Below are positions 1 to 64,000 of a stretch of DNA of 64,000 nt, piece by piece. Source of the stretch: Rhizophagus irregularis (Eukaryota; Glomeromycota; Glomeromycetes; Glomerales; Glomeraceae); the NCBI RefSeq assembly GCF_026210795.1, contig NC_089434.1, positions 2,294,001-2,358,000 on the forward strand. The letters are read 5' to 3'. A model generated the notes under the pieces. It did no database searches and was not told the origin of the DNA. It saw nothing but the letters and a program-made list of their open reading frames with translations. Position 1 is the stretch's first letter. Each line of letters opens with the position of its first letter. The position numbers and the translations under genes are program-made.

Positions 1-1500
1 TTTTTTTTTTGTTTTTTTTGCAGAAAATCAGCTCTGGCATGGATACTAATATTTCAGATAAGTTTCGAAACTAAAGTTTGAAACTTTATAAAAAAAACGT
101 TTTTTAATATTAAAAATGTTTTTTTTTTCATTTATGTATAAGAAATCAGCTCCAACATAGACGCTGATATTTTTTGAAACATCTTTAATAAAACGTTTTA
201 ACTAAAACATTTTTTTTTTTATTTTTGTATAGAAAATTAGCTTCAACGTAGACGCTGATATTCCAGGTAAGTTTTAAAACTAAAGGTTTGAAACATCTTT
301 AATAAAATATTTTAACTAAAACATTTTTTTATTTTTGTATAGGAAATCAGCTCTAACGTAGACGCTGATATTTCAGATAAGTTTTAAAACTAGAAGTTTC
401 AAAACTTCTTTAAAAAAAAACGTTTATTTTAACGTTTTTTTATATTTAATTATAGAGATATCAGTTCTGGTGTGGATACCGAATCTTAAAGATAAGTTTC
501 AAAAAAAGAATTTTAAAACTTTCTTTAATAAAACGTTTTTATACTAAAAACGTTTTTTTATTATTATTTTTTATATAGGGATATCGGTTTCAGCGTGAAT
601 ACCAAATCTCAAAGATAAGGTTTAAAAATTTTGAAACTTTAATATAAAAAACGTTAATTTTTAACATTTTTTTTAGGGATATCAGTTCTAGCATGGATAC
701 CATTTCCTTAGATAAAGTTTTGATAGATTTTCAAAACTTACTTAAAAAAATCATTTTTTAGTTAAAAAATGATTTTTTTTATATTTTTTTATAGGAAATC
801 AGTTCCAGCATAAATACTATTTCCCTAGGTGAAGTTTCAAAAAATTTTCGAACCTATTTTAAAAAAACGTTTTCTAACTAAAAAACATTTTTTTTAATAT
901 TTTTTTCACAGAAAATCAGTTCTGATGTAGATACCGTTTTCCCAGGTAAAAAAGTTTCAAAAGAATTTCGAAACTTTATTAAAAAAATGTTTTTTAATAT
1001 AAAAAATATTATTTTTTTTATTTTTTTTTAGGAATTCAGTTTCGGTATGGATATCGATACTCCAGGTAAAGTTTCAAAGATTTTGAAACTTTATTAAAAA
1101 AACATTTTTTTAATATAAAAAACGTTATTTTTTATTTTTTTTTTGTAGAAATTCAGTTCCGGTATGGATGTCGATATTCCAGGTAAAGTTTTAAAAATTT
1201 TTGAAACTTTCTTTTAAAAAAAAAAGTTTTATACTAAAAAACTTTTTTTTATTATATTTATTTGTAAGAAATTAGTTCCAGCGTGAATACCTTTTCCAGG
1301 TAAAGTTTTGAAAAATTTTCAAAACTTTCTTTACAAAAACAAGTTTTTATACCAAAAAGCTTTTTTTTTATTATATTTTTTTATAGGAAATCAGTTCCAA
1401 CATGAATACTGATATTCCAGGTAAAGTTTCAAAAAAAATTTTTGAAACTTATTTTTTTATTAAAGAATCAGTATACTAATCGTTTCTTTATTTTTTATTT
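1..1500. repeat. Tandem array of ~100-bp hairpin units with exon-like cores
   Basis: About 14 diverged direct copies of a unit near 100 bp. Each has a 34-nt conserved core (type GAAATCAGTTCCAGCATG... ending ATTCCAG) preceded by a T-rich run ending in TAG or CAG and followed by GTAAAG or ATAAGT. The core is therefore bordered by sequences that look like a 3' and a 5' splice site. The spacer folds into two hairpins (GTTTCAAAA/TTTTGAAAC and AAACGTTTT/AAAACGTTT types). The array runs off the left edge. In one frame the core reads roughly (E/K)ISSxxxTDIP, but 34 nt does not preserve frame between copies, so I do not call a gene. Confidence 0.85.
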
Positions 1501-3025
1501 AGGGTTTCTTTGGATTTTTGTTGAATAGGTGGTAAGTTTATTTTTGAAATTAAATTTTTTTAAAAGATAGTTTACTAATCATTTTTTATTTTTTTTGTTT
1601 TGTAGATTTTTCAGATCTTTGTAAATTAGACTTTTATTGGGTTAGTAAAGATGGTGGTAAATAGTAGATAATATGGCGGGTGTGTGTAGTGAATGGTAGT
1701 GAATGGTGGATGACAAATAGTAGATAGATTTAATATGTAATTTTAATATGTAAAGCAAATTAATAAAATTTAATTAATAAATTGTTATTACAAATTAAAA
1801 TTAGCTAATATACTAAATATACAAAATCGGTAATAATTAGATTGATTATTAACAATCGTCAATTTGGTTTTTACCAATTTATTACTAATTTTACTGATCG
1901 ATTTGTTGACAAGTAGCAGGCATTATGGTGCAAACAGTGTTTATTTTTCACTGTGCGGCATGTGCGCAGCGCACATAATCAGAATTTTACGCACACCTTT
2001 TTTAGAAAGGATGTGCAGCATGCACACAAAAAATTTTGAAATATCTTTATGTGATTGGACGCATATATGTTACAGTACCTATTATAGTAGTATAGCCATA
2101 CCACTTTGCCGCACAGTAAGATTCAATAAATTGTGTAACATCTGCACAGTAACTTTTATCAAAAAATTAACACTGGGTGCAAATCGCCTATAAAATTAGT
2201 TGCTGATTTTTTTTGGTACTGATCGGCTAAGGTCAGACTAAATTTCGTCCAACATTCGGCAATTTAAAATTTTGCCGAAATGGACTATTCTGACTAGTGA
2301 AAGAAGCTAAGTTATTCTATGAATTTATTACAAGAAAACCTGATGATACATTTTTATCAGTACAATCAGTAAATCGTTGGCATAAAGAAATTTTTTCTTT
2401 TCATATAAATTTAACTTTTTTATCAGCTTCTATATCTTTACTTTTAGTATCTATATATGAAACCGAAATTGGTTAATTTTGGCCTTCGAAATAGTCAAAA
2501 TGGTCAAAATGGTCAAAATGATTTCGATTTGAGCCTCTCTAAAAGTCGAAATGGTCAAAATTACGTTATAATCATATGATTTTATAGTAAACAATAATCA
2601 TCATGATATTAGTCAAAGTAATTTATTAATATTTATTATTAGCATTTATTAAATATGGTAAAATGCATTTAAGTATTTACTTAAAATACTAATAAAATGC
2701 TTAAAAAATTAAATGGTTAATAAATATTAAAATTTAGTACTTATTTAATATATTAAGCATTTATTGCTTAATAAATATAAAATTTTAATACTTATTAAAT
2801 ATTGCTATTCAATAAACATATGGTTTCAGTTGGTCCAACATCGTGATGATATTAAAATTCAAAGTTAATGATCTTTGCATTCAGTGATTCGATTTTTATG
2901 ATCTTGTGCAGTTGGATTCAGCTCATCGAGAGGATTCCAATGATATGTATTAACTGCAGATAATTGCATATGAAAAATTTAAAAAATAAGTTTGACGGTC
3001 TGGGCAGATATTATCATGTGTATGA
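1501..3025. other. Non-genic AT-rich DNA with a short motif cluster
   Basis: No supportable gene. An open frame at 1864-2193 has low-complexity composition and no recognisable family. Around 2480-2560 there is a cluster of the word GGTCAAAATGG in direct copies. 2580-2830 is made of short AT palindromes around TTAATAAATATT. 2300-2400 could hold a worn coding fragment, which I cannot assign. Confidence 0.5.
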
Positions 3026-3445
3026 TCTTTACAGAAATTTAACATTTTTAATCAATATAGAATTGATATTGTTAAGTTTATCTTAATGGTATTGTTTTAA
3101 TATCATTTTAACTAATATCATTTCAATATCGATTTAACATTGATACAATATTGAAATAAAGTATTATTATTTCGATATCATTTCAATATTAAATTAATAT
3201 TAAAATGATATTGAAATGATAATTAAAATGACATTAAAATGATATCTTTAAATTAAACTTAAAAATGTTATTTCAATATCATTTCTATTATCATTTAATA
3301 TCATTTTAATACTATTTTGATATCATTTTAATATTAAAGTGATAATATTTTATTTTGATATCGTATCGATATTAAATCGATATTGAAATGATATCAAAAT
3401 AATATTAAAATAATATTGCTTGAAAACTTAAAGTTTCTGTAAAGA
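3026..3445. mobile_element. Palindromic AT-rich element with terminal inverted repeats
   Basis: The ends are near-inverted copies: TCTTTACAGAAATTTAA on the left and TTAAAGTTTCTGTAAAGA on the right. They are flanked on both sides by the trinucleotide TGA. The interior is almost wholly short palindromic words of the type ATATCATTTCAATATTAA in both orientations. It has no coding capacity and looks like a MITE or foldback element. The 3-bp duplication is too short to prove insertion, and no superfamily is assigned. Confidence 0.5.
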
Positions 3446-3534
3446 TGACTGTATATGAAAATTTCATATATAGTCAGAAAATGAATTAAGTGGTTTATTA
3501 TTTTCGCAAATAGCTGTAATCTGTATCAATCAAC

Positions 3535-3850
3535 ATATAACTAATTTGATACCTGATTGACAACAATTTGACCAGCTGATTAATGACTTATGGTCAACAA
3601 TATTCAATCGGCAACCAATCAGTTAACGTTCAATATAGATGACAGATAGCTGATTATTTACTGATTGTTAAACTGGCACCAATCAGTCACCAATTAGCAC
3701 TAATCGGTCATATGACTGATGTGTAGTCAATTGAAATAAATGCCTGATTGATGACCAGTTGAGTATCTAAATGAATGAATCAGTAACAGATCAGCTACCA
3801 ATCAGGTACCAATCGGTTATATAACCGATTGATGACTGGTATATTATATT
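3535..3850. repeat. Cluster of the word CCAATCAG/CTGATTGG in both orientations
   Basis: More than ten degenerate copies of CCAATCAG, CAATCGGT and their complements lie on both strands within about 300 bp. The architecture matches the arms of the hAT-type elements elsewhere in the window. I could not find matching terminal repeats or a target duplication, so it may be a solo or truncated arm. Confidence 0.45.
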
Positions 3851-4084
3851 TCAATCTGTATTAGTAGGTTCTACAAATTGCAAATTTTAAATTCAAATTA
3901 GATTTGAGAATATGTAGGATCATGTGAATACAGTCAACTCTCTTTATAGTCACACATTTGGGACAGTCCATATTTGGTGATTATAAAGAGATGTGACTAT
4001 ATAAAAAATTTCTTATATTTGTATATCATAATTTCGGCCAAAAATTAACATAATTTTAGCCAGAATTATACTTAAAACTTTATT

Positions 4085-4490
4085 GTATCGTAACTTCGCC
4101 AATATTAATCGTAGAGAGATGATCTTACCGCCATTCGATTCGTCTTGATGAGGCGGTTCTAATGGTATAAAATACGTCGAAATCCAATCACTAGATTAAT
4201 TTCCAAAATTAAAAAAATATTAATGGTTTTTGTGTAATAACTCTGCCAATATTGATCCTAGAAAGACGATCTTACTACCATTCGATTCGTCTTGATGAGA
4301 CGAATCTAATGGTATAAGATACATCGAAATCCAATCACTAGATCAATTTCCGAAATTAAAAAATATTAAATGGTTTTTAAGTAATAACTCCGTCAATATT
4401 GATCACAGAGAGATGAGCTTACCACCATTCGATTCGTCTCGATGAGACGATTCCAACGAGCTATAAATCGTCTTTTTACAATCACTAGGT
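4085..4490. repeat. Three direct copies of a ~150-bp 'CCATTCGATTCGTC' module
   Basis: Three tandem copies share GATCTTACCACCATTCG, TCTTGATGAGACGATTC and a following CAATCACTAG segment. A partial fourth copy resumes at about 6592 after the tRNA-headed insert. A clearly related module (GATCTTACCACCATTTG, TCTTGATGAAATGATTC) occurs in the unrelated foldback element at 56.2 and 62.8-63.3 kb. The module is therefore shared between element types. Confidence 0.7.
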
Positions 4491-4596
4491 ACTGAGAAAT
4501 CTAGCAAAATGTTAAATGGCGCAGTAAACGTAAATCAAGAAATATTATAATGCTGATGTTTAACATTTTGTTGAATAACTCGTCAGCCAGTGATTG

Positions 4597-6600
4597 GAAA
4601 GGGATAAAACTAGGGTTGGTCACCCTATCTTGGTGGTTAGTCACTGAGACCCTCATTAAGCCTGAGTATGGTGAGGTCGCAGGTTCGATTCCCATGACCA
4701 CGGAAATAAAAAGAATTTTACTGCAGACGCTACAACCAATAGCGTGAAGGTACAGGGATTAGTGTAGTTGGACTGCATCATGGTGAATTAGTGTGTACGG
4801 TTAGGCCGCACATTTCAACTAAGGGTCATGGTGTCCTTCTAACGTTCCCTATGGCGCCATTGGCATGTGCGCAGCCCCTGTCCTCGTTAGGTCACTACTA
4901 TACCTGGAGTGGGGACTTCCTGTCCGGGTGGTCACTCTACGATACCGCTTGGGGTCAGTAATGGCTAGATGGTCGTCCTAGATGGTAAAGCTGAGGGTGC
5001 AATGTCTTAGTGGTAGTTAGACCTTCTGTTAGGTCTTAGACCAACCAAGGTGTTCGTGCGCGAACAGGTAGCGTGGCTATGGGGTTCGATTCCCTACTCC
5101 TGGGTGCCTGGTTGGTGATCCCTGGTGGTTGATACCCACCATAAGGGGTGATCCTGGACAGATGCCTGCTACTTCCTGTCTGAGTGGTCACTACAAAGTA
5201 TACCACTTGGGGTAAACAACTGTACTATCGGTGCTAGGTAATCGCGGGCTGTAGTGGCGCTTTGAGTGAGGCTTAGTACCTAAAATGGTAGTATGGAAGG
5301 GTACTAGATGGTTGATGTTACCTGTCGAAAGTCCTCCATGAAAGTAGATGCTCTCTAAAGGTCGTTAAATAAATTGAGTATCAGTATCGTACAATGGGTA
5401 TAGGATGAGTAGGCGGCGTGTATCTAGCTTCAGATCAGCCTAAAATGGCCCGATGGGAGATGTCTTCTATAGTGGTGCTGTTACCTGAGGAATTAAGTAC
5501 TCGGTATAATGGTTGCCCATTGAAGATGATAGGACGCGACCCGACCCAGTTAGTTACGCAAGAGGCAATGGGGGTGGTCTGCCGTAAACACTTTCAAAGG
5601 AAAGGGATAAAAGCAGGGTTGGTCACCCTATCTCGGTGGTTAGTCACTGAGGCCCTCATTAAGCCTGAGTATGGTGAGGTCGCAGGTTCGATTCCTATGA
5701 CCACGGAAATAAAAAGAATTTTACTGCGGACGCTACAACCAATAGCGCAACAGTAGCATTAGCAGGCAGGACTGCATCATGGCGAATTCACGCGACGATT
5801 AGGCTGCACATTTCAACTAAGGGTCATGGTGTCCTTCTAACGTTCCCTATGAGGCCATTGGCATGTGCGCAGTCCTGTCCTTGAGGTCACTACTATACTT
5901 TCAGGGGGACTTTCTGTCGGGTCACTCTACGCCACCGCTAGGGTCAGTAATGGCTATGATGGTCGTCCCTAAATGGTAAAGCTGAGGGTGCAATGTCTTA
6001 GTGGTAGTTAGACCTTCTGTTAGGTCTTAGGACGACCAAGGTGTTCGTGCACAGAACAGGTAGCATGGCTAGCTCGATTCCCTACTCCTGGGTCCCCTGT
6101 TGGTGATCCCTGGTGGCGATACCCACCATATGAGCGATCCTGAACAGACGCCTGCTACTCCCGTCTGAGTTGGTCACTACAAAAGATCCACTTGGGGTAA
6201 ACAACTGTACTATCGGTGCTAGGTAATCGCGGGCTGTAGTGGCTTTGAGTGAGACTTGGTACCTAAAATGGTGGTATGGAAGGGTGTTAGATGGTTGATG
6301 TTACCTGTCGAAAGTCCTCCATGAAAGTAGATGCTCTCTAAAGGTCGTTAAATAAATTGAGTATCAGTATCATGCAATGGGTATAGGATGAGTAGGCGGC
6401 GTGTACCTAGGCTTCAGATCAGCCTAAATGGCCTGATGGGGGATGTCTTCTATAGTGGTGCTGTTACCTGAGGAATTAAGTACTCGGTTTAATGGTTGCC
6501 CATTGAAGATGATAGGACACAGACCCGAGATTAGTCTCATAAGAGGCAATGGGTGGTCTGGCCGTAAACACTTGCAAAGGAAAGGGATAAAACTACCACC
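4597..6600 (+). mobile_element. Two tandem ~1-kb tRNA-headed repeat units (SINE-like)
   Basis: Two head-to-tail units are each introduced by GGAAAGGGATAAAA (4597, about 5599), and the same string recurs after the second unit (about 6586). Each unit starts with a tRNA-like segment (about 4616-4706 and 5618-5706) with an A-box-like TTGGTGGTTAGTCACTGAG and a B box GGTTCGATTCC. About 400 bp further in is a second tRNA-like segment (TTAGTGGTAGTTAGACC, then GGTTCGATTCCC near 5080; the second unit has a worn copy). The first ~300 bp match the minus-strand retroelement at 58519-59754. The thrice-repeated string fits a target duplication multiplied by tandem insertion or unequal exchange. The copies are more GC-rich than their surroundings and have no long gene. 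Open frames at 4550-4747 and 5418-5756 are by-products. Confidence 0.7.
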
Positions 6601-6929
6601 ATTCGATTCGTTTCAGTGAGACGATTCCAACAAGCTATGATACATCTTTGTACGATTATTAGATGCCAAGTTATTTAATATATTCTTTATATAACTGTGA
6701 TTATAAACGGTTCTTTTTAATATAAGATTTTTGAGGATAGGTGTGATAGTGACTATAGATAGATTGTGACTATATAGGATAGATTTTAATAATAAAGTGT
6801 TTTGAACATTCAACTGGTGTGACTATATAGTAGAATGTGACTATAATGGGAGTGACTATAGAGGGAGTTGACTGTAATATCTTTACTAAAATTTGAATTT
6901 ACTTAATAAGATAAGACTAAACTACCTCT

Positions 6930-7552
6930 GATTTATATATTCAAGAAAAAGAAATTGATATACATGAAAAAAGAAAAAATTTCTTTTGATATGATCATTT
7001 GATTTCAAGAAAATAGGTGGATAGACATTAACTTGATTGGAAGCATCAGTTAAAAATAAATTTTATGCAAGTGATATTTATTTAGTAATAATTTCTGGAA
7101 GACTAACAGGTATCTGCCAGCTTTTTAACATTGCAATTAATAAGCCATTCAAGAATTACCTTTAATTTACCAAGAATAGCATCTATAGATAGTAAGTGAT
7201 AATGCTAGAGTAATTGCTAATGGAAACCTTTAGTATGCTAAAATAAGTGATGTTTGTAGTTGGAACAAACAATTATAGAATAAAATTACTGATGAAATTA
7301 TAATTGAATCTTTTAAAGTGTGGCATAATAGATTTGTTGGTTAATGAAAATGTAAAAATTGATAAAGAATCAGAAACTGAAAAATCAGAAATTAAGGTAA
7401 AATTAAAAACTGAAAAAGAATCAGAAACTGAAGTAGAATTGGAAGCTAATAATGGAGAATCAGAAATTGAGGAGTGGGAAAATGGTATTAATGATATAGA
7501 ATCAGAAATTGAAAAATTGGTAATCAATAAAACTGATGATGAAAGTCATTAG
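6930..7552 (+). pseudogene. Decayed pogo/DDE_1 transposase C-terminal fragment
   Basis: Scattered in-frame pieces resemble the end of DDE_1 (pogo/Tigger/jerky) transposases. A segment GRLTGICQLFNIAINKPFK near 7100-7160 corresponds to the family's 'GGLT..(L)QPLDVSINKPFK' block that carries the last catalytic Asp, which is Asn here. A later segment reads DEIIIESFK then CGI, matching the 'SFKKCGI' block, and an acidic tail ends at 7552. Several stops and at least one frameshift interrupt it. It lies just outside the right end of the 3931-6874 element and need not belong to it. The call rests on motif memory only; an alignment would settle it. Confidence 0.5.
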
Positions 7553-8132
7553 AATGGTAATACTTTAATAGCGTATTTTTTTCTTTGATTTTAATGACAA
7601 AATTGCATATTATTATCATTGAACATTATAATTACATTTATTGTATTGTCTGTTAAAATTTTATAAAGAATTTTCAATAAAATTTTACAAGTTGCTTATT
7701 TTTGGGTACTATATAAATACGATGTTGATACTTGCTTATTTTTGGTCAAATATGGTAATTCTTTAAACTAATAACTAAACTTATATATATTATCTTAATA
7801 AAGATAAATCTATTAAAAATATAAAGTTCTTTTAATTGACACTTTAAAACTTAGTAATTACAAGAATAGTGAGCTTATTAAATTTATACAAAAAATAATC
7901 ATCAAATTATTTGGCTATAATGGTAAATTATACATATATACTTGATAAATTTGCAGGAAAAAAAATTGATTTGCATAATTAAATAATAATCTTTAAACTT
8001 ATAAAAAAAGGATTATAATTATTATAATTCAATATTTTTTTTCAAAAAACTTTTATGCTTTATTAATTTTACTGGCTAATATATAAGAATTACTGTAATT
8101 AAGTATTTTTTACCATTGAAAATCATATAGTA
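7553..8132. other. AT-rich intergenic DNA, 3' side of Cdh1
   Basis: No gene, repeat array or terminal repeat recognised. It will contain the 3' UTR of the minus-strand Cdh1 gene, which ends at 8133. Confidence 0.6.
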
Positions 8133-10216
8133 TTAACGAATTTGTGTGCGAATGTCAAAAACAGATTCACGTCTCTTTTCTTTTTCGCCGTTATTAAAAA
8201 TGTTCCAAAAACGCAATGTTTCATCTCCAGCACCAGTAACTATATTTTGCCCATCAGGTGAAACGGAAAGATACAGGACACGATATGTATGACCTCTCAA
8301 AACTGCCAATTGTTCCATGGAAGGGTATTGCCAGAGGATTACTTGATTCTGAGAATATCCATGAGTTGAAACAAGTTCGTTTGAATGTCTAGACCATGCA
8401 AGGTTACAAACCTAAAAAATATAATAATATTTAATAAACCAAGCCTATTAATTAATAAATCAATATAATATGTGAGCCTCACCTGTGACTCGGTGTCATA
8501 ACACTCCAACGCTTCGCCAGTTGAGGTACTCCAAAATCTAATGTGTTTATCTTGAGAACCACCACCGCTTGCTAAAAGACCATGTGAATGTGGACTCCAA
8601 GCAATTGCTTTAACAGCTGCTGTATGATGAAGGAATTTATAAATAGGAATGTCACTTGCATTGTCCCAAATTAGGAGTTTGTTATCGTTGCTCCCACTGG
8701 CAAGTTGTGTTCCTTCCGGATTCCATTTGAGGCCACAAACCTAGTTAGAATAAGTTATTAGATATATCAGATATGCTCACTCATAATAAAAACAAAAATA
8801 AAAAAAGGAAAAAATGTTCACACCTCCTGTCTATGTCCTGTTAATTTTGTTGTGAACTCATTTGGTACTCTTACATCTCTATGGTAAATCAGTCTGTCAC
8901 GGCTTCCTGAGCTGACTGTATATTGGTTCCAAGCCAGGGCACCTTTTAAAGTGAAAGAGAATGTGAAAATAATATATATTAATATCAATGTAATAAGTAG
9001 TCAAGATAACTCTCAAATACTAACCAACTCGTTGGGTATGACCTCTCATTTTTCTAACTCTTTTGCTTTTTTGTACATCCCAAATTTCGACGGGACCTAA
9101 AGCTGTACCAACAGCTATGTGCGAACCCTGTAAATAAAAACTATTAGATATATGAATTTAAACATAATCTACAGTGGTCGAGAATTTACCGTTGGCATCC
9201 AACTAACTGATGTAACGTTCTCTGCGCTGTTCCTATGATTTCCTTGGCTTGCCATATCACATAGTTTAATGACCTAATGTTTCAAAAAAAATTAAAAAAA
9301 AATTAGATGATTCCTTCTCCATTTTGTATGATAATGCCCCAATTAAATAGATAATTACCCTTGATGTAGCTGCACTCCAAAGATAAACACAAGTACCCAG
9401 ACCTACTCCTAAAACATTATTTGAGGACCAATCAACTAAGTTCAAATAAAAATCATCCTACACATTTTGTTTAGAGTGAAAACGTATTAATCCTTTTGTA
9501 ACAAAGAATGACACTCTAATTTAAGGTACTACCTGAAGGTCTGGCGCGTCAAGTACTTTATATGGATGTTTACTAATATACCTCAGTGGTTTGCGTGGAC
9601 TAGTTAGAATCATTTGCGCTTCAAATGGAAGAGGACTTGATGAATAAGAATTTCTGAAAGGCGAATCAATAGCGTTTGATCGTCTCTTTGTCGGTGTGCT
9701 GTAGGGTAATACTGTTTTCTGTACTTTGGATGGACTACTATTATTTATACGTCGAATAATTTCATCCGTTGTATCCTTAAGAGGAAACATCGACTTTCCA
9801 AGCACAGCTCTATAGATACGACCGTCCTCTTCTAATAATTATAAAGAACCAAGTTATAACACTATAAGACCAAGAATGTAAAGTGCAATTGTCATTTACC
9901 TTGCTGTGCATCTTCTTCGATCACTGAAATTTTTCGCTTTTTTGTATTATCATCAATACGCAATTGACGATAATCATTGACCGGATCAGGAGTTCTTTGA
10001 GGTATGTGCCTAGAAACAAATCGATCTATTAATGCGTGTTATATTAAGGAACAAATATTTATGTATATTTAGTTACCGGTCATAAGTAGTTCTTTGAGTA
10101 GTTGTGTTTATGATAGTTCTTACAGGCGAAACAGTTGTGGAATTCTGTTCACTTCTCCGCACACCAGGACTGTTTTGATGTGCCTGATCAGAATGGTTTC
10201 CGGTGTGTTGCGACAT
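8133..10216 (-). CDS. CDH1: Cdh1/Fizzy-related, WD40 activator of the APC/C
   Basis: A nine-exon gene of 496 aa. Exons on the minus strand are 10216-10077, 10009-9900, 9831-9533, 9457-9359, 9273-9190, 9127-9025, 8942-8824, 8740-8483 and 8411-8133. All junctions are GT-AG and in phase. The N-terminus carries the C-box as DRHIPQR (residues 46-52), the signature that binds the anaphase-promoting complex. A basic Ser/Pro-rich stretch follows, then a seven-bladed WD40 propeller starting about residue 184 ([12 protein letters not shown], then GHTQRV, GHRQEV, HTAAVK, RGHTYRV). The last two residues are Ile-Arg, the 'IR tail' that docks on APC3. The length equals typical animal and fungal Cdh1. The protein recruits substrates to the APC/C ubiquitin ligase in late mitosis and G1, and the Ser/Pro sites before the propeller fit Cdk control. 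Cdc20 is less likely given the Cdh1-type sequence and length. The reading frame is intact. Confidence 0.95.
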
Positions 10217-10959
10217 TCTGTATTATGACGGCATTAAGTAAAAGAAAATATATTGTATTTACTACATAAAATAAGTTGGTATAAAGCGAAGGTGAATAAA
10301 TTAAAATTGAAACGTCAAAGCCCGAGAAGATATTTTATTTGTTTATTACGTTTTTCGACGTGTCGTTAAAACAGCTTCTACAAGCTTACCGTTGATACTC
10401 GCTATAACAGTTGCAGTATACTTTTATAGTAACTGATGTCACTAATAGTATTATAGTGCTGGTAAGTTTTAGTAATGAGTGTAAGAGAACGTGTCGAATA
10501 GTTATTAAAGAAGTTGTATTTATAAAAGTTTTGAACGTGTTGGTTGATTATCTATAACAGATGACAGTAGTTTAAATCACAGCGCCAAATCCTGTAAATC
10601 CTGTGATATATGAAATGACTAATAATATTACTAAAGTAAATGTGCTTATAAGGAGGTTAGTGAATGTGATTATAGAGGGGATATGGCTCCGACAAATATC
10701 ACACTAGAAATCATTATTTTAATATTAATATTCGGACACTTTTATTTGTATTGTTGAAAAAAATTTGTCAATTCTTTTTACCTTACAAATGCTATCTATA
10801 TAAGCTTGATATATAATATTTATCGTAGACAAGATATAGAATTTATATTTATATGTGTAATCATTTGGAAACTAAAAAGCCAATTAAGGTAATTAGGTGA
10901 AATTAAATCTTTATTTTGACAGTTTCCTCCTGAAGAACTTCGCTCTCTTGCACTGGTTT
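10217..10959. other. Intergenic: Cdh1 promoter side and CSN7 3' end
   Basis: The region lies between the 5' end of Cdh1 and the stop codon of CSN7, both on the minus strand. I see no further gene. TATA-like strings occur, but none can be singled out as the promoter. Confidence 0.55.
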
Positions 10960-12467
10960 TCATCTTCGGCCAGTCAAGAAAGACCTTTTTGGGCCCCTAG
11001 ATGAAAGATAGTGATATTAAAGAAAAAAAAATTGACAAATGGAAACGTTTCTTGGTTCAATGTCGTCGATTACGCTTCCTACTGTTCACGCATTTTAGCG
11101 CCGTTTTTGGGAACGAGTATATAAAAAATCATTTCCGAGAAATGATTTGGTATCAAATAAAGCTATTCGTAAAAAATCATGCCCAATTCCCGAATATCAT
11201 ACGGCTTTTGGCCGAAGAAAGCCGAACGACTCCAAATTATCAACCGAGTAAAATTTAGAAATGACAACATACCTCTTTCCAGCTCTACCCCCCTTTGTAT
11301 TCTCATCGTGGTAATCCATGTTAGCGTATTGATCAATCGCGCCTCCTGCCATAATTTCCATATGGTCAACATTTTTTGAATTGGATTTTACTTCTTTGCG
11401 AAGGCGTTCTACTTCCTTTTCATATTCTTCTTTTTGTTTCTTGTTTTCAATAGCAGCATCCCGAACTTGTACGATCTTGGTATCTATGACTTTTAAAATT
11501 TCCTCTGAAGTTTGAGACCTTTATATAAAAAAAATAAAATTAGTGAGATATAGCTAAACATTATATATCAGTTAAAGACAAATTTAAAACACACCAAGCA
11601 CTTAATACTTCCAACATTTGATCGATTTGCCCCGGTCGTAAATCTCTACCCATTGTATACTCGATTTCGAGTTGTTTCCTTTTTTGATCTAATTTACCTT
11701 TAATTACATCTTGGTAGATTGCCTCAATAATTAGATCCTCAAGTTCACGGACATTTGGTATATCAAGGTATTGCAAAAGTATGTCATACGGGATTGTCTA
11801 GCACGGATTTTTTTTTTAAAGAAAAAAGATAAATAATCATTCAATCCGATGACAATAACTCTTGACACTTCATTCAAAAAAATTACAAACTCTTGATTCT
11901 TCGGATAAGGAAACGATGGATAAATGTTTCAATTTATTAAGTTGTGTAGCTTCTAATTGAGGCAATGTTGATGCATTTTCTAAAAAATAGATCATAGTTA
12001 ATCAAACGTCAAATTTGATAAATACAAATCGTAGCAATTTATGAATTACCTTTATAATCTTTATATGTGCCATAAGAAAACAATCTTAATAATGTATGGT
12101 ATGAAACATGTTGCTCATTATTTTGAAGCTAAAAGAATTTAAATATATATTAATTAACCTTTAAATATTACCCTTAGTTCGGTTTAATTTATTATACAGG
12201 ACTAACAAGCAAAAAAGTATAAAAACGTCTTTACAAACTAATCAAAAAGCTCAACGCCATACATGTTAGTCTAAGACAATTCTTATAATTGAAGTATACC
12301 TCAGCAACATTTGGCATTTCTAATAATTCGGCAAACACGTAAACACCTGGTGCAGCCAGTGCGTCTTTAATCAGTTGTACACATGCACCACCTTTAGCAG
12401 ACTTAGAAAGCAGAAGGTAAGGTTCTAGACGTTGACGAGCCGAAGAGCTTAATACGACTTCAGACAT
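10960..12467 (-). CDS. CSN7: COP9 signalosome subunit 7 (PCI domain)
   Basis: A six-exon gene of 273 aa. Exons are 12467-12300, 12128-12050, 11979-11891, 11797-11595, 11518-11273 and 10996-10960, with all junctions GT-AG and in phase. The N-terminal helical part reads [13 protein letters not shown] and [16 protein letters not shown]. The winged-helix PCI core contains [20 protein letters not shown], then [14 protein letters not shown] and [11 protein letters not shown] coiled coil (about residues 190-225) and a short basic tail (GGRAGKRGPKRS) follow. The tail depends on the last 37-nt exon, found by splicing over a 276-nt intron. The length matches CSN7 of other eukaryotes. The subunit is part of the COP9 complex that removes Nedd8 from cullins. 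The start is the first ATG, since the upstream in-frame extension to 12545 lacks ATG. It is divergent from ARP8. An eIF3 or proteasome PCI protein is less likely. Confidence 0.93.
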
Positions 12468-13299
12468 AATTACTTGAGGATTAGAGTCTGACTTGATCAC
12501 AGTATTAACTGATGTATATTTATCACCCGATTGGATATATTGCACGTGACAAGAATGAATTGATGGAACTGTTTAGGCACGACGAGACTCATGAGAGATT
12601 GTCTTCGGGCGACGTTACATTGTTTAAAATTTTGTCTGTCTTTAAGATTGTGATAATACAGTAATTCTTTCCGACTCCACGACAATATATGGTTCTCGTT
12701 CAGCTATAAAAATAAAAATAACTACAGCACCGCGATTTACAAATAATATTTACTTTCTAACTTTTTTTATAAACCTATTAATGTAATCCGTCTTGTTAAA
12801 TTATTTTTTTAAATAATGAGATTTGTGAAATTTTTCACGTGTTGTCCGTATTTTATTCATGAAATAACCTTAAATCTTCGTGAAAGAGCAATTTTTCAGC
12901 GGATATTATTCCCATGAAAAAAATCACAAAATAAATTCATTTCCTAAAATCTAGAAAAGTAACACAAAATGCAATATAACGTTACATTAATTTTACAAAA
13001 TTTCCATTTTTAAAATCAGAACGTTACATTTTCCGATCTTGCAGATTTCTTGTAATGAGTTTTTTTATTGAATTTTGTTCGACACATGTTTTTATAGCAA
13101 TATATGTGTTTTTTGACATTCTAATGTGATTCAGATACAGATATGACGATGATGCCACCTTCATACGAGCGCAACTCAAAGGAATTCAATATGTACTCAA
13201 ATAAATAAAAATAATCATATAAATATTTTTTTAAAAAAAAAACTTTTATCTTATCTTATTTTTACCCAATTAGTTTTAAGAAAGTTTTGTGTTTAAACC
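12468..13299. promoter_or_regulatory. Divergent intergenic region between CSN7 and ARP8
   Basis: 832 bp separate the two start codons, which point away from each other, so both promoters must lie here. An open frame at 12497-12685 (minus) is not supported by splicing or family. No specific factor site can be assigned by eye. Confidence 0.5.
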
Positions 13300-16238
13300 A
13301 TGGAGGTTAAACAAGAAATAAATATAGCAAGACCACCACAATCACTTTCAGAAACACAAATAAATTTCAATTTTCAACACATGCAAACTACACAACCCGT
13401 TTCTAATTTTAATAAGATAGACAGACACTATACACCACAGCTAAAATTTACCAACTTTGCAGCCCAACCATCCATTGTAACAAAATATGTCACCTCCAAA
13501 TTTTTAAGACACGAGATTTCTTACTTCACTCGCGATGAAGCAAAAAAAGATTTGGCTGGTAAACAAAAGGAAAGTGAAGAGGAAGACGTTTATGAAGACG
13601 AAGAGGAAGAGGAAACAACTAGCGAAGAAGAACTCGAGGTATTTTATTTTAATTTTTTTAAAAAAAGATAATTTATTTACCCAAATTAATCTCTCCGTAG
13701 TCAAATGTCGAAGGATCGAAAGTATTGGTGATACATCCAGGATCAAGGTATCTAAGGATCGGTCGCGCTTCTGAAGCATTTCCTAGCGTTGTACCACATT
13801 TAATTGCACGGAGAATGAGAAATAAAAAGGAAGATGAAGCACGGCAAGATGAGAGTAAAAAAGAGATTAAGGTCGAGCGAGAAACTGAAGATATTTATCC
13901 TGTTAATAACAATGAAATCAAAAAGGAAAATGAAAGTGAAGAAATTAAAGAAATGAGGCTAGACGAAGAGGATGCTAAAGAAGCTGAAACTTGTTCAAAT
14001 TCGGCGGGCTCTTCAATCGTGACTGAAGAGGAAGACGAAGATGAGGTTAGAATTTTAACTCTTATTATATATTATGTCAATTATTCTTAATCTTGTACAA
14101 TAAATAGGAATATTTTAAACATGCTGTTGGTGAAATAAAAAAAGAATTAAAAGAAAGGATGAAGGCTTCGAAACGAAGGCCTGTTGCTAATGCACAATCA
14201 CAAGTTCATTCGTTTAATAAATCTGCCCATCCAGAGACGATCGCGGATCATAACGACCCTTATAGAATCGATTGGACTGTAGTAGATGATGATGCTGAGT
14301 ATTATGTAGGAGAAAAGGTAAGTTTAAGATATGAAGATTCTTATCCTTTATATCAATTTATCATTGCCAGGATTTTTATAAAGTCTTTTAACATTACAGG
14401 CACTTCGACTTCCTGATTCAGATTCAGCAGATTCTTTTAAATTGTTTTATCCGATACAGCACGGTGAATTTAATACCAGTGATTATGATTCCATTAAAGC
14501 TATAATCGGAGATCTAGAAACAATTTGGACCGAGTCGATTCGAGAAAAACTTGGAATTTCTCGGAAAAATTTCAGGGTATTTAAATTATTACCAATGAAG
14601 CTCACTTTTTATATTTTTACTTATCACTTCTTTTATTTTTAGAATTATTCCGTAATTCTTGTAATTCCTGATGTGTATAATCGACTATATGTGTTGGAAA
14701 TGATCACAATGTTACTACGATACATGGAATTCCGTCGCGTTTTTATAGCGCAGGAATCAGTATGTGTCAGTTTTGGAGCCGGCATGTCGGTAGCATGCAT
14801 TGTTGATATTGGAGCTCAAACTTCCACTGTTACGTGTGTTGAAGATGGGATGTGTATTCCTGACTCTAGGTTGCAACCTTAATAAATTTCAATTTGAGGA
14901 TGTATTTTTCATTAATTAATTAAATTTGATGATGTTCATGTTTATTTATAGGGTATATCTTCATTATGGAGGCGATGATATCACGTATTTCTTCATTAAA
15001 CTCTTAAGAAGAAGCAAGTTCCCATATTCTGAAATGGATTTAACTCGTGTATATGATTGGTTGTTGGCTGAAGAAATGAAAGAGAAATTTTGTACTTTGG
15101 ATGAAGTATGTTTTTTACTTTTGCATTTCTTAGCATGTATGAACTTATTTAAATATTTAAACATTTTCAAAACGAAGGCCAATCTCACAATTCAATTAAA
15201 CGAGTTTTACGTGAGAGCACCTAATAAACCCACATTGAAGTATCAAATTAAGACGTATGATGATGCGATTATCGCGCCAATGGTGAGAATCGTTTAGCAA
15301 TATATGATTAAATCCTTCTATTATTAAATATAATTATTGACCTAGTTTGATGTTTTATTAGCTGCTATTTTACCCTCACATAATCAATTTTAACAAGAAA
15401 CGAGCCGAATTTCCCCAAAAATTTACATCTTACACGATTGACGATATTACAGAAGGAGCTATTACAAATAACGGAGTAAGGATGACAATAGACTGAAAGT
15501 TTCTTTTTTCTGATCACAAATCGCAAATATGATAATAATATTTTTATAGGTTCAACCAGGATTGGTTATGCAAAAACCAAAACTTTCTGTCGCAACACAA
15601 GCAGCAACGCAAATTCGAACTTCTTTTCCTTCCCCATCACCTCAACCACGAGATAGTCCAGGATCAACTACACCTCTTAGAATAGATAACAACACAGTCC
15701 CTGCACCTTCGCCTATACCTGCATCTGTGTTGCCTACAACCCAGCCCGCATCTCCATCAATATCATCAAATACAGTTGCACGTACTCAAAATGCTCCTCT
15801 TGTAGATTCTCTGTCTACACTACCACTTGATGATGCCATAATCCAGAGCATTAATACTGCGGCAACTGAAGAAAGAGCTAAAAAATTTTATTCAAGTATA
15901 CTTGTGGTTGGCGGAGGTGGACTTATTCCAGGAGTGAATAAAATGTTGGAAGAAAGGTATGATTTTTTTTTCTTTATATAAAATAAGAGGATATATTAAT
16001 ACCTAATAATATACTTTTCATTAATCATTACGTCAGATTGTCATCCCGACAAATACAAAATGCGGATAAACTTGAAGTCCTAACATCATCTAGAGATTTA
16101 GATCCAAGGTTATTAGTATGGAAAGGTGGATCTGTAATGAGCAAATTGGAGATTTTAAATGAATCATGGATTAATTCGAGAGAATGGGAAGAGTTGGGAG
16201 TTAGATGCTTAAGAGAAAAAGCATTTTTTATTTGGTAA
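13300..16238 (+). CDS. ARP8: Actin-related protein 8 (INO80 chromatin remodeller)
   Basis: A ten-exon gene of 759 aa. Exons are 13300-13638, 13701-14045, 14108-14317, 14400-14576, 14643-14869, 14952-15105, 15178-15282, 15362-15475, 15550-15956 and 16037-16238; all junctions are GT-AG and in phase. The actin fold begins at VLVIHPGSRYLRIGRAS, the Arp8 version of the first nucleotide-binding loop. It is interrupted by a charged Glu/Lys insert, then resumes with GAGMSVACIVDIGAQTSTV, LHYGGDDIT, LFYPHI and VVGGGGLIPG near the end. An acidic stretch (EEDVYEDEEEEETTSEEE) precedes the fold, and a Ser/Pro/Thr-rich insert (residues about 560-640) sits before the last actin segment; both are typical Arp8 embellishments. 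Arp8 binds nucleosomal and linker DNA as part of the INO80 Arp8 module in the nucleus. Arp5 and Arp9 are less likely given the 'LHYGGDDIT' and 'FYVRAP' blocks. The gene is intact. Confidence 0.92.
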
Positions 16239-17338
16239 ATCTATTTTTGTAATTATTTATAGAAACTTTGAATTGCTTTTTTATTTTTTATTTTTTTTTT
16301 TAAAAAAAAATATAATATAAATAATATAAATAAAATGAAAATTTTTTGTTGACCTTTTTTAAAATATAAATTTAAGCTATATATATGCAATAATTAAAAT
16401 ATATAAATTCTTTAATTTTGCTGCCGGGAACTACTTGCTGTGTTCATGTGCATACGTACAGGACATCCTACCAGAGTTTAGGAGTTATGCACTTACACGT
16501 GATAGCATTAAACTTAACTCCGGCCGGTGCGTACGTTAATATCGTACACATGCTGCGTAAGTAGAAGATCGTGGTTCTACACCCCAAAAAGACGGACCAG
16601 TCTGTCTCGCGTATAATACAGAACCTCTATACTCAACTACTTATGTATAGTAACAATTGATTGATTATAAATTCCTAAAAAAAAATTTTTCTATATTAAA
16701 GTAAAAAATTTAACCAATAATTTTTATAGATATGACCATTAGCTTTAAAAATTATCGGTTATTTTTTTCTAAATTAAATTTTGGCTGAGTTTTAGCTATT
16801 TAAAAATCTGTAATTTAAATATATTGATTAAATTTAGTCAAAATTGAAACTAGTCTAAATTTTTGTATTAAAGATTTTTTTTAGCCACATTTAATGTAAA
16901 AAGTTCTAATGAATAAAGTTGTTTAAATATAGGTCAATTTAATGTTATACATCCATCTGCCAAAAGTATCCAGACACTTCTAAAAAATAATCATTAAATC
17001 ACATTATTTTGACATCCAGTGATCAGAATTTAATGATTTATGATTCATTGGATTCATCTAATTGTAGCACATCTAACCAGGACTTTGCTTACTTATAAGA
17101 TAGATCACCCCCAGGCCTAAGGTAAAAATCATATATAAAATTCTTTGCAAATCCTACTATAAAAGGAAATTTTATGTTACATTGTTATGATTTTTTTCCT
17201 TTTTAGCTAATTAACCAATAGAATTTAAGAAAAAAGTAAGGTAAAAACTATTAGTAAAGGGCTAATTTTCTACAGTGACCTTTATTATAAGTAAGCGGAT
17301 CCTATCTAACTGCAGTATTTTCAAGTCTGTAAGTTCAA
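16239..17338. other. Intergenic with one GC-richer island at 16424-16640
   Basis: AT-rich non-genic DNA apart from about 215 bp that stand out in base composition. The island contains a box-B-like string (GTGGTTCTACACC) and several short inverted repeats (GTGCATACGTAC, CCGGCCGG). It could be a worn SINE or another structured-RNA-derived repeat; I cannot assign it. Confidence 0.4.
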
Positions 17339-17900
17339 TTAGTGCTCCGAACAGATCAGGTCAGATCAGGTCAACCGATTAACCTGACCTGATTTTTTTT
17401 TCAGGTCGAATCAAGTCAGGTATAATCAGGTAAACGGGTATAAACTAATCTGACCTGTAATCTGAAAATATTCAGGTTTATATTCAAGTATCAAATAGAC
17501 AATTTCGATTTGCAACATTGGCGCAATTCTGCATTCCTGCAAGCCGTTTATGACTAAATAATATAATTATATTATTTAGTCATAAACGACTTAGAATAGG
17601 TTATTTAGTAATAAAATAATCTAGATATGATTAAATAATCTAAATATAACTAAATAATCTAAATATAACTAAATAATCTAAATATAACTAAATAATCTAA
17701 AGTTAATAATCTAATTATGGTTAAATAATCTAATTAAATAACCTAATTGTGATAATTTTTTATATCTACCTATTTTTCTTATTATATTTCTTGCCTTTGA
17801 AATCGAATTTCTTTTTCCATTTCCTATTTATCATTTGTGGTCATGTGATTAAATAATCTAATTATGACCATGATTAAATAACCTGAATACGCCTATTTTT
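17339..17900. repeat. Probable solo left arm of a hAT-type element plus TAAATAATC repeats
   Basis: It begins TAGTGCTCCGAACAG, the type of end seen in the hAT elements here, and runs into about ten copies of CAGGTCA/TGACCTG in both orientations (17350-17480). From 17560 it is a simple array of CTAAATAATCTAAATATAA units. No right terminus or target duplication was found, so the element is truncated or its other end has diverged. Confidence 0.5.
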
Positions 17901-18146
17901 ATTAGTGTTTGCGGTATTATAAATACTTTTTGATATAATTTACGTTGATTATGTTCTACAGCCTTTTCATTACCAATTTGATACCTTCCTGTTTATACTT
18001 ATCTCTACCTGATTGGGGGCCGGCTTTTATATTGGAAATGTTAGCCTTCTGTGTCAATTTGGATGCTGGTTCTATGATAAGAATGTAGCCTATTTGGTTT
18101 GCCTCTCTAGATGTCAAAATATGGTAAAAAAATATCGCGTTGGGTG

Positions 18147-19056
18147 TAGGGATGGTAAAGTCCTAGGTCCTGGACCTAAAGACCTGGTCCTAGGACCTGG
18201 TCTGCAGATCTTTAGGTCCAAATTTTGGACCAGAAGCGGACTAGGTCCTAAAAAGTCCTAGCCAATAAGGTTATAAGAGATCTATATGTTTAAATTATAT
18301 ACACACGTCAAATGATCAAAAATAGGCAAAAAAAATGGCGCAAATCGCATAAACTATTCGCAAATTTGTATAAACTATTTACAAATAGTATAGGTTAATT
18401 CGTAAATTGCCAAAAACAGCCAAGAATAGCCAAGAATAGCCACTGCTTTTCGCGCCATTTTTTTTGCCGATTTTTAGCATTTCGACCTGTGATATGTATA
18501 ATTTGCTGTAAATTTGATTTTAAGTAATTATAAATTATAAAAAAGTGCACTGCAATATTGCAATACAATTTTTATATTATTAAAATCATATAAAAAATGA
18601 GTTGCGATATTGCGATTCACATTTTTATATTAAAATCAATATAAAAAAGTGAATCGCGATAACACAACTCACTTTTTTTATATAAAATCAATATAAAAAA
18701 GTGAATCGCGATACCGCAACTCACTTTTTTTATATAAAATCAATATAAAAAAGTGAATCGCGATACCGCAACTCACTTTTTTTATATAAAATCAATATAA
18801 AAAAGTGAATCCCGATACCGCAACTCACTTTTTTTATATAAAATCAATATAAAAAAGTGAATCCCGATATCGCAACTCACTTTTTTTATATTTAATTATT
18901 ACTAAAATTCATAAAATCTATAAATAACTTAGTCAGGACCAGGTCCTGGGACCAGGTCCAGGACTGGTCCTAATAGGACCTGGTCCGCAGGTCCGTTCAA
19001 TAGGACTTATAGGTCCCAGAACCAGGACCGGACCAGGACCGACCTAACCATCCCTA
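18147..19056. mobile_element. hAT-type non-autonomous element, 8-bp TSD GTTGGGTG
   Basis: A 910-bp element with inverted ends TAGGGATGGTAAAGTC and, read inward from the right, TAGGGATGGTTAGGTC. An exact 8-bp duplication, GTTGGGTG, flanks it at 18139-18146 and 19057-19064, diagnostic of a hAT-type insertion. Both arms (to about 18260 and from 18930) are packed with GGTCC/GGACC words in both orientations. The centre is a hairpin array. There is no transposase gene. An open frame over the left arm is incidental. Confidence 0.88.
18580..18895. repeat. ~54-bp tandem hairpin array inside the hAT element
   Basis: Five to six copies of a unit in which AAAAAGTGA and TCACTTTTT form the stem and a CGATACCG-type segment the loop, joined by ATATAAAATCAATAT. 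The same array occurs at 55545-55765. Copies differ by a few substitutions only. Confidence 0.85.
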
Positions 19057-19064
19057 GTTGGGTG

Positions 19065-20564
19065 GCGCAGTAGATTTGTGATTAATTTCGGCTGACACTA
19101 TGGCATAATTCAGGCTGATCTTTTGGGTACGTGATTTGAGGGTCCAACTCAGTGCCATGGTAGCGACCTGGCAGTGCCTTGGGACTTTCCTGGAACTTTT
19201 ATCGAACTGGCAGGGTACTGGAGTGTTTCTATTAATTTGCCAGTTTCAGTACCAGCTTTGGATGCCGAAATATTATGCCCAAAGATCTGGCCAAAATTGT
19301 GAAATAGTGTTGACTGAATTTATACTGCACCTTACTGCATCATGGTCATATGATCCTATTCTGGCACTGAACACCCTTTGCCATATAATATAGCAAATTC
19401 GGTTAATTCTATTAGTTCACCAGTTCAGAAGTATGATATGCATTATTATGGCCAGCCCATTTGATTACCAAAAAGTGCGCCATCCTACAATCTAACTATT
19501 GACTATTTATTGCTGGTATATGTATGCCAATTTCGTATCCCAATATTTGAATCATTAGAACGCATTTATATTATATTTTACCATATTTTCAGGCATATTA
19601 GGATATAAATGAAAAAATCGAAATTTTTCTGTAGAGTGTAGACGCTATGAACATTTTTCTGTGAACACTATGGACGCTTCTATGGACAACCATGGTATTA
19701 TTTTTAGGGTTTTTAAGTTTATTGCTTATTTTCTTTTATATTTGTCCCTAGTGTCTATAGTGTCCCTAGTAAAAGTAAAGTTGTAGGAAAATTTTTGAAA
19801 CTTTTCCTATGCTATATATGTTCCATTATATGCGATTATTTTTTATGCGATATGGGTGGTATATGTGTAATATATGCTATGCTAAAAAATAAAAAAAAAA
19901 GTTAAGAGATCCGATTTTTTCTATGGTCACTATGGTCAATATGGTCACCCATCTGTAAAGCCTTTTAGAGATCTAAAAGCATCAAAAACCCTACTTCCGA
20001 CATCCACAGAAGCGTCCATAGTCTGATTTTTTCTATGGTCGCTATGGTCACCCATCTGGACGGCTTTCCAGGAATCTAAACTGCCCAAAATCTACTTCGA
20101 CGTCCATAAGCGTTTATAGTCCAATTTTTTCTACGACAACTTTCTAAGACCAGTTCTGTATCGTATCAAACCTTTTAATTTTATCGAGATTTCCTCTCAT
20201 CGCCTCTGGAGCTTTGCCCGCTCTGAAACATCTTATTTAACTTTTTCTGGTGATAATATGCATTTGAATGGCACTTATTTACATGCCAATTACAATATCC
20301 ATATTTTGATGCTATCGGTCTTACACACCCATCTTGTTTGCACGGATGTCGCTGACGTCTTTTCCAGTGAATATGACACCCTTGTGGTCAGTCTGCAAGA
20401 TTTCCACAAACCATCCCTTCATTGGAAGGATATTGGCAAATGTATTCACCTCCCATTATTCTCAGATAGCTTTTTGATGACTATAATAAATAATTATTTT
20501 CATTTTAAACTTTTTTACTATAGTAATATACTAAAGGGTATACTTAGATATCATATCCCAAAAA
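19065..20564. other. Non-genic: possible tRNA-like start and a 'CTATGGTCA' word cluster
   Basis: The first ~90 bp read GGTGGCGCAGTAGATT and, about 60 bp on, GAGGGTCCAACTC, weakly like A and B boxes of a tRNA-derived repeat. From 19640 to 20140 the words CTATGGTCA, TATGGACG and CGTCCATA recur on both strands, as in the arms of the hAT-type elements, but no termini were found. Open frames at 19136-19393 and 20258-20578 show no family signal and are not called. Confidence 0.4.
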
Positions 20565-22030
20565 ATGACCAAATCTGACTTCTTCGAAGACGCGCCCTCC
20601 GTCCCGTACTATTATGGGTTTAAAGTCTCCAACATAGGACAATACTTTTACAAAATTCGTGATGATAGTATCAGGCCAAAAGAATTTCTTGGTGCAGACA
20701 ATGAGGATGAAATAGAAGCCATACTCTCAGATCGTGAAGGTCATTCTTTACATGAATTCATTGATGGTGATGAGCCACTCCGGCCTATTATAGATTTTGA
20801 TTTGCCAGTAGAAACATTAAATGCTATTACTCCCAAGCTTTCAGGTGGTTAGGCAAAAAATATACTTTGTCGTAGCTTTAGAGATTAGAGATACTTGCCT
20901 AGAAATATTCCCAAAATGGGATAAAAATACTATGTCTATTGCTGATAGTAATGATGAGAAAAAAATATCTCTACATGTCTTAACTTCTGGCATGAGACTC
21001 CCAAATATCGCTCAGGTCACAATGTTCACTGAGCTTGTCTGTAAGAAACTTCCAGAAGGGTTGCAAGGAAAAGGTATTATCGATAATATAGCAAACAAAT
21101 GATCATTCTCCTTACGAATGATTGAAACACCTAAGTTTGATGAAAAGACTGGAAAACACATTTGTGTGAAAAAAACTATTCTCCCAAAGATGGAACAATC
21201 TTCGACTTCATGCTTCGTCCACCCAATGATGAATCAGAAGTCATAGAAAGTCCTCTCTTAGTCATTCCGGAGTCAGAAAGTATAAGTCATAGTAGTATGG
21301 GCATTGATGTAACAGAAGTCGAATTAGAATTAGTTGGGAAATTGCTCCAAGAGACCAGCATAGAAGGATTTAACCTCTCGTTCCCATCTTAACAATCTCC
21401 TGATATCTTTCCTCTTAAATGCATGGCCCAATCATATTGTTCATTATGTGACCAAGAACATACCAACGAAAATGCATATATTATACGAAATAAAAAATCA
21501 TATAGTTTTCATTACTATCGAGTAGACCAGGAAAAGCCACCTGGGTCAAGAAAGCCTTCAATAAAACTTACTCCTAGTGAGACAGCTTTGAGCTGAGAAA
21601 AGAACCTTCCGGCTCCAGTAAAATTAGAACAATCTAGAATTTCAAACCCAAAAGACCATTTTGTATGGTGGAATTTAATACGTATGTGTACTTTAAGTAA
21701 GAAATTCTCCTGCGCTGAAGTTTATGAAGCAATCCAATCAACCATTGCTTATATTCAAAAGAAAATACCAATCTGAATATTAAAACATAAGGATCCAGAA
21801 AATGGGCTTTACTTCAATATGGGAGCTGAGCTAAAGCTTGCCAAGTTTGAGATTAAAATAATCAAATATAGGGGTGAATCGGTAAAGTTAAAATCGTTAA
21901 TAGACCAGGCAGTTATTAAAGGTCTAATCGTTTACGAAGATTATTACTTCCTCCCATATCCCATAAGCATTCTTCAACCAGATTCAGATTTCTTTAACCT
22001 TTTCCTAGAATTTTTAGCTAAGCCGGGGAC

Positions 22031-23250
22031 TCGAGCCGAGCTACAGTCTGGCTTGGCTCGGCTTGAAGATTTGCGCCAAGCCAAGCCTGAAATGAGCCAA
22101 GCCACAAAAAATCTTGGCTCAGCTCAATTCGAGCCAAGCTGAGCCATGAAAATCCTGGTTTGAGCCAAGCTGGGCTCGAGCTGGCTCGAGTTTTATCATA
22201 AAAATGTTTTCGCAACGTTTTTACTTTAAATTATTAAAAAAAGCGTTGCAAAACGTTTTTTACTTTTATATTTATATAAAACGCCGAAACTATTTGTTTC
22301 AGCATTTTTCCTTTTGATTTTACATGTAAAAACGCCGAAACTGATAGTTTCATCGTTTTTTTTCGATTTTACATGTAAAAGCGCCAGAATAATTAGTTCT
22401 GGCGTATTTCCTTTTGATTTTACATGTAAAAACGCTGAAACTGATAGTTTTGGCGGTTTTCTTTTGATTTTACATGTAAAACCGCCGAAACTGATAGTTT
22501 TGGCGGTTTTCTTTTGATTTTACATGTAAAAATGCCGAAACTGATAGTTTTGGCGTATTTCTTTTAATTTTACATGTAAAAATGCCGAAACAGATAGTTT
22601 TGGTATTTTTATTCAATTGTACATGTAAAAACGCCAGAATAATTAGTTCTGGCATTTTTCTTTTTGATTTTACATGTAAAAATGCCAGAATTATCAGTTC
22701 CGGCAGTTTCTTTTTGATTTTACATGTAAAAATGCCAAAACTATTAGTTCCGGTGTTTTTTTTCAATTTTACATGTAAAAACGCCAGAATCATTAGTTCC
22801 AGCATTTTTTTTTCAATTTTACATATAAAAACGCCGAAACTATTAATTCCGGCGTTTTTTTTTCAATTTTACATGTAAAAACGCCAGAATCATTAGTTCC
22901 GGCATTTTTTTTTCAATTTTACATGTAAAAACTTAAATAAACATTTTCGCAACGTTCTTTAATAAACAATGAAAAAAAGTTGCGAAAACGTTTCGTTTAT
23001 GCATGCATTATTATATAAAAACGTTTCGCAATGTTTTTTGTATAATAGCTCGTTTGGCTCGTGAGCCAGCTCAAGCTTTTTGAGCCAAGTCTGTTACAGG
23101 CTCGAGCTTTTTGAGCTGAGCCTAATAACTGGCTCGAGCTCTTCTAAACTGGCTCGTGGGCCACCAAGCCAATTTAATCATGGCTTAGCTTGGCTCAGCT
23201 TGAAAAGCTTGAGCCAGCTCATAAGCCAGCTTGGCTCGTGTAAAGCACTA
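22031..23250. mobile_element. hAT-like MITE with GAGCCAAG arms inserted in the primase-helicase
   Basis: Both arms (22031-22195 and 23045-23250) are dense mixtures of GAGCCAAGC, GCTTGGCTC and GGCTCGAG on both strands. The right end reads TTTACACGAGCC inward from TAGTGC, like other hAT ends in the window. The left end lacks the TAGTG terminus, so it is trimmed or mutated. CCGGGGAC on the left and CCAGTGAT on the right could be a worn 8-bp duplication (5 of 8 match). Helicase homology stops at LAKP and resumes at VIKVNKE directly outside, which fixes the insert boundaries to a few bases. Confidence 0.7.
22300..22930. repeat. ~60-bp tandem hairpin array inside the MITE
   Basis: About eleven copies of a unit built from two palindromes: TTTTACATGTAAAA, and a hairpin CGCCGAAACT-GAT-AGTTTCGGCG with variants CGCCAGAAT/ATTAGTTCTGGCG. 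Paired arms often change together (GAAACT/AGTTTC against AGAAT/AGTTCT), so stem pairing looks preserved. Open frames on both strands across it are artefacts of the period. Confidence 0.88.
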
Positions 23251-25315
23251 CCAGTGATAAAGGTTAATAAAGAAATTATGGATCTGATTCTCTGACATGT
23301 AAAGAATATAATTTGCAATGGAGATGAAAAACTCAATGAATATATCTGGAACTGGTGGGCATATTTAGTTCAAAAGCCAGAAAAGAAGCCTCGAACAATC
23401 TTAGTACTAAAATCCACTTTACAACAGTATGGGAAAAATATTATCACTGATTTTATTGGTGATAAAGTTCTAGGAGAGCATCTTCACTATGCAGGATCGG
23501 ATTTGGAAAAAATGCTTAGGCGCTTTAATAGCGTCATCCAAGCTCGAAAACTTATTGTTATGAATGAGACTGGGATGTCTAGTGGAGAATGGCATAGATT
23601 TAATGGGCATCTTAAATCTCTTATAACAGAAGGGAAGGTATCCATAGAACGCAAAGGTCTCGAAACTAAGAGATTAAAAGATTTTGCTGGATATATGATT
23701 ACAAGCAATCAGGATGCACCAATTAAGATAGATATAGGAGATTCTTGCGTAGTCTGTTTTGAAGTCTCAGCATGCTGTAGGAGTAATATACCGTATTTTG
23801 ACCAGCTAGGAGAAATTCTAGATCATCCTGATGCACCAGGTATGGTTATGACATACTTTCTTAATCTTGATTTATCAAAATTTAGTCTGGAAAAAATTCC
23901 TAATACTAAAATGAAAGTAGAAACAATGCGCAATCATCTCCCTAATCCTATTCGGTTTATAATAAATTATATTTCATTATAGGATGTGAATAAAATAGCT
24001 AAGCTAAGCAGTACATCTCTATATCAACATTATCTTGAATGGTGTGAAGAGAATGGAGAAAAGCCATTAACTAACAATATTCTCGGCCAGAAGTTTGCAC
24101 AAATCAGCATTGATAAAGTGCGTTCACGAGATAATGGAGTAAGAGTAAATCAGTATATTCTTGGCCGCTCCAAGATTGTAGCTAAGCTTCGTAAATCTGG
24201 CCTAGGCGATATGGAAGAATTTTCTGATATATCTCAAGATGACTTACCCGAAAATGAGACAGCAGACATACCCATATTCAATGTGCCAGAAATTATTCCC
24301 CCAAAAATAATCCCGACTCTTCTAGAAAAGAATACGCCTCCACTTAATACTAGTAAAGATAAGAAGGCGGATAAGAAGAGCGATGTGACTCAAGACCTTT
24401 TCGACTACGTAACAGAACAAACTGAAGCTCCGGTCGCCTCAACAGATCTTGAAGGGACCACATCTGGCACATCTGAGACTTCTAAAACGCCTGAGTCACC
24501 AATCAATAAGCCCAAAGTCGGTAAGCCTCCTGAATCTAACGAGTCTAGCAACGAAGTGGTGAATTTATCTCCTAAAGAAACAAATGTTAAGCATGATTCT
24601 CCAAAGCCTAATGAAGTATCGTCTGCTATACTCCTGGCTAGACAACAGCGTGAAGAGCGCCTCAGAAAAAAGGCAGTCGAACTCGGTGAGAATCCAGATG
24701 CCTTTGTGACCATCACCGAAAAAGACCGATTCGATTCCATTACATTCCGTGATAGAATGGTAACTGATTCACGAATGTGTGCTTGGGCTATAGAGCTAGA
24801 GGATAATTCCAAAGAACATATGGACATGACAATACGAGAAAGATTAATAGGAGAAGAAATAATCTGTTGTTCTCTCGAGGAAGATGAGATCATATCCTCA
24901 TGGCTCGATACCGATAAGAAATGGAAAAAAACAGTAAGCATACTCCAGAAGAATGGTATGCTTTGGTAAAGAGCGAATAAAAAGCCGGCCCTCTCGTTCA
25001 AGAACTTCGAGGTGGATATCTTCAAATCTTTTTTCTCATCCCACAGGTCGATAGATCAAGGGGAATTCTAAATTATTATTATTATTTTTTCGCTTATCCT
25101 ATCAACCTGCAATTTTAAAATCGATGTAAATCTATCCCAGGCCAAGCAGGTAGCCTTAAAGAGATCTCTGCGTAAGTTATATATTTTTTTCCCTTTCTCT
25201 AATCCCCGATATCTTTCACCGACTATGAGATAGTGAAATGTCGGAATATTTTTTTCGAATTGAACTTTTTTCTGCATAGTATAACCAAACAATCTACATA
25301 TTACCAAATAGTATC

Positions 25316-26440
25316 ATGGCTGGCATCGCTACTAAGTATGTAACAGAAAATGGGCTTAATAACGAAATAAGTATCGAAGAGCTCATTCAACATGCGCCAG
25401 AATTTAACATCCTTTTGACGGATAAAGTTAAGAGAAATCAGGCACGTCGATGTCTTCAAAAAGGATACAACTTTAGCAAAGAGTAGATATTTGCATTGAT
25501 TCTTAAGCTGATGGCTGGTCGAAAAAAAGGTGAAGCTATATCCCATAATACTCCAGATACTCCCAATGTTCTCCAAGAAGTAGAACCGGTGGAGGGAGGC
25601 ACGGTAAATGTGTGCCAAATTTCGCAAAAAGAGACTATTAGAGATTTGGCCCAGCGTATCATTCGGGATAATCTTGGTGAAGCAGAAGTAAAAGTTATAG
25701 CTAAAGCCTTAGCTGAATCTGCCTCTAATGCTAGCACTGGTTTATCCCGAATTTCTAGGCTTCGAAGAGAGTTGCGAAATCTCAAAGTCTCAGAAAAAAT
25801 TATTTCGGCTACATTGATTCCAGACATAAATCGCTTAGCTAATAAAATTCAAAAGGAAAAAGGTTTGCTATGTGAAAATGAAGGCATTGATTACCCAGAT
25901 TACTTTGCGTTAGAATCAGTTAAGAAAAGATTGGATGTGTATGATGTATCCAAAGTTCCTGGCTTGCAAACCCTTGCCGATATATAAATAATAATGCTCT
26001 GCATCCGTCTTGCTGAAATAAAAACCCTGCGTATATCTAATGGAGGTGTAACTGGATATGCAAAAAACCGGGAACAACAAGACATTTCTCGAGTATTTAG
26101 ATTACTAGAAAAGAACGAGGAGCGGGCTAGTCAATTGCTTATGTGGATTCAGGAAGCAATTTCTTCCAGACACTTACGAGACCCTGGAAATCCTGGAGTG
26201 TTATGGTTTAATACATTTCTGAAAAAAGATGAGTTCCTTCCTGAAACTGGCAAACCACTACTTCCTAGTTCTTTGCGCAAATTAAGGGCGGTATTTGCAG
26301 TCGTTTCGAATTGTGCGAAGAATTTATCAGAGGCTATGACTATTGCCAGTGAAGCACTTCGCTACAGTCCTGACAACCATGCCTCTCCTGCAAAAAACTA
26401 TACTATAGTAAATTATCGCAAAAGAGGACAACCTCACTGA
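25316..26440 (+). pseudogene. Probable tyrosine recombinase, two in-frame stops
   Basis: A single frame of about 374 codons from the ATG at 25316 to 26440, broken by TAG at 25484 and TAA at 25985. The N-terminal half is helical and basic, a possible DNA-binding part. The C-terminal 150 residues have the order expected of tyrosine recombinases: MLCIRLAEIKTL (Arg and Glu of box I), GYAKN with the beta-hairpin Lys, LRKLRAV (candidate box II Arg), then ALRYSPDNHASPAKNY ending in the candidate nucleophile Tyr. The usual His before it ('LGH/LRH') is Tyr here, which one C-to-T change would produce. It follows the primase-helicase relic by about 350 bp on the same strand, which suggests one mobile element (Crypton-like in a broad sense). 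No transposon of known class is identified; the family call rests on motif order and needs a profile search. Confidence 0.5.
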
Positions 26441-26609
26441 TCAGGCAAAGGCAATCAAGATTTTTGATGAAAACTAATCACATATATGGGTTAGAGGGGA
26501 TCCTAGAGAGATCAGATCAGGAGGCATTACCTCTGGTAACCCTGGTATCATTTATTAATTTTATTTTTTCGCTCGAGACAAGATCTAGCATATAGAATAT
26601 ATTACGAAA

Positions 26610-27026
26610 ATGGTAGCTGATCAAAAGTATTCATCTGATATATCCAGCGAGCAGGAAGTTATCAGATATACAGAGAAATTACCCCAGTCATTAGGACTGG
26701 ATGAGCAGAATACAAGAGCATATAAAGCACTCTCTAGACAGATTTGGGCGTTAGAAAAAAGACTGGAAGATTATTATTTCGAATATGTAAAGCTTAAAAA
26801 GAAGGTCAATTTATTGAAAGCTGAATTGGATGATCTGGACGAATGTGTGGATAGGGAGACTGTGGTCGACTTAATTCATGAAATAGTTCTTTCGCTGATT
26901 GGTAAAGCAGGGCAGAAAGAATGTAAGGGTTCTTCCTATTCGTCTGACTCTTCCAAAGAATCTGATTTAGTTGAGATGGTAAGAGAACGAAAAGCTGTCC
27001 CTCATAAGCAACGAAGGAAGGCGTGA
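26610..27026 (+). CDS. Coiled-coil hypothetical protein
   Basis: An intact 138-aa frame starting at an ATG 39 bp after the TTATTTTTTCG motif. Residues about 35-85 form a heptad-rich coiled coil (LSRQIWALEKRLEDYYFEYV, then a Leu/Lys-rich run). A Ser/Asp-rich segment and a basic tail ending KQRRKA follow. I do not recognise a family. It is the only undamaged frame in the block between the recombinase relic and the F-box relic, so it may still be functional, or it is just short enough to have escaped stops. Confidence 0.55.
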   Translation: MVADQKYSSDISSEQEVIRYTEKLPQSLGLDEQNTRAYKALSRQIWALEKRLEDYYFEYVKLKKKVNLLKAELDDLDECVDRETVVDLIHEIVLSLIGKAGQKECKGSSYSSDSSKESDLVEMVRERKAVPHKQRRKA

Positions 27027-27118
27027 CCAAGAAAAGTTAAGCGGGTGGTAGTTTGAAGTGGGCCGAGCCAGAATTTTATTTTTTCGTTTAAAGATACAAC
27101 ATATAAAATGGAATATTT

Positions 27119-28157
27119 ATGACGCAATCAAGCATCTTTTATTTACCAGAAGTATTAGAACATATTTTACATTTCTTATTGATAGATAAATCCATCTACC
27201 CTGCTCTATATGTTTCCCAATTGTGATACAGATGCGGTACCCTATTCTATGGAGATGCATTGAGCTAAAGGGAATGATCCCAAAGCAAAGAAATTCATAA
27301 AATTAGTATGTGGAAAGCAAAAGCCAATTTATAGCTTGAAACTAACCCATCTCGAAATTCCATACTATAATCTACTTTCAAGTAAGAAAATTGAAGGCAT
27401 CGTAAGAACATGCCCAAACATAATTCATTTGAATTTCGAAAATTGTGTGGGTTTTAGTAATAGAGCATTAAATCAGCTTAAAGCATATCCCAATGTGAGA
27501 TATCTCAATTTATGTAGTAGTGGTATTATGGGTGATAAAGCTTTATGTGGAATGGTGGAATCATGTCGTAAAATAGAATATCTAAATATTTCTTTCTGTC
27601 AAGGCATTACTGATAGATCTTTAATCAAAATTGCGGACAGTTGTCAAGCTTTACAAAAGTTTCATTTTGCTTGTGCGCATTTGATTTCTGAAAGATTTAT
27701 AAGTTACATCTTAAACTCATGCCCAAATTTACTAAGATTCAGTATTCCGGGTAGCTGTCGAAGAAAAAATAGATGTGATATATTAGTAGAAAAACTTCTT
27801 ACTATAGAGAAATACCTTAATGTAGAGAAACATCTTAGTGTAGAGTATCTTGATTTTGGTAGGTGTGTTTACATCGCTGAGACTTCAATTTGCAATGCCA
27901 TTCATTCCTGTCCAAATCTCCAACATCTCAACCTTAGTTTTTGTGGAATTACTGATAAAACTATCGAAGAAATTGCTAGATCATGTTATATTTTAAAATA
28001 TCTTAATTTAAGGGGGTGTTATAAAATTAGCAAAGGAGTCGTAAATAAGCTAAATCCAAATATCCACATAGAGAATTTCGAGGAAACTTTATCACATCCC
28101 GATCTCATTAGAGCAGTTAGAAATCATCTTATACAGAATAATGTTTTTAATAGATAA
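27119..28157 (+). pseudogene. F-box / leucine-rich repeat protein relic
   Basis: From the ATG at 27119 the frame reads an F-box (LPEVLEHILHFLLI...YPALYVSQL), then a TGA where Trp is expected in 'QLWYRC'. At least two frame changes follow before the long open part (27336-28157). That part has about eight AMN1/Skp2-type Cys-containing LRRs, with repeated 'C.NI.HLNF..C' and 'YLN(L/I)SFC.GITD' units. Such proteins link substrates to SCF ubiquitin ligases, and the family is large in Glomeromycotina. The long open part has no ATG at its start. A sequencing error is a weaker alternative, because three separate lesions would be needed. Confidence 0.7.
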
Positions 28158-28196
28158 ATTTTAGCTCAGGGTCTTCAGCGCCTCTTAGATTTAAGT

Positions 28197-28427
28197 ATGC
28201 GAGATAATTTGCAGTGGTATTCCGATCCAGGGTTGGCTAGATCAACAGTTCAGAGTGGTGGTCGGTTATATAACACCCGGCATAGTGTTGCTAATAATCA
28301 AAATTCAGTTCTATCTCAGATACACTGGCAACCTAACAGACGGTCACTAAGGAATTATTTTGATAGAATACTAGCTAATCAAGCAAAATGCTGGTACTCT
28401 ATTGATCTAACTAATCCGGAGCAGTGA
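28197..28427 (+). CDS. Short unassigned open frame
   Basis: A 76-codon frame from an ATG, containing GGRLYNTRHSVANNQNSV and a Trp/Arg-rich end. Its composition is protein-like rather than repeat-like, but there is no recognised family. It could be an exon or the tail of a lost gene, lying between the F-box relic and the minus-strand gene at 28481. Confidence 0.25.
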   Translation: MRDNLQWYSDPGLARSTVQSGGRLYNTRHSVANNQNSVLSQIHWQPNRRSLRNYFDRILANQAKCWYSIDLTNPEQ

Positions 28428-28480
28428 TCAGCTCAGAAGATTTTTTGTTGGGTTATAGTCTGTGTGATAAAAAATATAGA

Positions 28481-29107
28481 TTAGCTAACCTGTTCTAGAC
28501 ATGGGCATTGACCGGCACTAGATGGATTTTTGATGAATATTTCGTGCAATTGTTGAGGAGAGAGCTTCAGAAATAATGGAAGCCCCTCTCCAGTAAACAT
28601 AATTTTCTTTACACCTATTTCACCATATTTCGGAAATATCACACCTGGATCATCCTTTAAGGGACCATGAAACTCCTTAAGCTTCCGGAGATATGCTCTC
28701 ATATTTTCATCAACTTCTTCTGCTCTTTCTTGATTAGAATAGCCAACAATGTCGAGTTTATCCTGAATTGCTATTATATCCTCTTTCAAACACATAAACA
28801 AATTAAATATTTCACTAAATGGAATATCTGTAGAAGCTTTATTGCTTCGGAGTGCTTCTTCTAGAATGGGATTACCATCAATATTGAGTTTCTCCTGAAT
28901 CGGTATTAAATCCCCTACCAATTCTAACAACAGCTCGTAAGAATCGGCAAGTGTTTTTCCCATGAGCTCGGAATCTAGAGGCACTACTAATTCATTTGCA
29001 TTGCCAGGGCCAATACCGAGTTTCTCCTAAATAGCTATTATATCCTTCTTCTTATATAAAAACAGTCCATAAAACTGAGCAAGCGTTTCAGGGTTATTAT
29101 TTGCCAT
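28481..29107 (-). pseudogene. Helical protein with three internal repeats, one TAG stop
   Basis: A frame of 209 codons from the ATG at 29107 to 28481 with one TAG at 29027-29029. Three internal repeats of about 50 residues share the core '(D/L)IIAIQEKLxI': IIAI-stop-EKLGI, LIPIQEKLNI and IIAIQDKLDI. Comparison of the repeats shows that the stop replaces Gln (CAG to TAG). The C-terminal 70 residues form a separate part (FHGPLKDDPGVIFPKYGEIG...). The family is not recognised. A start downstream of the stop (28984) would give an intact 167-aa protein, so it could still be expressed in shortened form. Confidence 0.5.
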
Positions 29108-29687
29108 GCCACTCCTGTGTGACAGAAAAATAAGTGGATCAGCAGTCAGCCTCATGTGCAACATAATTTTCGCATATATATCAAAAAACATATTAACCTT
29201 TATTATTTATTTTTTCCTGAACAATCATGAGAAAAATGGCCTGCTTCACAGGCGCTTCGCTTGAAAGGAAGTCTACATGCAACACAAAACCAACTCTAAA
29301 AGTAAATAGTGCGACAAAAGCATATGTTATGAAAGGCTGAGGACTTTGGAATTTTGAGATCGCTAGGCGTAAAACCAACTGTGTCTTTCTGGTAGATCTA
29401 CATGTGAAAGGGTATAAGAATTACATTTGCATGTGCCTTCATAGAACTCTTGGCATCAGACAACAATACTAATTACGCTTTATATCTCCTTATCTTTGGC
29501 TTGGCGCTCTTTTTCCCAGCAAGATATAAAGCATGTAATGGTATGTGGAAGTTTAGCCAACATTTCTCAAAAAACTTTCCCAGAGAAAATAGTTTCACTA
29601 GCGTAGCTAACGCAAATAAGGTATGTATATGCCAGAAGTTGTGTATTTATGGGGACGAGTTTTCTCACTACGGGCTCTTGTTTTTAG

Positions 29688-30095
29688 ATGTCTGATAAAG
29701 CTAGTATTATTACTCTCAACTGTCTCATCTCCGGCGAGGAAGCAAACGATGTCTTTGGAATAAAAATATCTTGCGAAGGAGTATCAAACTCAAATGATAA
29801 TCGAGTTTCTATTCTTGCAGATAAAATCAGAAACTGTCGTCTAGATCTATTTAAAGATACTGATTCGAGCAAGCTAATTTTATATATGAATAAGGCTGAA
29901 GCTGATAGTGTCGTAATTCTCGGCTTAAAAAATGATAAAGGGGCTATATTGAATGGTACGGAATTGATGAAGCATGAAAACACCATTTTAAGTTATTTTA
30001 ATGGTCAACCCTCTCCTAAATATCAAGGCGAAAAGGGGTCAATATTATCGTATATCCTCCTACAGATGATTAATATTTTCATTCGTATCATGTAA
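29688..30095 (+). CDS. Small protein resembling a Crinkler N-terminal domain
   Basis: An intact 135-aa frame. The beginning (ASIITLNCLISGEEANDVFGIKI), followed by a segment 'ILADKIR...LDLFKDTDSSKLILYM', parallels the ubiquitin-like leader of Crinkler proteins ('ITLLCLVKG...', 'L..IDTDKLKLW'), including the gene just downstream at 30485. No nuclease or kinase module follows. A good intron (donor AAATAAG|GTATGT at 29621, acceptor TTTTTAG directly before the ATG) would place an exon upstream, probably 5' UTR. AATAAA at 30170-30175 is a plausible polyadenylation signal. Confidence 0.5.
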   Translation: MSDKASIITLNCLISGEEANDVFGIKISCEGVSNSNDNRVSILADKIRNCRLDLFKDTDSSKLILYMNKAEADSVVILGLKNDKGAILNGTELMKHENTILSYFNGQPSPKYQGEKGSILSYILLQMINIFIRIM

Positions 30096-31320
30096 AGCGG
30101 TCCCGGTCAGACCTCTATTCGTATTTTTTATGTAATGTAGGCCGACTTCTGTCAATAATTTATTTCATAAATAAAGTATTATTATTGTATTGTATATGAG
30201 AAATGGGTCACGTGTAATGGTGCGGTCCAAATCTAACATTTTTATCTGAACTAATCTAGCCTAATAAAAAATGTCAGGTGATAAGTGAGAAGAGTCTTCA
30301 TGGTTAGGGAGGCGCAGTGATTAGGTGATCGTTGCACTTGACCGATTATACGGCAGGCTTGTGAAATAGAATAATTTTTCACATATAGTATTTTTTTGCA
30401 AATAAAATTCTTTTTACTCTTGTCCTCACATACCGCACTTTGAGCCAATAACATTTCGCAAAAAATACTATATAAGCCGAAAACATGTCTATCACTTTAC
30501 TATGTCTTGTCAAAGGAAATACGACCGCTAGTGCTTTTCCTGTCGATATTAATAAGGACCAGCTTGTAGGCTACCTCAAGAAAGTTATTAAGGCAGAAAA
30601 GCAAAATGACTTCGCTGGAATAGACACAGACAAGCTCAAGCTATGGAATGTGTCGATATCTGACGATCAGAACGATCTCTTAAACAATCTCACACTCAAT
30701 GACGGGGACGAGCTCCTTGCAACAAGAAAGATTTTGAAATACTTTCCAGACTCACCTCTCGAAGAACATATTCATGTTATTGTAAAATTGCCACGTAAGT
30801 GTCTGGAGTGTCTGGTATAGTCTAATTTTTCGTCATTTGCCCTTGTAATATTAACACGCATTCGTTTTCAGTTCTCAGCTTAGAAGAGGCTTTGTTGTGT
30901 ATTCCACCACCCATAACATATTCTCCGGACTGTACTAAATCGAAGACCACTACAAAGGTTAATGGTGGCCCACTGACGAGTGTACAACTATGGGACGACT
31001 TTTTTGATAAAGTGAATCAATTCCGCTTCGACCAACAACCGATATTAGAGAGGCCAAAATTTGTGGTGAAAGAGATAGAAAATGAAGAGGATGTTCGAAG
31101 TGTTTTAGATTTCAATATTTGTCAGACATTGAATTATCTTTTGGGATCTGATCATAAATTTTCAAGATGTTCACCTGATACTCCTGGCATACCGGATTTC
31201 ACCTGTCATCTTGTGGGTTCGTTGATCTTGGTGATTGAGGCAAAAAGAAAGCATGTTTTAGAAGATATGGGCGAAGAAATATTTCCCGAGTTTTATCAGA
31301 CGAGTAAAGGCAAGGATGTA

Positions 31321-33513
31321 CAGTCAACTCTCTATAAATGCACCACCCATAAATGCACACCCTCTCTAAATGCACACATTTGCTTAGTCCCAAGTTTGGG
31401 ACTTAGTGCTAAATACATACCCTTTATATATACACCGTGCAATGATTTTAAAAGTCCCACCTATATCAGTAATAATCTCCCTAAATGCATTCACGTGACT
31501 TTTAGATGATTTTCACGTGATGTACTGCGGTTTTTATAGACACGTTACTGTGGGAATTTCATCTTTTTTTGACGGAAAATAAGTCAACATGCTTCCTAAA
31601 ACTCCCAAAAAAAAGTCACTTTAACAGACTCTCAAAAATATGAACTTTGTCTTTATGCTAGTAATAATAAAAAAACTCGAGTTCAGTATATAGACTGGGT
31701 TGAAGAAAAGTGGGGAGTTAGAGTTGACAAAACTACTATAACACGAATCTTATAAACTAAAGAAAAGCGGCTTATCACTGAAGTCATTTACCCAGAGCAA
31801 AAACGGCACAAACCTGTTACCTTTCCAGAACTTGAGCTTGCTCTCAAGGAGTTTGTGTTAAATTATCAGCACCGAACAATCCTAAGTGATGCGATACTAG
31901 TTGAAAAGGCCAAGTTACTGGCAAATGGGTTGGGAGTTCCTGAAAATATGTTACAATTTTCTTCCGGTTGGCTTCAAGGATTTAAAAAACGTAATGGAAT
32001 CCGTCAAGAAAAGCTTCAAGGAGAAACAGCATCAGCTAATGAAACTGCTATTATGGAAGCCTTACCATTATTACATAATAAGTGTGTCAATTACCCTCTT
32101 GAACGTATCTATAATATGGATGAAACTGGGCTTTTTTACCAGTATATTTAATTTTTTTTATTATCTAAGGTGGTAGGCTTGAACAGAATCCAAATATGAC
32201 TATAATTATTTATTTAATTTTTTTATTGTTTTGCAGATTAGAACCAGATCAAACACTAGCTACAAAACGTCTTTCTGGATGAAAGAAAGCAAAGAACGCC
32301 TTTCTATAGCTTTGTGTTCAAATGCTGATGGATCACATAAATTACCTCCTTTAATAATCGGCAAATATGCAAATCCAAGGTGCTTTAAAAATATCAATAT
32401 TTACAACTTACCCATGACATACCGAAATAATGCTAAAGCTTGGATGCTCATAACAATTTTTCAAGAATGGCTTCATGAATTTGATCATCAAGTTGCATTA
32501 AAACATGGAGGTCAACGCGTTTTGTTGTTACTTGATAATTGTACAAGTCACAAGGTGGAAAATCTTGCCCTTCTGCATGTTGAAATTCAATTTTTACCTC
32601 CAAACACAACATCAAAGATTCAGCCAATGGATGCTAGAATCATCATGTCATTTAAAAAACATTATCGTCATCATCATATCCGGTAAGTAACTAACTATAT
32701 TTATATTTTATTTTACTGAATAATTTATTATTTTATTTAGTTGGTTGTTAGAACAAGTTGAGGCTGGACAAAACATACAGGATCTAAAGATAGATATTTT
32801 GCAAGCCATTCGGTATATCATTCCAAGTTGGAATGAAGTTACAGTTGAAACAATCTGAAACTGCTGGAATCAAACCAGGATTCTTCCTGATAACGAATAT
32901 GATGAAACTGATAATGAAGACGATGATCAGATGATTGATGAACTTTCTAGAACAATTCAAGCCCTTAATCTTCCTAATGTAATGCGAGTAAAGGAATTTC
33001 TTAATATTCCTGAAGAAGATATTACATATGAAATTTTTGAAGATGAACAAATCATTACGGAACTTATAAACATTTTTAAAAATTCTTACGAAAATACTGA
33101 AGATTTGGATGAAATAGATGATAGTGACGAGATAGTAACTATAAGCACTAATATAGCATTAAAAAGCTTAGAAACTGTGAATATGTTCTTACTTCAACAA
33201 GAAAATACTGAAGAATATATCAAATTAATAGGTAAAATTGAAAAATTTATTAGAAAAAAATAGGTACATATGATGCAGCAGACTACAATTGATCAGTATT
33301 TTAATTAATAACTGTATTATTAATTATAATAAATGCTAAATAATTAAATTGAATAATAAATAATGTTAACATATAATATAATGCATTTTTTCTGATTTTT
33401 AGTGTTTCTGTAATGTAAAATCTAAAAAAAAAATTTTTTTTTATAAATGCACACCCTTTATAAGTGCACGCTTATAGCTGGTCCCAAGGGGTGCATTTAT
33501 AGAGAGTTGACTG
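31321..33513. mobile_element. Pogo/Tigger transposon, TA target duplication
   Basis: A 2193-bp element with inverted ends CAGTCAACTCTCTATAAATG on the left and its exact complement on the right, flanked by TA at 31319-31320 and 33514-33515. Subterminal DNA on both sides repeats AAATGCAC(A/C)C words. It carries one transposase gene on the plus strand (31589-33263) with introns. It sits inside the Crinkler coding exon. Confidence 0.92.
31589..33263 (+). pseudogene. Pogo/Tigger (DDE_1) transposase, recently broken
   Basis: An N-terminal CENP-B-type HTH region (LTDSQKYELCLYASNN, then VEEKWGVRVDKTTITRIL) lies behind a frameshift after the ATG. The DDE_1 core has its three acidic positions visible: NMDETGLFYQ (about 32120), LLLDNCTSHK (about 32535) and QPMDARII (about 32630). 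Introns 32142-32235 and 32683-32740 are GT-AG and in phase. Damage: TAA at 31753 (expected Gln or Lys), one deleted base at 'SGWKES' (about 32280) and a TGA near 32856 at an expected Arg. The acidic C-terminal tail is intact. It is only lightly decayed, so a working relative probably exists elsewhere in the genome. Confidence 0.85.
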
Positions 33514-34719
33514 TAGTTCAACAAATTTATAATTATATGGGAGAAAACGAACTTAGATACGATATTCTTACTACCTACGATAATCACTGGTTTCTATGCT
33601 GAGAACACACGAAGCTCTGGATCTCAAAAACCCTTTCACTAGAATCCGAATCTCCACCCGTACTCAAGGCATATGCTTATCTAACTCGACAGGCGAAAGA
33701 GAATCCCAACTCTCCTAAACTTCAAGTACTAGTGCCAGCTCAAGGGGACAATGATTCACATACTCTTCAATCAAACTCAAAATTATCATCCAGCTCTTCA
33801 TTAACTAATCAGGCTTCCAGCACCTTTTCGAATCAACAATCATCTTCTAACGTCCCAGTAAATTAGCAAAAGTTTAGCTTTGCAGACTTCAAGTTTAAGA
33901 GCATACTAAGTGGAAAAACGCTCCTATGCGAATTTCATGGTGAAATGATTGCTTTGAAGAGTGTAGACTTATCGAAGGCTCCATCGTATGTCCTGGAAGA
34001 AATGCAAAAAGAAGTCGAGATTTATAAAGATCTAGCTGATATTCAAGGCAAGTATATCCCAAAGCTGATCTGTTATGGATATTATGGAAGAGGTATGAGC
34101 TTCGTTATCGGCATGACCATTGTCAGCACTTCGTTGAGCGAGCAAAAAATAAAGAAACGGCAAAAGACAAGGGCTATTAAGGGATTAGAAGCGATCCACA
34201 AGCATGGCATCCTCCACAATGACATTCGGAAGGAAAACATCTTAATTAATGATGATGGTGGCGTCTATCTGATTGACTTCGGTATGGCAAGTCGGGAGGA
34301 CACAAAAAAGAAGAGAAAGCTTTTCGAGGAGGAACAGCTCAAATACTCTAACTTGCTAGATAGATATAATACGTAAGATTTATTATTTCACAAATTCCTA
34401 TTTCTTGCAATCTTGCGAAGCGCCTTAACGGCTAATTTCTTATAATTAATAATCATGTATTTTACAGACATTTTGTAAAGAAGGAGGGGCGAATTTCCAA
34501 GTCACGTAAATGTCAGGTGGTTAGTTAGACTGTAGGATTAGCTATAGCATAGACGCCATGTATCTCGGGCAAAGTCCTGAACCTTTGTATTTATTTTTTT
34601 GCATGTAATAATAAAAAAATTTCTTGGCAAAACCGTGAACAATGTTCACGATCAGCCAAAATGGCCTACATATTTTTATTTTAAATGTTTATATACAGTG
34701 TATTAGTTATATATAGATC

Positions 34720-35859
34720 ATGTCATCTGAGCTTGAATTATCGAAACAGCGTATCACTGAACTTGAGGCTGAGAATTCCGGTCTTAGAATCAAGCTCTCA
34801 GTGTCTGATGCTGAAATAGCTGAACTTAAGCACAGTAATATCGAGTTTCTAAGAGCGAATAAGGAATATAACGAGAGGCGTGATGCTGAGAATGCCAAAC
34901 TCAAGGCCAGAATCGAGGAGATGGAATCTGAGTTTGAAGATAGAATCACGAAAGTGGAACAGAAGCAGACTCTGCAAAGCGCCTTAACGGCAAATTATAA
35001 TTCTTCTAACAACAGTTCATCTAATTTCAATTTGGTTGTAGATCAGGTGCTAATGGTAACGCATCACAAGAAACCATTGGTGGATACTTCATTACCTGAA
35101 GACAAGGAAACAGATGCTTTCTTGGGTGAGGTGCATAAGAAAAAGGTTAGTAATGAGATTAGGCAGAGAAATCAGGAAAAAAAACTTTACTTTAGCGCCT
35201 CCGGCCAAACCCAAAAGTCTCTTCCAATAGGGTCCCAAAGGGATCAGAGGCCTCAAGTTCTTGACTCGATTACTCAGCCATGCAATAGCGCATCATCAGA
35301 AGTATCAGCTAATTCAGATGGCGGGGAAGTACCTCCAAAATAGTGTTCCAATCCGTCAATCCCCCATCCGTATCCGTCGTCGAATATTCGTCATTTTCGG
35401 ATATCCGTCATTTCGGATATCCGTACATACGGATAGGACGGATCACGGATATCCGTGATAGATTGACGGATCCCATCCGATCCCATCCGAATTAAACGGA
35501 TCATCTGGATAATCCGATTTTTACTACATAATTCTGGTCAAATCTGTAATGCTGGCCAGAATGATAAAAAAATTTTTTTTTCAACTTTGTGTTACACAAA
35601 TGTTACACAACATAATTCGGGCTAGCACTATGAATTCGGCCCAATTTAAAATTCAACGGATATCCGAGGTTATCGTCACACGGATATCCGTCATGTCGGA
35701 TATCCGTACATACGGATAAGACGGATCACGGATATCCGAAAGTGGCGGATGACGGATGACGGATTATCCGCGGATTGTAACACTACTCCAAAAGAGAAGA
35801 TAGGTAGTGAACTGGATTCAAAGTGCAAGAAGGTGGGAAGAATTGTGAACAGCTTTTAA
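34720..35859 (+). pseudogene. Coiled-coil gene with 'VDTSLPEDKETDAFL' block, split by a hAT MITE
   Basis: The first 207 codons (34720-35340) give a leading coiled coil (LSKQRITELEAENSGLRIK and on) and the block VDTSLPEDKETDAFLGEV, then KKKVSNEIRQRNQEKKL. I associate this block with a repeated lineage-specific family of Rhizophagus-type genomes of unknown function. The frame ends inside the MITE at 35341-35785. Without the MITE and one copy of its duplication, the frame continues EKIGSELDSK... for 21 more codons to a TAA at 35857. The protein is otherwise undamaged, so the insertion may be recent or tolerated. Confidence 0.65.
35341..35785. mobile_element. hAT-type MITE, 8-bp TSD CTCCAAAA
   Basis: A 445-bp element with ends TAGTGTTCCAATCCG and, read inward from the right, TAGTGTTACAATCCG (one mismatch). 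An exact CTCCAAAA duplication lies at 35333-35340 and 35786-35793. Both arms are packed with CGGATATCCG, GACGGATCAC and ACATACGGATA in both orientations. The centre is plain AT-rich DNA with no tandem array. There is no coding capacity. Confidence 0.92.
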
Positions 35860-35942
35860 GCAGAATTTATTTGCTTCGGAGCCGTATTCACGAGAGCTAT
35901 TAATAGAACGAAAATCACGTTGACCGAAATTTCTGAGACATT

Positions 35943-36860
35943 ATGTCCAGAAAAATTACCTCTGATAAATCCAGCATTGATGAGGCCTCACAATATCTAG
36001 CTCAGTTATGCGATAAAGCTTTTGATGCTGAAGATAAAACCAATCGAGCTAATCAGGAAGAAATTTTATGCTGGTGCCTCTATGCGAAAGATTTCATAAT
36101 TCAGCTCAATGAAATTATAGAAAGTAGGGGAGGTAAATTCGGTGAAAAGAAGGCAAGAGGCTTACTGTATGATTCCATTACAAAACAGCTTAATTTGCTT
36201 CGTAAATAGAGATCCCAAGAAACGGGGTTACAACTTCGAGATGTATCATGAGATAGTTTGCGCAAAAAAATCCAGAGAGCCGAGAAAGTCTATAAATTTA
36301 TCGAACAAGTGGGGCTAGATAAAATCAAGTATATTAAATCTTATAGTGCGACTTCTATTTCAGAGCTTACTAATGAGCAAATTCAAAAGGTTATAGATTA
36401 TGGAGTATCTTCAGAAAAAATATCTCTAGTAACTGATCATGTAACTAAAATTTCTGAGACATTATGTCCCAGAAAAAATTTGTCTGAAAATACTCCCGAT
36501 CAGAATAATGTATTGGAAGTCTTGTCTTCAAAGGAATCAACTGCACTTATTTCATTAGCCCATCCCTCTAATTCATCTGATAATTCCAAGGAAAAGGAGG
36601 GTTCGTGATTTGATGAAAATATGTTTTTCAATGAGGCGAATCCCACTAAAGTGAACATCACCACTTCAGACGATGATGACTCTGATCCCAATGATTCTGA
36701 AAAAGAGATGCCAGACGATTCAAATGATGATGGATATAATGATTACGGTGGATATAATGAATATAGTGAACGTGATAGAGGTTATTACTACTGTGGCGGA
36801 AGATATAAAAGAAAAACCTCCCCAACGATGAGCCCTATCATCTCTCTGGTAACCGCCTAA
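35943..36860 (+). pseudogene. Continuation of the lineage-specific family, frame broken
   Basis: Two long frames, 35943-36209 (ANQEEILCWCLYAKDFIIQL, then GKFGEKKARGLLYDSI) and 36258-36608 (VYKFIEQVGLDKIKYIKSYS), lie in one frame with two stops between them (TAG at 36207, TGA near 36250). A third segment, 36621-36860, is Asp/Ser-rich and ends in a Gly/Tyr/Asp-rich tail (NDYGGYNEYSERDRGYYY). These blocks normally follow the 'LPEDKE' coiled coil in the same family, so this is probably the 3' part of the gene that starts at 34720, or of a sister copy. No catalytic motif is visible. Confidence 0.5.
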
Positions 36861-37898
36861 GAGAATTATTGGATGAATTGCATATTCGTATAGGCTAGAT
36901 TGTTTTATAGTTTCTTTCTTTTTTTGAATCACGTGGGTGGCTTATATATCAGCATTGCGCAGTAATACGTCATCTCTATACTTCACTACGCAGACGCTTT
37001 GCAACTGTTTCCGCAGTGATTTTATTTTTAAATCCAGATGTGTTATTTTCGTAATAATAGCCGATCAACAGAGTGCTATTTTTGTAACAATGAAGCCAGG
37101 CCAAGATGCCGTCAGATATTTTGCAAATCTTTGGGGTCAGATCGTGGTGTCAGATCAATAATTAATCTGGTAGTGATATTCACTTTTTTTCCAAAATGTT
37201 CTGGCATAATCTCCATTTGTGGATTGATTTGAATCAGCCATTTGCAGATCTACATTATTTAATTAGCTTATTAATGATGGGATGGATAAACACCACCTTT
37301 CTTCATTAGTATAATTTTTGACAACACCTGAAGCCGTAATTCATAAGATTTCGATTTAACATAATTATTAATCTGCTATTAAGGCGCTTTGCTAGGCGCT
37401 TCACAGATCTCTGGACAAACGGTACATTTTTATTTAACATATTGGGATTAGTACGATGACAAAATAAGGGGTCCAGGTACATAATTACTTGTAAATAGAT
37501 ATTATTGGTTTGAAGTCTGATTGAACTCTGGTTGAAGTCGGGTTGAGACTGCGCTTCAGAAAGTAAACTCTCATTAACCACACTTTTTTCTCATATTTAT
37601 TCGAGAGTAGAAAAGGTACCAGGGCAAACAAGTTTGATATGTTATCTTCCGCAGATTGATAGGTAAAGGAAGCTACAAATAGTGGAACAAAAACGAAAAA
37701 TGTGAAGTCTGGTTGAACTCAGGTTGAACTATAGTTGATGTACAGTTGATGTGCAGTTGATCTCCAGTTATACCAAATGAAAACCCCCTTTTATATAACA
37801 ATGATCTGCTGAAAGCGCTAAAGGCAGACTATATAAACAACCTATGATTCATGCTCACGTCCAACACCCCATCTCAAAAAAAATTCTGTTGTTGAAAA
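36861..37898. other. Non-genic, with a GGTTGAA word cluster
   Basis: No gene supported. Around 37480-37560 and 37700-37765 the words GGTTGAAGTC, GGTTGAACT and AGTTGATGTACAG recur on one strand, possibly a remnant of a repeat arm. Open frames here are short and of low-complexity composition. Confidence 0.45.
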
Positions 37899-38703
37899 AT
37901 GGCTGAATGGACTGATCCACAAATTCGTACTCTTATTGACGAATGTAGAACCAGAAACGATGAGTTTCATAACCTTAGAAGAAATCGGAAAATCTTCTGG
38001 AATAGTATTGCTGATAAAATCAATCAAAAGAATGGGACATCATTCAACGGCCACCAATGTAAAGAAAAATTCTCAAATCTTGTCCAGGATTATAATGTAA
38101 GTTATCACTGTATTGAGAACTATGTGGTGGATAAATCCACCTGTCCCCTCCTGTATGTGGTCACTACGTGTCCAGTTCTAATATTGATCATATTATTGTT
38201 AGGCTATGTGTGATTTTATGTCTGGTCGTAAATCTAGTAGAAGTCGGCTGGGTGTATAATATTTTGATGAATTTCGTACATATTTTTGGGAGAGACCTGA
38301 AGATGAATTCGATAGGGTCCGCAGTATTAATACTTTTAACTGAAGATGAAGTAGAGGAAGTGGAAATATTATGCCTGTACCGTCTACCAGAGAAGTTGAA
38401 CGCGAATTGAAATCCTCTAAAAGACGATTAAGTCGAAGTTCATCTATTAGTCGAAGTCAATCACCATCTATTGGACGAAGAAGTCGAAAATAATCGCCAC
38501 CCGTTAAACGAAGACACTCAGCAATTCCGCCTATTAGCTCATTAACCACCAACGATGAAATGGATATTTCTGATACAGAGCAGTTAGTTGGCCAGAGAAG
38601 AACTTCCACGCATGAAGAACTGTCCTTATCACTTTATCTACCACCATTTTATGATATTGCCACTGCTCAAGAATCATCAAATGTGAGGGGTAATATACAA
38701 TAA
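37899..38703 (+). pseudogene. Myb/SANT-like (trihelix) DNA-binding protein relic
   Basis: Exon 1 (37899-38096) encodes a Myb/SANT-like domain, EWTDPQIRTLIDECRTR ... KIFWNSIADKIN ... QCKEKFSNL, parallel to the intact gene at 45437-46335. Exon 2 starts at 38203 in phase (AMCDFMSGRKSSRSR...YFDEFRTYFWERPEDEFDRVR) and continues through an Arg/Ser-rich part (RRLSRSSSISRSQSPSIGRR) to 38703. Four in-frame stops lie in exon 2: TAA after GV near 38255, TGA and TAG near 38340-38348, and TAA after RRSRK. It was probably a nuclear protein. Confidence 0.65.
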
Positions 38704-39104
38704 CTACATTAGCCAGAGGGGTTCTTTGAACCAGGTGCTTTGCTAGGCTCTTCCGCACACCACTGTTATTGTTTCATTAATCAGTGCATTTTTTCTATAC
38801 TGTGCTATTATACCATGAATGTACTTTGAAAAATATAATAAAGAGCTTTACTTTGATTTTTTAAGAGTGTTATGTGCGTCGTGAGTGTTTCGTGCCTCCT
38901 TGATCTTTGAGATAACATAAATACTCTCGAATAAGACTATATTCATTAAAAGCGCGTTTAATAGTAGCTTAAATCTGATTGGCCAACCAACCATCTCGTG
39001 ATTTATCGAAACCCTAGAACTATTGAGGGAGCTGGTGGAGATGTCATGTGATACGATATACAGTACATCATGCCACAAACTGATTTAGCCGAACACAGGT
39101 CAAA
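38704..39104. other. Non-genic DNA
   Basis: Nothing recognised. The open frame at 38848-39078 (minus) has no family signal. Confidence 0.5.
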
Positions 39105-39420
39105 ATCGAGGCTATCGGTTGCATATCGAGTACCAGATATATGTAGGATATGTATATGATATGTATACGATATGCAACAATTACACACATATCGGGTACC
39201 TGATATCTGTAATGTTTATGCAGAAGTTCGGTGATATATATTATAGATATTGTGCACATATTACACATATATCGGGTAGTATAATATCGGGCAGCATCTC
39301 TTATACGTGTCGTATAAATATCGTATAGATATTGGTCGGTATAATATCGGACACATGTTATATAGATATCGGGTAAATATAGGATACATATCGTACATTT
39401 ATCTGACAATACGATAGATA
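39105..39420. repeat. Cluster of ATATCGGGTA/GATATGTATA words
   Basis: About 20 degenerate copies of ATATCGGGTA, TACGATATG and GATATCGG lie in both orientations in about 310 bp, giving spurious open frames on both strands. The related palindromic words (GATATCGGTGACCGATATA, GGGTACCCGATATG) recur at 53870-54095. No termini or target duplications were found. Confidence 0.6.
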
Positions 39421-39430
39421 ATTTTTTCAT

Positions 39431-41319
39431 ATAATATTATAATTTAATCTGGGCAAAATTATAATTTCAAATTAATTTTTAATTTTAATTCGGGCTAAAG
39501 TAAAATTTTATTACACAAATTTTATTATTTTCAATTAAACTAATAAAAAAGATTACAAAAAAATATATTATTCTATATAGCTATATAAATAATTAGATAT
39601 CTGTTATCTACAAATAGCGCTTATTTTTATCTGTTTAATATTTAAAAGAAAGAAATAGTATTTTAGTAATAAAGATATTAATATGAATAATGTATTCGTA
39701 AAAGAAAAAGAATAGTATTAAAAAAATGTTAGTAAAAAATGGTTAGTAATAGAAAATGTTATTAGTATGTTTAGTAGTAAAATATATTAGTAAAAACAAA
39801 CGTTAGTAGGTTAGAAAAAAAGAAAAGAAGTGTATAATATAAATAAAAATTAGTAAAAAATATACCTTTGTATTTATTTCACCTCTTTTTTGAAGTTTGC
39901 TGTTTAAAAAGAAAATAGATCTTGTTAATTATTTTTCTTTAATAAATAAAAAAAATAAATATTTAAATTACCTTGATGTGCGTTACTCTCATATTCTTCT
40001 GAAGATATATGATTAGATCTTCTTTTTCTTGAGTTTACTATATATAAACCAAATTAATTTTTGATTAAATTTTTTTAAAAAGAATGCTTAAATTACCTTG
40101 ATATGTGTTGCTTCCAAATTCTTTTGATTTAGAGTTTTTTTTCTTGAATTCGCAGATATAGGATTACCATCTTGACGCACAGTATCAAAAAATGTCTGCC
40201 CTTGATGTGGAAGGTACTTAGGAACCACCTCGTCTCCCGATTAATGAGACCCTAAGTCAGAGGAGGCTAGCCTATCAGGTACAAGTACCCTACAACTTCA
40301 TCTCTAGGTAGTCAAAAATCTCAGGTGGTTCCAAATCACAGCATACTACATGATTAGTCTTTGGACATGTTGGGATTTAATAAGTGAGAGAAAAAATAAC
40401 TCCAGCGCCAGTGTTTTGTAAAGAATAATAAAATAATATTTTTAAGTTAGTTCTTTCTTTATTAAATTTTTGAAAAAGTTTTGTTTCTTAAAATCGTAAA
40501 AAAATGCTGGTTGCTACAACTGACGGACAACGACAAATTGTCAGGCTACTCCCGGACAAAGTAATTGGAAGGCAGAAAATGTCATAAAATATCCAGCCCT
40601 ATTTCATAACATTTTTTTCCAGGCTAAAGCAAATATTACAAAAGAAATTGCAAATATATTTAACAAGCAATAGATACATGGCAGTTGAAAAATATATTCA
40701 CACTTCATATTGTAATACCACAGTCTAACAAAGAAAGCAAATATATTTAACAAACAATAGATACATGGCAGTTGAAAAATATATTCACACTTATACCACA
40801 AAGAAAGACTCAAACCACTATTGTAAAGAAAAATATGAAAAATACGCGTATATCCTATTTTCATACCTTGCTTAACAGTTCCACTATTTATTTAAAAAAG
40901 ACTTTTCTCTTTTTTGTATGTGGGTAGGGGTACATTTTTTCCTTTTTTTTATTCTTTTCTTTTGTATATGGTAGATAAGTACGTCTTACTATATTAAATA
41001 TATAAACTAAAGTGCCAAAGTATTGTTAATATTGTAAAAGATAAGTAAAGTATACTTGGATAAAAGAGAAAAAAAGAGACGAACCGTAAAGCGTTAATAA
41101 AAGATAAGTAAGAAGAGAAAAGTGTATTTTTGAAAATAAACAAAAAAAATCGCGCATTAATTTTAGATATCACATGTATGTAATCAAAGCGATTTTAATT
41201 GGTTATTAATATACATGCATAAATGTCATGTGATTTTAGTGACCTATACAAAAGATAAAAATTATTTTACAAAAAATACGTTTCCAACCTTCCAACCAGT
41301 GTATAAAATCTGGAAAAAA
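39431..41319. other. Non-genic AT-rich stretch with small repeats
   Basis: On the minus strand between 40190 and 39880 there are three exon-like segments. Two of them end in good donors and encode basic peptides of the kind seen in the Myb/SANT gene's small exons, so this may be a relic of a sister copy. At 40205-40345 two arms (AGGAACCACCTC and CTCAGGTGGTTCC) form an inverted repeat. A 54-bp direct duplication lies at 40650-40703 and 40738-40791. The rest has no recognisable content. Confidence 0.45.
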
Positions 41320-44300
41320 AAATGTGCACATGTGCACATAAGAATTTTTTTTTGTGCACGTCACGAACTCAATTTTTAAAAATTTTTGTACACAAAAATG
41401 TGCACTATATTAATTTATAATATAAAACGTTGTAAACGGTCGAATATCAAGCATGAAAAGATGATAAAATTCAACTACCAAACGTAATTGCCAAATGTTA
41501 AGAATGAACAAATTAATTATGAATTGGCGTAGATGGATAAATAATTAGCCGAAAAGGATAAACATTTAGGAAGAGTAATGATCTACATGATGTAATATTT
41601 ATTGAATGATTGACAAAGAACCAATAGGATAAATAGAGTCAATCAATTGCGGCTTAGAATCTTTAACAATAAGAACGATTAGAAAGAATAATTATAAGCC
41701 ACAAAAGATAGATTATAAGCAAAACACATAAAGCGGATTGAAAGAACATATAAAATAATGTCAGAAAGATTAAAGAACATAAAATAATATAAAAGATAAT
41801 ATAAAAAGATAATACAAAGATATTATAAAAGATAATATATATATATAAAAGATAGCATATTAAAAGATAGCGTATTTAAAATATAGATAGTATATTAGAA
41901 AGATAGTTCAAAGATAATATGTAAAAAGAATATCAAAGATAGTATATAGATAGAATAGAAAGTAGTGTAAATTTGTATAAATAGAGAACGGAATTCAAAG
42001 TAATTCCACAGTTCTCATTCACAAAACTCAATAAAAATATAAGTTTCATTTAATTATTTGTTAATAAAGTTTAATATTAATTAAAGGTAATAGGTTCGCC
42101 CTAAACTTTAATTAATGTTGCTTAATTAATTTTAATTGAAAAATGGAAATTTTAAGATGAATTAAATATACATTTTTGAAAAGTAATAATTCGTAGCGAG
42201 AGCTATCGAAGTTTGAAATTAAAGGTAAAAGTGGATATAATTTGGGGAAAATTTAGAGAAGTTAAATTTTATTTTATATTGTTCAACGTTTTATATTACT
42301 AACGCTATTTATGTCGTGAACCAAGAATGTTGTTATATATTGTTGTTAATTATTTGTTCGTTTGTTCAATTGTTCGTTCATTCGTTCATTCGTTCGTTCG
42401 ACCACGAGAATGCCCGTTCGATGTGGCAACTCTGTAAATTGATGACAGAGGGAAATGGGGGATCTCAACGTCCTAACTTTTAAATCCTAAATTCCTAATT
42501 ATATTATAGATTTTATTTATAAAATATAATTAATTACACTAAAATGTTCCAAAAAAATGAAAAATAAATCACTATAATTATTAAATTGCCCGATCTTTAG
42601 AAGCCCAATGATTGTAAGCTGCTAAATAATTGAAATTTTCAAAATTTTGAGGGCCATTTAAAGAAACATGTAAATGCATATTAAGAGTATCAATATGCAC
42701 TCTGTTTCAAATGTCAGTTTGTTTTGATTAAATTTTGCCTAGAAAATACACGTTCCACCACAGTGTTAGAAAAAGGTATAATTAATGACAAATCAATAAG
42801 AATAATAAGATTAGGGAATTGGTTTCGGAAATAAGTAGTATTAAAGATCTTATACCAACATTCAGTAAATTTACATCCTTTGGCAAATCTATATGACGCA
42901 ATTAGATTTTTAGCCAAATCCCATTCTTTCTTAACTTCTTCGTCATCAATTAATGAATGCTCATCATTATTAATTCTTTTTTTCTTTCCATAAAAATGTA
43001 TAAGATCCGAAAGCTCTTCTTCACATAGTTTTGTAAAGCATTTTTATGCATTTTTATCAAGCGGCATTTCATGAGGATCAAAAATTCGTAAAGAATAATA
43101 TAAATTTTCATTAGGAAATCTTTTTCACAAATTTGTAATAACTTTTTCAGCATAATGTTTAATAAAATCTAATTAACAAACATAATTGAGCAAAAATTTA
43201 TTAGTAATTAATTTAATAAATAAGTTAAAAATAAACTAGCCTGGCAAATCTTCAGGGTGTAATTCTAACTCATCTATTAACTTTCGCAAATGGGTACCAT
43301 ACTTCGGTAAGACATCTGCAGATCCAATAAAATTTGCAGTTATAGATTCATATGCCATTTTGAGTTGTGATCATAAAGAAATATAATCAAATTGAAAAAC
43401 CAATATAATTTTTTTTAAAATAAAAAAAAATATCAGCAAAAAATTTCATAATAATAAGAAATTCGGTATCCACATTGCGTTAAATAAGAATTTAGCCGTA
43501 TTAGATGAATTAACATCACGTTGTAATGCTTTTTGAATGGGTTCAATTATTTGGTGAAAATTGTTAATTACATTAGACCATGATAGCCATCGCGTATCAC
43601 ATACATTAAGAATTGTTAAATCAGAAACTTCCATATCTTCTTTGATTTTTTTTAATTCATACATTTGCTTATATGAATTAGAAAAATAAGAATAAATTCC
43701 TTTAATTATAGTTTTATAATGTGCGAAATATGGTGTTTCATTTGCAGCTTCTTCTGAAGCTAAGTGTAAGCGATGTGCAATACAATGTGTTAATGTAATA
43801 AAATTATTAAGTTTTTTTAGTTGAGTTGCAACACCATTACGAATGCCTAAGTAAAATGATAAAATATATATATATATATATATTATTAAATTATATATTT
43901 TTGATTAATTAATTATTATTTAATAATTACCTGTCATGGTTGCAGCTCCGTCACTACCAAAATGTCTTAATTTCGTTATATCCAGTTCTTTTTGAGTTAT
44001 AAAAAGGTTTATTACATTCATAATTCCATCAGCCGATGCATCTGTTATTTGTGTCAATCCAAGAAAACGAAAATAGGTCCACCATTTACTAAATGTTTCG
44101 AAACTAATGCAATAGTTTTTTCAGATATAACATTTGTATTGCTTTCATCAATAAGTAAACTCTAACATGATGATTCTTTAACCTCAGCAACAACGCTTTC
44201 TTCAACAATAGTAAATATAGAAAAAAGTAATTCTCTTTCTGCAACTGCATTTTTATAAAGTGTATAATTATTAGTTGAAGATGATGAAGTTGTAATTTCA

Positions 44301-45083
44301 GAATGATTTTGAAGAAGAGGTGGACGAAGATTTTGGATAAAATTTTCATCCCCAGTTTGATATTGATAATTAATTTGATATGTAATTAAATCACAAAGAG
44401 ATCCATAATTATTAAGTGCTATATTACATTGTGTTAAATAATATACATTACGCATACAACAAATAATTAATGCTTGATTATGGTTCATTTATTGCATAAA
44501 GCCTTCTTTAATTGTCAACTGATCTGAATTTTTTGCATTAATTGCTTTTATATGCCTTTCAATACAATCTTCCTTTAACCACTCCAAACCAGTAGTTGTC
44601 CACACACTAGAACTATTTGCATTTTTGCATATTTTACAAAACATAACTTCTTTTCCATTTCTTTTTTCACAATATAACCATGGATATTTGAAAGGCCAAG
44701 ATGGATTCCATTTAAAGTTATCTTTTTCTAAACGTAAATATTTATTTTTTTTTATTTTTATTTTTCGCCTTAAATAATCTCATTTAATTCTCCTTCACTA
44801 TTAATTTCATTATCTTTAACATCACTAATTTGAATAACCTCTGTATTTTTATCATTTCGACTTCTTTTTTTGTTGGTTTGTCAGTTTTTTTCTCTTGAGG
44901 AGTATAATTATTTAGATATTTTGTGATATCTTCCATTCTTATTACGCTTAAAAAAAAAGAAAAATTAGATTATCATATCGTTTATCTAATACGAATATAT
45001 ATACGATGCATATCAAATTTTTTTGTGCACGGAATAAAATTTTTTGTGCACGAAAATGTGCACTATTATTTGTGCACTATGGA
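41320..45083. mobile_element. hAT-type element with TGTGCAC arms around a transposase relic
   Basis: TGTGCAC/GTGCACA words cluster at 41322-41406 and again at 45019-45080 and are otherwise not clustered in the window. Between them lies a minus-strand hAT transposase relic (42714-44937). The clusters therefore look like subterminal arms of one element, but I could not match exact termini or an 8-bp duplication. The 1.3 kb between the left arm and the transposase is AT-rich filler with AAGATAATAT repeats (41770-41950) and a GTTCGTTCATTC microsatellite (42355-42402). Confidence 0.6.
42714..44937 (-). pseudogene. hAT transposase relic (C17orf113/KIAA1586-like branch)
   Basis: In minus-strand order: ATG at 44937 (MEDITKYLNNYTP), a charged leader with frameshifts, and a zinc-finger-like region (WLYCEKRNGK, MFCKICKNAN). 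An RNase-H-type core follows: SLLIDESNTNVISEKTIALV, FGSDGAATMTG, then a GT-AG intron near 43930, AHRLHLASEEA, and NVCDTRWLSWSNVI near 43600. The C-terminal dimerisation block at 42730-42800 reads LIIPFSNTVVERVFSRQNLIKT. Frameshifts and stops occur throughout. It is the probable source or relative for the flanking TGTGCAC arms. Confidence 0.75.
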
Positions 45084-45436
45084 TAAACCACATGTGAAAA
45101 AAAATTGGTGTATGGCAGTCTGCCAGATGATCAGTAATTGAAAGGGACCAATAAATTAATTAGCATAATGAAAACAATTTTTAAGAGCATTGGATATCAT
45201 TTAAGGATCTTATAGAAAAGGCTTTAATTTTTAGCGGCGCTGAAAATTTTGATGATAGTCATGTATTAATTATTAAGTATTATTTGATTCTTGCATCAAA
45301 TCATTAAGTTTAGCATTATTTGAAGACTTTTTTATTTAATATAATAATTACAAACATGCTATTATTTTATGTATTTATTATAATTTTGAAGGATATCGGA
45401 ATGTGAATTATTATTCTGTGAATGAAAATAAAAAAC

Positions 45437-46335
45437 TCATTCATCATTATCGACTAAAAAAGGAAAAGAAATTAATAAATTTTGTATTTACGACTAAAAA
45501 AGAAAAAAAAAATTAATAAATTTTGTACTTACCATTTCGATCTTCTGTATTTAGAGTATTCGTATTTTGAGTATTCTGGCTCCTACGTGCTATAAAATAA
45601 TTAAGAAAATCAATAAAAATTTATAATTTGATTAAACTTTTATACTTTACATACCATTCCTTCTGTTTCGTCTGCGTTGAGTTATATTAACACCAATTGA
45701 AGCCTGTACAAACTGATCATCTAGAAACATATTAAATCATATTAAATAAAACAATTTACCTCTTTAATATAATCATTTTGTTGATTATGTAATGTTGTTA
45801 GATTTAAAAGTTCTTACCTGATTTCTCCCAAAACCGTGTATTTATGACTTCAAAAAAAATGGCACCAGCACTGCTTCTTGCCCCTCTCAGATCGTTTGCA
45901 ATCACTAATAATTGATCCTAAAGTATTAAGTGTTAAATAAGTATTAAAATTACTATTACAACAAATTTTTATTAATATTTAACTCACGTGATAACTGGTC
46001 ACTAATCCATTGAATTTTGTTTGGCACTGTTTGCCCGAATAATTGCTCCTACACCTCTCATTTACTTTATTCGCAACAGAATTCCAGAAATTTTTTCTAC
46101 TTCTTCCTGCAATTTGATAATGGTACTCGAAGTTTCTTGACCTCTGCTGCTCAATCAAAGCAGCGATTTGGTCATCCGACCACTCCACCCGGCCGAAAGA
46201 ATAAGTTATAGTGTTGAAAATGGAGGTAGTATTGACATTGATGGTATTGGTATCATTGACGGTGGTTGAATCAGTTGAAGATGAGGACATTGTTTGAAAT
46301 TTTGTTAAAAAATTGTTTAGAATATTTGGAAACAT
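45437..46335 (-). CDS. Myb/SANT-like DNA-binding protein, intact five-exon gene
   Basis: Exons are 46335-45988, 45917-45818, 45720-45655, 45589-45533 and 45453-45437, all GT-AG and in phase, giving 195 aa. After a Ser/Thr/Asn-rich leader, the Myb/SANT-like (trihelix) domain spans about residues 48-118: VEWSDDQIAALIEQQRSRN ... KNFWNSVANKVNERC ... GKQCQTKFNGLVTSY. Exon 2 (DQLLVIANDLRGARSSAG...RFWEKS) and a short Arg-rich stretch (TQRRRNRRN) follow. The very short last exon is the least certain. A decayed relative lies at 37899-38703. No transposase frame adjoins it in an operon-like way, but Myb/SANT proteins also serve as partners of Harbinger transposases, so a host regulator and a transposon accessory gene are both possible. 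Confidence 0.7.
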
Positions 46336-47000
46336 ATTTGATAAAAAAAAATGTATTGATTATAAAAAAAAATATGTATTGATTATTAATTAGTATTGAT
46401 TATCAAAAAAATGCAAGAAAGTTCTTGTAACAATTCTAATTATGCCATTCAATTATCATGATATTACATTATTTCATTTTTTAATTATTAGTACAATTTT
46501 TAATGTAACACCATTTCAAAATGATTTCGTTGATTCATGATATTATATCATAAAATTCACAAAATATAGAATTCGTAAAACTCCGTCTCTTGTCCATTAA
46601 AAGTGATTAAAATGTCAATCTTCCATTGTTTTCCATCGTACAAAAAAAAAATTAGCCATTAAAAGTAATTAAAAATTTTGTAAATTAAGCCCGGTATTAT
46701 TCTTACGTAAAAATTAACATTTATTTATTACGACTTACTAATGCGAAAAAAAATTAATTAATTTTATTAATTTTACATCTCAGATTGATTTAATGTTAAT
46801 TTTCAAATGTTGAATTAATGTTGAGCGCGTTAAACGAATTCGTTGAGCAAAAATTATGCTTATATAATACGCGATTAATAATTTTTCATTTGATGAAAGT
46901 CACGAGACATACTATCTTCTTGCTTATATTATACACGATTATCACTAAGCTTGAAATGGAAATCAAATGTGTCATCATTTTCTTTATTTGGTGTGGCATA
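46336..47000. other. Non-genic AT-rich DNA
   Basis: This is the 5' flank of the Myb/SANT gene and the 3' flank of the tnp2-like relic. Nothing else is recognised; the frame at 46818-47090 is not supported. Confidence 0.5.
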
Positions 47001-50000
47001 CTACAAGTTAAATATTCTATTCAAAGGTATAATCGACAAATATTTTTGTTTTCCTACCGTAATATTTCTAAATTTTGTAGCTCGACATAATATCCTATGA
47101 ACCGCTAACAGGGAATCACAACCTTCTTGAAAGTATTCGGCTTTCCATAATTCGGTATTTGATATTTCTGGCTCCATAAAACTAAGTTTAAACCGAATAC
47201 TAGAAGAAGGTGCAGGTTTATACCACTTGACATATGCTAGGAGGTGAGTTTTCGTTCCTTCTGGAAATCTAAGGGCATGCTTGAAATAATATTGGACTTC
47301 ACCCGGATAAGTGTCAACTGAATCATCATTAGCTGCTTTCCATTTTGCAAATATATTCGCATTTTTATCATGGCGACCAGAAATCATAGATCCAAATATT
47401 TCGGCGCCAATTTGTAGTCTTGCATGCTGATTCATATGCAAATCCATAAATCCTAACACATCTTCTTTTTCCCTTTCATATAATATTGCATACCATTCAC
47501 ATAGAAATCCTCGCAACTCCAAAGGCATAACGACATTGATATATGATGGGTTAAGCATTTGGCCAGGTAATGGTTCAGTGCCATATATTTTGGAAATCAT
47601 AGACGTATTATGTCTCATGAATAGAAAATGCTGCAGTTCCTCTCTTTCTGCTGTGATTGCTAAACTTCCTACAGCTTTTTTTAGTACAAGAAGATGGAGA
47701 GATTCATCTAGAAGGCCAGATGTCCATTTACATGATAAGTGATAATCCACCAAAGTGTTTTTAAGAACAATTTTCATTAATTCGGGTTTTATTTGTCGGT
47801 TACTATTAGGATATGATCCTAAATAACAGGAATTTTTTTAATAAAGGTACTAAAGACAATTGAAAAACACTGAAGTAAATTTACCTATATATCCATTAAG
47901 TCTTTCAAACGGGAAAAGCCAAAAACTATATATAGGACCATAATCACAACAGCAATCAGGGATATGAAGTGCGAGATGTATATTGCTTGTTATAAATTCT
48001 AGTCCATATGTATATTCTATAAGGTAGGCCATATCTTTTAACCTCTCTTGCGCCTCCTTCAAATCATCATCTGTAATAAATCTTGCTACTAAAAGATTAC
48101 AAGCTCGAACAAAATGCCCTAAGATCTTTCTATCATTATCATCTAGCATATCCCATAATATAGATGTAGAATAAATCATAATAAAGGTCTTCCATTGATC
48201 GCAGTTTTGTTAGAAAATCCATCATTTCCGATTGCAATCTTTGGAGGAATTCTACCAATGTCAGAAGGTAAATCAATATTATCCATTCTGTTTTGTGCTA
48301 CACGAAGTTGTTCCATAGTTAATTTTTTTGGTTTACAAAAATGGATTTGATTATCCATTTTGCAACACCGAGGAAAAGACAATGCATAGGATCTTACAGG
48401 CAAATCGTATAGGATCCATGTATGGTAGGCAAACTAACTTCAGTATCTTATACCATGTACTTTAAAATGTGCTTCTCTGGAGGACTTTGAGTTACATTGC
48501 AACCATTCATGAGCATATTGCCTATGTAATAAAAGATCTGCAGACTTTGTTACCCATTCATTATAATCTTGCATTCCTTCGTAATGAGTTTTTCTAAATT
48601 CCTTGCTATAAGTGATACGTTTATCACACCTATAGCATTTCATTACTGCAGATCAACGAGGCCAAATAACTTTCGTGTAGCTGGAGTATCAGACGATCCA
48701 ACAATTAACGCAACTTTTATTTCTAAACCATTGGAAAATTGGTGAGTTTTTGGTACTTTCCACCCCTTCCAAAGTTCTAATAACTCATCTACAATAGGAG
48801 CTAGATAATGATTAATGCGTTCCAACCCTGCTCTTTTAATCCGGTAAGAAACCCAAATATATAATATTTTTGGGCTTATTCCTTTCCTGACCTTGGAAGA
48901 TTGCAAATAGACGCATAAATAGCGCCAGTACTATGCTACGTGTAGGAGAATGGTTGGAACCAATCAAGATTAAGGAAGGACCTAGATGGGTTGTGGCAGT
49001 CTCTGTTGTAAAAAAGGTACTACCATCAAATGGAAAATTTTTCCATACCTTACCATTGTAAATATCTGAATAGATATTATTTTCGTTTTTTTGAGTCCCT
49101 GATAATTTTAACATGTTCTCAAAATCTGGTCGTTGATATAAAATGCTCAATTGCTGACGAATGTTTGGCTTAGGATAAAGCATGTGAGTACCGCAATTGT
49201 TGCATTTTTATTTTTTTGAGAATGGAAAGTGGATTATTGCATTGGTGATTACGACTTGATATTGGATTATTTGGATACTCTTTATACGGGCAATTCATTA
49301 TAGCAACTTTTCCTTCTTCCTTATATGCAATAATATCTTTAACATTATGCAATTTATGGCAATCGGTACATGCAGCTAATTGCATTTTCGGTTGAAAAAT
49401 GTTTAACCATATTTTTGCCATATATAATGAGGTAGGAAAATTTTCAAATTGCAACTTATCAAAGCGCATAAGAATTATATGAAAAAAATTTTATTAAGAA
49501 TTCAAGTGCAATATCAGGCAATCGAAATCTTTGTTGAAATTTAAATAGCCATATTATAATCTCAGTATTAATAGAATCACTTAAGCTTTCCACTATAAAT
49601 GCTTCTTCATTGTCATTGTCAATCTTAGGAGATGCGAAAAAATCTTCTACATCATCATTCTCCTCTCCTTTATCCACATCATCATTCTCTTCCTCATCCA
49701 TATTATCTACATCATCATTCTCCTCTCCTTCATTCACATCATCATTCTCTTCCCCATCCATATTATTTACATCATCATTCTCCTCTCCCTCATCCACATC
49801 ATCATTCTCTTCCTCATCCATATTATTTACATCATCATTCTCTTCCCCCTCATTTATATTATCTACATTATAATTCTCACCAAAATAATTGATTTCATCA
49901 TTATTTTCATCAATTGTAGGTGCTGAAATACGAAAACATGAAGGTTTTGATGAAAATAATGTTATATTTTCTTCAATATATTGGAAAGAGGGACCAGGAT

Positions 50001-50376
50001 GGGAAGAGTCCTGATCCGGACTAGATGTACCGGAGTAATTATTTCTTTCTCGCTTTTTTGATATGTTCAATTTTATTTCTGTATTTATATATGTATTATT
50101 AACAGATGATGTTTTTTTCTTTTTTATCATGATGGTATTTTCCTGATTTTTTCTAGAATCTTTTGATCTCGATTCCCACAAACTATCATCATACATATGT
50201 TTCTCTTGAGTATGAGAATCAACTTCTGCACCTTTGCAACGAGCACAATTGCAAATATACAAATACTTTTTTTTGGGCTTTATTAAATCAGCCACAAAGG
50301 TTTCAGAGGTTTCAACTTTACGTTTTTTATTACTCTTTATTAATTCAGATACAGAGTTACATTTTTTATTACTCAT
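47001..50376 (-). pseudogene. CACTA-related (tnp2/Plavaka-like) transposase relic
   Basis: In minus-strand order from the ATG at 50376: a Cys-containing leader (YLYICNCARCKGAE) and an acidic region of eight short repeats (type NDDVNNMDEEE, 49640-49870). Then FENFPTSLYMAKIWLNIF, NNPISSRNHQCNNPLS, IYNGKVWKNFPF, the damaged 'LGLSLNLDWF' position near 48960, ERINHYLAPIVDELLELW, CYRCDKRI, LPSDIGRIPPKIA, WDMLDDNDRKILGHFVRACN, and HLALHIPDCCCDYGPIYSFW with FPFERLNGYIG. The last blocks are characteristic of tnp2-type transposases with a DUF4218-like part. A 258-aa C-terminal domain ends at 47001. Frameshifts occur near 49465, 49180, 48960 and 48850 among others. No CACTA-type termini were located. 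Confidence 0.75.
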
Positions 50377-50689
50377 TTTTATTAAAATGTATAAAATATA
50401 TTTTTTATTCTATCACTTTTAATAGTTAGTAATCAAGACGTTCAGAAACGAGCTTTTAATAATCCTTATCATACAAAAGAATTGCACAAGAATTTTATGA
50501 GCGCGTTACTTTTACCTGGTGAAAATTGTGCAAACGCGTTGCTACCTCTGAGCCTTGATCTGCATCCTGAAATCTCCGAAATTATTATAAATTTGCACAC
50601 AATCAACTTTTCTCGCGTTCTGAAATCTCTACTTTATACGGGATTTTTTTATTTTACAAAATAACAAAAAGATTTTATACTTCGTAACA

Positions 50690-51871
50690 ATGAATAGTGA
50701 TAATGTATCATCTAGTGATGAATCATCATCTTCATCATCCTCCTCCTCCTCCTCCTCTTCTTCTTCTTCCTTTTCTAAAAGTTGTTATAACACGATAAAA
50801 GCAAGTATTTGATTATTTTATATATTATTTCTGCTTTTATCCTATTTACATTTATCTATTATTTTACAGAAAGAAGTGTTTATTTGGAGTGACTCCGAGC
50901 TAAAAGACGTATACAGTATTAACTATGAGCTCACATGGGCTGAGCAAAAAGATAACATAGTCACCAAGTTGCTTTCACCACTTTACAAACTTGTAAATAA
51001 AAAATATAAAGTCTCAAATAGTGATTTATTAAAGATGTTATATGGACGTTAGCGATCTCGCCATCGCGTTAGTAATATTAGAAAGCAAGGGGAAGCCCAA
51101 ATAAAACGTAACAAAAGAAGAGCAATGAAGAATTCAAGGATGCAGGATGTAAATTATTTAATTAACAGAAGCTATTAAATTTAGTTTTTTTTTAAATTAA
51201 TTATATTGTGCTTTATAATTAACATTGTTAGAAAAAAAAAGAATAATAAACGCGGCCAATTACCTAATACAAAATAAAGATAAGTACATTTGCCGATATC
51301 CTGAAAAGGATCTAGTTCAAATTTTAAAAGATTCAGGCTACCATTCCGAAAAATGGGAGGAAACCGACGAAGATGATGAAGTTGATGAAAATGATGAAGA
51401 AAAAGTAGTCACAAAAAAAAATTCGATATATATTTATGAAAGATGGTGGAGATCTCCTGCTGTATGTATATTTTATTATTTTTTATCAAAGTATAAACAC
51501 TAATTTATAGTTTAATTTCTTTATTTAAGTTTCAACGTTTATTACATGATCGTATTGATCCAACGGTAGAGTTATTAAGAAAAAAACCACCAAACTTAAA
51601 ATGTAAAAGAGTTCTAGACAAAACAGAAACAGCTAGTGTGCCACCTGCCAGCGCACCAAGCTGGTGTTTAAATAGAGAAGCACTTGAAAAATTCAACCAT
51701 TTAACCAAAAATATCCCAGTTTATGATTATGATACTGATGAAAGTATTATTCAAGACAACAATGGTGCTGATGATGATGTTGATAATAACGTCGTAAATA
51801 ACAAAAATAACAACAAAAGGAAAAAAAAGAAAAATAAATCTAAATCAAAAAATAGAAAATCAAAAAAATAA
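50690..51871 (+). pseudogene. Divergent companion of the tnp2-like transposase (accessory protein)
   Basis: It starts 313 bp from the transposase start in the opposite direction. Exons are about 50690-50804 (poly-Ser leader), 50870-51148, 51232-51461 and 51530-51871. The second part reads WSDSELKDVYSINYELTWAE and has a TAG at about 51050 ('LLKMLYGR-stop-RSRHRVS'). The third has NAANYLIQNKDKYICRYPEKD, the acidic TDEDDEVDENDEEKV and a conserved RWWRSPA. The last is FQRLLHDRIDPTVELLRK with a Lys-rich nuclear-localisation-like tail. The phase between exons 1 and 2 does not match, so an indel or a different first exon is likely. CACTA elements often encode a second protein, and this gene fits that place, but the family is not identified. 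Confidence 0.5.
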
Positions 51872-53869
51872 ATTTTACAATTATTACACTTTTGCCTAAA
51901 TAGGTTTATCGTAAAAAATACTAATCAGACTTTAATAAAAATCAGAATTCAACATTTTCATTTAATTTTTTTAAAAATTGATTGATTAAATTAAAAATAT
52001 CATGGTTTGATAAAGCTATAGATTACAGTTTATTTTTTATTAATAAACAAGTTACGGTACTGATTACTTTATTACAGTAACAATTTAATTACGGATAAGG
52101 TATTTAATAAGATATCAAAAACTGATTAATAAAATTTTCTATATTAACATACGATAAATTAGATTAATGAGCTAAATACGATAATATTATTTTTTCAAAA
52201 AAATTAAAATGAAAATATACACAAATTTTTGTTTTTGGTATGTAAGTCAAATTAAATTACTATATGCTTAAATCATAACTCATAACCCAAAGTTGAGGAT
52301 TAACCAGGTACCTTGCTTTAGATTCAGCGACACTTCCCAAGTCAGATGAGGTGCCACAGGTACGCTTTAAGAAAACTCGCTATGATAATAAGGATAAGTA
52401 TATTCAAAAATACCATTTATGAATGAACATAGGATACGATGAATAATCTCAAATAGAAAAATAAAAAATAAAAAAATAAAATAAAATAAAAATAAAAATA
52501 TAAAAAATAAAATAAAATAAAAAAAATATTTTCAATTAGACAAAGCATCCTCGTTCCTTCCTGGAATTCTCATTTGACTAAATTATTATTGTTTGTAATT
52601 TGATCCATTTGAATCCACCATAAATTGCCAGACAGGACGAACCCTTATTAGACAAGTATAGCTTCATCACCAAATGGCTGCGATGTGTTTAATGATATGG
52701 CAACCTGTTTAATTCATTTTTAAATGAGCAAACGTGGCCATAAAACTCATTAAAAAGGTAGGCTACAGAGTGCAATGCAACCTACCTAACCTAACAAGTA
52801 GGTCTAAGGGTTAGGGAATAAAATATACCCTAAACCCACGCAGTTGGTATGGAAATAAAAGTTTACAAACGGAAGTTTCAGACTGTGCCTGACGACAAAA
52901 TGGGTGAGGTGCAATCAGGACTTTTTCCTCTAATTCAGCCCAGAATTATAGAGGCAACATTGTTATCGTACAAGCACATCGACGAAAACGTCTTTCAAAG
53001 AAATTAATCAATAAAGAGTATACTTGGGCAATAGCCGATCTTCATCGTCATCCTATAAACTCCAAAAGAACAGGGATCAGCGCAGGCATTTTGGCTTACG
53101 TATTTCTTTAAAGATTAATTAAATTGAAAGATAGGATCCAAATTCAATATGACTGAATCGATCGCCTCCGGTTATCAAACTTCCATTAGAAGTGATCGCT
53201 AGAATCAAAGATACCAATAATCACCCTTATCAGTAACGATTGAACTAAAGATGTTGGAGAAATAAAATTCATCATTTATATGGAATTAGTTTGTATTACA
53301 ATTTTATTACGATTTGGGTAAAAAAAATATCTCCCTAAAATTTATTTTTTTTTCAGGTATCCTGGCTATATGGAAAGATTCCTAATATGGTAATAGTACA
53401 ATACACCTTATACGCCATTTTGCAAATTCAGTGTAATAGTTTACAAAGAAAAAAAGGTGAACGTATTTATTTTTTTGCTATGAGAAATTTAATTACAATA
53501 AGTGGATTTCAGAAAATCGCAGTAATTTGAATAATTTGTATATGCTTTTGATAACGGGTTTGAAGTTTAGGTATTCTCTGGCCGCACTCTTGTATTACTA
53601 TGATCACTGAGAGTTGGCTTGCTTATATAATAATCTTATCATTCAATATTTCCTAAAAAAGTAAATAAACATCATCTATTTATAAGTATTCATGATTTGG
53701 AAAAACTCCGTATGAAGTTGAATCAAGCACTCCATAGCAATTATCTTTTTTCGTACACTGTATTACATTTTTACAAAGTACAAAGCGTACAAAGCCAATA
53801 CCAAATAGGCGAAAATCAGTAGCTATTTTCTATACTACGATAATATTAAATAAACACACAAATTTTTTT
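51872..53869. other. Two kilobases without a supportable gene
   Basis: AT-rich DNA. At 52290-52375 there is a short GC-richer segment (TTAACCAGGTACCTTGC, then GGTGCCACAGGTACGC) that weakly recalls the inverted repeat at 40205-40345. 52450-52530 is an AAAATAAAAT simple repeat. The part from 52560 to 53300 has mixed composition and could be a worn coding fragment, but no family can be read. Confidence 0.4.
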
Positions 53870-54095
53870 AAAGATCGTACAAATATCGGTGACCGATATA
53901 TATTAGATAACGGATCGGTGACTAATAGTTTGGATATCGGACACTTGGTAATTTACATTTTTTTAACCATATTTGAAATTTGCGCATTATGTGACAAATC
54001 GGGTACCCGATATGTTGTTAATATGTAAAAATGCCCGATATGTACCTAATTAGTCACCGATATATAGGTACCCGATATGTGTGAGATAGATCGTT
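53870..54095. repeat. Cluster of GATATCGGTGACC and GGGTACCCGATAT palindromes
   Basis: Palindromic words (ATATCGGTGACCGATAT, CGGGTACCCGATATG, AGTCACCGATATATAGG) lie in both orientations in about 225 bp, related to 39105-39420. It could be a small MITE; terminal repeats were not resolved. Confidence 0.55.
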
Positions 54096-54358
54096 TTTTG
54101 ACTTGTGGAAGACGCATGTAAATATAAGATTAGCTTAGCTTGAGAGATGATCCCAATCGAATTTGGGTTTAGTAGTATGTAGTCTCTCTAAATCGGCTAC
54201 AAATCGATAAAACTGCTATAAATCATTAAAACTGCTTAACCGGCAAATTTGAAACATGTTATCCATTAGTATAAGATACTAAAAAGTTGCTAAAAATGCT
54301 ATAAATCAATAAATTGCTATAAATCGTTATAATTCGTTCATTTAAGTGAACAAGAAAT

Positions 54359-55234
54359 ATGTCCGGATTATCTTCTAATATTATTTTAGATGAGTGGTTT
54401 AATAAGATTGTGCCTAAACCTATTAATAATCATCCTGGATACGATATGAAATATGTTAGCGCATATATTGTAAATTACTGTTATGGTACTGACCTCAAAA
54501 AAATAATCGGAATAGAGTGGGAGTATGATACATTATCAGTTGTGAAACCAGGTCAGTCTCTAGTTGCATGGGCTGTAAATGTCAGAATTCGATTACAAAA
54601 ATTATTAGCCAATCAGAGATTTAGTGTATATTACCGACATTGCTTATTTGCAGGATTTGGGAATGGCAAGATGGTTAATTCTGACTATCATCAGCCCAGA
54701 ATCAATAAGAGTAATATGGCTATTTGGTTTGATTGCTGGAAATTGGTAAAGATTACTGATATAAAACCAAAAAAAACATATTTCAGTGGATGGCGCAGAT
54801 ATGGATATGAGATTAAATCTGAGGACTTGATGAAATACCATTGGAATAATGAATGCTCCAAAGCTAAAACCCCAGATGGAAGTGCTCGGCTTATTCAAAA
54901 AGCTTATAGAAATTATAGGAAGAGGCCTGTTTTACTAGCAAAACAAGTTTGGGAGGCAGTTAGAAATGATAACACTCCTAGAGAAAAGAAGTTTCTTAGT
55001 ATGCCTAGTAGAGATACTCGTTGCACTGTAAACTTGGATATATGGTATTCTATTGATGGATTATATAGACCTTTTAATATTCCACTAGATCAATTTTATG
55101 ATTATATAAGTTATTCAAAGCATAAGAGGTGCCAATTATCTGATAGATTGGCCATAGCAAGAAATAAAATACAATGCAACTATATCGTAATAAAATGCTT
55201 TCAAATTTTAGTAATTTATATTTCATTTTCTTAA
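54359..55234 (+). CDS. Hypothetical protein with an IQ-like motif
   Basis: An intact, intronless 291-aa frame from an ATG. The N-terminal ~180 residues are of unknown fold, with many aromatic residues (IGIEWEYDTLSVVKPGQSL, WFDCWKLVKI, YFSGWRRYGYEIK). At about residues 180-200, SARLIQKAYRNYRKRP has the IQ spacing (IQxxxRxxxxR with one shift) known to bind calmodulin or light chains, and KQVWEAVRND follows. I associate this 'IQ...KRP...VW..(V/I)R.D.TP' arrangement with a repeated family in Glomeromycotina of unknown role. The last ~20 hydrophobic residues (IKCFQILVIYISFS) may be out-of-family tail sequence. Confidence 0.6.
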   Translation: MSGLSSNIILDEWFNKIVPKPINNHPGYDMKYVSAYIVNYCYGTDLKKIIGIEWEYDTLSVVKPGQSLVAWAVNVRIRLQKLLANQRFSVYYRHCLFAGFGNGKMVNSDYHQPRINKSNMAIWFDCWKLVKITDIKPKKTYFSGWRRYGYEIKSEDLMKYHWNNECSKAKTPDGSARLIQKAYRNYRKRPVLLAKQVWEAVRNDNTPREKKFLSMPSRDTRCTVNLDIWYSIDGLYRPFNIPLDQFYDYISYSKHKRCQLSDRLAIARNKIQCNYIVIKCFQILVIYISFS

Positions 55235-55544
55235 CTTCGAAATGATTTCACTAACTTCTTATCAGTTATCGAATTGCAAAAGTGATACAGGCGGAATATT
55301 TATCTCGTCTCAGTATGCAAAACAGCCAAAAGGCACTATGTTGAGATTAAGGGATGGGAGAGTAATCACGGTTGTCTAACTGGCTTAAGGCACTTCGCAA
55401 TATCTTTCAACTGATCATTAGCATTATATATCTCTCGACTATGTCAAGGCCAACCATAACTTATACTTTATTTTTTTGCGAAATGAATTGCTATATAATC
55501 TGCCTAGTAAAATTGGCCAAAGGCGCTATGCATGAAATGTATAT
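55235..55544. other. 3' flank of the IQ-motif gene
   Basis: No gene supported. The frame at 55372-55557 runs into the repeat array. Confidence 0.45.
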
Positions 55545-55945
55545 AAAATCAATATAAAAAAGTGAATTCCGATACCGCAATTCACTTTTTATATATAAAA
55601 TCAATATAAAAAAGTGAATTCTGATACCGCAATTCACTTTTTATATATAAAATCAATATAAAAAAGTGAATTCTGATACCGCAATTCACTTTTTATATAC
55701 AAAATCAATATAAAAGTGAATCTCAATATCGCAACTCACTTTTATTATAAAATCAAATTAAAAAGTGAATTATAACTTTATAATACCATAACTCATTCAT
55801 ATTATATAAAATCATAGTTTCAGGTCAACAGGTCATTTAGGTTATAAGATGTTATAACCTGAACTGATGCTGAATTGCAATTGCTAAACCTAACCTGATA
55901 AATTCAGGTCAATCTGTCAGGTTACTTGAATTTGATCAACCTGTT
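55545..55945. repeat. Truncated hAT-type element: hairpin array plus one arm
   Basis: 55545-55765 holds four copies of the same ~54-bp hairpin unit found in the element at 18147-19056 (AAAAAGTGAATT...AATTCACTTTTT type). It is followed by an arm of CAGGTCA/AACCTGA words (55815-55935) that ends inward of TAGAGTTCTGAACAGG read from the right. No left arm is present, so the element is truncated. The arm words match the solo arm at 17339. Confidence 0.6.
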
Positions 55946-58518
55946 CAGAACTCTAATCTGGTATTTCTCATTAAAAGAAATATAAAAAAATGTTTTTTTA
56001 GTTAAAAATGTTAAACCTGACTAAAGTTCTGAACAGTTCTGGGTTGAACTGGGAACTGATTTGAAACTGACTAAAAATTCAGTTTGGTTTTCAGTTCGGG
56101 TTTAAAACTGGAACCGTTCAGTTCGATTCGATTCTATTTTATTTTAAAAAAAATGTGAAAATTGAAATAATAAAAATGAGCAATAGCTCATTAAAATCAT
56201 CTCATCAAGATGCGTCAAATGGTGGTAAGATCATTTTTCTAGCTTTGATATATCACGAAATAATCGATGCTAAATATATTTTAAGAAATTAGTGCTAGAA
56301 TCGTATCTATCGATCCTAGAGAAATGATCTTGTTATCATTCGATAGGTCTTAATGAGATGAATCTAATGAGTAAGGGTGCAAACTTAATGACGTGACATA
56401 ACATCAAGTTACATCACATCATAGACATATATTAGATGTAACTTAGAGTATATTTGACATAATTTCTAAAATAATGATTTATAACATATGACGTAACTAA
56501 AAAAATTGATGTGATATATGAAAATATAAATTTCATTATAATTGTTTATTATTTATTATTATGATTTATGATTAATACAATATTAGATCAGTGATTATTG
56601 ATCAGTTTCCAAAACTTCAAGTAATAGGATCAAAATTCATATTTCCATTTCTTTTATCTACATTATCATTATTTTCTAAATTTACAGTTTCTATATTATC
56701 AAATGTTTGTGAAAGATCAATAAAATCTTCCAATACTAAATTAGTACATGTCTGTATTTCCATTTCTCTTCTTCCCTCTAATAATATATTATCAGTGATG
56801 TCATCATCTTTATCATTTAAAGAAATAATATTACCAACCGCAGAAATATTAGCAATTTCTCTCAATTCTGCACTACTCAAATCTTTTTCATATATAATAT
56901 GACAGTTTATTTTTAATACTTGCTAGATGATAAGAACGAATTTTTGATATACCTTCTAGTTTTTTAATATCAAGTCTTACACGTCTATCTCCAATTATCC
57001 ATTTAAGCATGGAAAAATTTCGTTCACAGTCTGCTTGTGAAGATACGCCTGAACTTTGGTGAAATTCTATAAGATTAAAAAAATGCTATATATGACATCT
57101 TGCATTTCAATTAAAATTCAATACATAATCCAGATCATAGGGTTTTAATTTTTGGTCAAAATGCCTAAATTGAGTGAGAAGTTACTTGCATTCTTTTTCA
57201 GACTAACCCAAACTTTGCCAAAGAGTTGTAGCAGTAATTGCTGCATCTCTGAATCCATCATCATTAATACCAAAACCTAAAAAAAAATTATTTTAATAAT
57301 TTGTTTTTCAAAAAAAAAACAGTAATTATTAATAAATAAATGCTGTATTTTGATAATAAGGATAAAGATAATAACATAGAAGATATGCAGGATACTAAAA
57401 TTTAAGATAGCAATGATTGAATATTTGAATTGCTGCAGATTTATAAGGATTTGAAGAAGGAAATCAAAATATAGCAACAGCCAATTTAATCATTTAAATA
57501 AAACAATCAGCTAAAGAAGCTGATTTTGCTTCAAGTATATTGATGCATTCCTTAATAGGAGTCCAAACTGAACGAATCTGATAACAGGTTGTGAAAAACT
57601 CTTCATCTTGCATCAAAGAGTAAATATCAGAATTTGAAATTATATTATGATGTTCTAATAATATCTATATATAATTAAATTTTGTTAATATTTAAAAAAT
57701 AAATACTATTTTAATAAAACAAGTAATAATAAATTTTACCCAGTCAAAAACAGGACGAGCACGTAAAATTGAATCTGTTGTTGCATATAATGAGCCCATT
57801 TGGTTTTACACCATGTTTACAATCCTTCAGTATTAATTTTCATATTATTTAGGCTTTAAGATAAAATTGCAGAAGCTTAATGTGAATTATTAAAAAATCT
57901 TGTAATTTTTTCACAATTTGATATCAAATCCTTAATATTGTCAAGCTTTACAAAATCAGCTGCTATTAAATTAATTGCATGAGCTATGCATCATATATCT
58001 CAAATATGATTATATTTTTCTTCTACTTTTTTTCCTAATAACTCGGCAATTTAGAGGCATTATCGGTTATTATAGCAGCAAATTTATCTACACTAAATTT
58101 CTGAAGCAAGAAATTCTCCTGTATATGATTCTATAGAATAGTTGTGTAATGCAACTAAATATTCTTTTCATTCAGGAGTCACTACAATATAATTATAAAG
58201 GGATTCACTGTGTTTGGATGTCCAACCATCTAATGCTAATCAATAAATTGTTAAAGTTAGTTATCAAAATTTTTTTAAATAATAAATAAAAAAAACCTAT
58301 AAATTTTCTTACTTAAAGTTAAACCATCTGTCACCTTTAACTCAGATTCAATTTTCTGATTAACACGTGTAACTTCATCATTTAATAGTCAGTTAGATAA
58401 AGTAATACAAGATGGTAGTACGTAATCTGAATTTAAATCTTTAAATAAATCTTGTCTACCTTTAATTAAAATATTAATTTTACTATATTTTTATTATACA
58501 AAATACTATATAATATAC

Positions 58519-59754
58519 TTTTTTTTTTTTTTTTTATATGTTTTAGGAGACATCAGCATAGCCGGTTCACTGAGCCTACATGAAGGAAGCACTACAACTT
58601 AAAGTTGCGAAAATGCACTCTTACCGTTGAGCGACAGCTAACTAAGCACCTACTCTAATTATTTAGAAGTAACCGGATGTACATCCTCCTTACCCCCTAT
58701 ATATCACACTGCCAAGACGACTCAAGCTTATACCCACACAACGGATAGATCGTAAGCAAAGTAGAGCTTTCTAACACAGTTATACTACCCACTAGCGCCC
58801 GTCAGAAGCAGCAACCACCCACGTACGGCAAATATAACGGAAAGAGGACATCTAGTAAGTCCTTCCACGCATGGTTAGCCAAATTTTTAGAGGTACTGCA
58901 ATACTAAGACTACTAATATGGCCTCACTCAAAGCTCACTACAGGCCGCGATTACCATACCAGCCCACCATAATTGTAAATCCCCCAGTAGTAATAGTAGT
59001 GACTATCAGGACAGTAAGCTGCTAAAGGGTACTGGGATCACCCCTTTATTATAAGTAACCAACCCAGTTACCTAGGGATCACCCACCAGTACGTCAAATT
59101 CACTGAGGAATTGACCTCACCTTGAACCTTATATACCTGAGCCTACGAACGTCTCCAATCAGTCTAAACCTATTAGAAGGTAAACTACTGCTAAGACATT
59201 GCACTTGAGACTTTACCATCTATGAGGACCATCTAGCGTAGTAAACCCCTACAGTAAAGTTTACCACATCCTTAATGGTATCGTAGAGTGACCACCAAGA
59301 CAAGAGGCTCACCCAGATGGTATGCAAGCGGTGACCATCCAGACAGGACAATAGGCTTCCCAATGGCCTCATAGGGAACGCTAGGAGGACACCATGACCC
59401 TTTGTTGAAATATGCCGCCGACTGGTACATACTAATTCACCATGATGCAGTCCAGCCTACACTAATCCCTGTACTTTCTAAAGATGTTAGCCGTAATTCA
59501 AAAAAGTGTCGTAATACAAAATTTTTATATGCTGTAATTAATTAAGGCTATAAAAATCTTATAGCCGTAATTCAAAATTTTTTAAAAATAATTAAGGCTA
59601 ACATCTTTAGTACCTTCACACTATTGGTAGTAGTGTCCGCAGTAAAATTCTTTTAATTTCTGTGATCGGCAGAATCGAACCTACGACCCCATTATACTCA
59701 GGCTTCACGAGGGGACTCACGGACTAACCAATGAGCCAAGGGTGATCAACCCTT
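58519..59754 (-). mobile_element. tRNA-headed poly(A) retroelement, 16-bp TSD
   Basis: It is flanked by identical 16-bp copies ATACTATATAATATAC at 58503-58518 and 59755-59770. On the minus strand it starts with a tRNA-like head (about 59750-59650: GCTCATTGGTTAGTCCGTGAG as A box region, GGTTCGATTC as B box). It ends in a pure A run of about 17 (T run at 58519-58535). The first ~300 bp match the tandem units at 4.6-6.6 kb; the 3' part differs. At 1.24 kb it is very long for a SINE (about 1.1 kb without its nested MITE). It has no coding frame, so it depends on a LINE machinery elsewhere (inference from family knowledge). Confidence 0.85.
59478..59610. mobile_element. 133-bp MITE inside the tRNA-headed element
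   Basis: Inverted ends CTAAAGATGTTAGCC and GGCTAACATCTTTAG, with internal repeats of CCGTAATTCAAAA. It is flanked by TACTTT (59472-59477) and TACCTT (59611-59616), which fit a 6-bp target duplication with one change. The uninterrupted sister copy near 4750 reads GGTACAGGGATTAG across the site, confirming an insertion. Confidence 0.75.
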
Positions 59755-59879
59755 ATACTATATAATATACAGTAAATTGGAAATGAGTATTAAAAAATTT
59801 TTTATTTAATGTTATTATACTATATTTTGGTAAATATTTCTTTTAAATTAATATAATTCTTAGCACTTACTATATATAT

Positions 59880-60240
59880 TAAAAATTTGTATCTCAACTT
59901 AAAACGTAAATATCTCCAGATCCAGTAATCCAATTGGCAAGCTCTTTTTTCGTTCATATAGACCAGATCAAAGGCTTTCCAAAGAGCCTAAATTTATAAA
60001 AAATGGATCAGTGGATCCCAAGATATTTGCATTTAAGCATGTTAAAAAATTCGTACCTCAACTTTAAATGTAAATATCTTCGGATCTAATGATTCAATCA
60101 GCGAGCTCTTTTTTCGCCTATAAAGTCCAGAACAAGGGCTTTCCAACGAGCCTAAAATTATAGAAAACAGATCAGTGAATCTTGATATATTTGCGTTTAA
60201 AGATGGTAATACAAACTCTGACATAAAATAATTATTTTTA
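59880..60240. repeat. Direct repeat of ~145 bp inside the hAT relic
   Basis: Two diverged copies share AAATATCT(C/T)C(A/G)GATC, AGCTCTTTTTTCG and GGGCTTTCCAA(C)GAGCCTA, followed by GATCAGTG(A/G)ATC. It sits between transposase fragments and is of unknown origin. Confidence 0.55.
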
Positions 60241-61510
60241 TTGTTTGAAAATATTTATTATGATACCATCTTTTATATGATATTTTTATTATACTTTTAT
60301 AAACATTTATAGCTACTAAGGCTATATAAATTTTTATTTTACTTTATATTTTATTAAAATATACTTACTTTTTAATAATATATGTTAAAAATTCCATATA
60401 TATGAGAAATGGGTTTTTTATTAGTGAAATGGGTTTTTTCACAGCTCTTTCACATTTAATACAGTAATTTAAGTTTCGCAAATATAAATTTTTGTTCAAC
60501 TTATTATTTAGTCAAGTGATCATCAATCAGATGATTTTTTGGTATTACAAAACAATTTTGAGTAACAAAAATTGTGAAAATCAATCAATAACTCTTTTTA
60601 ATGCAGAGTAGACAAATCAGCCCATATGTGGATTTTCAATGACTTTAAAGGGTATTTCTGCCATTACCCATGCTTTTAACAAAGATCAATCAATACGATC
60701 ATTTACTTTAGAAGAAAGTGGAGCATTTGAATTGAAATGTTGTGTAATTTTAGTTTGCATTAGTGGAGTTTGTATAGCTAAGTTTTGTGAAGGATTTCGA
60801 GTATAATTGATTTTATTTTCAATAAGATTGTCACGCTAGTAGTATTCATTAATATCTTCAGAACATGGTAAACACTCATTTGCTAAGTGCGCTTTTAAAA
60901 TTGCTGGCTTTCTTCTTGTCCATTTCTTTTTACAATAGTGGCATGTAGCTTTATAATGTTCTACATTTACTTCTTTTCCTTTAATAAAATAATCCCAAAC
61001 TTCATCAAATTTGGGACCTCCTTTATTATTACTAGTTTTTTTTCTTGGAAAAGGAGTTTCAGCTGGCAATTCAGTATTATCAATAAAAGGATGTTTTTAT
61101 ATACTAGATTCTTCAGTTTTTGTCATTATTTAAGCAAGTTATGACACATAAAACAAAAAAAGAATAATCAACTGCGATTTTAAAAAAAATAAAACAATTA
61201 GATTATTATTGTTTAACAAATTGCACATTTACACTTTGTATTACATTTTGATCTTGTGTCTAAATTTAGACCATTTATCGTTATTGTTATAATAAAAATT
61301 TTAATATTAAATTATTAATAAAATAATTAAATTACAATTATAAATTAATAAAAAAAATTGCTTATTAGTTAATTTAAATCGATCAGAATTATGTTACATC
61401 AAGTAATAAGTTATATCAAACGTCATATGTTACGTCAAATATTATATGTTACGTCAAATGTTATATATTACGTTAAATGTCAAGTATTATGTCAAACGTC
61501 ACCTTGACGC

Positions 61511-62566
61511 TAGTACTCCTAACAAATCAGTTCAGACCAGATTCAGCTTAAATCTGATCTGATCTGATTTTTATTTTAATAGATTTAATCTGATCTGAAT
61601 TTGATCAGATTTGGTTCAATTTGATCCAAATCTAGTTCGGATCCATTTGAATCCGATTTGAATCTGATCCGAATCTGGTTCAGATCTGGTCCTTAATCCT
61701 AAAAAAAGGAAGGGAACGTTAATTAGTACGTTCACCGTAAAAAGTAAAAAAAATAAAAAAAAAGAAAAAAACGAATTTACATGATTCGTTCTTTCTTTAA
61801 ATTCTAGTCGTTCAGTTTTATCTCACGTCCAGGTTTTCTAAAAAAAAAGAAAGGGAACGTTAATTACGTTCCCTTAAGTAAAAAAAAAAATAAAATAAAA
61901 GAAACAAACTTACCATAGTTCATTCTTTTAAATCCTGGTCATTCCTTTATCTCACGTCCAGGTTTCCTAAAAAAAAGGGAACATTAATTACGTTCCCTTA
62001 AGTAAAAATAAAAAAAATAAAAATAAAAAAAATGAACTTACCATAGTTCATTCTTTTAAATCCTGGCCGTTCCTTTATCTCACGTCCAGGTTTCCTAAAA
62101 AAAAAGGGAACATTAATTACGTTCCCTTAAATAAAAAATAAAAAAAAAACTTAAAAAAAAGGAATGAACTTACCATAGTTCGTTCATTTTTTTTAAATCC
62201 TGGTCGTATCATTAGGCTTCGTTCATCCAAGCTTCCTACTAAAAAAGAAGGGAACTGTTAATTACGTTCCCTCAAGTAAAAATAATAACAAAAAAAGAAA
62301 TGAACTTACCTAGTTCGTGCTTTTAAATCTTGGTCGTCCAGCTTCGTCCGTTCGTCCAGAAAAAGGTTTTTTTTAAAAAAATTTGATTCAAATCTGTTCA
62401 AATCGAATCAGATTTTCTTGTGTTATGATCTGATCCAATCTGAAATTGATTGGATCAGATTTTTTTACTGATCTGATTTACGGATTAAAATTTTGAAAAC
62501 CGAACTGAATCTGGCTCAGATCAAATCTGCGGATCCAGATCAAATCAGATTTTTTTTGAAGCACTA
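61511..62566. mobile_element. hAT-type MITE, 8-bp TSD CTTGACGC/CTTAACGC
   Basis: A 1056-bp element with ends TAGTACTCC on the left and TAGTGCTTC inward from the right. The duplications CTTGACGC (61503-61510) and CTTAACGC (62567-62574) differ by one transition. The arms (61525-61695 and 62375-62545) are packed with CAGATTCAAATCTGATC-type words in both orientations. The centre (61700-62360) is five copies of a ~120-bp unit. It is inserted in the right arm of the 6.3-kb hAT. Confidence 0.85.
61700..62360. repeat. ~120-bp tandem array of three-hairpin units
   Basis: Each unit contains GGGAACGTTAATTACGTTCCC-like, GAACTTACCATAGTTC and CCTGG...CCAGG hairpins. On the minus strand each unit also reads as an exon-like core of about 53 nt: T-rich tract and TAG, then GAAACCTGGACGTGAG, ending GAACTATG|GTAAGTTC. 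This repeats the splice-like arrangement of the array at 1-1500. Confidence 0.75.
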
Positions 62567-63479
62567 CTTAACGCATCTACTATAACGTATAATGTAATAA
62601 TATAACTCTAAGGAGAGGATAAGTTTGCATCTTACTAATGAGTCTTTTTCATTTTTTTATGATCACTACATAACGAGTTATCTTAATTTTACATTTTTTT
62701 AAAATTTTAAACGTTAAAAAATAAAAATTCTGATCTAAGATATAACCTATCTTTTACTGATTGCATTAGAATAATCTTTAGCTTATTAGAACTGTCTCAA
62801 TGAGACAAGTTGAATGATAGTAAGATCATATCTCTAGCATTGATATATCACGAGATAAATCATGCTAAGCAAATTTAGAAAATCAGCATTAGAAGGTATC
62901 TATTGATACTAGAAATATAATCTTACCATCATTCAACTCGTTTTATTAAGATTTGAGATAGTTCTAATGAGCTAAAAATCGTTTTAATGCAATCAGTAAA
63001 AGATAGGTTATATCTTAGATTAGAATTTTTATTTTTTGACATTCAAAATTTAAAAAAATGTGAAAATTAAGATAACTCGTTATGTAGTAATTATAAAAAA
63101 ATAAAAAGGACTCATTAGATTCGTTTCATTAAGACCTATCAAATAATGCTAAAATCATTTCTCTAGGATCAATAAATACAATTCTAGCATTAATTTCTTA
63201 AAAAATGTTTAGTGTTGATTACTTCGTGATATATCAAGGCTAAAGAAATGATCTTACCACCATTTGACGCATCTTGATGAAATGATTCTAATGAGCTATT
63301 GCTCGTCTTTATATGATTACTAGTTGCTGAGTTATTACAATTTTGCATTTATTTTAAAAATCAGATAGAACTGAATTGAACTGAACAGTTCTGGTTCAGT
63401 TTTCATTTAGTTTCAATTCCTACCTAAACTGAAAAAACCTGCACTAAACTGACCCATTTAGAGCTTTAAACCATTTTTT

Positions 63480-63900
63480 AGTAAAAAAAACAAAAAAAAA
63501 TTTTTAATGAAAAAACATCGAATCTGACATTTTTTTATTAAAAGAAACAAAAAAAATTTTTTTAATGAAAAAATATCAAATCTGACGTTTTTCATTAAAA
63601 GAAACAAAAAAAATTTTTTTAATGAAAAAATATCAAATCTGACGTTTTTCATTAAAAGAAACAAAAAAAAAAGTTTTTAATAAAAAAATGTTGAACCTAA
63701 TGTTTTTCATTAAAAGAAATAAAAAAAAAAGTTTTTTAATGAAAAAATGCCGAATCTAACATTTTTTATTAAAAACACAATTTAATAAAAAAAATGACAT
63801 TTTTTCATTAAAAGATAATAAAAAAATGTTGAATCTGTGCTGTTTTTTTACATTAAAAGAAACGTAAAATAATATTTTTTTATTAAATAAAATGAAAAAT
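63480..63900. repeat. ~60-bp tandem array with TTTTTCATT/AATGAAAAA hairpins
   Basis: Six to seven copies of a unit containing AATGAAAAA, ATCAAATCTGAC and TTTTTCATTAAAAGAAA. One stray unit lies at 55960-56015, directly left of the foldback element. The foldback element may therefore have inserted into this array, splitting it. The array is followed by non-genic DNA to the window end. Confidence 0.75.
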
Positions 63901-64000
63901 GTTTTTTTTTTAAAACATTAATAGGTTGGCTACGATCTCTACCTGACCTGATATAAAAAACATTTTGGCATAATATATGATATATAAAAAGTACTAAAAC

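What the first reader, a model, noticed from the sequence alone, without database searches (positions are those of the whole stretch)
20565..26440. Primase-polymerase/SF3 helicase followed by a tyrosine-recombinase-like gene: possible replicative mobile element of a fungus
Two adjacent same-strand relics carry replication and integration functions. The first has a primase DxD (IIDFDLP), a Ser-x-His motif, a Cys/His segment and an SF3 helicase with Walker-A-like, Walker-B-like and TSN motifs. The second has the Arg/Glu...Lys...Arg...Tyr order of tyrosine recombinases. A PrimPol-helicase with its own integrase would be a self-replicating integrative element in a eukaryote, not the usual DDE or Crypton layout. 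The linkage could also be chance within a gene-poor accessory block.
Basis: partly seen in the sequence, partly recalled or inferred. Interest (0 to 1): 0.85.

Follow-up and report, generated by a model that had tools for sequence, protein, structure and literature searches.

The report
Fungal DNA element with hairpin-type telomeres
The two broken genes are part of a family of roughly 38,000-base mobile elements in a soil fungus that carry DNA-copying genes, end in mirror-image sequences, and encode an enzyme shaped like the one some bacterial viruses use to seal the ends of linear DNA into hairpins.

The parts
17542..17591 (.). Left terminal palindrome (50 bp; inner 44 bp perfect); left end of the element
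   Evidence: centred on ATAATATAATTATATTAT; homology to other copies begins here and outer flanks differ
17593..17992 (+). Subterminal iterons resembling the palindrome half-site
   Evidence: 8 matches (<=2 mismatches) to own palindrome arm in the 400 bp inside; shuffles mean 0.14, max 1
20565..24966 (+). PrimPol / SF3 (D5-like) helicase gene, decayed (stops, frameshifts, insertion)
   Evidence: (DUF5906 4.2e-18; Pox_D5 1.4e-7); open frames of 981-1100 aa in four other copies
22030..23256 (.). ~1.2-kb secondary insertion with ~50-bp tandem repeats inside the helicase gene
   Evidence: alignments to other copies stop at 22024-22030 and in most resume at 23251-23266
25250..25257 (+). TTTTTTCG promoter-like motif 58 bp before the ATG of the second gene
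   Evidence: same motif also at 25085, 26564 and 27079, and in other copies
25316..26440 (+). Telomere-resolvase-like tyrosine-recombinase-fold gene (two in-frame stops)
26610..27026 (+). ORF3, ~138 aa, charged/coiled, unknown function, conserved position
   Evidence: matched downstream of the second gene's place in 11 of 12 fetched loci (all but L031)
27119..28157 (+). LRR (F-box-type) cargo gene, decayed
   Evidence: on 27264-28157 (LRR families to 5e-12); same-strand match below 1e-20 in L026, L028, L029, L030, L033
29688..30095 (+). Crinkler-type N-terminal domain cargo gene
   Evidence: PF20147, 1.0e-7
30826..34376 (+). Nuclease-like plus protein-kinase cargo gene, interrupted by an insertion at about 31320-33516
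   Evidence: aligned to L045 with a break between 31319 and 33517; unbroken relative L045:2202-3566 hits Pkinase 8e-16; nuclease part judged by eye
17542..34968 (+). Extent of the element recognised in the window; no right end and no polymerase found in the window

Best explanation
The window carries a decayed copy of a self-replicating element family (~38 kb in its shortest complete copies) of arbuscular mycorrhizal fungi. SHOWN from sequence: copies read at both ends have a perfect palindrome of 40-52 bp at each end, arm-matching iterons just inside (left ends), a tyrosine-recombinase-fold gene and usually a PrimPol-SF3 helicase gene (5 of the 7) reading inward from one end, a family-B DNA polymerase reading inward from the other (4 of 4 tested), and 5-bp target-site duplications outside. 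INFERRED: the extrachromosomal form is linear DNA with covalently closed hairpin ends. PolB and the primase-helicase copy it. The replicated ends are the full palindromes, and the second gene's protein, a telomere resolvase, binds the arms through its N-terminal region, cuts about 6 bp apart at the centre and reseals each half into a hairpin. For insertion, a separate integrase (not identified) opens the hairpin at its base and joins the unfolded 3' end to staggered target DNA. Gap filling would then give a complete palindrome and a 5-bp duplication at each end. The element also carries F-box/LRR, Crinkler-type and nuclease-kinase genes as cargo.
For: (1) Colinear gene order in 12 fetched loci: second gene found in 11 of 12, 9 with strong and 2 (L032, L035) with distant matches; 24 of 29 loci of at least 55% identity genome-wide. 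(2) Palindrome core ATAATATAATTATATTAT: 66 sites against 10 for the reversed control (50 of 66 listed). All 9 consecutive listed pairs 30-60 kb apart enclose exactly one second-gene locus, and 14 of the 48 second-gene loci on the listed part have a palindrome 4-10 kb upstream (genes shifted at random: mean 0.13, maximum 3 in 2000). (3) Both ends of 7 copies: perfect palindromes 40-52 bp; 5-bp duplication exact in 6 of 7, 4/5 in the seventh, 0 of 42 cross-pairs. (4) Structure: model pLDDT 79, pTM 0.59; Foldseek top 3 of the PDB are TelA chains, E 4.3e-5 to 1.2e-4; VIA Z TelA 12.9 (rmsd 5.4, 266-267 aligned), TelK 11.9 (rmsd 12.2), ResT domain 8.8 (rmsd 4.2, 142), then lambda Int 7.6, Cre 6.9. 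(5) Pentad conserved in 60-64 of 66. (6) Three palindrome types; iterons match only their own type. N-region DNA identity 0.868 (n=15 pairs, all within type 1, 0.780-0.981) within a type against 0.631 (n=13, 0.614-0.671) between types; helicase 0.828 against 0.834; the catalytic part lies between, 0.843 against 0.762. (7) PolB at the far end: one 2-kb stretch read (PF00136 1.1e-35, exonuclease 8.4e-14), and three 130-bp blind probes all hit it at 98, 83 and 72% identity. (8) Palindromes stay perfect while arms differ (L028, L029, L030, C5), as expected if arms are copied from a hairpin.
Confidence: 0.77

Rival explanations
1. The second gene is an ordinary tyrosine integrase and the palindrome is its attachment site, used for insertion and excision of a circular form.
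For: Tyrosine-recombinase fold and conserved pentad; phaeoviruses are proposed to use a tyrosine recombinase for insertion (PMC13236599, passages read).
Against: 5-bp target duplications (6 of 7 exact) and a complete palindrome at each end of 7 copies. A crossover at a palindromic site would leave half-sites and no duplication. The flanks printed share no core with the palindrome. Fold is nearer to telomere resolvases than to integrases.
Confidence: 0.08
2. The second gene is a catalytically dead or regulatory tyrosine-recombinase-fold protein that binds iterons to start or control replication; the terminal palindromes act as self-priming hairpins opened by another nuclease, as in parvovirus-like replication.
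Against: All five catalytic positions are conserved in 60-64 of 66 relatives, which a pure regulator would not need.
Confidence: 0.1
3. These are fragments of endogenous giant (asfarvirus-like) virus genomes that integrated repeatedly, not a mobile element with its own life cycle.
For: PolB strongly matches a 1206-residue polymerase chain (recalled as that of African swine fever virus); asfarvirus-like PolB reported in R. irregularis (PMC5294986, PMC10640383).
Against: Copies with similar gene order, defined ends and target duplications; PMC10640383 reports no major capsid gene in five strains (passage). Descent from such viruses is not excluded and is compatible with the best explanation.
Confidence: 0.15
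4. Chance linkage of two unrelated transposon genes in a gene-poor block.
For: The window copy alone is decayed and interrupted.
Against: 24 of 29 loci co-occur, 20 of them at 1.7-2.3 kb; palindrome pairs enclose one second gene in 9 of 9.
Confidence: 0.01

Closest known systems
Telomere phages / linear plasmid-prophages of the N15 type (TelN, telRL)
   Same: A tyrosine-recombinase-fold telomere resolvase, a perfect or near-perfect palindrome of 50-56 bp (N15 56 bp, phiKO2 50 bp) and a replication protein (N15 gene 37, 'DNA replication protein'; recalled as primase-helicase) in one small linear replicon
   Different: Ours is in a fungus, integrated in chromosomes with 5-bp target duplications, palindromes at both element ends, family-B polymerase on board; no significant sequence-level match to TelN
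Phaeoviruses of brown algae (EsV-1, FsV-158, Ectocarpus EVEs)
   Same: Eukaryotic DNA replicons with a predicted telomere resolvase proposed to act on a palindromic site, and an integrated state (PMC13236599, passages)
   Different: They are giant viruses; their palindrome is internal, and insertion at a CC dinucleotide is ascribed to a tyrosine recombinase
Polintons / Mavericks (features recalled)
   Same: Large element with inverted ends, short target duplication, a DNA polymerase B; an SF3-type helicase
   Different: Polymerase here is PF00136 with PF03104, not the PF03175 type; PrimPol fused to the helicase; palindromic ends and resolvase; rve integrase and capsid genes not looked for in the unread 16.6 kb
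Asfarvirus-like orphan PolB genes of R. irregularis
   Same: Probably the same PolB genes: 15-33 copies per genome on multiple chromosomes (PMC10640383); not proven, as no tree or gene-by-gene match was made
   Different: Published as traces of infection; no carrier element with ends was described in the passages read
Crypton / YR transposons, Starships (features recalled)
   Same: Fungal elements with a tyrosine-recombinase-fold gene
   Different: Replication genes and 5-bp duplications here; the gene is nearer in fold to telomere resolvases

Membership tests
Telomere resolvase (protelomerase) | Tyrosine-recombinase / type IB topoisomerase catalytic residues R-K-R-H-Y | tested here: met
   60, 62, 61, 62 and 64 of 66 relatives; TelA set R255, K286, Y363, R366, H394, Y405 from PMC3558466 passages
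Telomere resolvase (protelomerase) | Fold closest to TelA/TelK/ResT | tested here: met
Telomere resolvase (protelomerase) | Sequence-profile match (PF16684 ResT-TelK_cat) | tested here: not met
   0 matches in own genome; not among families shown; hhalign E 0.057-0.39. So it is described as resolvase-like, not filed as a member of PF16684
Telomere resolvase (protelomerase) | Palindromic target at replicon ends | tested here: met
   Both ends of 7 copies
Telomere resolvase (protelomerase) | Makes covalently closed hairpins | not testable with these tools
   Needs biochemistry
Tyrosine integrase elements (Crypton, Starship, virophage-type) | PF00589-type profile | tested here: not met
   No PF00589 in the window pieces nor among the 25 of 55 families shown for 66 members
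Tyrosine integrase elements (Crypton, Starship, virophage-type) | Insertion by site-specific crossover without staggered-cut duplication (recalled) | tested here: not met
   5-bp duplications, 6 of 7 exact
Polinton/Maverick | Terminal inverted repeats and 5-6 bp target duplication (recalled) | tested here: met
Polinton/Maverick | Protein-primed (PF03175-type) DNA polymerase (recalled) | tested here: not met
   PF00136 with PF03104 only, in the one 2-kb stretch read
Polinton/Maverick | rve integrase, capsid and packaging genes | not tested
Nucleocytoviricota / Asfarviridae | Asfarvirus-like PolB | tested here: inconclusive
   Best PDB matches are three chains at 9e-126 to 5e-125 (8ywg, 1206 residues, and two more), next 5e-21; their identity as the African swine fever virus enzyme is recalled; no tree built
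Nucleocytoviricota / Asfarviridae | Major capsid protein | not tested
   Reported absent from five strains in PMC10640383 (passage)

The most novel reading that the evidence does not exclude
A previously undescribed class of eukaryotic mobile element: a linear, protelomerase-type hairpin-telomere replicon with its own PolB and primase-helicase that moves into fungal chromosomes by a cut-and-join enzyme, spread through Glomeromycotina. Resolvase specificity and telomere sequence evolve together into incompatible types, so that different elements in one nucleus do not resolve each other's ends.
Probability: 0.6. Interest if true: 0.95.

Novelty: categorically new. Interest (0 to 1): 0.92.

Why it matters
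Hairpin telomeres made by a resolvase are known from bacteria, their phages and, by prediction, a few algal giant viruses. Finding the whole apparatus (palindromic ends, arm-matching iterons, resolvase-like enzyme, polymerase, primase-helicase) as a multi-copy chromosomal element of a fungus would add a new class of transposable element. It would also explain where the orphan asfarvirus-like polymerase genes of R. irregularis probably sit, and it offers a natural experiment in how a resolvase and its telomere change specificity together. It is directly testable with one protein and one oligonucleotide.

Tried and rejected
Rejected: YR as integrase (5-bp duplications, complete palindromes); chance linkage; RNA feature (Rfam 0 matches). 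Sequence-only proof of YR homology failed. First structure model (A2, pLDDT 63) gave no YR match. Viral collection: helicase 0 relatives, second gene 0, PolB one distant contig at 26% identity. Right end and polymerase of the window copy: not found in the window. My first co-occurrence counts (25 of 30 and 19 of 44; 14 of 31) used hand-picked rows, at least one of them (C28, 48% identity) probably picked because the other gene was near; one search repeats them with fixed rules (all rows of 55% identity or more, all 88 rows), and those numbers are the ones reported. Literature: searches gave no report of such an element in fungi (open-licence PMC only, listings read); one search was irrelevant. 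Papers: PMC13236599, PMC10640383, PMC11075540, PMC5294986 and PMC3558466, passages read only; others, search listing only.

Full report
WHERE. The window is G000:C6:2294001-2358000 of a 146.7-Mb, 32-contig genome. Several contig lengths equal those printed for R. irregularis records (OCT59 series) in the protein searches, so it is taken to be R. irregularis.

OBSERVATION. Pieces of the first hit DUF5906 (4.2e-18) and Pox_D5 (1.4e-7); pieces of the second hit nothing. The PrimPol part has the expected motif order (DFD, SxH, C-x2-C...H; C293 and C296 invariant, D79 and H300 nearly so in 16 relatives) but no profile match of its own. The nearest solved relative covers only the helicase: 6k9c/6k9e 'Primase', 1.1e-6. 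Of 56 helicase relatives, the 12 most distant are one bacterial and otherwise unnamed proteins with DUF5906; some also carry PF08707, PF05272 or PF09250.

NOT A LONE PAIR. In its own genome the helicase piece has 151 listed matches (a lower bound), in three identity tiers. In the nearest tier (rows of at least 55% identity, 29 merged loci) 24 have the second gene downstream on the same strand within 8 kb, 20 of them at 1.7-2.3 kb. Conversely 42 of 66 second-gene loci have no such helicase upstream. In 12 fetched 10-kb loci, the order PrimPol-helicase, second gene, ORF3 recurs (second gene in 11 of 12, two of them distant; ORF3 in 11 of 12), and five have an LRR gene beyond. In the other tiers (8 loci fetched, L037-L044) no match to the second gene appeared and the helicase is followed by a ~620-aa frame or its parts. 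That frame was tested in two loci and hits DNA_pol_B_2, in one of them just under the curated cut-off. This is a separate element type.

THE ENDS. Pairwise DNA comparison showed homology starting abruptly at window 17542 and at equivalent points in other copies. There lies a palindrome. Its 18-bp core occurs 66 times in the genome against 10 for the reversed pattern (50 of 66 sites listed). Nine consecutive listed pairs lie 30-60 kb apart (36.2, 37.6, 37.8, 38.1, 38.2, 41.9, 45.3, 52.7 and 58.3 kb), and each encloses exactly one second-gene locus; 14 of 48 second-gene loci on the listed part have a palindrome 4-10 kb upstream, against a mean of 0.13 and a maximum of 3 in 2000 random shifts. 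Reading both ends of seven copies gave palindromes with perfect arms of 20-26 bp. The flanks of six copies carry an exact 5-bp direct repeat and the seventh 4 of 5; none of 42 wrong pairings matches. Ends read AGCC...GGCT.

HAIRPIN-LIKE EVOLUTION. Arms differ between copies yet stay self-complementary: L028, L030, L029 and the C5 copy. In the 400 bp inside eight left ends, each copy has 4-9 near-matches to its own arm. The three arm types share none of each other's iterons; base-shuffled controls give means of at most 0.18 and a maximum of 3.

ENZYME AND SITE CHANGE TOGETHER. Among eight copies with a known palindrome, DNA identity of the gene's N-terminal region is 0.78-0.98 within a palindrome type (15 pairs, all of type 1, not independent) and 0.61-0.67 between types (13 pairs). 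The helicase shows no such split (0.828 against 0.834), and the catalytic part a smaller one (0.843 against 0.762); L027 and L030 share 94% of the helicase but 63% of the N-region. This is strong evidence that this protein reads the palindrome and the iterons.

THE OTHER END. One 2-kb stretch 3-5 kb inside the far palindrome of the C6 copy is a single open frame of a family-B DNA polymerase with exonuclease domain. From this I predicted its position in three other copies and drew 130 bases from each: all three hit it (98, 83 and 72% identity). Its best PDB matches are three chains at 9e-126 to 5e-125, one of 1206 residues, against 5e-21 for the next; I recall these to be the polymerase of African swine fever virus. 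Published surveys found asfarvirus-like polymerase genes in R. irregularis (PMC5294986), 15-33 copies per genome in regions that encode only PolB and/or an mRNA capping enzyme (PMC10640383). That paper also reports no D5 helicase marker in five strains, so the helicase described here escaped its marker set or differs from it. A Gigaspora rosea protein, P0236, begins like our PrimPol and continues as this polymerase, 46% identical, suggesting the same linkage there.

MECHANISM. Shown: ends, duplications, gene content at both ends, co-variation. Inferred: a linear form with hairpin ends; copying by PolB and primase-helicase; resolution of the palindromic junctions by the second gene's protein; insertion by a cut-and-join enzyme that opens the hairpin at its base. 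That last step accounts for complete palindromes together with a 5-bp duplication. The enzyme for that step is not known.

LIMITS. Only about 56% of one copy was read; the middle is unread, so capsid or integrase genes are neither shown nor excluded. Two of the seven complete copies (C5, C23) have no helicase of this tier listed, and PolB was tested in four of the seven. The window copy is decayed, and its right end was not found.

Noticed in passing
L037-L044 (G000 loci), e.g. L037:3974-8469: A larger family of SF3 helicases (45% and 32% tiers, many with open frames) followed by a ~620-aa frame or its parts; in L037 and L042 this hits DNA_pol_B_2, probably Maverick-like elements distinct from the one reported.
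   Followed up: partly
L040:554-615: A 62-bp perfect palindrome with a different core (centre GGTACC) about 3 kb upstream of the helicase frame of a second-type locus; found in 1 of 8 such loci.
   Followed up: no
window 25085, 25250, 26564, 27079: Motif TTTTTTCG shortly before successive genes, also in other copies; looks like an element-specific promoter or gene-boundary signal.
   Followed up: partly
P0236 (Gigaspora rosea protein): Annotated protein that starts as the PrimPol and continues as the element-type DNA polymerase; a fused gene model or a real fusion.
   Followed up: partly
window 29688-34376 and L045:1840-3566: Crinkler N-terminal domain and a nuclease-kinase protein ride inside the element, as does an F-box/LRR gene: cargo that may help spread these families in this fungus.
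   Followed up: no
window 31756-32686: Pogo/Tigger-like DDE transposase frames (recalled resemblance, no profile run) inserted in the nuclease-kinase gene (frames).
   Followed up: no
window 54350-55234 and L042:8729-9262: Two frames with a weak match to the same IQ-motif family; the window frame may belong to a second-type element fragment.
   Followed up: no
C8 copy, L026 and L056: The same single mismatch between outer and inner palindrome arm occurs at both ends of this copy, as if an imperfect hairpin had been copied to both ends.
   Followed up: no
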